From Dastarcus helophoroides (lineage: Eukaryota > Arthropoda > Insecta > Coleoptera > Bothrideridae): 64,000 nt of DNA. The position numbers and the translations under genes are program-made. Each line of letters starts with the position of its first letter. Within the stretch, counting starts at the first letter, position 1. This document shows, in pieces, positions 1 to 64,000 of this stretch. Location of the stretch: positions 29,252,626 to 29,316,625 of the forward strand of contig CM053327.1 of the NCBI GenBank assembly GCA_028583605.1. The letters are read 5' to 3'. Under the pieces are notes generated by a model. It made no database searches, had not been told where the DNA came from, and saw nothing but the letters and a program-made list of their open reading frames with translations.

Positions 1-690
1 TTATGTTGAATTTGACACATCATAATTGGTAATTTTGATATTATTTAATCTTATTGTTTGGTTCAAAAGCAGGTTACAAAGAAAACAAAACTCTTAGCAA
101 TTTTTGATATTAAATACCCACTTAAAACTCCACCATAATTATCATAATTGAATTTAAAAGTGTTTCTGAAATCACTAACGTAATAGCTTCAATCGTAGGA
201 TGTAATAAATAGAGCATTATGGTTTAGTGGTGCGGAAAGCCCACATTAATTATTATAGTGTAAGTAACCTACCTAGTAAAGATTAGAAAAATGTCAACTG
301 TATGGTAAGGTATGAAATCATTTGCGATAAAATTACGATGGTAAAGAATTGATACAGTTATCCGCCGGCGAACGAGGCATAAGTTTCTTACAAATCTAAC
401 TGAGCATGCTATATATCAACCGGCAAAACAAGTTGCGTGTGAAATCAATATAAAATATAATCATTTCTAATTTTTATAACAATAAAACTAGTAGGTGACA
501 TCAACCCATAACACCGCAGCTTGAAGGTGTTAACTATTTTTTGTAACATTGAACTTCATTGGAAAACTGTGTCAGTGATTTAAATTAACTAAAGACATGG
601 TGATTAGAATCTGATAGAATACTATGAACGTCAGCATTATCTATATAAATAATAAAATTGAAGGGTATGTGGGTTCAAAATAACTGTCTG
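1..690. other. No recognised feature
   Basis: A/T-rich sequence without a coding region, RNA gene or terminal repeat that I can identify. Short open frames here are compatible with chance. Confidence 0.4.
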
Positions 691-1720
691 TATAATCTCA
701 CATGAGTACTTATATAGATAACCCATATGTCTGCAATATTATCGCTAAATTTACAGAATATACTTCTTCCGGGATTGAACCGTATCAAATAATTACTAAA
801 AGTGTTCGACGTTTCTCCCATCATCGTAGGGGGCTTCTTCAGGAACAAAGAAAAGAAAAAATAAATAAAAAGAGAAATATAAGGGAACATGCAAGAATGA
901 AAAGGCCAATTTCAAAACATCAGAGCACGGTAACTCAGTGTGTTCACCATAGCAGAGGCGAAACTCTTCTGAATTGATAATTGGTACAAACGATAACAAA
1001 GTTCAGACAGAAGAGCACGGTAACTCAGTATGTCCACCATGCCGGAGGCCAAACTCTTCTGAGAGGAAAGAAGGAAAGGGAAACTTTATATACCATTCGT
1101 CTGCGCGATCACTCCCGAAGATTTCTGATGGTTGGTTTCCAGATGGAGGAAAGCATATAACCGTCGTCTCTGTTGATGTTGTTGGGGAATTTTTGGATTT
1201 AAATGGCCTCGCCTATCTTCCTATTATAGTAATTGGGAATATTGGATATAATTGAAATATTATCAAAGAGAATCTTATGTCCGGTCTCATGTTGATGTTC
1301 CGCAATGGCTGACAGCGAAAATAAACCAGACCTAAGAAATCCTTGGTGCTCCGATATTCGTCTCTTACATGATCGCCCCGTTTCTCCGATGTGCACTGAA
1401 CCACAAGAACAAGGAACCCTGCACACAACATTAGAACGAAAGGATGACATTTTATCTTTGGGAGATATCTGTTGGACCTTTGAAGATGATGAAAAAATGG
1501 ATTTAATGTTGTGTTTTCTCAATAAATTTCCGATTTGATCTGTTACTCCGTGAACATAAGGAAGAAAGGCTTTAGAAGAAATTAATTTCAATTTCAAAAG
1601 ATTCCATGAAAATATTTGCTACGACTGGGGATAAGGGGGATACCCATTGGGGTGCCGGAGACTTTTTTTTATAGAAGTTTCTGCTGTTATTGCAAAATTT
1701 ATTGACCATGCATAAAATGT
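690..1720 (-). pseudogene. Penelope-like retroelement, 3' fragment (RT remnant, GIY-YIG endonuclease, 3' UTR)
   Basis: Penelope-like elements encode a reverse transcriptase joined to a C-terminal GIY-YIG nuclease. On the minus strand about 1720-1578 reads as a PLE reverse-transcriptase stretch containing PLSPVVANIFME, with a one-base shift before it. The catalytic YADD region is missing. From 1597 down the frame gives the nuclease: CSCGSVHIGETGRSCKRRIS (GIY-YIG core, YIGETGRS as HIGETGRS), then AEHQHETGHKILFD and IPNYYNRKIGEAI. An in-frame TAA near 1200 interrupts it, but the same frame continues with IQKFPNNIN and LSSIWKPTIRNL to a stop at 1109. So this is a 5'-truncated copy with an internal deletion and a nonsense codon. 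About 690-1108 is 3' non-coding sequence, with a roughly 50-bp segment present twice (near 923 and 1014) and a hammerhead-like motif at 803-847. The same 3' sequence recurs at 60261-60577. Confidence 0.85.
803..847 (-). ncRNA. Hammerhead ribozyme-like motif, type A copy 1
   Basis: Read on the minus strand: TGTTC, CTGAAGA, a 20-nt stem-II segment, GAAACGTC, GAACA. Stem I is TGTTC/GAACA (5 bp). CTGAAGA fits the CUGANGA core and GAAA is present. Cleavage would fall after GTC. Stem III is reduced to the self-complementary ACGT, so a monomer could not close it. Stem II has only about three C-G pairs, so this copy is probably inactive. It lies in the 3' part of the Penelope-like fragment. Hammerheads in such elements are established knowledge. 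Confidence 0.6.
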
Positions 1721-2075
1721 ATCCAAACTTTTTTCCACGGGCAGATTTAAAAACTAAAACAATTTACATCATTTCCAGGAGAGAACGGAATTTTCCTTCT
1801 CTGGTTTCAAGGAATTTCTAGGCCAAATTTCTTGGCAATCGTTTCAGTGATTGAACCGTGAAGGTTCAGTGATTGAACCCTGAAAACGCTATAAACAAAC
1901 GGACTAACACACCTTTGCATTTACATGTTACGTAGGATTTGGCTATGGCACAACCAAGATGGCAAAATCAACTTAGTGTATGGCCTATTACCGCATCAAA
2001 ATTGTTAATTGAGAAAAGCTCTTTGGCAGTCAACATTCTAATTATAAAAACGAAAACTGAGAACGTACAGATATA
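1721..2075. other. No recognised feature
   Basis: Upstream flank of the Penelope-like fragment. The only pattern seen is a short direct duplication near 1841-1880 (CAGTGATTGAACC twice). Confidence 0.4.
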
Positions 2076-3363
2076 TTGGGTTGGCAACTAAGTAATTGCG
2101 GATTTTTTTTTAGAAAATCAAAGACAATTTTTTCATGGAACTAAATAATTTTATTGTGTAATGTATTATTTATTTTGGTCAATGACCTTTTGCCATTTTT
2201 CAGGCAGCATCATAATCCCCTGTTCATAAAACTTCTGGTTTTTATTAGCAAAAAACTAAATCAGGTACGATTTGACATCATCATCATTATTGAAATTTTT
2301 ATCATTCAACGAGTTTTGTAAAGATCGAAACAAAAAGTAATCAGATGGTGCAAGGTCAGGACTATATGGTGGATGTGGCAAAACATCCCAACCAAGCTCT
2401 AATATTTTTTGCCGAGTGACCAAAGATGTGTGTGGCCTTGCATTGTGATGATGAAATACAACATTTTTTCGATTTGTCAATTCGGGCCGCTTTTCTTCAA
2501 GTGCATTATTTAATTTCGTTAGTTGTTCAATGTAGACATCAGAATTGATTGTTCGGTTGGGTGGTAAGAGTTCAAAGTAGACAATTCCTTGGTAATCCCA
2601 CCAAACTGATAACAAAACCTTCTTTTGATGAATATCAGCTTTTGATGTTGTTTGAGTTGGTTCACCTGGCCTGCTCCACGATTTTTTTCGCTTGATATTG
2701 TTGTAAACAACCCATTTTTCATCGCCAGTTATCAGTCGTTTTAAAAATGGATCATTTTCATTACGTTTCTTTAGCAAATCGCAGCTGTTAATGCGTTGCG
2801 TTAAATGCATTTCTTTCAGTTCCTGAGGAACCCATGTATCGAGTTTTTGAACATAGCCAAGTTGTTTTAAGTGATTTTCAATGCATGTATGTGATACATG
2901 AAACTTCTCTGCAATCTCACGTGCTGTACTGTGACGATCCCAATCGATTATTGCTTTGATTAGGGCGTCATCAACTTCAACTGGACGACCAGACCGTTTT
3001 TCATCTCTGAGTGAAAAATCACCAGAACGAAATTCGGCAAACCAATTTTGACACTGCCGTTCTTTTAAGGCTTCGTCACCATAAACAGCACATAACTTTT
3101 TATGAACTTGCGATGCGTTTTTCCCTATGCGGAAATAAAAAAGCAAAATATGACGAAAATGTTCCTTTTGATTTTCCATTTTTCAACGAAGGCCAAGCGA
3201 AAACTACGCAACCGATCAAAAAACTTTTTTTACTAATTTACAGCTGAATTGCCAACTATCAAATAACAAAATGTGTTTTATATTTGTACTACGTCTGCAA
3301 ACCTAAAAATTCAACTGAAGCCATCTATGAATGAAATCCGCAATTACTTAGTTGCCAATCCAA
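2076..3363 (-). mobile_element. mariner transposon, complete (1288 bp)
   Basis: Both ends are present and flanked by TA (2074-2075 and 3364-3365), the Tc1/mariner target duplication. The 26-bp terminal inverted repeats start TTGGGTTGGCAACTAAGTAA and differ at one position (TTGGA at the right end). Length and single transposase gene are typical of mariner. Its ends differ from the mariner copies at 12568 and 47521, whose repeats read GGCAAGAAAGTAATTTCGG, so it is a separate family. Confidence 0.95.
2166..3179 (-). pseudogene. mariner transposase, DD34D, one nonsense codon and catalytic D-to-H
   Basis: Cut-and-paste transposase of the mariner family. From Met at 3179 the frame gives MENQKEHFRHILLFYFRIGK with the N-terminal paired helix-turn-helix region (residues about 1-110), then WVPQEL at 117-122. 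The catalytic triad starts at D153 (TGDEKW) and ends at D280 (APSDY). The middle Asp of the usual HHDNARPHT motif is His at residue 245 (FHHHNARPH). The 245-280 spacing is the expected DD34D. The frame meets TAG at 2256-2258 after residue 307. Read through, the same frame continues with KNQKFYEQGIMMLPEKWQKV to a TAA at 2166-2168, a normal mariner C-terminus. So one nonsense mutation and one active-site change make an almost complete gene inactive. Confidence 0.93.
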
Positions 3364-3365
3364 TA

Positions 3366-3841
3366 GATTAATATCCAAAACAGGGATTGCCAACGTGTTA
3401 CAATTACAATGTTAAACTCAGTTTAAAATTGGTCTTTCCAAAAATCTCGATTAGACATCTAATTGAAACATTCTATGAATTTTTAACTTCTTACAAGAAG
3501 AGCTTACGATTTACTTGCCTCGAGGTAATTTCTTGACTGAAAAGCTGTACCTAAATCAAAATTAGTCAGCTATGTTTGATGATCCTACGAAGAATGCGAT
3601 TGATAAATTTTGGCCTCTCGATGGAAACGCGATCTAAAACAGATTTTGCATTTAAAAACTGGATTAAACAGGGTTTAACACTTTAATGGATTACTGATGA
3701 AAAATTAAAAAAAAGCTAATGTATTACAAGAATGTTGCTGAGTATTTCACAATGATGTTACATTTTACACTCGCAGTATAAATTCCTTCAAATAAATTCC
3801 ATAAACATTTTCTTTTGCAAAAAGATCTTTTCTTTATTTAA
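3366..3841. other. No recognised feature
   Basis: Spacer between the mariner and the Tc1 element. A/T-rich; nothing identified. Confidence 0.4.
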
Positions 3842-3843
3842 TA

Positions 3844-5399
3844 CACTAGTGGACAAAATTTTGGAAACCTGATCGATTTATCAACACATTTACGTTTGTA
3901 TCTTACAGTTTTATATTTCTACTCATCCTTTAATGACTTTTATTAACAAAACAAAAATTTAAAAATAAATCAAACAACAAATATTAGGATTATATTAAGA
4001 AAATGGAACAATGATTCTTATATAGAAAATTAAAATTAATATTTGGTTGGGTAACCTTTGCTTTTTAGCACATCCTCAATTCTGCGAGGTATGGACTTCA
4101 TGAGACGAGCCAGATCTTTCGGTGTAATGACTCAAAACTAGCTTTCACTAATGGCTTCTATCAGTTGCCTCTTTTTGATTGGATTTCGGCCCCATACTAG
4201 CAATTCCAGCCTTGACCATTGATTTCCTTTTGGATTTGGTTTCTAAATCATTCCATGGAGGTCTTGACTGTATGGCAGAGCGTTCCATCCTGATGGAAGG
4301 TGCATTGCTGGGTTTCATCTTCAAATACATCTTTGATTAACGGCAGCAGTTTGGCTTACAATATATCTTCTTAATACTTGGTTGCACTAATGTAACCCTC
4401 TATTACTGCCAAACTTCATTAGCGGTCATACAAGCCCACACCATGACGCTCACAAGGTGCTTCATAGTGACCGTTGTACTCTGGGGTAAAAGGTATTCTT
4501 CCGCTTCTGCTCGGCGGCGAACAAACTTCACTCCATCGCTCCCAAAAATAGAGATTCTGGTTTCATCACTCCGAATTACCTTACTCCATAATTCCTCTGT
4601 CCATTGTTTCTATTTTTGCCTCTGTTTTGTGTTCAGATATGGCTTCTTTCTAAAAGTTCTCGCTGTCAATGCATTTTCACACAATTTTTTTCTAGCATTG
4701 CGCTCCGATATTTGTAATCCAGATGATTTGCCAATGGCATTAGTGTCTTTTGCTGATCTGAAACGATCTTCCAAAGGTAGGCGACACGCCCATCGTATTG
4801 AGTATGTTGTGTCTTTCTGCCAGCTCGTTTTGCTGATTTTATCCAGTGTTATTAAAATGTTTACACACTTTTATTACACCTGATTTTTTTATGCTACCAC
4901 CCAACCAGGTTGCTATTTTTTGGTATATATAACCTGCTTCACGAATGGTAATTGCTGTGGATCTTTTTCCTGGTGACCAGTGAAAACGTTTTCACTGTGG
5001 AACCATTTTCGTTAAAATCCTCCTTACTAACAATCTAACCAACAATCCACCAAAATCTAACCTAACAAGTAATACTCAAAGTTTCTAATAAACACTGAAA
5101 TTCGCATGCAACTGAGCCAAATTTTTCTATATTAGACGTATAAATCACGTCATTCGTCGTTGACGGGCTAGCAAAACTTTGATGTGATGAACTACGTTCA
5201 CTTCTGTTTCTATCATTCTTTAAATGAGTATTTACATTATATAAACAGTAAGAAATGTATAAAGTGGGGAGTAGAAACATAAAACTGTAAGATACAAATA
5301 TAATTGCGTTATAAATCACATAAATCATGACCAAGAGACAAGTCTGGAGCTGGAAAAATAATAATTTTATGCAAGTTTACAAAATTCTGGCCACTAGTG
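3844..5399 (-). mobile_element. Tc1-like transposon, complete ends, decayed (1556 bp)
   Basis: Ends are CACTAGTGGACAAAATTTTG and its inverted match (CACTAGTGGCCAGAATTTTG read inward), flanked by TA at 3842-3843 and 5400-5401. A second, subterminal inverted repeat of about 28 bp (near 3892-3921 and 5267-5296; shared core TTGTATCTTACAGTTTTAT) gives the IR/DR-like architecture common in Tc1 elements. The interior reads on the minus strand as a heavily mutated Tc1 transposase. Confidence 0.9.
4100..4900 (-). pseudogene. Tc1-type transposase remnant
   Basis: The minus strand shows Tc1-type motifs in scattered frames. N-terminal part: QNELAERHNI and KEAISEHK. Middle: VIRSDETRISIFGSDGVKFV, the region of the first catalytic Asp, then VRRRAEAEEYLPQ and MVWACM. 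C-terminal: CTFHQDGTLCHTVKTSMEWF, corresponding to the usual FHQD.A.CHTA block with the second Asp. Several stops and shifts separate these blocks. I do not see an intact SPDLNPIENLW block. Tc1 family membership is clear; the protein is dead. Confidence 0.85.
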
Positions 5400-5401
5400 T
5401 A

Positions 5402-5676
5402 TATGATTCTGTGATCTTTTCCTGTTTCTTTTTCAGTGGATCGTTCTCCCCGTAAATATTAGTCCTGGTCTTCGTGACCAAAAACAAGATCAGATTTTGG
5501 GCAGATACATGGGGGTTTCTTTCGTCGTATGGCAATATGGTTTAGACATAATGTGCAAAAGATAATAATGGAACAAGAGAAAATAGTTGTTTGTTTTCCA
5601 AATGAGAAATAGCAAAGAAAGTAGGAACTTCACCAATTGAAGCGACCCTAATATTGCTAAACCATTTTAATTACGC
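5402..5676. other. No recognised feature
   Basis: Short A/T-rich spacer between the Tc1 element and the foldback at 5678. Nothing identified. Confidence 0.35.
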
Positions 5677-5677
5677 A

Positions 5678-5858
5678 AGTAGAATGCAACCTAGACTACA
5701 AATTCATGCAGCCCTCCAGGTGTGTATAAGGAACTTTCCTAGAGAGCAACCGCTTCGCTAGGTGGCAGTGTTTCAACTGTTGGTAGTTCAGCTACCTATG
5801 ATTCACTATACACGCCTGGAGGGTTGCATGAATTTGTAGTCTAGGTTGCATTCTACCA
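5678..5858. repeat. Foldback with 50-bp arms
   Basis: The left arm begins GTAGAATGCAACCTAGACTA. The right arm (about 5809-5858) is its reverse complement over about 50 bp, with two differences, both compatible with G-U pairing. The loop holds a reversed copy of the start of the 135-bp unit found at 6254-6660 (GCTAGGTGGCAGTGTTTCAA). No clear target duplication. Confidence 0.8.
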
Positions 5859-5881
5859 GTGAACTCTATATATCTATTATA

Positions 5882-6022
<141 letters not shown>

Positions 6023-6059
6023 GCATTCTGCTTGCATATGACATTGTTGGCGATGGCCA

Positions 6060-6250
6060 TAGTTTCTTTATGGACCAATAGGTGGTAGTACTAAGAGTCA
6101 CACGCTTGACGTCTGTGAATTCTTTAGTACTTACTTGTCGAAACATTTGTTAGCATTCGAGTTCGATATACCAAACTGACGAAATCTATCTAACAAGATC
6201 GAAACCGGTATTTGGTTTCCAAACTTCGAATCTAATAAATGTTTAAACCA
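6060..6250 (+). mobile_element. Hammerhead-bearing repeat, family B, copy 1
   Basis: About 190 bp matching, in inverse orientation, 59470-59605, with a shorter piece at 49210-49260. Shared blocks include GTACTTACTTG, GCATTCGAGTT, GATATACCAAACTGAC and TTTGGTTTCCAAACTTCGAA. It ends where the 135-bp tandem units of the Tc1-like element begin. No coding part is visible. Assignment to Penelope-like elements rests only on the ribozyme and is inference. Confidence 0.7.
6170..6216 (+). ncRNA. Hammerhead ribozyme motif, type B copy 1
   Basis: ACCAAA, CTGACGA, stem-II segment, GAAACCGGTA, TTTGGT. Stem I is a perfect 6 bp (ACCAAA/TTTGGT). CTGACGA and GAAA match the conserved core. Stem II has ATCT/AGAT after a mismatched first pair. 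Stem III is the palindrome ACCGGT. Predicted cleavage follows GTA at 6210. All invariant core positions are present, so this is among the best candidates for activity. Confidence 0.72.
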
Positions 6251-6253
6251 ACA

Positions 6254-6660
6254 GTTGAAACACTGCCACCTAGCGAAGCGGTTGCTCTTTAGGAAAAAGT
6301 TCCAGAAGACAAGAATTCTAGTTAGCATTTTAACTACCTTTAAGCAGCTCACAGTAGAGACTAGGACACTTCCAATCGAAGTGTTCGAGTTGAAACACTG
6401 CCACCTGGCGAAGCGGTTGCTCTTTAGGAAAAAGTTCCCAGAAGACAAGGATTCTAGTTAGCATTTTAACTACCTTTAGGCAGCTCACAGTAGAAAATAG
6501 GATAGTTCCAATCGAAGTGTTCCAGTTGTAACACTATCACCTAGCGAAGCGGTTGCTCTTTAGGAAAAAATTCCCAGAAGACAAGGATTCTAGTTAGCAT
6601 TTTAACTACCTTTAAGCAGCTTGCAGTAGAAAATAGGACAGTTCCAATCGAACTCTGGAA
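6254..6660 (+). repeat. 135-bp tandem repeat, three units
   Basis: Units start at 6254, 6389 and 6525, each beginning GTTGAAACACTGCCACC or a close variant and containing GCGAAGCGGTTGCTCTTTAG. They form the left end of the Tc1-like element running to 11283. The inverse copy ending near 22228 carries only one unit. The first units contain small indels (for example GTTCCAGAAG against GTTCCCAGAAG). Confidence 0.9.
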
Positions 6661-7351
6661 ATGAGGGACTGAAAGCACTCTTCTTATGAAGCATGTGGAA
6701 CTGAAAAGAAAAACAACTCAGAAAAACAAATATGGCAAAAATTGCTTCATACCTCTCATCATATGAAACTTCGTTATTAAACATTAGGATGGAAAATCTG
6801 GTACAAAAATAGAAAAAAAATTGCAAATAAGATCCTGTAGTACATGATATTATTCGTAGATGCGAAAAGAAAGGCTGATAAAAAATTAACACGACAAATC
6901 CTAAAAAATTAGTAATTGTACACGTTGGGCATTGAACATTAGGACAAATTAAGGAGAATTCAAGATGAGCGTACTTAAATTCACCGTAGAAGCAGTCACG
7001 TATTTGGGAAATACATGAGAATATGCGCAAAAGTATTTCATAAACATGCTTATCATCAAAGCATTGCCCAAAAAATAAATTTTCTTTGTTATAACATAGA
7101 CATGGAAGATTAAAGTTTGCGAAAAAGTATATTTATAAAAATTTCCATCTTTGGAAATCAGTTATATTTCTGTTAGATTAATGTTTAGGTGTGGGATGAT
7201 TTGGTGAAAAATTGGAGAAAACCTCGGAAGAGTTGAAATTAGAAAATCTTCAGGAAACACTGAAACATGGTCGAGGAGGTACCTTTTGCATGACAACTGC
7301 AGAAATAGGGAATTTGCATTTCATAGAAAGCATTATGAAGCAATAAGTGTA

Positions 7352-10216
7352 CTGTGGTGAGTCGAGTTCTACTAAACTGTACTATTTCCTCGTTTGTTTT
7401 TTTTATTCAATATTATTCAATATTTTCTTGGAAATATTAAATCTACAAATATTGTACTATATAAAATTCTTTGTAACATAACGTTTTGCGTGAGAAACAG
7501 ATTTCTTAGCGTTCACAAATTAGATAAGGGTTATTTGTTAGGCCTGGTTTGTTTTAAGCACAGATACCTAAACTGAGTAAAATAACATGTTAGTTTTGAA
7601 GAACCGCTGAAAAGTAGAGTAATAAATAAGGGTAACATGCCGATAACGGAGACCGTAGCAAATATCTCGGCAAGACCATGTGGTGTTAGACTGGAGGAAT
7701 TTTACGTTCAAAAAACGCCCTTATAAACACGTACAATTGTAAGTTATTTAAATTTCAATTATCGAAGTAAAACTTGCAAGATAAAGGGACGACATCATTC
7801 AAAATGGGTTTGCAGTTTGATATGCACTTTAAGAATCCTTTTTAAAATTTATTTAAGGGCTAATTTGGATTAGAAATATTTAATTTAGTAGAAATTCTGC
7901 ATTCTCATGCCCTCTAGCGAGATGCAGAGAATATCTTTCGGTCCCCAGAAGTTAAGGGTAGGGGGACGTGAAGATAAAACACAAAAAGACCAACTTTAAA
8001 ATAGTGAAGAACTAAACTTCGATGAAATTAGTTTAAAAATTATAGTCAAGAACTAAACTTCGATGAAATTAGTTTAAAAATTATAGTCAAGTGCCAAACT
8101 TCGATGAAATTAGTTAGAAATTATGTTCAACTTCCGGACTTATAAAAACGAGTACGAAATACGTGAGTTTAAAAAAAAACTGCTTCTGTTTGTGCTAATT
8201 AACGTGAATGAACACAAAAAAAAAACAACTTCTATTTCTGTTCAACGTGAAGTTCTTGTGTCATTTGTGTGATGTTAGCTACGGGATAAATAGGCAAGTA
8301 AATTTTAAATTGTCCGATGATTTTATTTGATGGTTTTTCGCTCTTATATGATTTAATTAACTTTTTCTAAAATTTTAGAAAATACTTGTTCCTAATTTTG
8401 ATCAATATGGGGTTGGGGGGCGTACAAAAAAAAGAGAAAGGAATTTAAAAAACTTCCACAACAAACCGAATGAATGAGAAAGTCGTTGTTAGAAAATTAT
8501 TATAGGGCCAGGAACCCTACCGCTGATTGGTGCAACTACCAATCTCAGTTTCAAAAAGGAAACAAAAATAAAACAAAATAAAAATACGAAGACAAGAAAA
8601 CGAAAAGGAAATAAAGCGCATTCGCTTCATACAAACATTTTCATTTCCTTAAGGTCGATGTTAGTGTTCTGCTGTTGGAAGCTGAGTTTCCAGGGGTTCC
8701 AAAATAATTTATACCCATCACCACAAAGGTCCGGCAAATGGCAGCAGACACATATATTTGGGTTTTTACTGATGATGTTCTGCAAGTTCTAGAAACGTGG
8801 GCATTGTACACCTTAACATCCTAGAAGCATAAGCCACAATGAGCTCTTACCTAGTTCTTGTTTTGGTGTATTCACCTAGTGCTACCTCATTCGCAGATTC
8901 TCCTTCGTAGGTTGCCTGAATCCCAAAAATATAGGACAAGACAACCTGGCCCAAAGAGAGCCTTATAGATCTGTTGACAAATGGGGAGTACTAACGTAGG
9001 TGAACGAGCAATATCATCATCAGCTCTCGTTAGGGAAATGTTTTGACGAAAGAAATGAGAACTTCTTGCCAGTTTCTAACTTTAATTTCAATGTTTTGTG
9101 CTAAGTCAAGCTTAGCCACTTTCTAAGCCAGAAAAACGCCCCTTCTATTAGACTAGTAGCCGTAGAAGTAGATGTAGTGTTGGAAGGGAAATTCTGCTCA
9201 GAAAGTTTCTACAAAATTTGAACAATATTTCTAGTCTATTTTGTGACACTGGTTTGAGTTCGAGTGATTGAGTTTGATATAAGAAAACAGAAAACAAACA
9301 AAGGAACAAGTTAACAAAGGAAAGAAAGAAAGAGTGAGAAACGAGAGATCTGTAAGATTGAATCAACATTTATAAATTTGATTTATTACGATAAATCACA
9401 ACTTCATTTCCAAGCTTGAGCTCCATTTTCTCGTAGCATTATCCTTTGGATATTGTTAGCTCAAAGCTTTAACAGGAAACTGTATGCTATGTGAAGTATG
9501 CTTGAATTAAGAAGCGACAAAAACACAAAGAATTTGGAAAAAAAACAGACACCTGAAAATAGTTTGAGAACCTCTGTGTACAAACTAACCAGCGAACACC
9601 CACCGATAATCAGGTACAAAGTTAGCTGCATTTGGTTTGAAAACCTTCCGAGTACAAACTAAATGGCCCAGCTGGGAAAAGCGATTATTAGGGTTAAAAT
9701 AAACTTTGGGAAATTTATAACCAACGCACCATATACGAGCGAAAGAGTTAGACAAAGAATGTCAGATTACTTGTGCTTAATGAATTCTCTTCATTTTCTA
9801 AAGAAATATTTCTCTCAGATCTGTGTCCAGCAAATTTAAACAAGTTGAAACAAACAGGTTCACTTTTATTTTGTTGTATTATGTTTAAGAACACTTGAAA
9901 ATCACAAACTTGAAATTTTGTCGATTTATTTGTTGACCTATTGTAATAAAACGTTGAGGTCAATTGTTGTTTGAATTTGATAACACTTCCCTGTCGACTC
10001 TACGAGCTGGGGTTACAATTTATTGGAATAAAATAATTTTAAACACAACGTAGACAAATTGGGTCCGAAAATCGAAAGTAAAGTATTCTCCGAAAATTTT
10101 TAAAGATGAGCCAAATTTCTACAATTTTGAAAAACTAAATACAATCGCTGGTTTTGGTCGCGCATCACATTTAATCGACGTGACCTGGATTTAATCAGGA
10201 CGGCTGCTCATCACAG
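7352..10216. mobile_element. Unclassified TA-flanked element (2865 bp) inserted in 'R'
   Basis: Flanked by TA (7350-7351 and 10217-10218). The ends are CTGTGGTGAG and, read inward, CTGTGATGAG: a 10-bp inverted repeat with one mismatch. The second copy of the host element is uninterrupted at the matching site (AATAAGTGGACCTTGATAT near 18585-18603), so this is a true insertion. No transposase was recognised, so it appears non-autonomous. Notable content: a three-fold 44-bp direct repeat at about 8006-8120 (ACTAAACTTCGATGAAATTA). Confidence 0.72.
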
Positions 10217-10229
10217 TACCTTGATATTT

Positions 10230-10640
10230 AAAAAACTCTTTTGCGTCAAAATACTAAAAGCTTTGGGCTGCTATTCATGTTTTTGCTGAATCAGAACAAG
10301 AATCCCAAACAAATCACTCGCCTCGTTCGTCAATGGTGTCTGTATAACTGCTCCCATTTGGTTAATTACCTTCGAAATCGCCAGATCTTAGTCCAGTTGA
10401 ACATTTGTAGGATTAATTAAATAGAGGCATGAAGAAGTGCCAAATATTGACCGGCAGCAGCTCAAGGATGTATTGCAGGGCAAATGCAATTATATTTCAT
10501 TTAATATTGCAAACACATTGGTATCTTCTATGCCTCGACGTCTGCAGACAATCATTAAGAGTAAATATGGCCCGACTAATTATCAGCCACAATTATTAAA
10601 TCTAATATCCCTTGTCCTTTATGTCTGTCCGAATTTCAAA
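10230..10640 (+). pseudogene. Tc1-like transposase C-terminal remnant
   Basis: Frame-broken coding remnant. The catalytic C-terminal block SPDLSPVEHL is intact except that the Trp codon after it is TAG, and further stops follow. The upstream part of the same protein lies across the insertion at about 7200-7350. A homologous remnant is on the minus strand at about 18190-18590. Nothing suggests function. Confidence 0.8.
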
Positions 10641-11283
10641 TGTGAGATAATATCATAACAAGATTAGCTTCGCTTTTTCGTTAATAATAAGTTTTGTAGG
10701 TTTCGTTGTTCCTTTAAATATTTCGTAATTTCTGAGTGTCAGACTTTGACAGTGATACTGAATATTACCAGAAAGTATTCAAAATTATCTACGACTGCTG
10801 GCTAGCAAGAGAGAAAGAGATTGTATGAGCTCTTCTATATTGCAGGCTGGATTTCGTGGCCCCAATGGTAACTTACTTGCGAAAATGGTAAACTAAAATT
10901 CCCCTAAAGTTAATAGCCTTTGATGAAAAAGAAAATTACGGGAACAACAAGCATGACTTCAGATATTCCCGAGGACAAAGCCCTATATAAATTTCATTTC
11001 TTTTTGCTTATTCCTAGAACAAAATCCTAGAAAACTGCCTAAATAAATTAAAGAACGGAGCTATTAACCCAAAAACAGCGATTAAAATAGTCAAGTTGTC
11101 GCACTTTTAAAACTTTCGTCGTCCCACTGTCACGTTGTTAAATTCAAAAGCCTAAGCTTCAATGCTAATACCTGATAAGTTCCCGTTGACCTATAAAGTC
11201 GTAAACCATTTACGATTAATAAGCGCCATATGGGGGGTTTACATCTCCATAACATTTAATAATTTACGTGTTTAATTGCTGAA

Positions 11284-12565
11284 AAGTTCAAAATACCCTA
11301 GATCAAGCCGCAAAAATCTCAACTATAAAAACCAGTTGAAGCTTTTTGGCAAGTTTTGCAAGTGCCAACTTTCCGGTTGATTGCACATTTGCTCACAAAC
11401 CGCTGCGAAGGCGGATATGATTAAATTAAACCTAAAGGCTTAAAAAATTAGTTGTTTATAGTGGTTTCATCCGTGACATTTAAATCACCCATAATGTGTA
11501 AGCATGTAAACTTGTGAAGATTTTTGATTACATTCTTTAGTGATGCAAATCACCATTAACCATAGTAATTATGTGTTGGCTTCAAACAAGACAAACCTTG
11601 AATGTGCAGTCTGACCACATCCGTGAAAATACGGTGGCTACGTACATATTTGGCGCAGTAAGCAGCAAGTTTGAAGATTTTTTTTTAAAATACAAATAAC
11701 AATCTCACATTAATTATAGGCGTGGCGAATCTACAACATTCGCTTCTGATGTAAGACTATAAATAAGTAGAGCAGACTCGATGACCTTGTAGGCTGTTTC
11801 ATTGCTAGATTTACCTTCCGGTGCTAAGCCATATATCCACAGGAAGAAAGTTGGCATTGCGATGGTATTGTGTATTGCGTACTTTTTAGTTGCAATGCAT
11901 ATTTAGTACACGTTTATTTCAATTATTTCAATTTACGTTTAATTAAAAATTTATAAAAAATAGGGGAAATGTAGCAGAGATAATTCACATTACACAAGAA
12001 TTACAAACATTAATCGAAATGTCAAATTATCATACGATTGCATAAGTTGTTAATAAGCATATAGAACAACGCAGTAAAAGCAATGTATAACAGTATTTTT
12101 ATTTTTTCCCAATTTTCATGCTATTATATTAATATGAAATTTTTAAGCATTTTAAGATGTAAATAAAATGACCCCTGATGCATTAGTAGCCTTGTTTGAC
12201 ATTGGCGACGACACAATTGCCCAAATTTTTTAGGGTTCGCTTGAACGTGAGGCATAGTATGCGCCACCCGCGGTTGAAAATCGAACTGCAACGTCTCTCA
12301 TCGATCGAGTATACAACCTCGTATAATCGTCGTCAAATTTCGAGGTTACTTTTGAATCTGAGACTTCCAACACCCATACCTCCCTCGCTGAGCCGTTTTC
12401 CATTATAAAATTCATGCGGGGGGCGAACGAAGGTGTCCTCTAGGGGTTGCCGTTCGAGTTGGACGTCGGCGAGTCCTGTCTTCTTAGTTCTTCGATCACG
12501 TGACATTACTCCGATTTATATTGGGAAATGTAACATCTGGTTTAATACATAGTAGTGGATTATTC
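11284..12565. other. No recognised gene; GC-richer patch at 12190-12500
   Basis: Mostly A/T-rich. From about 12190 to 12500 the GC content and CpG frequency rise visibly, and the minus strand has a 61-codon open frame starting MNFIMENGSAREVWVLEVSD. I do not recognise it. It could be an exon relic or part of an unidentified repeat. Confidence 0.3.
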
Positions 12566-12962
12566 TATTTAGTTGGCAAAAAAATAATTCGTTTTTTTCA
12601 TACAGACAGCGTTATTTAAATTTTTTTGAATGAATTATTTGGGTGATGTTCTTTACGTTTTGACATTTGATATCAGACAGATCGAGACTCATTTTGAATC
12701 ATGTGGTGAGGGATTTTATTTGTAGCTGATAGTTGAGGGTCAATTTTAACATGGAGTGCAAAAACGAACATTTTCGGCATATTTTAATTTTTTATTTACG
12801 TTAAGCACCGAAAGCTGCAGAAGCTCATAAAGAAATATGTGAAGTTTATGGTGGCGATTGCATAACAAAACCCACTTGTCAGAATTTGTGTAAGAAATTC
12901 CATTCTGGAGATTTTTCACTCAAAGATGACCAATGTTCTGGTCGACCTGCTAAAGTTGATAA

Positions 12963-15566
12963 CACAGGCCCACAAAAAAAAAGTGGTGTGTGCTGGGTGT
13001 CGGACCCACATAGTCCGGCGTATTTTTTCCCGCTGAACACGAATCTGTAGTCTAAATTGGGGGTCAAACTGCTAAAAGTAGAGAAAAACCAAAAAAACCG
13101 ATAAAAATCACGATCTCGTATTTTTTTCTGTTTGATATTATCATTCTTATAATTTTCGTCTTTTCCTGACCCTTTTTTCTTCAAATGACCTGTGAAGTGG
13201 ATTTCTGCTACGTTTTGTTCCTTTTTCTTGAGTTTCTCTGTGTAGCATCCAACAGAAATCTGCAAACATATTTATTCCCCACTGTCCCTGAAACCGCCGT
13301 TCAAACTCTTTGAGATCTTGGTGAAATCTTTCTCCTTGCTCTTCACTGAAGTCTCCGTTATTCTCCGGGAATTGGTCAAGATGCGAATCAAGGAAGTGCA
13401 TTTTCAAATTCATTAGGCAACCTGAATGCTGAAAATTTCTTATCATATTTGCCACAATGCTTTTGTAATCAGCATCCTTGGTATTGCCTAAAAATTTGGT
13501 ACACACTTCCTTGAAACTTAACCACGATGCCTTTTCTTGGTCATCCATGACTGCAACAAACCCTTCATCTTTGAATAACTTTCGGATTTCCGGTCCATCG
13601 AAGATGCCTTCCCTTAGTTTAGCATCAGATTTTTTTTTAAACACAGTACGCAGGTACGTAAAACATTCACCATCTTTATCAAGAGCTTTGACATACTGTT
13701 TAATTAAGCCAAGTTTTATATGAAGAGGAGGAATGAGAATTTTGGCTGGATCAACAAGCGGTTTCTTTATTATATTATGTGATCCAACCTTAAATGAAGA
13801 TCGTAAAGGCCATTCTTTTTTTACGTAGTGATTTTTTCGATCCCTACTGTCAAACATACACAAATAGCATGGATATTTTGTGAATCCAGATTGCTGTCCA
13901 AGGATCATGGACAAAATTTTTAAATCACCACATACTTGCCACTTATGTTCTTCGTACTTTATTTTCTTTAGGACAACTTCGAGGTTTGAATACTCTTCTT
14001 TAAGTACAGTGGAGTGGGCTAAAGGTAGAGGAGCAAATTTGTTGGTGTTGTGGAGAAGGACTGCCTTAAGACTCTGTTGAGACGAATCAATGAATAACCG
14101 CCAATTTTCTGGCTCATATAAATTTGGCTTAAATTCATCGATAAGTCCTTTTACATCAGTGCAATAGAGTAAATCTTCATTTTTTTCAAAATATTTACGG
14201 AAGGCTTCTTCTCGATTCCGATAAAACGAAACTTTAGTACCTTTTGTCAATAGATTTCTCTTTTTCATATTCGAAGCCAATATTTCAGCCGCTTCTTTTG
14301 AGAGTTTAGCCTCTCTGAATAAATCATTCAGATGTTTTTGATCGTATTTTTCCGGCTTCCGATCTTCACCAATAGGTCTGTATTCTTCATTGCTCGAAAA
14401 CTCTTCTTCCTCAGATTCGCTAGAAATGTTTTCACTACTAGTATCAAACTCTTTATCAATAAAAGCTGAATTTTCAGGATCGACGTCGACTTCCATTGTG
14501 TCTAATCCACTAGTCAGACTGTCTTGTGACGTGTCATCTTCTAAACCTTCTATGAAGTTTGCAACTGGTTGTTGAACACTTGACACAGAAGGATAAGAAA
14601 TTTTATCCTTATGCATTCGGCCCACAGTGTTGACATTTGTTGTGCAAAAGTAACAATTACTTGCATCAAGTGGCTTTTTCCATATCGCTGGAGTTTTAAA
14701 TTTAAGATTCGCCTTGACCTGGTGCTTTTCAAATCTATTGATCATATTATAACATGAGCCACAAACAAAATTGGGTATCCAATTTTTGAGATCGAGGGAA
14801 ACTTTCATATTGAAGCACTTTTCATACAAAGTCACGAAACGATCTGTTAGTTTCTTTGTATTTTTTATCCCTATGTACTTTGCACAAACGTAGCAAAAAG
14901 CATTGGGATTTCCAGTACATTTGTGATTGCCACGAGTACTAGAAGTTCCAGCAAAATTTTCAGTAGAAGAATCCATGAAAATAAATAAACCCCGCACGCT
15001 AGAATACCTAGGCCTAAGTATGAGGGCTTTCCGACTTTGACAAGGACAATGTCAACTCGTCGTCGGACACACTACGGCATCATTCTCATATTCTAGCGCT
15101 TCCCTGCAAAACAGCGCGCCTTCGCTGGCTTCGATACGCCGAAATGTTGACTAGCGAATCATTCTACACATCCCGATAAAGGGCAGTTGTCATCGTAGTC
15201 CAATCATTCCGGAGTAGCAGGTTTCTGCCGGTAAATGTACCGATTTAGTTAACCATTTCCTTATTTTTTGTCAAAAACAAAATATCATCTATGTGACACT
15301 TAAATAAGACACAATAAGTAGTGAATTAACGTATTTGCACATTACGGTTGGATATTACAGAGAGAAACAAGTAGAAACTGCAAGATGATAATATCATACA
15401 GAAAAAAATACGAGATCGTGATTTTTATCGGTTTTTTTGGTTTTTCTCCACTTTTAGCAGTTTGACCCCCAATTTAAACTACAGATTCGTGTTCAGCGGA
15501 AAAAAATACGCCGGACTATGTTGGTCCGACACCCAGCACACACCACTTTTTTTTTGTGGGCCTGTG
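12963..15566 (-). mobile_element. Unassigned DNA transposon with 182-bp inverted repeats and TAA duplication (2604 bp)
   Basis: Terminal inverted repeats are 12963-13144 and 15385-15566, 182 bp each, with about five differences (near 97% identity). Ends begin CACAGGCCCAC, then a poly-A run and GTGGTGTGTGCTGGGTGTCG. TAA flanks both sides (12960-12962 and 15567-15569); only this 3-bp duplication restores the host mariner codon order exactly. One gene fills the interior on the minus strand, its stop codon two bases inside the left repeat. The region 14998-15384 is a GC-richer leader. A 3-bp duplication and a CAC terminus recall CACTA/CMC elements, but the TIR is not a standard CACTA sequence; TAA would also fit the TWA site of PIF/Harbinger. 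Confidence 0.93.
13147..14997 (-). CDS. Putative DDE-type transposase of an unnamed family (616 aa)
   Basis: Intact 616-codon frame, the only long open gene here. Met8 (MDSSTEN) is an alternative start. Residues about 35-82 hold a CYVC...CGSC pair arrangement 40 residues apart, with WIPNFVCGSCYNMI, resembling the ZAD zinc-binding fold. A second pair is C115-C118. Residues 150-215 are acidic and Ser-rich. The core resembles an RNase H-like nuclease: D304 in RLFIDSSQQSLKAVLLHN, D358 in CGDLKIL, a CYLC pair at 377-380, then E553/E556 in SEEQGERFHQDLKEFERRFQ. FADFCWMLHRE and a basic, NLS-like tail follow. The conserved blocks (FIDSS, GERFHQD, CWML) are those I remember from many unnamed arthropod proteins. 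The D-D-CxxC-E order resembles CMC-type transposases. Catalytic assignment is inference; membership of a transposon is seen directly. Confidence 0.85.
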   Translation of the reverse strand: MRGLFIFMDSSTENFAGTSSTRGNHKCTGNPNAFCYVCAKYIGIKNTKKLTDRFVTLYEKCFNMKVSLDLKNWIPNFVCGSCYNMINRFEKHQVKANLKFKTPAIWKKPLDASNCYFCTTNVNTVGRMHKDKISYPSVSSVQQPVANFIEGLEDDTSQDSLTSGLDTMEVDVDPENSAFIDKEFDTSSENISSESEEEEFSSNEEYRPIGEDRKPEKYDQKHLNDLFREAKLSKEAAEILASNMKKRNLLTKGTKVSFYRNREEAFRKYFEKNEDLLYCTDVKGLIDEFKPNLYEPENWRLFIDSSQQSLKAVLLHNTNKFAPLPLAHSTVLKEEYSNLEVVLKKIKYEEHKWQVCGDLKILSMILGQQSGFTKYPCYLCMFDSRDRKNHYVKKEWPLRSSFKVGSHNIIKKPLVDPAKILIPPLHIKLGLIKQYVKALDKDGECFTYLRTVFKKKSDAKLREGIFDGPEIRKLFKDEGFVAVMDDQEKASWLSFKEVCTKFLGNTKDADYKSIVANMIRNFQHSGCLMNLKMHFLDSHLDQFPENNGDFSEEQGERFHQDLKEFERRFQGQWGINMFADFCWMLHRETQEKGTKRSRNPLHRSFEEKRVRKRRKL

Positions 15567-16456
15567 TAATAATCAAATTAATGCCATTATTAAACAGGAT
15601 CGTCATATAACTGTTCGAGAGATTTCAGTGAGGGTAAATGTATCACTCACAAGCATTAAGAATCACTTAAAATGTCTTGGACTTGTTAAAAAGCTCGATA
15701 TTTGGGTTCCGCATATATTAAAGGATATTTATTTGACACAACGAATTAATATTTGCGATATTTGCATCTTAGGCGCAATGAAAATGATCCCTTTTTATGA
15801 AGAATCATTATTGGTGATGAAAAATGGGTCACCTGCAATAACATCATTCGAAAACGATCATGGTCCAAGCACGATGAACCAGCACAAACCACATCAAAAG
15901 CTGAATTGCATAAAAAAAATATGCTGTCGATTTGGTGGGATTATAAAGGTGTTGGGTATTTTGAGCTGCTTCCAAGGAACCAAATAATCAATTCAGATAT
16001 GTACAGCCAACAGCTAATGAAACTAGATGAAGCAATTAAAGAAAAAAGTCCAGAATTGGCAAATCGAAAAAGAATTGTGTTCCACCATGATAATGCTAGG
16101 CCTCACACATCTTTGGTAACTCGCAGGAAATTATTGGAGCTTGGTTGGGAAGTGGTGTCGCATCCCCCATACAGCCCTGACATAGCACCATCTGATTACC
16201 ATTTATCTCGCAGTTTGCAGAACTTTATGAATGGTAAACATTTCCCAAATGATGATGACCTTGGTTCACTTGGTTCAGTTTTTTTCTGAGAAGGATCAAA
16301 AATTTTATGAATGCGAAAACATGAAGCTGCAAGAAAGATGACAAAAGGTCGTTAAACAAAATGAAAAATATATAATTGACTAGAGTTTATTCTTTGTATT
16401 AAAAAAATGTGTTTTTTTCATACCACAAAACCGAAATTACTTTCTTGCCAACCCAA

Positions 16457-17295
16457 TATTTACAACTTTAAAAAGAAAATTTTCAAAAATGTAAAATTTT
16501 CAAAAAAATAAATTTTTGAAAAAGTTTAATCAAAAACCAAAATCTTCAAAAAATCAAAAAGTTCAATTCAAAATTTATACAAAAAAAGAAAATTCTAAGG
16601 AAGTTGTAATTTTTAAACACTCAAAACCCCTAAATAAGTGAACATTTCAAAATTAGCTGAAATTTTGGAAGAAAAATTGAAAATTTGGAAGTCGGAACGA
16701 GAAAAACTCGAAATTAGAAAAACAGTGGATAAAAGTGGTCTAAATTTTAAAAATCAAATTCTTCAAAATAGTGAGAATTTCCAAAAATGTGACTAGAAAA
16801 CCCTTTCTCTTCTTTCACGCTTGCGGAGGTTCGGATGTCAGCTTAGCCCTTAATAAAAATATAATTAAGGATTTGGATTTGTGAGGGAAGCAGCCGGCTA
16901 AGAAAAAGCCAATCAAAATGGTCTAAATTTTCAAAATAAAGTCGAACAATAAAAATCAAATTCTTCAAAAAAGTGAGAATTTCCAAAAATGTGACCAGAA
17001 AATCCTTCCTCTTCTTTTACGCTTGCGGAGGTTCGGGTGTCAGCTTAGCCCTTAATAAAAATATAACTAAGGATTTGGAGTTGTGAGGGAAGCAACCGGC
17101 TAAGAAAAAGCCAATCAAAATGGTCTAAATTTTCAAAATAAAGTCGAACAATAAAAATCTAATTCTTCAAAAGAGTGAAAATTTCCAAAAATGTGACCAA
17201 AGAATTCGTTCTCTTCTTTCACGCAGGCGAAGGGACGGGTACTGAATTCGTGAAGGAAGTAACCGGCTAAGAAAAAGCCAATCAAAATGAACGGA
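16457..17295 (+). repeat. Dispersed repeat with about 202-bp tandem units, copy 1
   Basis: Units start near 16737, 16920 and 17122 (GGTCTAAATTTT...). Each has GAATTTCCAAAAATGTGAC, a GCTTGCGGAGGTTCGG-like box and CCGGCTAAGAAAAAGCCAAT. The first lacks about 20 bp. It matches, inversely, 46838-47520, including the low-complexity part next to the mariner end. Class unknown; no coding. Confidence 0.85.
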
Positions 17296-17621
17296 AATAT
17301 GAAAGGTTTCAGTAGACATTACAAAAGTTGAAATGATGTTGCTCTGGTGTATTAATGCGTGTAAAGCTCATTCGAATAGAAATAAAAAGCTGCAAAACTC
17401 TTAAACTCTGGCACATTTTGGTCATTGGTCCTAGAATACCAACAAATTGTTGAAAGAATAATCTCAATCAACAGTATAGCGCTTAATTTTTGTTTTATGC
17501 AAGTTAATCCAGTTCCTGATTGACTAGAAAAATACATAGCTTTATAGGCTTATTGTTCGCCAGTTACTCCTTCCACAAATCTAGATTTTCACACACACAT
17601 TTCTAGATTTTCAGTAATCTT
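17296..17621. other. No recognised feature
   Basis: Spacer between the tandem repeat and the second Tc1-like copy. It contains CGCCAGTTACTCCTTCC, also found at 59710, but no complete element. Confidence 0.35.
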
Positions 17622-19377
17622 TCAGCAATTGAACACGTAAATTATTAAATATTATCGAGATCTAAACCCCACATATGGCTCTTATTAATCGTAAATGGTT
17701 TACGACTTTATAGATCAACAACGTGAGACCCTACAGTAGGACAACGAAAGTTTTAAAATTGCTACAACTGGACATATTTTAATCGCTGCTCTTGGTTAAT
17801 AATTCCTTTCTTTAATTTATTTAGGCAGTTTTCTAGGATTTTGTTCTGGGAATAAGCAAAAAAAAACGAAATTTCTTTAGGACTTCGCCCTCGGAAATAT
17901 CTGAAGCCATGCTTTTTCATTTTCTTTTTCATCAAAGAGGAATTTTGGTTTACCTTTTTTTGCAAGTAAGTTACCATGAGGGCCACGAAATCTAGCCTGC
18001 ATTATAAAAGAGCTCATACACACTCTTTCTCTCTTGCTAGACGGCGATCGTGGATCATTTTTAATACTTTCTGGTAATATTCATTGTCACAGTCAAAGTC
18101 GGACACTCTGAAGTTAAGAAATAATTAAGCAAACAACCAAACCTACAAAACTTATTATTGACGAAAATGTAAAGCTAATCTTGTAACACATTTGAAATTC
18201 GGACAGACGTAAACGGTAAGGGATATTAGATTTAATAATTGTGGTTGATTCTTAATGATTGTCTGCAGATGTCGAGGCATAGAAGATACCAATACGTTTG
18301 CAATATTAAATGAAATATAATTGCATTGCCTGCAATACATCCTTAAGCTGCTGCCGGTCAAAATTTGCCACTTCCTCACGCCCCTATTTAATTAATCCCA
18401 CAAATGTTCTACTGGACTAAGATCTGGCGATTTCGAAGGTGATTATCCAAATGGGAGCAGTTATACAGAAACCATTGACGAACGAGGCGAGTGATTTGTT
18501 TGGGATTCTTGTTCTCATTTAGCAAAAACATGAATCGCTGCCCAAAGTTTTCAGTATTTTGACGCAAAAGGGTTTTTTAAATATCAAGGTCCACTTATTG
18601 CTTCATAATGCTTTCTATGAAATGCAAATTCCCTATTTCTGCAGTTGTCATGCAAAAGGTACCTCCTCGACCATGTTTCAGTGTTTCCTGAAGATTTTCT
18701 AATTTCAACTCTTCCGAGGTTTTCTCCAATTTCTCACCAAATCATCCCACACCTAAACATTAATCTAACAGAAATATAACTGATTTCCAAAGGTGGAAAT
18801 TTTTATAAATATACTTTTTCGCAAACTTTAATCTTCCATGTCTATGTTATAACAAAGAAAATTTATTTTTTGGGCAATGCTTTGATGATAAGCATGTTTA
18901 TGAAATACTTTTGCGCATATTCTCATGTATTTCCCAAATACGTGACTGCTTCTTTCTATAAAATGCGAATTCCCCATTTCTGTAGTGCTGATGCAGAAGT
19001 TACCTCTTTGACCATGGTTCAGTGTTTTTTGAAGATTTTTTAATTTCAGTTCTTCCGAGGTTTTCTCAAATTTCTCACCAAATCATCCCACACCTAAACA
19101 TTAATCTTAATTTTCTCTAGAAATTTTTATAAACATACTTTTTCGCAAATTTTAATCTTTCATGTCTATAATCTAACAAAGAAAGTTAATTTTTGAGGAA
19201 TGCTTTGATGATAAGCATGTTCATGACATACTTTTACGCATATTTTCCGAGTTGGGGTCTTTTTCGAAATAATGACTGCTTCTACGGTTAGTTTAAGTGC
19301 GCTCATCTTGAATTCTCCTTAATTTGTCGTAATATTCAACGTTCAACGCGTACAACTACTAATTTTTTTAGGATTTA

Positions 19378-21864
19378 CTGTACACCAATACCTCACTTTG
19401 CGTCGGGGCTACGTTCTAAAAAAACACGACGCAAATTGAAACGACGCAAAGTAAATTAAGATTTTCTATAGCAAACCATGTAAAGATCGAAGATAGGTTC
19501 CAGGGTTACGAAAATACTACTTTTTAAAAAGAAAATTGAACAAAGTAAACATTTAAAAAACAAAAATAATATAAAATGTTATTACATACATACAAAAAAC
19601 AAAAAAAAAACGTATTCAATTAAAACAAAATAAACTATTCAATTAATTTATGAAAAACAACATTAAAATTAATTACTGTCTGATGAGTCCCTAGTGGCTG
19701 TTGTCGCAAGTCGGCTCTTTTTCACAATAAATTGGTACAATTTTTACTGAACAGCTTTTTTTTCAACGTAAAATAAATTTCCTTGTAGCAATTGATATTC
19801 GTAGCTACCGCCTGGGACACTTTAAAACTCCTTCCGCTGTCAGGATCGTTTTTTAAAAAAAATCTCCATAGCTTCGTCAATCAAACACATCGCTTTGGAA
19901 ATTTGTTTGGAGGTTAAATTTTGTTCTTCGGAGATTTTTATTGAGCAATTCCAGTTGCAATAGTTCTTCATTAGAGAATTCTTGGTTGTGCGAGGTTAGC
20001 AATTCATTTATGTCAGTCTCCTCCATACCTTCAAAATTAGACTCTCTAGCTCAATTAGAAATTTCATGACGAATAGCTGGTGTACCATATTCTGCAGCGC
20101 ATATTCGGTGAACACATTCAGGCCATATTTTGCGCCAAACACCATTCATGCAAGATTGTTTAATCTCCTTCCACGAATTGGAAATAATTTCTATGGCTTT
20201 CATATTGTTGAACTTTTTCCAAAACTCTAGCATAGTAGGCTTATCTTGTCCATCAGTCTCACTTAAAACAAGTTTAAATATTTGTCGAGGTTAATAACTT
20301 TTAAAAGTCGATATTACTCCCTGATCCATCGGCTGAATAACTGGTGTCGAATACGAGCCAGCCGCCTAATAAGGCGGCAAAAATACAAATTTCACGTTTT
20401 CTGACAACTCATTAACATAAACTGGGTGGCCAGGAGTATTGTCTACTAGGACCAAAGCCTTAAAATTTAAGTTTTCCTGGTTGCAATAAGCTCAAATTTT
20501 TGGAATAGCACAAATTGAAACCCAGTTTTGAAATTATTATGTTGTCATCCATGCTTTTTTGTTTGCTCGCCAGTGAACAGGAAGCAGATTCTTTGAACAA
20601 CCTTTCATAGCACTTGGATTTTCTGATTGCTAAATGAGAAATGGTTCAAATTTAGAATCACCATTTGCATTACCACCAAGAAGAAGAGTCAGTCTATCCT
20701 TACTAGCTTTAAATCCTGGCGTAGATTTTTCTGTTTTAGATATGAAAGTTCTGTTAGGTAGAAGTTTCCAAAATAACCCAGTCTCGTCAACATTAAAGAC
20801 TTGTTTCGGATCATGAATTAATGCATTTAACTCTGTCAGGTAGCGTTCTGCAGCAGTTAAATCAGCGCTAACTGCTTCGCCTTTAAGAGCAATGCTGTGC
20901 AAATTTGCTCGAACTTTGAATCTCTCAAACCAGCCCTGACTAGCATCAAATGTTTCATTCTTGTCTGTATTACTACCACTAGCATTATCGCTGGATACTG
21001 TTTTACTTTTTATGTCATCAAATAAGCTTTTTACCTTCGTCTGAACTACCATTTTACTTAATGGTATTCTCAACTTGATTTTCAATCCAAATAGAAAGCA
21101 AGGACTCCATTTCGATCATCAAAGCACTCCTTGTGCGGGTCATCGTTTTAGCATCTAATGATGTTGCAGATTTTGCAGCCTCTCTTATTTTATCCCCATC
21201 TCGATTTCTAATAGTTCTGACAGTTGTTGCAGCCAGACCAACAGTCTTTGCTATCTCCCCAGCCTTCTCTCCCTTATCAAATCGTCGCAGAATATCTAAT
21301 TTTGTCTCCAAGCTGATAGTTTTTTTTTATTTTTGGTAATTCTACCAGCAGCGCCCTTTCCACTCATTTGGCTAAAAAAATTACAAGTGTATGTAAAAAA
21401 ATATAACACTACCAATAAATAAATTGGAAAAATATTTACTTTTTTTGTAACCAGAAACAACCCTTAAAAATTTATAAAAATTTATTATTCTCTTTTAAAA
21501 AAAGCACAACACACTAATTGAAACGTTACAAAAAAGCACAACACACTACATAATTAAAACTGAACTCTAAAATTAGTCAAACAAAGTGAAAATAAAACTG
21601 TATTAAAATTGCGTTGATTTTCGGTTAGAAAGGGAATCCCCGAGTTTTGATGTCATGGCCCAATTAGAAACAAAAGTTGTGCCATCCTTTAGAAAAAAAA
21701 GAAAATTTCACAAAATTTCAAAAGAAAAATTAAAGACTCGAACCCAAAATAACGCAACCTCGAAAATCTAACGATGCACAGTGAAAATTAGTAGTAATTA
21801 AACAGCGACACAACTTCGAAAAAATGCAAAACGAAACGACGCAAAGCGAGGTATTGGTGTACTA
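19378..21864 (-). mobile_element. pogo/Tigger-type transposon (2487 bp)
   Basis: Inverted ends share GTACACCAATACCTC-N-CTTTGCGTCG, and TA flanks both sides (19376-19377 and 21865-21866). Removing the element joins AGGATT-TA-CTATTG, matching the unbroken site near 6880-6900 of the other host copy. Length and a single broken gene fit Tigger elements of the pogo branch. Confidence 0.9.
19680..21367 (-). pseudogene. Tigger/pogo transposase with CENP-B-like DNA-binding region
   Basis: Probable start is ATG at 21367 (MSGKGAAGRITK), followed by a shift into LETKLDILRRFDKGEKAGEI (psq-type helix-turn-helix). A second frame (21085-20630) holds the CENP-B-type block FDASQGWFERFKVRANLHSI, then the first catalytic Asp in VFNVDETGLFWKLLPNRTFI and LLLGGNANGDSKFEPFLI. 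Past a stop, the minus strand still shows LVLVDNTPGHPVYVNEL (second Asp) and IQPMDQGVISTF (third). Later pieces include WPECVHRICAAEYG. All three catalytic Asp are recognisable, but stops and frameshifts make it non-functional. Confidence 0.92.
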
Positions 21865-22228
21865 TACTATTGTTGTTAATTTTTTATCGGCTTGTTTTTT
21901 CGCATCTACGAATAATATTATGTACTGCAGGATCTTATTTGTACAATTTTGTCTACTTTTGAACCAGATTATACATCTTCATGATGTTTAATAACAAATT
22001 TTCAAATGATGAAGGGTATGAATTAATTTTTTTTTCTAAGGCTTATTATTTATAAACTGCTTTTCAGTTCTACATGCTTCATAAGAAGAGTGCTTTCAGT
22101 ACCTTCATTCCCAGAGCTCGATTGGAACTGTCCTATTTTCTACTGTGAGCTGCTTAAAGGTAGTTAAAATGCTAACTAGAATTCTTGTATTCTGGGAACT
22201 TTTTCCTAAAGAGCAACCGCCTGGCTAG

Positions 22229-22990
22229 GTGAAAAGGTAAAAGCCAATAAAACAGGAATAAAAATACTAATACTTCGCAAAGAAGATATAGAGAATATCT
22301 AGAAAAATACAATCAATCCAATCTTTAGCTTGTACGAGTATAATTTTGAAGTGCATACATGTTTTCTATCTGATATAATGCATCTCTGTCTCTTTAATGT
22401 TATGGCTCCGGATGTCTTTTAAAAAGGCGATTCTTTTATTCATGGTTCAGGATCATCTCGCTTGATTACAGGTTTAGAGGGCATTTAAAACTTTAATTGC
22501 ATGAACATCTTCACGGAAACATTAATTTTAGATGTTTGCATCATATTTCACCGTAATTGTATATCCAGTCCTTTCCACGTTAATCGCTGCGTTGTTATAA
22601 TGATAACTGCGCTTGGTGATAGTTGGTCATTCGCGTTTATCTTACATGTGTATCTTAATAAACAAACAAGGATATATCTCCCATTAGCAATTATAGCTGG
22701 AGTATTATAAAAAGTTGGCACTACGAGCTGAGAAACTAATTAAAGAAATTCTTCCATATAATATGCACTGAAGGTCAAATTATGATTTATTATTTGAAAA
22801 CATATAGTTGGGGTGTACAATATGTCAGCGAAAGTGTGGGTAACTGCACCATTTAGAAATCGATTATATTTTAAATATAACTTGTAGGAAATAACGTCTA
22901 AGAAATATAATTTTGAAAGCTCAAAACAGGATTCAACTAAGTTTCTATATAAATTGCGATTAGCCACAAAGCTTCAGGGTACATTAAATA
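22229..22990. other. No recognised gene; short dispersed motif
   Basis: Begins with AATACTTCGCAAAGAAGATA, a motif that recurs near 48605 and 59790 and so belongs to an unidentified dispersed repeat. The rest is unremarkable. Confidence 0.4.
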
Positions 22991-22994
22991 ACAT

Positions 22995-23345
22995 CGCGGA
23001 AAAAAACAGAAACCAAATACCAACAAATAAAAGAATGCATACATCAATCACCCATGGAAGCCTTAGGATATAAACAAGAAGCAAAAAAAAATCCTGAATG
23101 GTGGTCGGAGGAAATAGACGACAAAATAGAAATTGAAATACAGTTGTTCCCTGAAACCAAGAAAGATTTGTATTTTAATTTTTGAAGCTAACCAAGGACA
23201 AGTCCGTTCACAAAAAAAAAGAGAGAAAATAAAAGTCAAGAAAAAAGCACATGAAACCTGGCTTTGCAGAGGAAATCCAGAAGATACAATACACGATATA
23301 CAATAAAGAAGTAAGAAGAGTAGTTAGTAAGAGAAAAAATTCACA
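22995..23345 (+). pseudogene. Non-LTR retrotransposon fragment, endonuclease-RT linker
   Basis: Plus-strand reading gives IKECIHQSPMEALGYKQEAK and KNPEWWSEEIDDKIEI, then after an interruption KKKAHETWLCRGNPED and, in another frame, YNKEVRRVVSKRKN. This WW-E-EI / YNKEVRR pattern lies between the endonuclease and reverse transcriptase of one group of LINEs. It is interrupted at about 23128-23212 by a remnant of the family C hammerhead repeat. Probably the same family as 27992-28350 and 43196-45550. Confidence 0.7.
23128..23212 (+). repeat. Family C remnant, ribozyme part deleted
   Basis: Left part ATTGAAATACAGTTG...CCCTGAAACCAAG and right part AGATTTGTATTTTAATTTTT...ACCAAGGACAAGTCCGTTC are the two outer arms of family C joined directly, with the central hammerhead segment missing. 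Confidence 0.7.
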
Positions 23346-24120
23346 GATTTCGCAATCCTTGCAACCAACGGAGACATTGGAAATGATAACACCAAATAGA
23401 AACATAATTAACACTTTATTTAACATACAAGGTTATACAGGGTATTTACAAATTTCAAAGACAACGTTGGAAGTTGATTCGGAATGATAAATAAATGCGA
23501 ATTACGAAAAAAAATTAATAAAAAATGTTTACTTTTCGAATTGCAGACTTTCAAAGTTGTTATAAAAAATAATTTAATTAATCATTTCATAACCTCTTTA
23601 CCGATCGTGTTGAAATATGAAACCTTTATTTATTTAGATTATTAAGGCTAGAATCTTAGTGACGAAGACCCTTGTTTTATCCGACATCCTTTGTAATTCA
23701 CCACGACAATTATCTATGTATCTTCGAAGTAGTAAATAATAATAATTATATAAAATATGTATTGATTTACAACAATACGTATTACGTTAATTCTGTAATA
23801 AACCTTGTGTTATTTATTATTATTATTTTGTTGTTGCTTAATTCGTGAAGTTTAATATTGTATAATCTTAAGTATAGATTTTATCTCATCATTTTTATAT
23901 GTAATTATTCAAATTACAAGATGCTCTTTTTCAAAAAGTTTCGGACTATAAGGGCGAAGTACTCTATAGTTCGCCAAAATTGATTTTCCGATAACACCTT
24001 CCAAACATTTTTAGACGGGTCTACTGCATTCCGAATATTGGGCTAGAAATCTGAACTGCCGATGTCGATCACTATTCGGGTATTTAAATTGATTGTTGTT
24101 AAATATTCGAAGGAACAGTA
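23346..24120. other. No recognised feature
   Basis: A/T-rich. Small TTATTA runs near 23810. No gene or terminal repeats identified. Confidence 0.4.
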
Positions 24121-24507
24121 CACTATGAGGCGCCGTTCACAACATAATTATTTTTCATGAATATTTAATAAATCAAACAATATATGTAAAATTTTAAATT
24201 ATATATAGTTTCGTTCTTGAAATATACTTCATTTCTGTAAAAATGAATATTTATATTCTCCTGATAGAAATTTTACATAAATCTATTTAAATATTTTATA
24301 TGAAAGTTTTATGTGGTTTTAAAAATATTTATATAAACTGCGATACATGAAACGACCGTGAGAGGCGATAGTAGCCGCACGAATCGGGCATGGAGTATGG
24401 TATTTATATATCAATTTTATTTTTCGTTGTCGCCACCTGAATCTTGATTATATTTACATATTTATCAATAGCACTAAAATCTGACATAAAAAGTGACAGC
24501 ATGCTGC

Positions 24508-24544
<37 letters not shown>

Positions 24545-24862
24545 ATAATAATAAATAAATAAATAATAAAATAAAAAAAGTTTCAAACCTTAATTTAAGT
24601 TCCAGCGCTTCTAGCGCCCGCTACGGTGGTTTGATATATCACACTTTATATAAATATTTTTGAAATCACATAAAATCTTTATAAGAGATATTTAAGAATA
24701 TTTATATAAAATTTTTAACAGAAGATTAAAATATCCATATTCATTAAAATTAAATATACTGCAAGAAAGAAATAATATATAATTTCAAATTTAATATAAA
24801 TTGTTTGATTTATTAAATATTCATAAAAAATTATTATGTCCTGAACGGCACCTCATACTACA
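24121..24862. mobile_element. MITE-like element with about 225-bp inverted repeats
   Basis: Left arm from CACTATGAGGCGCCGTTCAC and right arm ending GAACGGCACCTCATACTA pair over about 225 bp (24121-24345 and 24640-24862), including the exact block GAATATTTAATAAATCAAAC. The central 300 bp has an (AAT)n microsatellite at about 24506-24575. No coding. The exact ends and target duplication are uncertain; TA is possible. Confidence 0.75.
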
Positions 24863-26080
24863 CACTTGTTTCAGTTAATAAATCTATTTAGATTATTTCG
24901 CATTGAAATCAGGATCATCGAAAAAAACATTAGAGGGCAGTTGAATGGCAAATTTATCAATCTTAAAAATTGAGGTTGGTTCTGTGATTTTGTTTATCTT
25001 ACTCCAGATCACACGTGAATTCGTTTAGATGTGATTTGATTCATATGGTACATTACTTCAAACTCTTTTAAAGAAAATTACAATTTTTTAACTAATGCTG
25101 AAGTAATGATGTTAGCTCGACACCCTGGATTTAACAACGCTGGACATTGTTTAAAGTTACTGCACCTATTTCTAATTAAAACTAGAGCTGTACTGGTTGT
25201 ACTGATTGCCATTTTTGCTTTGCATGATCGTTTAATTTTTCGGCTATTATGGGAATAAATAAAATTAATTCCCTTTTTTTGCCGAAAGCTCTAAAACCTT
25301 TAATACAGTTAATTAGTTGTCTTAGACCGGGTTGTGTGGTTTTTGTGAATTAAAAAATGTTTAGGACAGTTGGACCTGTTCTTTTATTTTAAAGCGATCT
25401 TGCATAATTAATTAATAATAATAATTAGCTGATACTGAGAATGATTCAATAACGTCACTTGAATCTCCCTCCACAGAATCGCAAAGATAATGAAATTTCT
25501 TAATATCAAAAATACGCTTGTCGTAATGAACTGAACACTTAGATGAATCTAAAAACGAAAATGGGAAGCGATAAGGGCTTTAATTTAGCAACATATATGG
25601 TATTTAATTATACTCGCGCCGTTTAATAATAATACATTTCAATTTATGTCAGTTACAGTTTTATCGGATGTTCAAATGTATCAAGTGTGCTCTACTTTTT
25701 TTTTAGAAGAGAACGTAGCGAACCCGGCACTCAATTACTTATTGATTATTTTGGTTGATCCCTCAAGGGTAATTTTGACGTCTTATTTATCCAGCGAGGT
25801 TAAAATTTTCTAATCTAAAGAAAATCCTCCAGAAATCTATTTTCTTTCACGTTTTTACGATGATTTGAATTACTAAGATACACAAATTTATAAAACAGTC
25901 TAGAGCAGTAACAATTTCCATTCTACATCCAAAAAATGAGAATTTTCCATCAGAAAGTTTGTTATGATAGCAATTCAAATGTATTAAAACCTTGCAGTTG
26001 TCAATCACTGATAATTTCTTTGGGATTTACGTTCATAAAAAATTTTCATTGTCAACTTATTGACTTTTTCATTTGAACGA
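24863..26080. other. No recognised feature
   Basis: A/T-rich sequence without identifiable gene or repeat boundary. Confidence 0.4.
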
Positions 26081-27180
26081 AACTCAAAATGTCGAAAATT
26101 TGTGAAAAATAGATTTGAAGTACTCTCTCCAAATTTTTACTCTTCTTTACAAAATTATGCGTTTATGCTTTCAAAATAATTATAAACACAAATTTTGGAC
26201 TTTTCCGAAATTTAATAAATTTTTTCCACAATTTCGACTTTTTTAAATTTTTACATCAAACTTGCAATTTTTGTGTTTTTTCTTAAAACTTCGGATTTCA
26301 AACGGATTCAAAATTTGAACATCAGTCTTGCGAGTCTAACCCAAGTTGTTGCATTAAAAAAATAAATATAGCGTATTTTCTTGAAATTATGACTTTTTTA
26401 CAAAATTCCTCAACCTTTCAAAATGTCATTTATTTTAATTGAACTGTCAATAAATATTTATGTTTTGTTTAAAATTTTTATGTTAAATAATAAATTCTAA
26501 ATATTTCTAAAGATTTTGACTTATTTTCGAAATTTTGACCTCAGCCTAAAAAATTCTTTAAATTACAAATATATAAAATCGAAAACTCAAGATTTTTTAT
26601 CGAAATTTTGAAACGTCAACTTTTTTTTCGAAATTTAAAACCCCCTTTTTTATTAAATCTGAGTGGTGGGTTGCCTCAAATTTTAAAATCCCAAAATTTA
26701 AACTTTACTTTCTACTCTTACAATAAAGGTTTCAACCAGTGTTAAAGCTTTAATTTTATATTTTTAAGGTTTTAAATTTAATCAAGACTCTTTTTTTTTT
26801 AAGAACACAAGTCATTTATTTAAAATCTTGACTTTAAATGAAATATTTTAATTTTTTTCAAATGATTTTGATTTAGTTGCAAAGTTTTATCTTTAACCTC
26901 AAAATGTTGACCTATGTTTTGAAATTTTAGAACATTATGAATTTTTTGAAATCCTGGAATATTTTCCTAAAATTGTCTATTTTTTTTACTATTTTTCTCG
27001 CAACTTTTCTGAATTCAAAATTTTGGCCTTATTTAGCTATTTTTTTTTATTTTCGACCTTAATATCGAAGTATTCGACTTGAGATTTCGAGTGAAAACTT
27101 GAATATTCAAATATTTTTTTTTCGACTTTTTTCTATTTTTAAGGTTATTTCTGCAATGTTTATCTTTTCTAAATTTACAA
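26081..27180. repeat. Low-complexity TTTTGAAATTTTCGA-type tract
   Basis: Irregular runs of T, A and short TCGA/GAAATTT motifs without long open frames. The same texture fills 33-36, 39.8-42.8, 49.5-52.8, 54-57 and 60.6-64 kb, usually inside hAT-like elements. No terminal repeats were found here. Confidence 0.7.
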
Positions 27181-27990
27181 TTTCCATTAGCCAAGTTTCT
27201 TCTGAAAGATTATTTTTAAAATTGAAATATACTCGTATAACCAAATAGACTACGAAATAATTTAAATCAAAATAATATTAAGGCATCTATGCTCATGGCT
27301 CTTGAAAGAAATATTTTAATACAAAGCGAAAACAATGAAATATTAAAATATATTTAATCTACAAGCAAAAATTTGTCAACTTTATTGTAAAAGTAATTTA
27401 CATTTATTTGAGCCGTAAAAATTATAAGTGCAGATATTTTACCACATTCGTTTACTGAGTACTTCAAGACAGTACGTGAATTGGATTTAGGGTAAGAGTT
27501 TACAGCATAATAATGGAATTATAACCCCTCACTAAAGGGGCGCTGACTTGGGTAACCCGTGTAAACTTCAGAACTTTTAAGTTTGCGCATCTTTACATGC
27601 TCACAATACCGCCTACTGTGTTCAGTTTTTGTTAGTGGTGTTTTCGTACTTAACTCACTAGATTCTCTATTTTCAATCTCTCGTAAACGTTTTTTACGCT
27701 CTCAATATGTCTTACACTTTTCGCTATTTTTCATACTCTTAATATCCATAGCTGATAGCCTTATCCAATGAAACGTCACTGGGTTAAACGAATATGGTGC
27801 ACTGCGGTGAACTGTAAACTTAACATTCTCTCATAGAGTGTGTGAATATGTCGGCCTCTCGACGCCGAGAGCGCTCGACTGGCGATCCGAGTATGTCCGA
27901 CCGACCGACACCTTGTTCTTCAAGCTTGAACGAAAACCCGAAACTTCACCCCATATCTCAACATAAACATTTCCAATGTTAAAATGAAAC
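27181..27990. other. No recognised feature
   Basis: Contains a GC-richer patch at 27840-27920 (GACGCCGAGAGCGCTCGACT). No product recognised. Confidence 0.35.
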
Positions 27991-27991
27991 T

Positions 27992-28350
27992 TGGGAGGAG
28001 ACATGTGAAGCAGTAGAGAGATGCTTAGGAGGAACGAGAATAAGAGAGGCATGGAAAACAATTAAAGGTACAAGAAAAGAAAGAAAAGAGGGAACAAATC
28101 TAAACCTAACTGGTCAGGAAGAATGGAAAAAACACTACCAGATGTTATTAATGAAAAAAAACAGAGGGGTTTAAGAGGAACCTTGACGAAATTCTAAGCG
28201 AACGGGACCCAAATGTAGAAAGCATAAGTAGTAGAGGAAGGTAGAAGGATATGAAAAACGAAAAAGTTACAGAGCCGGGAAACATCCCCATTGAGTTAGT
28301 GAAATGTGGTCCGACTAGTCTACTAGAAAGATTAACAGACTTGTTTAACG
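27992..28350 (+). pseudogene. Non-LTR retrotransposon fragment, pre-RT region
   Basis: Plus-strand reading: WEETCEAVERCLGGTRIREA, WKTIKGTRKERKEG, EEWKKHYQMLL, stop, then after shifts TEPGNIPIELVKCGPTSLLE and RLTDLFND. This is the region leading into the reverse transcriptase. It is cut off at 28350, where an unrelated LINE begins. Confidence 0.78.
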
Positions 28351-28351
28351 A

Positions 28352-28715
28352 TTGATTCTCAAATGTCTGAAGGAGAATAGAATCATCTCGGACAGGCAAT
28401 ACGATTTTAGACAACAACGTTCCACTGGAGATCTACTGGCCTATGTTACTCATATCTGTAACTCAGCTAGGGAAAACATGGCAAGGCTAGGATTGTGGCA
28501 TTGGATATCTCAAAGGCCTTCGACAGAGCCTGGCACCGATCTCTTCTCGCCAAATTAACATCTTATGGTCTTCCTCCTGGATTCTGTCATTTAATATCCA
28601 ATTTTCTCGCTGACAGATCTCAGGCCGTCGTCGATGGCATCTCATCCGAGACCCTGGGGTGCCTCAGGGGTCTGTCCTGTCTCCTACTCTGTTTCTCTTA
28701 CACATAAATAATCCC
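28352..28715 (+). pseudogene. LINE reverse-transcriptase module, copy 1 of 3
   Basis: Jockey/I/CR1-group reverse transcriptase. Reads ILKCLKENRIISDRQYDFRQ, then QRSTGDLLAYVTHICNSA, and after a shift VALDISKAFDRAWHRSLLAK, GLPPGFCHLISNFLADRS and PQGSVLSPTLFLLHIN. It stops just before the YADD motif, where copy 2 starts in frame. Confidence 0.88.
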
Positions 28716-29945
28716 TCAGTCAAGACTCGGACTATATTTGTAGATGCACGAAATTCTTGTAAACAGGTTATTGACGAGGCAAAAGGTGATTTCGATCGTA
28801 AAATGCACCAGAGGCTTATTAACTGTCCGAACAGTTCCAGGTCCTTTTGGGGATTTGCAAAGTCGATTAGAAAGAATTTTACACCTTCAAATTTTCCACC
28901 TTTACTCGATGAAAATAGCAATATTGCTACTACCTCCAAGGAAAAGGCTGACATGTTAGCCTTAATGTTTGCTGAAAATTCCAATCTTGATTCTCGAAAC
29001 GCAGAACCTCCTATTCCCCGTAAGGTTGGCATGTCGATACCTGAAGTTATTTTCAGTCAATGCTCAATCAGGAAAATTCTCCTTGAGCTCGACACCTCGA
29101 AAACTTCTGGCCTTGATGGTATTCCCGCTATTGTTCTTAAAAAGTGCGCCCCAGAGTTGGCTCCTGTCCTAAGCAAATTGTCCACACTCTCTTACAACAA
29201 AGGTGTATTCCCTAACATCTGGAAATCTGCTAGAGTGCAGCCTGTCCCTAAAAAGGGAAAAAGGAATCTGGCTAACAACTATTGTCCTATATCTTTGTTA
29301 CCCGTTATATCTAAAGTGATGGAAAAGGTTATCAACATCGCGATTCTCAAATATCTGAAGGAAAATAGAATCATCTCCGACAGGTAATACGGTTTTAGAC
29401 AACAACGTTCCACTGGCGATCTACTGGCATATATTACTCATATCTGTAACTCAGCTATGGCAAAACATGGTGAGGCTAGGATTGTGGCATTGGACATCTC
29501 AAAGGCCTTCAACAGAGTCTGGCACCGATCTCTTCTCGCCAAATTAACATCTTATGGTCTTCCCCCTGGACTCTGTCATTTAATATCCAATTGTCTCGCT
29601 GACAGGTCTCTTCAGGTCATCGTCGATGGCACCTCATCCGAGACGCGGGGGTGCCTCAGGGGTTTGTCCTGTCTCCTACTCTGTTTCTGTTACACATAAA
29701 CGATCTCTTAGCTTCAACTTCCAATCCTATATACAGCTACGCAGATGATAGTAGCCTTGTGTCATCTTTTTTCTCCGACAAACCTTTATCCGTCGCTGCT
29801 TCAGATCGACTAAGGAAACAGCAGATACAGATGATTAATCGGGATCTCAAAATCATTCTGGAATGGGGTAAAAAAATCTGGTCGACTTCATGCTTCAAAA
29901 ACTCGGATCGTGGTTGTCTCTTAGAAAACATCAACGGATAATGCA
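28716..29945 (+). pseudogene. LINE reverse-transcriptase module, copy 2 of 3 (pre-RT to YADD)
   Basis: Starts upstream of the RT core: CPNSSRSFWGFAKSIRKNFT, SKTSGLDGIPAIVLKKCAPE, ARVQPVPKKGKRNLANNYCP, ISLLPVISKVMEKVI. A TAA at 29385 replaces Gln before YGFRQQRSTGDLLAYIT. Motif A follows as VALDISKAFNRVWH: the first (catalytic) Asp is kept and the second is Asn. After a shift comes PQGFVLSPTLFLLHINDLL and the catalytic SYADDSSLVSSFFSDKPLS. The last part, LKIILEWGKKI, shifts frame and ends in a stop. Copy 1 is joined in frame to the start of this copy, giving a 242-codon frame (28659-29387) that is a chance fusion. Confidence 0.88.
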
Positions 29946-29974
29946 ACAAACATACTAATTGTCGGTAAAATCTT

Positions 29975-30640
29975 TCCATGGCATTGGATATTTCAAAGGC
30001 CTTCGACAGAGTCTGAGATCGATCTCTTCTCGCCAAATTAACATCTTATGGTCTTCCTTCAGGACTCTGTCATTTGATCTCCAATTTTCTCGTTGACAGA
30101 TCTCTTCGGGTCGTCGTCGATGGCATCTCATCCGAGAAATTTGCGACTACTGCAGGGGTGCCTCAGGGGTATGTCTTGTCTCCTATTCTGTTTATGTTCA
30201 ACTTCCTATCCTATATCCGGCTGCACAGAAGATAGTAGCCTAGTGTCATCTTTTTTCTCCCACAGACCATTTTCTGTTGCTGCTTCAGATCGACTAAGAA
30301 AACAGCAGATACATATAATTAGTCAGAATCTCCAAATCATTCTGGAATGAGGTAAGAAAAATTTGGTCGACTTCAATGCTTCAAAAACTCAGGCCGCGGT
30401 TTTCTCTAAGATAACATCAAGGGATAATGCAACAAACATACCAATGGACGGTTGAATCCTCCCGATGGGATCTAATCTGCCTATCCTAGGAGTGAATGCG
30501 AGCACCAACCTCTCTTGGGACGATCATGTGAGCGCCATTGCCAAATCCGCCTCTCAGAGGCAGAGGCTTTCTTTTTAGAGCTAAAAAAATACTTCACATC
30601 TTATCAGCTACTCACACTATACAAAGCTCAAGTTAGGCTC
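29975..30640 (+). pseudogene. LINE reverse-transcriptase module, copy 3 of 3 (motif A to thumb)
   Basis: Resumes at ALDISKAFDRV, then RSLLAKLTSYGLPSGLCHLI and VPQGYVLSPILFM. A deletion has removed most of the YADD motif (remnant CTEDSSLVSSFFSHRPFSVA). Downstream are LGVNASTNLSWDDHVSAIAK, SASQRQRLSF and KKYFTSYQLLTLYKAQVRLT, the connection region of the same LINE. Several frames are used. Confidence 0.85.
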
Positions 30641-31156
30641 ACACTTTTATCGAAAATTTGTGATTTTGAGGGGCGTTATTTAAAGTTTGCACTCGGGTGG
30701 CTGATGGTACACTATGGGACTGGTTGCTACTACTTAAAAACACCTGAAGTTAATTAATTTTGACAACTTTGCAACAATTCAATTTATTTTAACCATTTGA
30801 ATGTTTCCCGTTCCACAACTTATTACAGTTTTCATTATACTTATATTGTTTCACTTTGCAAATGAAAAAATAAATTGTTGTAACATAAATTCTAGAATAA
30901 TTGTCGCTATTGACAAATCGAATTTCTTTAAGTGCATTAAATATTCATTAATTAAATAGAGCATTGCGGTATTTGTTTACTGTCATAGAAAGAAGTTATT
31001 GTGTAAGAAACATCCGTATTATATTAAAAAATAAAGGTTAGCTATGGGTGTGCACTTCTCATTAATTATGTGCATTGGCTTAATAGGTGTGAGTATTTTA
31101 AAACACTTTAAGGTACTGAATAGCAACAGCAAAAAGGCCAAATTACTGAAAACTTA
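30641..31156. other. No recognised feature
   Basis: A/T-rich flank between the LINE fragment and a family C repeat. Nothing identified. Confidence 0.4.
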
Positions 31157-31298
31157 GTATCTCTCTGAAGATGATAGCTTGGCTATCGAAACGCGTTAGA
31201 GCAACCTTTGTTGTGTTTTTTAATCTTTCTTGGTTTCAGGGGACAAGATTTGTATTTCAATTTTTAAAGATAACCAAGGACCAGTCCGTTCCACAAAA
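31157..31298 (+). mobile_element. Family C hammerhead repeat, single arm
   Basis: One arm of the repeat: hammerhead, AACCTTTGTTGTGTTTTTTA, TTGGTTTCAGGGGACAAGAT, TTGTATTTCAATTTTT, then ACCAAGGACCAGTCCGTTCC. Other copies carry the same blocks in foldback form. No left arm or target duplication was seen. Confidence 0.8.
31161..31201 (+). ncRNA. Hammerhead ribozyme motif, type C copy 1
   Basis: CTCT, CTGAAGA, T-GATAGC-TTG-GCTATC, GAAACGCGTT, AGAG. Stem I is 4 bp (CTCT/AGAG). Stem II is a perfect 6 bp with a 3-nt loop, after one unpaired first position. The core CUGAAGA...GAAA is complete. Stem III is the palindrome ACGCGT. Cleavage would follow GTT. This is the best-preserved type C copy. Confidence 0.72.
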
Positions 31299-32300
31299 CG
31301 GCTAACCCCCGCCGACTTTGTCAACGTAAGGTGCAAAAAAGTCATATTTCAAAATAAAATAATTTCTTATTGGATTTTAATAAAATTATACATTTAAAGG
31401 TCCGCGCTCCTTATTCCAATAGCTGTTAGAATGGCAGATGGCTCGCAATTATCAGCCATAAATATTGCGTTTCTATTTTATATATTCGGTATTATAATCT
31501 CAAATAAAATGGTTTGCTCAGTTGAGTTCTTCGCACTAAAAAGTTGAGTTTTATTGGGATAAAAATCCACTAGAAAGTACCCCTAAAAATACCCTATATT
31601 TTAGTAAAAGCTTCATGAAAATCGATTAAGCAGTTTCCCCGATTATCCCGGACAAAAATCAGTCGACAGACACGATAGACACTAAGTCGCTTCAATTTTA
31701 TTAACATAGATACACCCCACAATAACTCACTGGAAGACAACAAAGTCAAACTTTGTTCCAGTGCAATATAATTTATTACCTTTCTCTTAGATACTATAAA
31801 AAATTTTCATTGTATCCGCTGTAAATATTTTTCACTTTACCTTCTTTCATTTTGAAGGTCGTAGTCTGAGAACCTCCTCTCACATTATAAGTTATCGATA
31901 AAAAAACCTGATCCTATCAATTAAAGTTCCACCCATTGTTGATTAAATACGTTTAACATTGTTAAGGTTAATTTTATTAAAAGTTGAACCATATAAAACG
32001 CGAATATTTACCTATAAGGTAACACTGCAACAAATTTTAATAAGAACAAAATCAACGATAATAAAATCCAGTTTTGAATCTTATTTAAATCTCACTTGGC
32101 AGCTTAAGTGCCTGTTTTTGGGTACAAATTAGCATTTAAGGTTTATTAATAAGTTAAAAAACGATGGCTATCAATTCGGATAAACCAAATTAAAGAGGAT
32201 AAGAACACTCATATTACTTGACAGAAAGTTTTTTAAAGCAACAAATCAGCAGTAATCATAGCAAACAGTTTTTAGAATGTTAGATCTTCGCTGCGTAAGC
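31299..32300. other. No recognised feature
   Basis: A/T-rich; no coding or repeat boundary recognised. Confidence 0.35.
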
Positions 32301-32675
32301 GAGACCCCAGACTACACTACTCGAATTTTAGTATAGATTGTCCGCGTGGATACAATAACACAAATCCACAAGTCGCTTTCCAGTAGATTTTCTAAGCTGA
32401 AGACTTTTTTTAACGCGATGAATGCAACGGAGCTTTAGCCAAAGGCATCTAGAGTACTAGACAGTCGGAGACAGAAAATTCCTGTGCGGGCCAGCTTGAC
32501 ATAGTGAGGACCTCTGTCTACGGGGACTCCTTTTTCTGTAGAACTTCCAAGTTATGGAACTTGTTATTGAAAGGAATTTTCCCCAAAAATTACAACCCAT
32601 CCTTGTTTAAGAAGGCGGTTCATCGCCATCTATCCTTGTTTCCGCATCCTACTCGCAGTGCTTTGAAAGCATAAT
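32300..32675 (+). pseudogene. LINE C-terminal tail
   Basis: Plus-strand reading near the end gives TSVYGDSFFCRTSKLWN, then KGIFPKNYNPSLFKKAVHRH and LSLFPHPTRSALKA before a stop. This is the C-terminal end typical of LINE ORF2 proteins (S..G.SFF.RT..LWN.L). A related tail is at 57205-57375. Upstream sequence to 32300 is probably the same element but too decayed to read. Confidence 0.75.
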
Positions 32676-32880
32676 GAGGTTACCCTTTGCGAATGGATTA
32701 AACTTTAAAAAAAAGAGGGGGTAGAGAGTAAAAAAACTGCTTTGTTACCATTACTTCAAGGAGTTTTCCTAACGTGGAGAATGAAGCATCGAAATTCATA
32801 ATTTCAGATGACGATTACGCAAAAATTGTACCGTTACAAATCCTTATATTTTACTATTTTATTCACACAATAATGTATAT

Positions 32881-35800
32881 CAAGGATAAGCAACCTTTTT
32901 TACAGCGGGCCAATTACAATGCTAAAAATTTTGCGCGGGCCGCATGTGAACAAAATATGAATGCTGGGGCGCTTGCACCCCCTGGTTCATGCAGCAAACT
33001 GAAAATTTGTATGTATTCAATTGGAGGACTTTCTAATTCTTCAGAATTCATCCTTTCCTTGAAACATGTTTTCAGAATTTTTACCTTTTTCTCAAATTTT
33101 GTATATTTTTTTATAAAATTTAACTTTTTCTTTGAAGATTTCGCACTGATTCATGAAATGTGCCTTCTTTTTTCAAACATGACTGCTAAAATTTTGAATT
33201 TAAAAGTTCCTCGTTTTTTTTCTGAAATTTCGTCATTTCTCGAAATTCGACTTTTCCTAAAAATTTCGCCTTTTTTGATTCTGAAAATTTCAGATTGTTT
33301 ATTAAAATTTCCTTTTTTTTCGAAATCCGGTCGATCTTTTGACAAAAAGGTATATATTTTAGAAATTTAAAATTTTTGTTACAGGACAAACCTTTCTTTG
33401 TAAATTTCAACGCTATTTTAATCCTAATTTCTGGTAGTTTCAACTTGTTTGTGGAAATTTCAATGTCTTACCACAATACTTGACATTTTCTGACGCCTGT
33501 TGAAGCAAGGTATGGAGCCTGTCTTCCTCTGACTCGTCCACAGAGTCCAGAGAAAATAAATATTTGATTTTCATCTTAAAATTTACTCTTCTTCTGAATT
33601 TCGAAGTTTCACTAAGATTAAATGCTTTTTCCCAAAATTAAGATCTATTTTGCAAAATTTCTCTTACAATATCGTCTTTTTCTCGGGATTTTGGCTATTT
33701 TTTTGACTTTTTTTTAATTTAACTTTCTGTGGGCAATTTTTTGTCCATTTCAAAGTTTTCTCGAATTTTTGTTTCAAATTCCTATATTTTTCTGAACATT
33801 TACTAAAAATTTTGATCTTTTAGATTCTGATTTTTTTAGAAATTCTGACTGGTTTCCTAAAATTTGACTTTTTCAGGAAATCTTGATCTTTATCTAAATA
33901 TCCGATATTTAATATTTCAATAATTTTTTTCTTTTTTTTTGGTAAACTCGTCTTTTTTTTCGAATTTCGAATTTTTCTAAAATAGTCTTTTACCTAAAAT
34001 TCGGCTGTCCCTCAAAAGTTGTCTTTTTCAAACTTTCGATTTTGTTTTCAAAATCCTACTTTTTGGACTTTTTCGAAAATGGTTTACTTATTTCAAAATT
34101 TTGACATTTTCTTGAATATTTGTCTTCTTTAATAAACTACGACTGTTAGATCAAATGGTTCTGAAAATGTTCGCTTTTCTGATGTTGCGAAAAATATTTT
34201 TGGGGATTTCGAGAAAAATTTCTTGTAAATTTAACATCTTTACTGAATTTTAAATTTTCAGAACAATGTTTTTGAATCTTGCGATTTTTCTTTCTTAGAG
34301 TTAGATTTTTTTTGAAAACTGCGTCTTTTCACAAAATTAGATTTCCAAAAATTTTGATTTTTTTTTAAATTTTGCACATTTCTCGAGTTTTTGAGGAAGG
34401 TTAGGTTTTTTTTTTCAATATGATTTATTGAAAATTTCAACTTCTTAAATTTCCCTTTTAAAATTGGACCTTCTTTTGGAAATTTGAAATGTTTCCTAGA
34501 AAGTTCAATATTTTTTGGTAATTTGTAACGTAATTTTCAAAAATCCTGAATTTGTTTCGAAGTCTTTGTTTTTTCTGATTTTTTAATAAATGTTCGATTT
34601 TTCTCTTAAAATTTACTCCTTTTCTGAATTTGAAAGTTTCACTAAGATTAAATGCTTTTTCTCAAAATTGAGATCTTCTTTGCAAAATTTCTCCTAAAAT
34701 AACGTCTATTTCTCGGGGTTTTGACTATTCTTTTTTTACTTTTTTTTATTTAACTTTCTTTGGACAATTTTTTATCCATTTCAGAGTTTCCTCGAATTTT
34801 TTAATTCCGATATTTTTCTGAACATTTACTAAAAATTTCGATCTTTTATATTCTGACTTTTTTAGAAATTCTTACTGGTTTCCTAAAATTTGTCTTTTTC
34901 AGGAAATCTTGATCTTTATCTCAATATCCGATATTCAATATTTCAATAATTTTTTTCTTTTTTTAGTAAATTTGTTTTTTTTTCCAAATTTCGAATTTTT
35001 CTAAAATAGTCTTTTATCTAAAATTCGCCTGTTCCTCAAAATTTGCCTTTTTCGAAATTTCCATTTTGTTTTCAAAATCCTAGTTTTTGGATTTTTTTAA
35101 AAATGGTTTATTTATTTCAAAATTTTGTGATTTTCTTGAATATTTGTCTTTTTCAATAAACTACGACTTTTAGATCAAATGGTTTTATGGTTCTTAAAAA
35201 GTTCATTTTCTGTTGTTGCGAAAAATATTTTTGGGGATTTCGAGAAAAACATTTTTTGTAAATTCAACATCTTTACTGAATTTTAAATTTTGAGAACAAT
35301 GTTTTTGCATCTTGCGATTTTTCTTTCTCAGAGTTGGACTTTTTTTTGAAAATTGCGTCTTGTCACAAAATTACATCTTTGAAAATTTTGATTTTTTTTT
35401 AAATTTTGCACATTTCTCGAGTTTTTGAGAAAGGTTAGGTTTTTATTATCAATACGATTGATTGAAAATTTCAATTTTTTAAATTTTCCTCTTAAAATTG
35501 GACCTTCTCTCGGAAATTTAGGAAGTTAGGAAGAATCTAGGAAGTTCAATAGTTTTTTGTAATTTGTAACGAAATTTTCAAAAATCCTGATTTTTTTTCG
35601 AAGTCTTTGTTTTTTCTGATTTAAAAAAAATTTTATTCCCGAGAATTTCAACTTGTCCAAAATTCATGTTATTCACCAAGTTTTGACTTTTAACTCAAAA
35701 TTCAATTTTATCTGTTTCTGGACATTACCATTTAAAATGGATTTTTTTCCAAAGATTTAGTCTTTTTCATAAAATTCTTTTATTTTTTTTTAAATTGGAT

Positions 35801-36408
35801 CCAAATTTTAATAGAAATCTAAACAATCTGAGAAGAATATTTTCAGGAAATCTTGAAAAAAAGATTTCTTGAAAAATTTCAAAAATAAGACAAAATTGAA
35901 ATAAAATAAAAATTTTGAAATCATTATTTTTAAAAGTTGCATTTTTTTACGTGAATTCGACTTGTTCTAGAAATTACAACTCTTTTTACAAAAAAATTCT
36001 TTTTGAAAATTCTGTGTCTTTTACATTTCCACTTTTTCGAAATTTCGACATTTCTTAAAGTTCTCCAAAAGGTTTTTTCTCAAGACTGGGCTTTTTTCAA
36101 AATTTTGACTTTAATTTGAAAATGCGATGTCCCCAATTCTGTTGTTTTTAAGTAGAAATACGCATTACGAAGCCAGGTTTTCTTTTTTACCCATGAGATT
36201 TTTAGAATGATTGTTGTTGCCCCCCCCCCCCTTAAAGAAAATCTTGCCGACGCTCATGTCCAAGATATTTCATGAATCGTAAAAATGTATGTTCTTTTTT
36301 TTCATCAAATTGTTTGACATTTTCTTTTCTAAAATGTTTACGTAAAACAGTAGAGCAGAAAAATGCAAACAGAAAAATGTTAGGCGGGCCACGTCTTGCT
36401 CATCCCTG
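32881..36408. mobile_element. hAT-like non-autonomous element, copy 1 (3528 bp)
   Basis: Starts CAAGGATAAGCAACC and ends TTGCTCATCCCTG (consensus CAGGGATGAGCAA). Flanked by ATGTATAT and ATGTACAT, an 8-bp duplication with one change, as in hAT elements. Subterminal GCGGGCCG/GGCGGGCCACG boxes resemble hAT ends. The interior is low-complexity T/A sequence with no transposase. A segment of about 1030 bp is tandemly duplicated (anchor ACTAAGATTAAATGC at 33611 and 34641). It has a homologue at 39664. Confidence 0.88.
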
Positions 36409-36421
36409 ATGTACATAATAT

Positions 36422-37373
36422 TGTAACGCCATGTAAGTATATGGAATAGAATTTAGAATACAATTGTAGAATTTAGTACATAAGAAAAGTTTCTAGAATG
36501 ATCTGATAAGGGGAAAGCGACCGCGATAACGAAGCAAACGGCAGATAAGCGTTCGCGAAATTTCGGCAAACGTTAAGCCTTATCTGCCGGATTGTTCTGG
36601 AACCTGGATGCCAAAACTATTTAAGGCGGTCAGCTTTCTCTCAAGTAAGTCAGTTAGAGTCAGTGTAATTAGTAAGTTAGTAGAAGTCAATAATAAGTGA
36701 GTTAATTGTTCAATTGTGGTGATCCAAGTTTAGTTTAGTAATAAAGTGGGTATTATTTTCAATTCTTTTGTGAATCAATTCGAACCGATAAAGCCCGTAA
36801 CCGCGACCGCGATAACGAAGCAAACGGCAGATAAGCGTTCCCGAAATTTCGGCAAACGTTAAGCCTTATCTGCCGGATTGTTCTAGAACCTGGATGCCAA
36901 AACTATATAAGGCGGTCAGCTTTCTCTCGAGTAAGTCAGTTAGAGTCAGTGTAATTAGTGAGTTAGTAGAAGTCAATAATAAGTGAGTTAATGGTTCAAT
37001 TGTAGTGATCCAAGTTTAGTTTAGTAATAAAGTGGATATTATTTTCAATTCATTTGTGAATCAATTCGAACCTATAAAGCCCGTAACCGCGACCGCGATA
37101 ACGAAGCAAACGGCAGATAAGCGTTCCCGAAATTTCGGCAAACGTTAAGCCTTATCTGCCGGATTGTTCTAGAATCTGGATGCCAAAACTATATAAGGCG
37201 GTCAGCTTTCTCTCGAGTAAGTCAGTTAGAGTCAGTGTAATTAGTGAGTTAGTAGAAGTCAATAATACGTGAGTTAATTGTTCAATTGTAGTGATCCAAG
37301 TTTAGTTTAGTAATAAAGTGGGTATTATTTTCAATTCATTTGTGGATCAATTCGAACCGATACAGCCCGTAAC
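36422..37373 (+). mobile_element. LTR-like sequence with a triplicated core module
   Basis: Starts TGTAACGCC and ends GCCCGTAAC, flanked by AATAT on both sides (36417-36421 and 37374-37378). After about 97 bp of unique 5' sequence, a module of about 286 bp repeats three times (starts 36519, 36804, 37091). Each module contains GCAAACGGCAGATAAGCGTT, a TATA-type box (ACTATATAAGGCGGTC; ACTATTTAAGG in the first), a Ser-like run of GTCAGTTAGAGTCAGTG and AATAAAGTGG, a polyadenylation-type signal. This layout fits an LTR promoter with R region. No internal retrotransposon genes are visible. Confidence 0.8.
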
Positions 37374-37378
37374 AATAT

Positions 37379-38595
37379 ATTACATTTTGGTCAAAACCTA
37401 TAGAAAGGTTTGGCTTCCATAAATCCAAAACATTGTTCGCCTACATATTAAATGTTCAAAATCGTAAGTTTGACATTGAATATTTTCGGCCCCGACACAA
37501 GTCTTTTAATTTTGCAGGTGTCACTATGTGACTATGACTGAAATTTAAGGAAAATATATAGAAAAACAATTGGCCGGTGAAGTACATTAAATCCTCATTC
37601 GCGTTACAGTTATTTTCACTGAAATTCCTTCTAAGAAGCTCGTTGACCTGGGTCCTCTTAACATCGAAACCATTAGTCGACTATTAATCATAAAGAAAAA
37701 AGTTTATTTTTTATTTCAACTCTGCAAAGAAATGCGAATTGATCCAGATCAAACAAGTTGTGTGCTCCATTAATCCTCACCCACACGCCCGAAGAAATCT
37801 GTTACCTCTTTACACTGACAACTAAATAAAAGGATCCTAAAAAATCTTAAATCATGATTTACGTAGTCGGTTGCTGGTATTTATTTAACAATAAAAAACC
37901 GCATTCAGCTTTCAATCCAATCTGATATTATGATTGATATTTATTTGCAGGATTAGCTATTACCTTTAAAAACAATTTACCGCACTACTTTTGTCTATTA
38001 ATTTTCTGAATAATTAGCGTTTAATATAAGTAATATAAGTAAATGCCACTTATGATTGTTTTATTTTTCTATTATTACAGTCAAGGCAATTAAAAATAGA
38101 GCTGCCACACATTTTTAAAACAATATGAGAGCCTGTTCGATCTAAATAATTTACTATATCATTATTGACAATCCGGTCTGATATATTGCCCCGAGCGAAC
38201 ATTTTTAATTATCGTATTTTATAAGAGGCCCTTAGGGTATGATATGTTAATTATTGTATATTGGTGCAATGGTTCTGTTATTACTGCAAAACTATTTTCT
38301 TTAAACTTTAGTAGAATGCAATCAAATAAGTCGGAAACTAGTATTTATTTTTGAAGTGAAAACTTCTTTAGGCGCGTTGAACGATTTTTGGATAGAGGGT
38401 AAAATTGTGGTTTCGCGTGACCATCACGCACCCACATCATGCGTTACCAACATGCTCTTATGTTAAAAGTATAGTCTACTGTTAACATTAAAGCATATTA
38501 AGGTCTATTATATTATCAATAAATATTAGATTCGTTTTCACCCGATACAAGCATCCAAACCACAAATATAACAAGGTAGGTCAGTTAAATAGAAT
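37379..38595. other. No recognised feature
   Basis: About 1.2 kb of A/T-rich sequence between two LTR-like copies, with no retroviral-type coding region. Confidence 0.4.
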
Positions 38596-38600
38596 TTATT

Positions 38601-38961
38601 GTTACGGGCTTATCGGTCCGAAATGATTATTAATACTTGCTGAATAATACCCACTTTATTTCTAAACTTAACTCGGAACACCACAACTGAATAATTAACT
38701 CACTTATTGACTTCTAACCACTAAGTCACTAATTAACTACAGTGACTAACTGACTCTAACTCACTCGAGGGAAAGGCGACCGCCTTATATAGTTTTGGCC
38801 CCCAGGTTCTAGAAAAATCCAGCAGATAAGGCTTATCGTTTGCCGAAATTTCTGGAACGCTTATCTGCCGCTTGCTTCGTTATCGCGGCCGCTTTTCTCT
38901 TATCAGATCATTCTAGAAAATTTTCTTACGTACTAAATTCTATAATTTACATTTCGTTACA
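38601..38961 (-). mobile_element. Solo LTR, same family
   Basis: Minus strand begins TGTAACGAAATG and ends GCCCGTAAC. TTATT flanks both sides (38596-38600 and 38962-38966), a perfect 5-bp duplication. It contains ACTATATAAGGCGGTCGCC and AATAAAGTGGGTATTATT once each. It shows the single-copy form of the module triplicated at 36422. Confidence 0.88.
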
Positions 38962-38966
38962 TTATT

Positions 38967-39655
38967 TTCAAGTATTTCCAATTCGTTATAAGCGGACATG
39001 ACTGTATTTATACGCGGGCGAAGTCGCGCCTAACAGCTGGTATTTAAATAAATAGGGAAAGGAAAAAGAAAACTTGAAGAAGCGACGAATGTTAGTATAA
39101 TATATTGAGATATCAGATCGAAATGTGCCTTAAAAACACCATAATTAGTTTTTTGTCGGTTTAAACCTGTAAATAAGTATGCATAAATGATAAACTCTTT
39201 CAACAGGATTTCTGTTGTTTTTTTTATCGTTAAAGATAGTGGCGTAAGTAAGGTAGCCGTAACACCTAATTCAAACCTGACTTTATCATGGATCGTTTGC
39301 AAAAAGATTAATGATCGCCGTACCAAATATGCAATAAAAATGCAAGTGGCGCCAAACTCGGCGACGAGTTCATCTACATATGGAGAGGACAGTCGAAGTC
39401 GACATTGAACGGCCTTGCTCAAAGGAATAACGCGTTGAATGCAAAATATTCTGAATGTTTTGATGGGAGTTAAAATTCGAAAGCTTCCTTTATATGCCGA
39501 AGGTAGAAACATTTTCACTTATCTTACATAAGGAATAATATAATAATGTATATAATACATTTGATTGCCTTTTTAAAAGAAAGTCACATCAATTTTTCTT
39601 GGTGTGCTATATGCGTTTAACGGATGTTAGCAATCCTGTTGTCTATCATTATTTT
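38967..39655. other. Unassigned; 162-codon minus-strand frame at 39030-39518
   Basis: The minus strand is open for 162 codons (begins MKMFLPSAYKGSFRILTPIK). I recognise no domain, codon bias is not convincing, and the plus strand is also open in part. It could be chance or an undetected relic. Confidence 0.3.
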
Positions 39656-39663
39656 ATTTACAG

Positions 39664-42600
39664 CAGGGATGAGCAACCTTTTTTTACAGCTGGCCAATTA
39701 CAAGGCTAAAAATTCTGTGCGGGCCCCATGTGAGAAAAATATGAATGCTGGGGCGCTTGCCCCCTATGGTTCATGCTGCAAACTGAAAATTTGTATGTGG
39801 ACTTTCCAATTCTTCAGAATTTATCCTTTCCTTGAAATATTTTTTCGAAATTTCTACCTTTTTCTCAAATTTTGTATATTTTATAAATTTGACCTTTACT
39901 TTTAAAATTTTGCATTTATTTATAAAACTTGCCTTCTTTTATCAAACATGACTGTCAAAATTTTGAATTTAAAAGTTCCTTGTTTTTTCTGAAATTTCGT
40001 CATTTCTCGAAATTCGACTTTTCCTGAAAATTTCGCTCTTTTTTGATGATTCTGAAAATTCCAGCTAGTTTATTAAAATTCGCCTTTTTTCCGAAATCTG
40101 GTCGATTTTTTGACAAATAGATATATTTTTTAGAAAGTTAAAATTTTTTTTGAAAGGACGAAAATGTCTTTCTAAATTTCAACCCTATTTTAATTCAAAT
40201 TTCTGGTAGTTTCAATTTGTTTGTCAAAATTTCGATGTGTTATCACAATATTTGACATTTTCTGACGCTTGTTGAGGCAAGGTAGAGAGCCTGTCTTCCT
40301 TTGACTCGTCCAGAGAGTCCAAAAAAAATAAATATTCGATTTTTTTCTTAAAATTTACTCTTTTTCTGAATTTCGAAGTTTCACTAACAAGGAAAGGTCG
40401 CGAAGTGTCCGGCGCCGATTTTGCTAATTTTTGGATATGTTTTAAAATACCAAAATATAAGAAAATGTATTTTTTTTATCGAGTGATAAACGATTTTAAG
40501 GGTAGTTTTACCCTTTCAAAGTTGGGGCAAAAAATGCAGATTTTGCTGTTTCTCGAATACCAAAATTGATATTCGAATCATTTCTTTCTCCAAAAGATTT
40601 GTTCTGATGAGAAATAAAAGCAAAAAATGTTTTCTAAATTTTCCCACTTCCCTCATGGGGGCAACCTACCCCATAAAGAAGTTTTTTAATCATAAAAACG
40701 TTAATTACGGCAGCAAAATTTTGAAAAAAATATATGCTATTTTATACACCAAAACTAATTTTACCTGTTTTTGGATTTTGTCGAAAAAATTTTTTTTGGG
40801 GGTAAACGCCACTTACACGAATACGTATGTATATGATAGGATGTATTTTAATGATTTTTGATTTATTTTTTTCTGAAACGAAGTATATCGACGAGAAACT
40901 AAAAAAATAGTTTTTTAAGATTTTTTCGATAACCCCCCTATCCCCACCCTCTACCCTTCCCTTATAGGAGGGTGAGCTACCTTCTTAAAAAACCCGAAAA
41001 TTCGAGATTATTATGATCCCTCCACTATCTATATACACCGAAAGTAAAGCATACCAACATTTTGTAACCCCTTCCCCTGATAGGGGTAAATTACCCCTTA
41101 TGGTATGAGAAAAACAGCAAAATCTGCATTTTTTGCCCCAACTTTGAGGGGGTTAAACTACCCTTAAAACCAATTATCAGCCGATAAAAAAAAATACGTG
41201 TCTCCAAGATTTTGGTCCTCTAAAACATACATATACAAAAATTAGCAAAATTAGCGCCGGACACTTCGCGACCTTTCCTTGTAAGATTAAATGCTTTTTC
41301 TCAAAATTTAGATCTTTTTTGCAAAATTTCTCTTACAATTTCGCCTTTTTCTCAGGGTTTTAACTATTTCTTTTTGACTTTATTTTAATTTGGCTTTCTT
41401 TGGACAATTTTTTGTCCATTTCAAAGTTTTTTCCAATTCTGATATTTTTCTGAACATTTACAAAAAATTTGATCCTTTAGATTCTAATTCTTTTAGAAAT
41501 TCTGACTGCTTTCCTAAAGTTTGCCTTTTTCAGGAAATCTTGATTTTTATCTCAGTGCCCGATATTGAATAACTTTTTTCTTTTTTTTGATAAATTCGTC
41601 TTTTTATTTTCAAAATTTAGATTTTTTCTAAAAGAATCTTTTACCTAAAATTCGCCTGTTCTTTAAAATTTGTCTTTTTCAAAATTTTGATTTTGTTTTC
41701 AGAATCCTATTTTTTGGACCTTTTTAAAAATGGTATATTTATTTCAAAATTTTGTCATTTTCTTGAATATTTGTCTTTTTCAATAAACTACGACTTTTAG
41801 ATCAAATGGTTTTATGGTTCTGAAAATATTCACTTTTCTGTTGTTGCGAAAAATATTTTTGGGGATTTCGAGAAAAAGATTTCGTGTAAATTCAATATCT
41901 TTACTGAATTTTTAATTTTGAGAACAATGTTTTTGAATCTTGCGATTTTTCTTTCTCAGAGTTACACTTTTTTTGAAAATTACGTCTTTTCACAAAATTA
42001 GATTTTTGAAAATTTTGATTTTTTTTTAATTTTGCACATTTCTCGAGTTTTTGAGAAAGGTTAGGTTTTTACTTTCATTATGATTAATTGAAAACTTCAA
42101 CTTTTTAAATTTTCCTTTTAAAATTGGACCTTATTTTGGAAATTTGGAATGTTTCCTAGGAAGTTTAATATTTTTTTGTAATTTGTAACGTAATTTTTAA
42201 AAATCCTGAATTTTTTTCGAAGTATTTGTTTTTTCTATTTTTTTGAAATTTTATTCCCGATCATTGCACCTTGTCCAAAATTCATATTATTCTTCAAATT
42301 TTGACTTTAAATTCAAAATTTAATTGTATCTGTTTCTGGACATTTCATTTCAAATGGAATTTTTTCCAAAGATTTAGACTTTTTGACAAAATTCGTTTAT
42401 TTTTTTTTTTTTTAATTGGATCGAAATTTTAATAGAAATCTAAACAATCTGAAAAGAATATTTTTAGGAAAGCTTGAAAAAAGATTTCTTGAAAAATTTC
42501 AAAAATATGACAAAACTGAAATGAAATAAAAATTCTGAAATCATTATTTTTAAAAGTGGCATTTATTACCTGAATTCGACTTGTTCTGGAAATTACAACT

Positions 42601-43023
42601 CTTTTTGGAAATCTCGTCTCTTTTACGTTTCCACCTATTTGAAACTTCGACATTTCTTAAAGTTCTCCAAAAGGTTTTTTCTCAAGATTGAGCTTTTTTC
42701 AAAATTTTAACTTTAATTTGAAAATGCGTTGTCCCCAATTCTGTAGTTTTCAAGTAAAAATACACATTACTAAGCCAGAAGGTTTTCTTTTTTACCCATG
42801 AGTTTTTTAGAATGATTGTTGTTGCCTCCCCCCGCCTTAAAGAAAATCTTGCCTACGCCCATGTCCAAGATATTTCATGGATCGTGGAAATTTATGTTAT
42901 TTTTTTTCATCAAATTGTTTGACATTTTCTTTTCCAAAATTTTTACGTAAAACAATAGGTCTTAGGCGGGCCGCAGAAAAATTTTAGGCGTGCCGCTGTG
43001 GCCAGCGGGCCACGTCTGCCCTG
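39664..43023. mobile_element. hAT-like non-autonomous element, copy 2 (3360 bp)
   Basis: Starts CAGGGATGAGCAACC; the right end reads inward CAGGGCAGACGTGGCCCGC. ATTTACAG flanks both sides exactly (39656-39663 and 43024-43031), an 8-bp hAT-type duplication. The interior matches copy 1 without its 1030-bp duplication, and is interrupted by an 894-bp element at 40388-41281. No transposase is encoded. Confidence 0.92.
40388..41281. mobile_element. TAA-flanked MITE (894 bp) with about 170-bp inverted repeats
   Basis: Ends are CAAGGAAAGGTCGCGAAGTG followed by TCCGGCG, identical inverted over the first 27 bp and similar for about 170 bp (shared CAAAGTTGGGGCAAAAAATG). TAA flanks it (40385-40387 and 41282-41284). 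The related hAT copy has the empty site CACTAAGATTAAATG. No protein-coding capacity. The 3-bp TAA target, CA terminus and long TIR resemble the 12963-15566 transposon, though the sequences are not clearly homologous. Confidence 0.9.
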
Positions 43024-43090
43024 ATTTACAGCTGTTCTGAAAAGCTGACTTGTTGTCTGTGCAAACCATTGTCTAAGGTTTCTAAGTCAG

Positions 43091-43196
43091 GATTCAAATA
43101 CAAATATTGTCCCCTGAAACCTAGAAAGAATCAAAAACACAACAAAGATTGCTCTAACGCGTTTCGATAGCCAAAATATCATCTTCAGAGAGATAC
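43091..43196 (-). mobile_element. Family C hammerhead repeat, single arm
   Basis: Minus-strand copy containing the hammerhead, AATCTTTGTTGTGTTTTTGA-like sequence and GGTTTCAGGGGACAATATTT. It adjoins the LINE C-terminal remnant that starts at 43196. No duplication could be defined. Confidence 0.75.
43152..43192 (-). ncRNA. Hammerhead ribozyme motif, type C copy 2
   Basis: Minus strand: CTCT, CTGAAGA, stem II, GAAACGCGTT, AGAG. Stem I and core are intact. Stem II keeps only four pairs (GATA/TATC). Confidence 0.6.
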
Positions 43197-43778
43197 TGAT
43201 ACTGTTTAATCAAATGCAACAGGTCATATACCTCCGGATGTCTCATGACATGGCCAAAATAAGACAGCTTTCGAATCTTTACTGTTTACAATTTCTCTGT
43301 CCAGTAGAGGACCTCTACTTTAGTGACATGGTCCATCCAGCTTATTAGCATGCGTCTGTATGACCACATTTCAAATGGTAAATTAAGGTATCCTCTGTTA
43401 GGGTCCATGATTCCACTCCATATAAGAGAGCAGAAAAGACATAACACCTGACCATTCTCAAGATCAATGTTTAGTTCATGTCCATATAGAATCTTTTCAT
43501 CCTTACAAAGGCAGCCCTAGCTTGCTCAATTTTTGGTATTATTTCCATTGCGTTGTCCCAATTTTTGTTCAGAATCTGTCTCAAATACCAGGCAACCAAT
43601 AAATTTCGTGCGATTTTTCTTTATTGGCTAATTTTATAAATTATCTTCAGTAAACAGGATGTAGTGGTGGGGTAATTTTGAATATAGGTTAAAACTTATG
43701 TCGAGGAGTATCATTCAGTGTATTTAATAAGTTAGACTACTTTGTATTAAAGTGCAAAATCTTTACTAGAGTATAGCC

Positions 43779-44757
43779 GTGTCAAATGCAATAATTGGTA
43801 CCAAGGCTACAGAAGCTTGTTGTAAGATATGCGCTGCTTTTGGGGAAGGTACTGTAGCTGAACGGATGGGTCAGAAATGGTTTAAGAAATTTGCCTCTGG
43901 AGATGAAAATCTGGAAGATGAAGCTCGCTTCGGAAGACCATCAACGATCAACAACGACGATATCAAACTGGCGATCGAGCAGAATTCAAGTCAGACATGT
44001 CAAGCTCTTGCCTTAAGATTTAATGTGAGTGATGACACTATTCACATATATTTGCACTAGCTTGGGAAACGATGGAAATTAAGTAAATGGGTTCCACATG
44101 AATTGAGTGAAACGAACAAGTTAAAGTGCTCAACAATCTGTTCATCGTTGCTTTCCTTTCCACAACATAATGTCGTTTTTTGACCAAATGTTGACGTGGA
44201 ATGAAAAATGGATTATGTACTGCAACATTAAGTCATATCATTGGCTATCCAGTAAAGATCCTTTGACCGCTAAACCAAACATTCACCAACAAAAGCTTCT
44301 GTTATGTGTATGGCGGACTACAGCAGGTATAGTTCACTATGAGCTTCTGCCAAGTGGACAAACCATTACTGCCGAAATCTACTTAGCACAGCTTAACAGA
44401 GTTGCGGTCGCTCTAAGTCAAAAACAGCCTGCTTTGGCGAACAGAAAAAGTGTTGTCTTCCATCAAGTCAACGCAAGGCCACACACAGCAAGAATCACGC
44501 AGGAAACTATAGCGCGACTACAATGGGAAGATCTACTTCACCCTTCGTACTCACCAGACCTTGCCCCAAGTGACGACCACCTGGCCTTGGACAACCAAAT
44601 GCGGAATCGGCGATTTGAAAATAGAGAGGTTTTGGAAAATGAGATGATACATTTCTTCAATTCCCAAAAGCAAGATTTTTACAAAAATGGGATATATGAT
44701 CTTGTGTCTAGATGGGAAAGGGTAATACTTGCAGAGGGTGGTTATTTTTTAAAATAA
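43779..44757 (+). pseudogene. mariner transposase, two frames, catalytic D-to-V
   Basis: First frame (43779-44060) carries the DNA-binding part: KICAAFGEGTVAERMGQKWF, FASGDENLEDEARFGRPSTI and an HTH ending IHIYLH with a stop. Then WVPHELSETNK, and the second frame (44170-44757) begins with a degraded first-Asp block, NEKWIMY where (G)DEKW is expected. It continues NIHQQKLLLCVWRTTAGIVH, FHQVNARPHTARI (second catalytic Asp replaced by Val) and HPSYSPDLAPSDDH. The C-terminus reads NGIYDLVSRWERVILAEGGY. Two of the three catalytic positions are damaged. Confidence 0.88.
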
Positions 44758-44762
44758 TTCTA

Positions 44763-45022
44763 TTTTTTTTGGTGGAAGGGACTGGTCCTTGGTTATCTTC
44801 AAAAATTAAAATAGAGAACTTGTCCCCTGTAACCAAGAAAGATTAAAAAACACAACAAACGTTGCTTTTACGCGTTTCAAAAGCCAAACTGTCATCTTCA
44901 GAGAGATACTTATTTTAAGATTAGGTGTTAGTATCTCTTTGAAGATGACGTGTTAAAGCAACGTTTGTTGTGTTTTTTAATCTTTTGGTTTCAGGGGACA
45001 AATTCTGTATTTCAATTTTTAG
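44763..45022. mobile_element. Family C hammerhead foldback with 10-bp duplication
   Basis: Two family C arms in inverted orientation, 260 bp in all. AATAATTCTA flanks both sides (44753-44762 and 45023-45032). The left arm carries a minus-strand hammerhead (44865-44905). In the right arm the ribozyme has lost stem II and GAAA (CTTTGAAGATGACGTGTTAA). It is inserted just behind the stop codon of the mariner transposase. The long variable duplication excludes a mariner, hAT or LTR mechanism. Confidence 0.85.
44865..44905 (-). ncRNA. Hammerhead ribozyme motif, type C copy 3, decayed
   Basis: Minus strand: CTCT, CTGAAGA, degraded stem II, GAAACGCGTA, AAAG. Core and palindrome are retained; stem I has one mismatch. 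Confidence 0.5.
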
Positions 45023-45669
45023 AATAATTCTAAGTTTAACCCATTTTTTGTGTTACTATTTCTTAACCTTCAAAACCGCACGAACTTTTTTGGTTGCCTG
45101 TACTTTACTTTCTGTACCCTTTCTAATTAATTTGTATCAATCCAGAGTTCCACTCGTAGTTTCGTTTGCTTACTCACGACTATGAGTTTGGTTTTAGTGC
45201 TAAGCCTAAGCCATACTGGCCACATGAACTGACTACTTGAATAAGAGGCTTTGAAGTTCCTCAACACTATGTGCAAGAAGAACAGAGTTGTCTGCATATC
45301 TAAGATTGTTCAATGTTATGCCGTTTATTCTCACTGCCTCTCTGGTATCCCCTATGACCTCTTGCAATATTTTCTCCGATTATAGGTTAAACAGAAGCGG
45401 GGACAGAATGGAACCTTGCCTAACTCCTCTTCTGATTGAAATACATTGAGTTAAACTGTTTTCTGCTCTAAGATTTGCTTTTTGTGGCCAATAAAGGTTA
45501 GCGATGAAAGGTAGGCCTTTATCATCTATGCTGTTTCTTTCACGATTTCTATTATTTATAATATTATATATAATATTCCTATTATTACTGTTAATTTCTC
45601 AATAACAGATTAGAAGTTAGCAAATTATAGTTAATTATCCCATGAATTTTCAACAGTAAACTTCTCTTT

Positions 45670-45862
45670 TTTGGTGGAACGGACTGATCCTTGGTTATCT
45701 TCAAAAATTGACATACTGTCTCCTGAAAGGGACAAGATTTGTATGAGAGAGAGAAACTCTCTGAAGATGATAGGTTGGCAATCGAAACGCATTAGAGCAA
45801 CCTCTGTTGTGTTTCTTAATCTTTTGCGGTTTCAAGGGACAAGATTTGTATGTCAATTTTAA
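45670..45862. mobile_element. Family C hammerhead element with 13-bp duplication
   Basis: 193-bp insertion flanked by TAAACTTCTCTTT on both sides (45657-45669 and 45863-45875). The left arm is shortened (GGTGGAACGGACTGATCCTT...), followed by the plus-strand hammerhead and the right arm to TTGTATGTCAATTTTAA. Confidence 0.88.
45757..45797 (+). ncRNA. Hammerhead ribozyme motif, type C copy 4
   Basis: CTCT, CTGAAGA, GATAGG-TTG-GCAATC, GAAACGCATT, AGAG. Stem I and core are intact. Stem II is weakened, and the palindrome ACGCGT is ACGCAT here. Confidence 0.55.
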
Positions 45863-45875
45863 TAAACTTCTCTTT

Positions 45876-46603
45876 CATTAGGACTCTTCGGGAGATACGC
45901 AATTGTGCGGTCGATAATTCAAGAAATCGAATATTCTAGTATGTGTGGAATACCAAGTTAAGTCTGCAGTCGCACTCCTTTGTAAATCATGGTTACATCA
46001 ATAAGCGGTTCAGTCACTTTGTTAAATAAAAATGTTAAAAATCACGGTCTTTTCAATTGTCGAATCGGTAACGCGTAACAATACTTTTTCATTGAAAACT
46101 GTACCTTATTCTTCCAAAATGTGAACTTGCTCGGGAAATTATGGATATATCTAAATTTTGTTATCCACTTATTTTGGTTATCGACTTTTACCTTGATACC
46201 TCGATTCAAAATCAGAATCGCAATAACATTTTTTCCTAAGTCATATGTAATCTTCTAATGTCAGTCCACTAGCAGTTATCAGTTGACTAATTTTATTGTG
46301 GTCTTACTAATTTGGTGGAAGGAATTTTCAAAGTATACCTTTTAATTTGTATTAAACTCCACCTGATCATTATCTCCATCAATTAGAAGCCATATTTAAA
46401 ACTTGGCGTTATTCTTTTGAAAACGAGCAAGAATATTTTAATTAAAACAGCACAAACTATTTCCCTGCATTATATTAATAACGTGGTAACTTAGTTTCCA
46501 TAAATGTCAGTTGCTTTAGTTACGTAAGCTCATGATACTTCCTGTATAAATATATAGGGCGGAAAAACACGTGTCAATAATATTACAGTTAATCCGACTG
46601 GTA
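45876..46603. other. No recognised feature
   Basis: A/T-rich spacer without coding or repeat boundary. Confidence 0.4.
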
Positions 46604-46605
46604 TA

Positions 46606-46735
46606 TTGGGTTGGCAAGAAGGTAATTTCGGTTTTGTGGTATGAAAAAAACGCATTTTTTTAATACAAAGAATAGACTTTAATCAATTATATATTTTCCA
46701 TTTTGTTCAATGACCTTTTGCAGCTTCATGATTCC
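46606..46735 (-). mobile_element. mariner 3' end, fragment
   Basis: TIR TTGGGTTGGCAAGAAGGTAA after TA (46604-46605), then the 3' end of the same mariner family as 12568 and 47521 as far as AATGACCTTTTGCAGCTTCAT. The rest is lost. Confidence 0.85.
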
Positions 46736-46837
46736 GCTGTTTTTATTTCGATTCTGCACATGCACACGCATTAATACACAGAGCAACATCATTTCAACTT
46801 TTGTAATGTCTTCTGAAACTTTTAATATTTCCGTTCA

Positions 46838-47520
46838 ATTTGATTCGAGTTTTCTTAGCCGGTTACTTCCTTCACGAATTCAAATCCTCAGTTATATTTT
46901 TATTAAAGATTAGCTGATACCCGTCCCTTCGCCTGCGTGAAAGAAGAGAAAGGATTCTTTGGTCACTTTTTGGAAATTCTCACTCTTTTGAAGAATTAGA
47001 TTTTTATTGTTCGACTTTATTTTGAAAATTTAGACCATTTTGATTGGCTTTTTCTTAGCCGGTTGCTTCCCTCACAAATCCAAATCATTAGTTATATTTT
47101 TATTAAGGGCTAAGCTGATACCCGAACCTTCGCCTGCATGGAAGAAGAAAAAGGATTCTCTGGTCACCTTTTTGGAAATTCTCACTTTTTTAAAGAATTT
47201 GATTTTTATTATTCGACTTTATTTTGAAAATTTAGACCACTTTTATCCACTTTTTTTTCAATTTCAAGCTTTTCTCGTTCCGACTTCCAAAATTTCAATT
47301 TTTCTTCCAAAATTTCACCTAATTTTGAAATTTTCACTTATTTAGGGGTTTTGACTGTTTAAACATTCCTTAAAACTTTTCTCTTTTGTATAGATTTTGA
47401 TTTTTTTAGAAACTCTTTGATTTTTTTGATGATTTTGGTGTTTATTAAAACTTTTTCAAACATATAATTTTTTTTGAAAATTTCACATTTTTGAAAATTT
47501 TCTTTTTAAAGTTGTAAATA
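46838..47520 (-). repeat. Dispersed repeat with about 202-bp units, copy 2
   Basis: Inverse counterpart of 16457-17295, with two unit copies (CTTAGCCGGTTGCTTCCCTC and CTTAGCCGGTTACTTCC) followed by the same low-complexity run up to the mariner end at 47521. Confidence 0.85.
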
Positions 47521-48283
47521 TTGGATTAACAAGAAAGTAATTTCGGTTTTGTGGTATGAAAAAAACACATTTTTTTAATACAAAAAATAGACTGTACTCA
47601 ATTATATAATTTTCATTTTGTGCAACGACCTTTTGCCATCTTTCTTGCACCTTCATGTTTTTGCGCTCATAGAATTTCTGATCTTTCCCAGAAAAAAAGT
47701 GAACCGAGTGCGATTTAAGGTCATCATCATTTGGGAAATTTTTACCATTTATAGAGCTCTGCAAACTACGAAATAAATGGTAATCAAATGATGCTAGATC
47801 AGGGATGTATGGGGGATGCGACATCACTTCCCAACCAAGCTCCAATAATTTCCCACGAGTTACCAAAAATATGTGAGGCCTAGCATTGTCATGGTGGAAC
47901 ACAATTCCTTTTCGATTTGCCAATTCTGGCCTTTTTTCTTTGATTGTTTCATCCAGTTTCATTAGCTGTTGGCAGTACACATCTGAATTGATTGTCTTCT
48001 TCCTTGGAAGCAGCTCAAAATACAAAACACCTTTATAATCCCGCCAAATCGACAGCATAATCTTTTTTTAATGCCATTCAGCTGTTGATGTTGTTTGTGC
48101 TGGTTCATAGTGCTTCGACCATCGTTTTCGAATGATGTTACTGCATGTGAGGCATTTTTCGTCACCAATTATGATTCTTTTCAAGAAGGGATCATTTTCA
48201 TTGCGCCTAAGATGCATTGTTGTGTCAAAAGAATATCTTTCAATTTACGCGGAACCCAAATATCGAGCTTTTTAGTAAGTCCA
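47521..48283 (-). pseudogene. mariner transposase, C-terminal two thirds
   Basis: The TIR TTGGATTAACAAGAAAGTAA follows TA at 47519-47520. The minus strand reads AMLSIWRDYKGVLYFELLPR, DETIKEKRPELANRKGIVFH, FHHDNARPHIFLVTRGKLLE, HPPYIPDLASFDYHLFRSLQ and FYERKNMKVQERWQKVV. The third-Asp block reads SFD, still with Asp. A frameshift lies near 48060. The element is cut at 48283 inside the KLDIWVPRKLK region, so the N-terminal third and left end are missing. It sits at the same site in the flanking repeat as the mariner ending at 16456. Confidence 0.88.
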
Positions 48284-49195
48284 AGGTACAGGTTTTATAT
48301 TGTAAGAGGCAGGGTAATAAATTAACGCGTATAGGCAACTTTAAATACCGGCATGTGTATTATTTGTTGTGTACCTTGTCTGAGTTTTCAATGCCCATTT
48401 TTAGGCCCTTAGAAGTTGAATTTTGAAAAATATTCTCTTAGTGCTCACCTATTTTACATGTAGTCTCCTTGTGCAAAATTTCATTCTTCTAGAAGCACCT
48501 GTGTAGACTGTGCGTTGTCTGTCAGTCAATATTAGAGATTTATTAAATAGATTACAAATCTTTTCAGATTGTCATAAACAGCGATTGCGTTAGAGTTTAA
48601 TTATTAACACAACTTCGCAAAGAAGTTACAGAGAATATTTAAAACGCTGACATCCGACCTAAGTTTGAAACAAACGTGGTTATATTGAGGACATCTATCC
48701 ACACTTGCAAGCACATACATATAAGTGGATTCTTTATAAGGTTAGCGAGTATGAAAGTAATTGTTTATTAGCAATATTGGAACAATATAAAGGCCATCAT
48801 TGTTCTTTTTGTGTGCACCTTTTACTTTAGATCTATAGTCACATATAGAAACAGATATTTGATTCCATTAGATACTGATTCGCATTATTTTCCATCTTGC
48901 TTATTTAAAATATTCATTGTTACTGTTTTATAAAAATTTGAAACCTTCAAAGAAGCATTGTGAATTCTTCTTTTTAGTCTCTTGTTGATAGAAAACATAG
49001 AAATAGGTTAATTTAACATTGTGAGGATACAGTTTGAAAAATATTTAAATTGTTTTCGTAATGAAAATTGTTGGCACTTTTCGAAACATTTTTTGAGGAA
49101 AAACTTTCTGGAAGTAAGACGTTCAGTTTACAATTAAAATGTTGAAAAAAGTAGCAAATTCAAAAGTGTTACAAATCGTGGAGTGTGTGTGCGGG
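48284..49195. other. No recognised gene
   Basis: Contains CACAACTTCGCAAAGAAGTT near 48606, the dispersed motif also at 22270 and 59790. Otherwise nothing identified. Confidence 0.35.
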
Positions 49196-49262
49196 TTGGT
49201 TTTGGATTTGTGGGTCTTTGGTTTCCAAACTTCGAAGCTAATAAACGTTCAAACCTATTGGT
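49196..49262 (+). repeat. Family B 3' fragment
   Basis: GGTCTTTGGTTTCCAAACTT and following bases match family B from about the ribozyme cleavage site onward. The catalytic core upstream is absent. Confidence 0.65.
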
Positions 49263-49329
49263 CTATGCATTAGCACTACTAATTAATGAATTTCATCGAT
49301 GCTGTGGGCATAATGTCATTGGTGCAGGG

Positions 49330-52300
49330 CAAGTCCGTAACTAGGATATTTTTTCGGGAGGGCTGCGATCCTTCTGCCAAAACTACCTAGTCTTTGTTTG
49401 CGTTTAGGTTAGAGATAAAAAGCCACGGTCCAATATTACTTTACTATTAATATTACTATTGTATACAAATATACTAAAATATAAAAAAATACACTAAAAA
49501 CATTTCTACAGTCTAACTTTTCTAACATTCTGACAAAGTAGCTGGAGAAAAATCTCATTTTTTTTAAATTTTTTTCAAATTTCGATTTCGTTCATAACTT
49601 TTTAAAGTTTTTTTTAAGTTCAACTTTCCTCTTAGCGTCCAACTCTTTTTCTAACTGGCAACAACTTTAATTCCTACGTTTTTATTTTTGGCAATTTTGG
49701 GACTTATAGTTGTTATCTAAATTTGTAATGTCGAAATGCGTTTGATTCTTCCGAATTTCGAAAATAATTTTTGCCATAGAATTAAATATCGTTTTTTTTG
49801 AAAATTTTCAGAAAATCCCGAAATTTACGAAAAAAGTCCAAATTTTAGGAAAAACGTTGAAACTGAGGTTTGAACCAAAAATCTTGAGAAAAAAATAGCA
49901 AATTTAGAGAAAAATTCGATATTTTATTTTAAGCGCCCAAGGTCTCTTAGATACATAAAAGAATGTTAAGAAAACTAGAAAACAAACATGTTCAACTCAT
50001 GCACATTCATTTTAGAACACGCGGATGCTCCTGAAAGATCCCCAATGTTGTCCTTAAATTTGGGAACAAACTTGAAAATTGGCAATCCCGCAAATAGCGA
50101 AGTTCCATGATAAAGATAAAACTGTCGAGATTGGAGTAGAAGTTTTAGAAAAAAATGGGACATTTCGATTTTAAATTTGAAACTTTCGGAAAACGAATGT
50201 AGAACCGTCAGATTCAAATTGGGAATTTGGAAGAAAAGAGACCAAATTTCACGAAAATCCTGAAATTTACGGAAAAAGTCCAAATTTTAGGAAAAAGGTT
50301 GAAACTGTAGTTTGAACCTAAAAATCTTGAGAAAAAATATCAAATTTAGAGAACAACTCGATATTTTATTTAAACCACCAAAGGTTTACTAGATACATAA
50401 AAAAATATCAAAAAAACTCAAAAAGAAACCTTTTCAACTCATGCACATTCATTTAACAACACGTGGATGCCCCTGAAAGATCCCTAATTTTGTCCCTAAA
50501 TTTAGGGAGAAAACTTCATAATTGGCAACCCCGCAAATAGCGAAATTACATGACAAAGGTAAAAATTTCGAGACAAGAACATAGACATTTCAGGAGGAGA
50601 TAGAAATTTCGATTTTAAAATCGACATTTTCGGAAAACGAATGTCAGATTTAAATTAGAAATTTACGGAAAAAGTCCACATTTTAGGAAAAACGTTGTAA
50701 CTATAGTTTAAACTGAAAATCTTGAAAAATAGACTGATTTTAGATGGTTTTTTTTTGTCATTTCGACTTTTTTTTTTAAAGAATTCAACTTTTTTTTAAA
50801 GACTGAATTTTATCACGAAATGATGAGATTTTGCTTTGAAAATTACGAGCCTTTCTGAAAATTTCGACTCTTTTTTTAGGTTTTTTAATAGCTTTTACAA
50901 TTTTTTAATAGTTTGACCATTTTGAAGATTTGGACTTTTTTTTGGAAATAACGAATTTTGTCGAAAATTTTATTTATTTAGAAATTTCTACCATTTTTCA
51001 ATTTGAATTAGATTTTTTGTTAAATGCGAACTATGTTAATACTTTTACTTTTTTTTCTTAAAATTCAAAGTTCAAAATCTTGGTATTTTCTACAAACCTA
51101 CAAATATTTGTTTAAACTTTGATTCTCCCTAGAAACCTGGAAATTTTTCTAAAATTTTTGTGAAAAATGTCAGATATCGAAAATCTGAAATCTTTAGTTT
51201 TTTGAACTTGGAATTTTAATTCGAAATGTCTAGAACAGTCTACATTTAGAGTAAATAAGCAATAATTATGAGTGTATTTATACTTAAAAATAACCAGAAT
51301 TCATTAATTAACATTTTTGAAAATATTTACTTTTTTAGAAATTTTAAATTTCCAAACAAATAGTAGGATATGTTAATTCTTACCAAATTTACACTGTTCG
51401 AACTCGAAATTTTTGGTTTTTTATATCCTAAATTTTAGAAATAAGTTGACATTTAAAATTACTCTCTGAATCCGAAGAAAAAAGAAGCTATACTTTCTGA
51501 AAAAAAAAGGTTTGAAGTTAAAATTTTCTAAAAAAATCTCTAATTTCCAAAAGATAAAATCACATTATGTCACTCAACATTTTGTTTTGAAACAAAATTC
51601 AAAAAATAAGTTTTGATATTTCCTGAAACTTTTAATGTTTTCTCAAAATAACCACGGGATCTTTTAAATTAAATGTCTAGAAAGAAAGTCAAAATATTTT
51701 AAATAACTCTGAATTTTGAATCAGTGCTAATGTAAAAATTTTGAAAAACTAAATTCATTAATCTTTTTGTTTAATTTCGACTTTATTCTTGATATTTTTA
51801 AACTCTTTGTAAAAAGTTGCAAACATTTTATAAATTTTCTGAAAATATGAATTTAGTTAAAATGTCTTTTAGTTAAAGTTGAGATTTGATAACTAGGATA
51901 AATATTTTAATGGTTTTTTAAAAGTTTTCAGTTGGAAGTCGAATTTTGGAGGATAAAGTCGAATTTTTGAAATCTTAACCGAAATATAAACAAATTAACT
52001 TTATAATAAAAAATTTCGAAATTTTTTATAAGGTAAAAACTTTTTAAAAAAATGAGAAAATTCGAATCAAAATGATGGGTAAAAGTTATTAAATAAATCC
52101 TGAATTTTCCAACTTAAATATGCTCAAGTTTTGTGTGCAACTTAAAATTTATAAAAGAATCTATTAGACATTTTTTTAAAAGTTCAATCGCCATGCTAGA
52201 AAAATTATAGAAGAAATCCATGAAAATAACTTATTAAAAAATGTCTTCTCAAAATAATGGCTTATAAGATATTTTGATTTTTTAGTAAAGGGTCTAATAT

Positions 52301-53123
52301 TCAAAATGTTATTCCCTTACCGAATTTAAAATACAAATTTTTAAATTCCAAAACTGTAAAACTTTTATCACAAGATCCAAGTTTTTCTCACAATTTGGTG
52401 TTAAATCTCGAAAAATCGCTTGTATAAATTTTCAGTTCTTCTCAAAATTTGAATTTAATTCTCAAAATGGGAGAGTTTAAGCTTAAAAAACTTGCAAAAT
52501 TCAACATTATTTTAATAGAATTTAAAAGATAGGATTGAAACCTCAAATAATAAAAAAAAGAATGTTCAAGAAAAGTTTAAATTTTTTTAGAAAAAGTCAA
52601 AATTTTGAAAAAAATACGAATGAGTTCAAGACAAAAATTTTAAGATTTAGGGAGAAAATTCAACAATGAATTCGAAATTTCAAGAACTTCTTTATTTGAA
52701 ACTGTCATACTCCTTCTGAATATTCTGAGTATAACCTAAAATCTATTTTTTTTTTCATTTCGACAGATTTCAAAATGTTTTTTTTTTGTTGTTAATTGTG
52801 AGTTTTGGCCTGTTAGTGCCATTTTTTGAGTATTTTACCTTTTTGGTGCCTTCTTTAGATTTTCGTTGTTGCCTAATTTAACATTTTGTTCACCTTTTTG
52901 CATTGCTTGATTGTGCTTAAAATCCGGTTTCTAATAATAAGAAATGGCGCCAAATTTGAACAAAAAAAACATCCTTGCATTTCAACACGAAAACAAAATG
53001 ATCCATTAAAAATGGTTTTTAAAAAGGTCACACATCTGGAAAGTTCAGTTCTATCTAGTGTGAAGCCAAAAGATTGGGCGCAAAATTGCAGCCCCCTGCC
53101 CCCCCCCCCTAGTTACGGGCCTG
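49330..53123. mobile_element. hAT-like non-autonomous element, second family (3794 bp)
   Basis: Ends CAAGTCCGTAACTAGG and, from the right, CAGGCCCGTAACTAGG. GTGCAGGG flanks both sides (49322-49329 and 53124-53131), an exact 8-bp duplication. The interior is low-complexity A/T sequence. A block of about 440 bp near 49840-50700 is tandemly repeated (anchor TTCAACTCATGCACATTC at 49991 and 50432). No transposase. Confidence 0.88.
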
Positions 53124-53131
53124 GTGCAGGG

Positions 53132-53880
53132 GTTAATTTGACCATTTACATTTTTGGACTTATTTAATCAGCAAAATTTCCTTTTGCTTCTTGCACCAAC
53201 ATTCTGTTGCTGCGAACTCACAATCAGTAGGTATACCACCGCTAACAAAACACCGTATACAAGCTCTTAATTGAGGTCCTAAAACGAGCTCTACCTGAAC
53301 GCTTAACATTCCAAAACGCTGAATTAGCATGCGACAATACTACTGTCATCTTAGCGAAAATGTTGTTTGTTTTCCATTAATAATAATACCAAAGTTAAAT
53401 GAAGGTGGCGCCCGACTTATTTACATCTTAAGAGATGAAAACAAGCTCAAATGGGTGCATGTAAATTATGACAGGTCGAATATTTGTCGATTTTTTTTTC
53501 CAACAGATCACACTCTCGCAAGGTCGCATACCATCGAACAAAGTAGCAAAATATGAAACATTTATAAATTACATAACTTATTAAAGCGATACGTGTAACG
53601 GACACATAACTACGTATACACAACATGTAATTGGATCGACAACCTTAGCTGAATTCTTCAAATTATATCCTCTGACATGTGACCTTCCCATCAGCGGTAT
53701 AATGCCGGCTGAATGTAAATACTTTTATTTTCATCGGAATATCTAATCTCTTCAACGTGATATTGCATTTCTGCAGTTGAAATTTAAATCAGGTGATTTG
53801 AGAAAATGCAGTTTACATGTTAGGGCATATGGTATAAAGCTCATTACCAGTTTACCAAACAATTGCTCTTCTATAGATTG
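53132..53880. other. No recognised feature
   Basis: No coding region or repeat identified, apart from a duplicated ATTGCTCTTCTATAGAT near 53862-53891. Confidence 0.35.
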
Positions 53881-53884
53881 CTCT

Positions 53885-56800
53885 TCTATAGATAAGTTGG
53901 TTAATTAAACAGTGTTAGTGAATTATGGTAAAATTTTAGTGTTCAGACCAGTGGCGGCTGGCGTATAGACACTGTGGAACTGCAGCACCCCCAATTTCGC
54001 TTAAGAGTTTTTTTCTCAAAATTTTCAAAAAACTTTTTATTTCACAATTTTTCGACTTTTTTCTTAAAATTTTGACTTTTTTCTCGAAATTTTTGAGCTT
54101 CTTCTCAAATTTCGATTTTTTCCTCGAAATTTCGACCTTTTTCTCGAAATTTTGACCTTTTTCTCGAAATTTTGATCTTAATATCAAAATTTCGACATTT
54201 TTCTAGAAATTTCGACTTTAAACTCAAAATTTCGAATTTTTTTTCTCAAATTTCGATTTTTTTCTTTGTTGGGAAAAAGGAGTGGTGGGACGCAACTGTC
54301 ATCTGCCTAAAAATGAATAAATTATTTAGTAGAAAACGATCAGTGAGTTAAATGAAATTGTCTGGATAGTAAACATTTTCGAAACTTAAAGAGGATTACA
54401 GTGGCGGCTGGCGTATAGGCACTGTAGAACTGCAGCACCCCCAATTTTGCTTAAGAGTTTTTTTTTCAAAATTTTCTGAACACTTTTCATTTCACAATTT
54501 TTTGTAGAAATTTTAAATATTGATTTCTTTTTATAGAAATTTTAGGCTTCTTCTACGAAGTTACGACATTTAAAAACCTAATTTATTTTTAATTTTGATC
54601 AAAATCATATTTTTAAAAACTAATTTTTGTAAAAGTATTGAGGAAGAAAAAAAATCGAATTTTGAGAAAAAAGTCGAAATTTAAGAAAATATCGAAATTT
54701 TGAGAAAAAAAAGTCGAAATTTTGAATTTAAAGTCGACATTTCGAGAAAAATGCCGATATTTTGAGAAAAATGTCGAAATTTCGATATTAAAGTTAACAT
54801 TTCGAGAAAAAAGTCGAAATTTGAGAAAAATGTCGAAATTTCAAGAAAGAAGTCGAAATTTCCAAATATTTCGAGAAAAAAGTCGAAATTTAAGAAAAAA
54901 GTCGATAATTTGAGAGAAAAAATCGAAATTTGCGAGAAAAGTCGAAATTTCGAGAAAAAAAATCGAAATTTTGAGTTTAAAATCGAAATATTGGAAAAAA
55001 TATTGAAATGTCGATATTAAGGTCAAAATTTCGACAATAAAGTTGAAATTTGAAAAAAAAAACGAAATTTCGGAAAAAAGAGTCGAAATTTTGAGAAAAA
55101 ATTGAAATTGAGAAAAAAGTCAAAATTTCAAGAAAAAAGGCGAAATTTCGAAATATTTCGAGAAAAAAATCTAAATTTGAGAAAAAAGTTGAAATTTCGA
55201 AAAAAAAGTCAACATTTCGCGAAAAAAAAGTCGAAATTTTCAGAAAAAAGTCGAAATTTTCAGAAGAGTTGAAATTTAAGAAAAAAGTCGAAATTTTGAG
55301 AAAAAAAAGTCGAAATTTCGAAATATTTCGAGGAAAAAATTGAAATTTGGGAAAATAGTCGAGATTTCGAGAAAAAAGTCGAAATTTCGCCAAAAAAAAG
55401 TCGAAATTTCAAGAAAAAAGTCAAAATTTCGAGACAAAAATCGAAGTTTGCGAGAGAAAGTCGAAATTTCGAAAAAAAAGTTAAAATTTTGAATTTAAAG
55501 TCGAAATCTTGAGAAAAATATCGAAATGTCGATATCAAGGTCAAAATTTCGAGAAACAATCGAAATTTGAGAAAAAAGTCAAAATTTTGAGACAAAAGTC
55601 GAAATTTTGAGAAAAAAAGTCGAACCTTCGAGAAAAAAGTCAAAATTCCGAGCTTAAAATTAAAATTTGAGAAAAAAAGTCGAAATTTCTAAAGATAACA
55701 TTTTTTTAAATCGATTTCCTTTCTACGGCTTTGTAACATTTCGAAAAAGTTTAAATTTTCAGAAAAAATCGAAATTTCCAGAAAAAAGTCGAAATTTTGA
55801 GAAAAAAGTCGAAATTTGAGAAAAAAGTCAAAACTTGAAATAAAGGCGGAAATTTGAGAAAAAAGTCGAAAATTCTAAAAATAACATTTTTTTTAATCGA
55901 TGTTCTTTCTACGCCTTTGTAACATTATTAATTATTTCAAATTTTTTTCAAATTTCGATTTTTTCTCTAAAAAATGTTGCTTTTTTTTCCTATGAAATTT
56001 GTGTTTTTCTCTAAACATTTTATACAAAGATTTTTTTTTGAAATTTGGATTTATCCTGGAGATTTTGTCTTTAAAATATTTTTTCCTCTAGAAATTTTGC
56101 AATTTGCATTCAACTTTTCGAAACCGGACAATTGAAAACAAGTGAAAATTATCAGGAGAGGTTTTCAAAAGTCGAAATATTGAAAGGTTAAAATTTTGGA
56201 AAAAGTTTAAACTTTTGGTAGCTAAGATTTTGAATCAAAGTGGAACATTTTTTTAAGAAGTTGAAATTTTAGGTCAAAAAAATTTAAAAAAAATGTCAAA
56301 TATTTCATAAAATTTCAAAATTTTCAAAAAAGTCGAAATTTTGAAAGAATTTCCAAAATTAAGAAGCAGCGAAATCTTCAACAAAAAAACTTAAAAAATA
56401 ATCGAAACTTTCCAAAAAAAAAAGTCGAAATTTTGAAAAAGAGATGGCATTTAAATAAAAACAAATCGAAGTTATTAAGAATCGAAATTTTCAATAAAAA
56501 ATTATAATGTTCAAAAATTATTATAAACAAAGATGAAATTTAGAAAAAAGTCGAAAATTCAGAAAGTCAAAAGTCCAGTTTTGAAAAAAATTAAATTTTC
56601 AGAAAAAGTAAGAATTTTCAAATGGTAAAAATTAAAAAAATGTAATAATTAATTTTCAAAAAAAAATTACCAAAAAAAGACAGAACACCGAAAAGTCTAA
56701 ATATTTACGAAAATACGGAAATTTTTAAAAGAGTATTCGCGGTTTTTCAAAACAGTCAATACTTAAAATTAAAATAAGGTCGAGATTACAAGAAAAAAAT

Positions 56801-57076
56801 CTAAATTTTGCAATACAGTAGATATATGGAAAAAATCCAACCTTTCAAGAAATGCGACATTATCAAAAGTTTTTATTGACAAGTTTTCAAAGAAATTCGA
56901 AATTTTCGAAAAGTAACGTTTTGAAAATGTCGAAATTTCTAGTAGAAATCTTAAAAATTTTTAAACTCCAATTCCTATTAGTTTTGGCTACGAGCCGCCA
57001 CTGGTTCAGACTTCACTTTTGAAATAAAGTGGTTACAATTCACCAAATGTTAATCATTCGAACCGATAACTCGCAA
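53885..57076 (+). mobile_element. LTR-like remnant split by a hAT-like element
   Basis: 57012-57076 (GAAATAAAGTGGTTACAATT... CATTCGAACCGATAACTCGC, AACA) matches the R/U5 end of the LTRs at 38601 and 60008. The sequence before the insertion (53885-53948) resembles the preceding LTR part, including GTTGGTTAATTAAACAGTG. The LTR 5' end is not recognisable. Confidence 0.6.
53949..57003. mobile_element. hAT-like non-autonomous element, third family (3055 bp)
   Basis: Ends CAGTGGCGGCTGGCGTATAG and, from the right, CAGTGGCGGCTCGTAGCC. GTTCAGAC flanks both sides exactly (53941-53948 and 57004-57011). A second copy of the left end starts at 54399 (CAGTGGCGGCTGGCGTATAG again), so the left part is duplicated or one element landed in another. 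The interior is an irregular pseudo-satellite of about 20 bp (GTCGAAATTTTGAGAAAAAA type). The long open frames read from it are low-complexity artefacts. Confidence 0.92.
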
Positions 57077-57149
57077 CAGTATGGTTTCTGATATTTTTCT
57101 TTTATAGAAGTATTTATGAGAGATCTTTGCACAAATTAATAGATCTTAT

Positions 57150-57400
57150 CCTCACAAGGGTACTGTTCTTTGGATGTACATGACAGTCTGAGAGAGTTAA
57201 TTCATGCCCCACCAATTTGACACAGTGGGAACTTCTATCTACGGAGACTCTTTTTTTTATAAACTCCAAAATTCGTAGCCAAGCAGTTTTTCCTCGATTT
57301 ACTCATTTAAAATGATAGTCCATCGCCATTTATCTTCATTTCCACCTCTTACTGGTAGTGCTCCAAGGGCGAGTAAACTATGTGCCCATATACTACTTCA
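57150..57400 (+). pseudogene. LINE C-terminal tail, second copy
   Basis: Plus strand: VGTSIYGDSFFYKLQN, then after a stop SFSSIYSFKMIVHRHLSSFP and PLTGSAPRA. Corresponds to the tail at 32300-32675 (TSVYGDSFF, AVHRHLSLFP). Decayed. Confidence 0.65.
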
Positions 57401-58484
57401 AAAATTGCATTAATCGCAAAAAATGTAAATAAACCAAATGTTAATAAACGAAATGTCAATAAACCAATAGGCCAAACGAAATTGGGATTTTTCTAGGACG
57501 TGAAAAAATCTTGGGATGGACCTTTCGTATACTAGAGTTTCGAAAAATAAAACCAGGCAGATAATCTCCTTCAAATAATTAATAGCTTCCTCGACGGTTA
57601 TCTGAAACCATAATGCATGTGTCAACTGGTTTGTTTACGCAGATAATTCGCAAAACATAAACCACGCGTTTTTTAAACTTTTCCGCTGCTTTATTATCCG
57701 ACACCACCGCAATCAGCGTTCCCAACAATTATTTCTCATGACTTTTTTTACCCATGTCCGCCGTTGGCAGGCAGATAAGTTACATTACACTGTCGCTAGA
57801 TTTAAAGAAACTGGGCAGGGGTGTATCTTACATTCGCAGCTCGATATGTTACGAGATGTCGGCCTTGTAAAGAATAAAAAAAAAAAACTTGCGTACATTT
57901 TGCAACTACAATCGCCTTTGAGTGGGAGGAATGTGGCGCTACCATATGATTCGAAGAATAAAGCATTGAATATATTATGTAAACAGAAAGTTGAATAACG
58001 ACAAACTTCACGTTTAATCGATTGTATGCATATTTTAATATTTCACTAACATTGTTAATAGAATGGGACAATATAAATAACATCAATTAATGGAGCGGGA
58101 TAAACGACACAAACAATGCAACAGCGTTCGATATCTATTAGCTGATTTGTTGGTCAGTTGGTTCATTTTAGTTAACATTCGTGATATAAGTTACGCACAA
58201 GACAAATCGGAAATGCATGTTACATTCAGAAAGAAGGTATTGTTTTAATCGATTAAAAGGCAAATACCATTCATACATCCTGAAATTTGGAATAGATTCC
58301 TTAAACGACAAAGGCATCTGGAGGAAACATTTTTCTAAATTTGGCCTCTATGGGGGTGAAAATGTATAATAAATGTTACCTGTAATGAATCAATCTCCGA
58401 ATTACACGCCAACAAATAAAACTTGGTTGCATTGAAATTATACTATAATCCTTGGAATGCAGAACGTTGTGTTTTCTATGCACG
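57401..58484. other. No recognised gene
   Basis: Two overlapping frames of 86 and 94 codons (57738-57998 plus, 57802-58086 minus) cover the same bases on opposite strands. I recognise neither. Confidence 0.35.
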
Positions 58485-58587
58485 TTTCAATTATTACTGT
58501 TTTGGTGGAACGGACTAGTCCTTGGTTATCTTCAAAAATTGAAATACAAATTGAAACCAAGAGAGATTAAAAACACAACAAAGGTTG

Positions 58588-58628
58588 CTTTAACTTATTT
58601 CGACAGCCAAGCTATCATCTTCAGAGAG
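58588..58628 (-). ncRNA. Hammerhead ribozyme motif, type C copy 5, left
   Basis: Minus strand: CTCT, CTGAAGA, GATAGC-TTG-GCTGTC, GAAATAAGTT, AAAG. Stem II is good, but the palindrome and stem I are damaged, so this one is probably inactive. Confidence 0.55.
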
Positions 58629-58642
58629 ATACTAAAGAGTAT

Positions 58643-58683
58643 CTCTCTGAAGATGATAGCTTGGCTGTCGAAACGCGTTAGAG
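58643..58683 (+). ncRNA. Hammerhead ribozyme motif, type C copy 5, right
   Basis: CTCT, CTGAAGA, GATAGC-TTG-GCTGTC (one G-U pair), GAAACGCGTT, AGAG. All conserved positions are present. Confidence 0.7.
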
Positions 58684-58752
58684 CAACCTTTGTTGTGTTT
58701 TTTTTTAATATTTCTTGGTTTTAGGGGACGAAGATTTGTATTTCAATTATTA

Positions 58753-59440
58753 TCGTATTTTTTAATAACTTTAAAATTTTAAAAGTAAATTCGAATAATC
58801 AGCTTTAATTTCAAAAATCAGCAAAAATAACGGAAACATACAGATTAGTAAGGTTCAATAATAAAGAGCCATAAAATTAAATAAAATGTGATTTTCTTGA
58901 CAATTTTTTTGCGTTTTTTGTTTTTTAATTTAAACTTCTTCTAATTTCACACTAGAAGTGGAGTCTGTAATGTTTTTTAAATGTAGAATTTTATAAAGCA
59001 AAATATCAAAACTTTGAGAATTTGAAAGTCTAAAAAGTAAGTTCGAACTTAACTTTATTTTTTTCTTATTCTTTAAAATGTTAAGGAAGAAGTCAAAATC
59101 CAGAAACTTCTAAAATATTTGTTTTTGGTAAAAGAAACTTCGAAATAAAGTCAAAACAAATTTAAATGAATTTCCATTTTTTTTAACTTCGGGAACAAAG
59201 CCTAGGATTTTCAATTTTCTTGTAATTCAAAATTTTGACTTTCTTTGAGAGTATTAAGTTTCAACTTAGCGTTTGCATTTAATAATTGAAATAATTGAAA
59301 TTTTTATAAAAGTCAAACTTAGAAAAAGTCAAAATTTCTTGTCAAAATTTTAAGAAAAGATATAGGTTTTCAATAAGGAGGGGAATTAAAAAAAAGGTCA
59401 AAGTTTTCCTTAACAAGTCACAATTTTCAAAAAAAGTCAA
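58753..59440. repeat. Low-complexity A/T tract
   Basis: Irregular GTCAAAATTT / AAAGTC text like the interiors of the hAT-like elements. No ends recognised. Confidence 0.5.
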
Positions 59441-59459
59441 AATTAACTAATGCACAGAC

Positions 59460-59605
59460 CAATAAAGTAAACATTTTTTAGATTTGAAGTTTGGAAACCA
59501 AAGACCGGTTTCGATCTTATTAGATCTGGTCAGTTTGGTATATCCAACTCGAATGCCATCAAATGTTCAGGCAAGTAAGTACTGTAGAATGAATGGACGT
59601 CAAGT
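59460..59605 (-). mobile_element. Hammerhead-bearing repeat, family B, copy 2
   Basis: Inverse of 6090-6240: minus strand ACAGTACTTACTTGCCTGAA, GGCATTCGAGTTGGATATAC, ribozyme, TTTGGTTTCCAAACTTCAAA. No duplication defined. Confidence 0.75.
59497..59539 (-). ncRNA. Hammerhead ribozyme motif, type B copy 2
   Basis: Minus strand: ACCAAA, CTGACCA, GATCT-AATA-AGATC, GAAACCGGTC, TTTGGT. Stem I is a perfect 6 bp, stem II a perfect 5 bp, and the palindrome ACCGGT and cleavage site GTC are kept. One invariant core G is C (CTGACCA for CTGANGA), which should abolish activity. Confidence 0.65.
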
Positions 59606-59677
59606 CTGCTTGATTCAGTGGTGTGTTCTTCATGGAAGCCAGGGAAGCACAGCTTCCTTTACAAAATAAAAATGTCC

Positions 59678-59775
59678 ATTTTCATTCATGTTTTATTGAC
59701 TTTCTCTTTGCCAGTTACTCCTTCCGCAATTCTTAAGGAGCTGGCGAAGAAAAAGTCAGTAAAACATAAATGAAA
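59678..59775. repeat. Imperfect hairpin
   Basis: TTTTCATTCATGTTTTATTG...CGCCAGTTACTCC-type sequence pairs with GGAGCTGGCGAAGAAAAAGT...AACATAAATGAAAA. Part of a dispersed repeat, followed by ATAATTCGCAAAGAAGATAC. Confidence 0.7.
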
Positions 59776-60260
59776 ATACCAATAATTCGCAAAGAAGATA
59801 CAGATAATATCCAAAATTGTCCAGTCCATATTCATTTTATTTTAAAACCTCTTTTTTTCACACAACAGCTACGATTACTGTTTAATGACATTAGTAACGC
59901 TTATGATCGAAATTTAACAATTGTATCGGCCACTTATTTTTGACATAATCAGAATTTATTTGTGTACAAAGTTTTAAGGAGCGAAAGAGTATAAATATTT
60001 CGTATTCTTGCGCTTTACTGGTTCGAATGATTAGTACGCCGTGAATTGTAACCACTTTATTTCAAAACTGAACTCGGAACACTACAAGCGTAATCACTTA
60101 AATAATTAACTCACTTATTCATTGACTTTTAACTAACTAACTAACTCTAAGGGAAAGTCGACTGCCTTATATAGGTCCCGCCTCGGGTTCTGGAAGAATC
60201 CAGCAGATAAGGCTTATCGTTTGCCGAAATTTCTGGAGCGCTTATCTGCCGTTTGATTTA

Positions 60261-60577
60261 GTACAGGATATAGTTCTTCCGGGATTGGACCGTGCCAAAG
60301 AACTACTAAAAGTGTTCGACGTTTCGACCACCATCGTAGGGGGTTTCCTCAGGAACAAAGAAAAGAAAAATAAATGAAAAGAGGAATATGAGGAAATATG
60401 TAAAAATGAAAAAATGAAAAGGCCAATTTTAAAACATCAGAGCACGGTAACTCAGTATGTCCACCATACCAGAGGCGAAACGCTTCTGAATTGAAAATTG
60501 GTACAAAGGATAAAGGTCCAATCCCGAAAGAAGTATATCCTGTACTGACTCTGGCGGTGGAAGCCTTTGTTATCATA
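60261..60577 (-). mobile_element. Penelope-like 3' fragment, 317 bp, with 14-bp duplication
   Basis: TGCCGTTTGATTTA flanks both sides (60247-60260 and 60578-60591). The inserted DNA matches the 3' non-coding part of the element at 690-1050, including the type A hammerhead and the GAGCACGGTAACTCAGTATG block. Its outer parts form a 31-bp inverted repeat (GTACAGGATATAGTTCTTCC against GTACAGGATATACTTCTTTC). Confidence 0.88.
60313..60357 (-). ncRNA. Hammerhead ribozyme-like motif, type A copy 2
   Basis: Minus strand: TGTTC, CTGAGGA, 20-nt stem-II segment, GAAACGTC, GAACA. Stem I is 5 bp. Stem II has three pairs (ACC/GGT) after one mismatch. The core and ACGT palindrome are present. Confidence 0.6.
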
Positions 60578-60619
60578 TGCCGTTTGATTTATTATCGCGG
60601 CCTCTTCTACTTATCAAAT

Positions 60620-63600
60620 TTTAAATTTTTCTCGAAATTTCGAATTTTTGAAAAGTGGACTTTTTTCGAAAAATTAGACTTTTGTCACAATTTTACCTTT
60701 TTTTTTCTAATTTCTGTTTTTTTTTTCAACATTTTAAATTTTCTCGAATATTTGACTTTTTTTGTACTTTTTAAAGTTCTTTGAAAAATTTCTTTTTTGT
60801 TGAAAATTTAAATTTAATTTAAAAAATCGATATTTTTAATTTCGATTTATTGTTGAATATGTCGATTTTTTGAGAATTTAGATATTTCAACATAATATCT
60901 TTTCAAAACTTTCTTTTTTTTACCATTTTAACTTTTTCTCGTAATATCGACTTTTTTGGTTGGAAATTTCGACTTTTTTTTGAAATTATGAGTATTTTAA
61001 GAAATTTTGAGAGTTTTCTCCAAATTTTTTAATTTCGATTTATTGTTGAACATGTCGATTTTTTAAGAATTTAGATATTTCAACATAATATCTTTTCAAA
61101 ACTTTCTTTTTTTACCATTTTAACTTTTTCTCGTAATATCGACTTTTTTGGTTGGAAATTTCGACTTTTTTTTTTAAATTATGAGTATTTTAAGTTAAGT
61201 TTCTCCAAATTTTTAATTATTATGTTGAGGTTTTATATTCTAAGATTATGTTTTCGACTTCTAATGAAATTTAGACTTTTCCATATTCAACTTTTTCGAA
61301 AAATTTGACTTCTGCTAAAAATTTCCTTGAAATTTTGACTAAAAATCTTTTTTAAATTTTCGACTTTTTCTCTAAAAACTGAAATGAATTTCTGTAAATT
61401 ACAACTTTTTTGATAAATAACTCTTTGTTGAAAATTTGAATCATTTATTTAAAAAATTCACTACTCATTCTTTCTCAAAAAAGTATATAAAAATGCCTTT
61501 TTAAATAACATTTACACAAAATTGAAACTATCCAAAATTTCGGCTTCTTTTTGAAATTTTGACTGAAAATATTTGCGAGAATTTTAATTGTTTAAGAGAT
61601 CTGACCTTTTTATTTTGTAAGATTTACACTTTTTTTCAAAATTTTTACTCAATTCGACATTTTTGAAGTTTTTTAAAATTTTGTTTAAAAATTTCGAATA
61701 TTCTTGGAAAGTGAGCCTTTTTTTAAAAAATTGGACTTTTGTCAGAATTTCGACTTTTTTTTCAAAATTTCAGTTTTTTTTTCAACATTTCAAATTTGTC
61801 TCAAAACATTTTGTTTGAAAATTTCACTATTTCTCAAAAAAGTATATAAAAATTCCTCTTTAAATAATATTTACTGATAATTTTACTTTTAAGTCCACAA
61901 AATTGAAACTATCCAAAATTTCGGCTCATTTTTGAAATTTTGACCGAAAATATTTGCGATAATTTCAATTATTTAAAAAATCTGGCCTTCTTTTACAAGA
62001 TTTACACTTTTGCTCGAAGTTTTTATGCATTTCGACATTTTTAAAGTTTTTCGAATCTAATTAATTTCGAATTTTTTTGAAAACTGGGCCTTTTACGAAA
62101 AATTAGACTTTTGTGAAAATTTCGACTTTGTTTCAAAATTTCAGGTTTTTTGTCAACATTTCAAATTTTTCTCGAAATTTCCACTTTTTTTGTACTTTTT
62201 AAAGTTCTTTGAAAAATTTCATTTTGTTTGAAAATTTCACTATTTCTCAAAAAAGTATATAAAAATTCCTCTTTAAATAATATTTACTGAAAATTTTATT
62301 TTTTTTTGAAAATTAAGTCCACAAAATTGAAACTATCCAAAATTTCGGTTCATTTTTGAAATTTTGACCGAAAATATTTGCGATAATTATAATTATTTAA
62401 AAAATCTGGCCTTCTTTTACAAAATTTACACTTTTGCTCGAAGTTTTTATTCATTTCGACATTTTTAAAGTTTTTCAAATCTAATTAATTTCCTTTGGGC
62501 CTTTTTCGAAAAATTAGACTTTTGTCAAAATTTCGACTTTTTTTCAAAATTTCAGGTTTTTTGTGAACATTTCAAATTTTTCTAGAAATTTCCACTTTTT
62601 TTGTACTTTTTAAAGTTCTTTGAAAAATGTCATTTTTGTTGAAAATTTGAATTTAATTTTAAAAATCAACTCTTTAAATTTCGACTTTTTTTTGAACTTA
62701 CGAGTATTTTAAAAAATTTTGAGTGTTTCTCGAAAATTTTAATTATTATGTTGAAGTTTTATATTCAAAGATTATGTTTTCGACTTCTAATGAAATTTAG
62801 ACTTTTTCGTATTCAACTTTTTCGAAAAATTTGACTTCTGCTAAAAATTTCCTTGAAATTTCGGGTAAAAATCCTTACTTTTTTCAAAATATTGATTTTT
62901 TTAAATATTCGACTTTTTCTGTAAGTATGACTTTTGTAAATTACAAATTTTTTTTGAAAAATTACTCTATTGAAAATTTGAATCATTTATTTGAAAAATT
63001 TACTACTCACTACTTCTCAAAAAAGTGTATAAAAATACCTTTTTAAATAACATTTACCGAAAATGTCCACTTTTAAAAAAAATAGACTAAGTCCACAAAA
63101 TTAAAACTGTTCAAAATTTCGCCTCCTTTTTGAAATTTTGACCGAAAATATTTGCGATAATTTTAATTATTTAAAAAATCTGGCCTTCTTTTACAAGATT
63201 TACACTTTTGCTCGATGTTTTTATTCATTTCGACATTTTTAAAGTTTTTCGAATCTAATTAATTTCGAATTTTTTTGAAAATTTCAGGTTTTTTGTCAAC
63301 ATTTCAAATTTTTCTCGAAATTTCCACTTTTTTTGTACTTTTTAAAGTTCTTTGAAAAATGTCATTTTTGTTGAAAATTTGAATTTAATTTTAAAAATCA
63401 ACTCTTTTAAATTTCGACTTTTTTTTGAACTTACGGGTATTTTAAACAATTTTGAGTGTTTCTCGAAAATTTTAATTGCTATGTTGAAGTTTTATATTCA
63501 AAGATTATGTTTTCGACTTCTAATGAAATTTAGACTTTTTCGTATTCAACCTTTTCGAAAAATTTGACTTCTGCTAAAAATTTCCTTAAAATTCCGGGTA

Positions 63601-64000
63601 AAAATCCTTACTTTTTTCAAAATATTGATTTTTTTTAATTTTCGATTTTTTCTGTTAATACGACTTTTGTAAATTACAATTTTTTTTTGAAAAATTACTT
63701 TGATGAAAATTTGAATCATTTATTTGAAAAATTTACTACTCACTACTTCTCAAAAAAGTGTATAAAAATACCTTTTTAAATAACATTTACCGAAAATTTC
63801 CACTTTTTAAAAAAATTAAATTAAGTCCACAAAATTAAAACTGTCCAAAATTTCGCATCCTTTTTGAAATTTTGACCGAAAATATTCGGGATAATTTCAA
63901 TTATTTAAGAAATCTGGCCTTTTTTACAAGATTTACACTTTTGCTCAAAGTTTTTATTTATTTCGACATTTTTAGTTTTTCGAAAATTCTGATTTAAAAT
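60620..64000. repeat. Low-complexity tract with 731-bp higher-order duplication
   Basis: T/A-rich text with TTTCGACTTTTT and AAAATTTCGAC motifs to the end of the window. A block is repeated with a 731-bp spacing (anchor AAAGTTCTTTGAAAAATG at about 62612 and 63343), with more diverged versions near 60773 and 62201. It resembles the hAT-like interiors, but no terminal repeat lies within the window. Confidence 0.75.

Follow-up and report, generated by a model that had tools for sequence, protein, structure and literature searches.

The window (the whole stretch of 64,000 nucleotides of Dastarcus helophoroides DNA that was analysed) holds a DNA transposon that is very probably an autonomous, recently active Chapaev3 element of the Chapaev subgroup (CMC/CMCT), with a single 609-aa transposase, a RAG1/Transib-like DDE core and an A-TWA-T target. 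It was filed under Chapaev3, whose published members it resembles in its ends, its A-TWA-T preference, its motifs and its one open frame, and it is regarded as a new family within this already named group, placed by traits against published descriptions. Passages of Zhang et al. 2014 (PMC4079192) give CAC/GTG termini and the C(2)C, LH and H(4)H motifs as the marks of Chapaev, and describe Chapaev3 as having a TWA duplication flanked by A and T in all cases examined, as mostly composed of one exon and as forming star-like copy trees. For the CMCT clade as a whole, excerpts of PMC12730594 list C(2)C and H(3-4)H, mostly CA..TG ends and duplications of 2-5 bp, and an earlier insect annotation of Chapaev3 comes from Calliphora vicina (in part of PMC3630058). 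The element in the window carries the CAC...GTG termini, the C(2)C, LH and H(4)H motifs together with the predicted DDE triad (82-sequence alignment) and the 3-bp TWA between A and T, from which 8 of 71 copies depart. The initial annotation had placed the element in no named superfamily. This is not supported, as its traits along with LH, H(4)H and A-TWA-T are published for Chapaev3 (passages of PMC4079192 and PMC4411706); protein and termini match a described group by traits, and the unplaced status thus fails on the annotation's own terms. The distant CMC/CACTA link that it suggested is supported.

Table 1. Coordinates of the transposon, its parts and the interrupted mariner within the window.
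Feature	Position	Strand	Remarks
Whole DNA transposon	12963..15566	- (gene strand)	2,604 bp; terminal inverted repeats (TIRs) and target-site duplication (TSD); further genomic copies
Left TIR	12963..13144	.	182 bp, begins CACAGGCCCAC; 3' of transposase gene
Right TIR	15385..15566	.	182 bp, ends GTGGGCCTGTG; 5' of transposase gene
TSD TAA, left copy	12960..12962	.	A precedes; empty site from mariner alignment
TSD TAA, right copy	15567..15569	.	T follows; empty site from mariner alignment
Transposase gene	13147..14976	-	609 aa from ATG; single intact open frame
RAG1/Transib-like RNase H catalytic core	13216..14355	-	residues 208-587; fold match and conservation
N-terminal Cys-pair domain	14572..14919	-	about residues 20-135; ZAD-like, weakly RAG1 N-terminus-like
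Mariner relic, left part	12761..12962	+	interrupted by the transposon insertion
Mariner relic, right part	15570..16373	+	Pfam Transposase_1 in 15906-16286

Within the window copy, the two TIR arms were separated by 5 mismatches over 182 bp (97.3% identity), and the element terminates in CAC...GTG with CACAGG ends, in agreement with the 182-bp repeats of about 97% identity and CACAGG ends first described. The transposon is nested within an older, dead mariner. After removal of the element and one TAA, the mariner frame was continuous across the joint, and the joined flanks aligned gap-free at the joint with a second copy in the window (3169-2161), with 728 of 1,011 columns identical. Since both the frame and the alignment run through the joined empty site, TAA is a genuine duplication, as had been proposed.

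Mariner relics or fragments, all with Pfam Transposase_1, numbered at least four in the window, at 12761-16373 (interrupted), 2161-3179, 44170-44757 and 47483-48285. A weak match to a Tc5-type transposase DNA-binding domain lay at 20630-21085 (E 1.8e-4, just under gathering), and an open frame at 28659-29387, perhaps a LINE fragment, gave a weak reverse-transcriptase match (E 7.6e-4, under gathering). Tandem repeats comprised a 286-bp unit in three copies with 97% matches (36517-37373) and a long AT-rich array with units of roughly 20 bp (54645-55874), including GTCGAAATTT. In the window, no Rfam family reached the gathering score, and no tRNA was detected.

The open frame at 13147-14997 comprises 616 codons when the GTG at 14997 is counted, and translation from the first ATG yields 609 aa; the stop codon and the left TIR are two bases apart. 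The frame and stop of the 616-codon gene initially annotated were therefore kept, and its start was moved. Whole-protein structure prediction reached a mean pLDDT of 86.3. Homologues aligned over most of its length. Among the 7,993 candidates that were scored, at least 990 proteins matched at E <= 0.001; no transposon name was attached to any of the 120 homologues listed. Pfam returned no transposase model for the protein even at E <= 10, and a PDB search with the single transposase sequence gave no match at E <= 10. Scanning of viral_contigs for relatives of the transposase resulted in 50 pattern-matched stretches and 0 matches by tblastn. For two alignments, A1 with 82 sequences and A2 with 66 rows, mostly longer members were picked out of a set formed by the window protein together with its 120 listed homologues. 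By inference, the large family of unnamed proteins mentioned in the initial annotation is suggested to belong with Chapaev3. One protein of 373 aa from another public assembly (P0001) matched 61% of the transposase at 91% identity, and this sequence match is a possible lead for horizontal transfer.

The motifs of the catalytic core are D297, D351, C370-x2-C373, L418-H419, H527-x4-H532 and E546. In alignment A1, D297, D351, C370, C373, H419, H527 and H532 were identical in 82 of 82 sequences, and E546 and E549 were kept in 81, the remaining row being a gap. The acidic residues initially reported as D304, D358, E553 and E556 are conserved in 81-82 of 82 sequences, which is no chance pattern, and are renumbered D297, D351, E546 and E549. 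D297, D351 and E546 would form the catalytic triad, alignment with RAG1 favouring E546 over E549 as the presumed catalytic Glu. RAG1, to which Chapaev3 is distantly related, is the enzyme that cuts antibody genes. In the structural comparison the predicted fold was nearest to RAG1 and Transib among the matches listed, a list from which other families may be absent, and this predicted core supports the RNase H-like DDE transposase read from the sequence at the outset. The best structural alignments with Transib, RAG1 and ProtoRAG had 11-14% identity, three other HzTransib entries scored only 11.5-11.8, and Foldseek TM-scores of the predicted model against RAG1 ranged from 0.38 to 0.46.

The N-terminal Cys-pair domain, modelled with a pLDDT of 87.7, probably binds zinc. 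Both of its Pfam matches, zf-AD (E 3.7e-5) and RAG1_imp_bd (E 0.0074), were below gathering, and the latter model matched 3 of the 82 aligned members at E <= 0.1. Profile searches gave weak matches to the M1BP ZAD (E 0.029 and 0.031) and to the RAG1 N-terminal chain 21wb_A (E 0.56 and 0.89). In Foldseek, the seven best rows for the domain were ZAD chains (best E 0.027), and no RAG1 chain was among the PDB matches listed. The zf-AD match and the leading ZAD chains support the ZAD-like Cys-pair region of the initial annotation. Chapaev3 is reported to carry at its N-terminus a zinc domain, Chapa, akin to that end of RAG1 (passages of PMC4411706) and not firmly recognised here, and N-RAG-TP is a RAG1 N-terminal-like transposon in Aplysia (excerpts of PMC8355894). 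A tentative and rather doubtful extension would make the transposase N-terminal domain, ZAD and the RAG1 N-terminus one homologous domain, the ZAD of ZAD genes having come from a Chapaev-type transposase or the reverse. THAP, common to the P element, provides a precedent for such domain sharing (part of PMC9810180). A literature search judged on titles, abstract starts and some passages showed no published link between ZAD and Chapaev among the papers listed; one paper matched both terms, with one occurrence each. The resemblance to ZAD and, weakly, to the RAG1 N-terminus is the single point of wider interest.

Copies were searched for in the 539-Mb assembly of 50 contigs. The protein search retained the 72 best scorers of 1,921 first-look candidates, so divergence is biased low, and all 72 scored matches spanned the full query length at 99-100% identity. 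Besides the window copy, 71 further copies were taken, with both ends located in 70. Ends were found through CACAGGCCCAC/GTGGGCCTGTG with <=2 mismatches in 71 of 72 copies; the exception, L018, was omitted wherever element ends were required. Equal 3-bp flanks occurred in 69 of the 71 copies (L023 and L050 unequal), compared with about 30 of 71 expected from random pairing of left and right flanks. The duplication was TAA in 32 copies and TTA in 31. These TWA duplications accounted for 63 of 71 copies, and the eight departures were TAT (4), AAA (1), CTA (1) and the two unequal pairs. An A preceded the duplication in 69 of 71 copies, and a T followed it in 70.

A 33-base TIR pattern with <=3 mismatches had 357 matches in the genome and a 43-base gene pattern had 179, while reversed control patterns for TIR and gene had none. 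Both counts are consistent with a family of about 180 copies, each with its two ends. With these patterns there was no surplus of ends, and no large TIR-only family of MITEs was evident.

The 71 best-scoring copies differed from the majority state by 0.29% on average (0.04-0.69%, biased low). Changes among copies were star-like, 421 of 467 minor states being confined to one copy. All 60-bp flanks were distinct, with 71 different left and 71 different right ones. The transposase frame was intact in 54 of 71 copies; among the 17 failed frames, 16 had a premature stop and one (L069) lacked the usual stop. Changes in the gene amounted to 87 synonymous, 217 non-synonymous and 16 stop, where the spectrum of the changes themselves predicts 77.9, 225.2 and 16.8 (ratio 0.86); by inference, the gene has decayed almost neutrally since a recent burst. 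Because copy-to-copy identity is high and 54 of 71 frames are open, the family appears to have been recently active. Insect mutation rates lie near 3e-9 per site and generation, which would put 0.29% divergence at roughly a million generations.

TIR identity was discarded as a clock because four of the five mismatches of the window copy (positions 67, 90, 118 and 170) are shared across the family, which leaves position 45 as the one private change. The fairly recent activity initially suggested therefore stands on the divergence of copies and their open frames, and the high repeat identity offered for it does not serve as an argument. At positions 67, 90 and 118, bases of the TIR arms were exchanged or converted in eight loci (L028, L042, L043, L051, L057, L058, L073 and L074). 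In six of these, the right TIR had left-type bases at each of the three positions, L042 had right-type bases in the left TIR, and both arms were swapped in L028. No other variant with >=3 carriers tracked the swapped copies; the swapped bases would be explained either by exchange between the arms or by a small subfamily.

A transposase dimer, as suggested by the RAG/Transib fold, would bind both 182-bp TIRs, probably partly through the N-terminal Cys-pair domain in a DNA-binding role. The DDE core would be braced by a putative zinc site built from C(2)C and H(4)H. Excision would proceed by cutting at the CAC/GTG ends, in an order modelled on RAG/Transib, and may leave a hairpin on the flanking DNA as in those systems. 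Insertion into A-TWA-T would follow via 3-bp staggered cutting and joining.

Three other origins were weighed. A dead relic whose copies had spread through segmental duplication rather than transposition would agree with the 17 of 71 failed frames, but is hardly credible given the distinct flanks on both sides of every copy, the equal 3-bp flanks in 69 of 71, the star-like changes and the empty site. PIF/Harbinger makes TWA duplications, and the duplications found here would be at home in an element of that type. Such an assignment is nevertheless extremely improbable, since the stretch from the second Asp to the Glu contains C(2)C and H(4)H, a CMCT pattern (in passages of PMC12730594), the predicted fold is nearest RAG1 and Transib among the matches listed, and the ends are CAC/GTG.

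The remaining alternative, an unnamed CMCT sister lineage with the ends and target of Chapaev3, is unlikely, if less so than the two above. Membership in Chapaev3 rests here on traits, the protein family is very large (the 990 proteins at E <= 0.001, with no transposon name among the 120 listed), and RAG1_imp_bd, the test for Chapa, stayed below gathering and reached few members. Against such a sister lineage, the ends, A-TWA-T, motifs and single open frame all fit published Chapaev3, and the assignment to Chapaev3 was retained.

Read as Chapaev3, the family is clean and recently amplified, with about 180 copies by pattern counts, 54 of 71 studied frames intact and ends and target mapped, and it combines a RAG1-like core with a ZAD/RAG1-like N-terminus in one intact protein. 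It makes biochemical tests feasible on a cousin of Transib and RAG1. Chapaev biology is called largely uncharacterized in a passage of PMC4079192.

The N-terminal domain shares its predicted fold and Cys-pair pattern with the ZAD of insect zinc-finger transcription factors, but in contrast to ZAD proteins it is followed by a transposase core, scores under Pfam gathering and has a middling structural Z (6.1). With PIF/Harbinger the element shares the TWA duplication, whereas motifs, predicted fold and terminal bases differ. Transib, RAG1 and ProtoRAG (BbRAGL) have the same RAG1-like catalytic core fold, as far as the prediction indicates. The duplication is 3 bp in 69 of 71 copies and not the 5 bp of Transib, and the element contains no second gene of the RAG2 kind. 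CACTA/EnSpm has CACTA/CACTG as hallmark ends, whereas the ends here are CACAG. CAC ends, a 3-bp duplication, C(2)C and H(3-4)H are common to both (passages of PMC12730594). Chapaev3 (Merrow, Garfield and Conan; Repbase Chapaev3-1_PM) agrees in CAC/GTG ends, A-TWA-T, C(2)C, LH, H(4)H and star-like copies. The element is 2,604 bp long, compared with 2,289, 2,451 and 2,455 bp in three full-length Chapaev3 families, and while Merrow and Garfield have two exons, it has one open frame, as do most other Chapaev3 (passages of PMC4079192).
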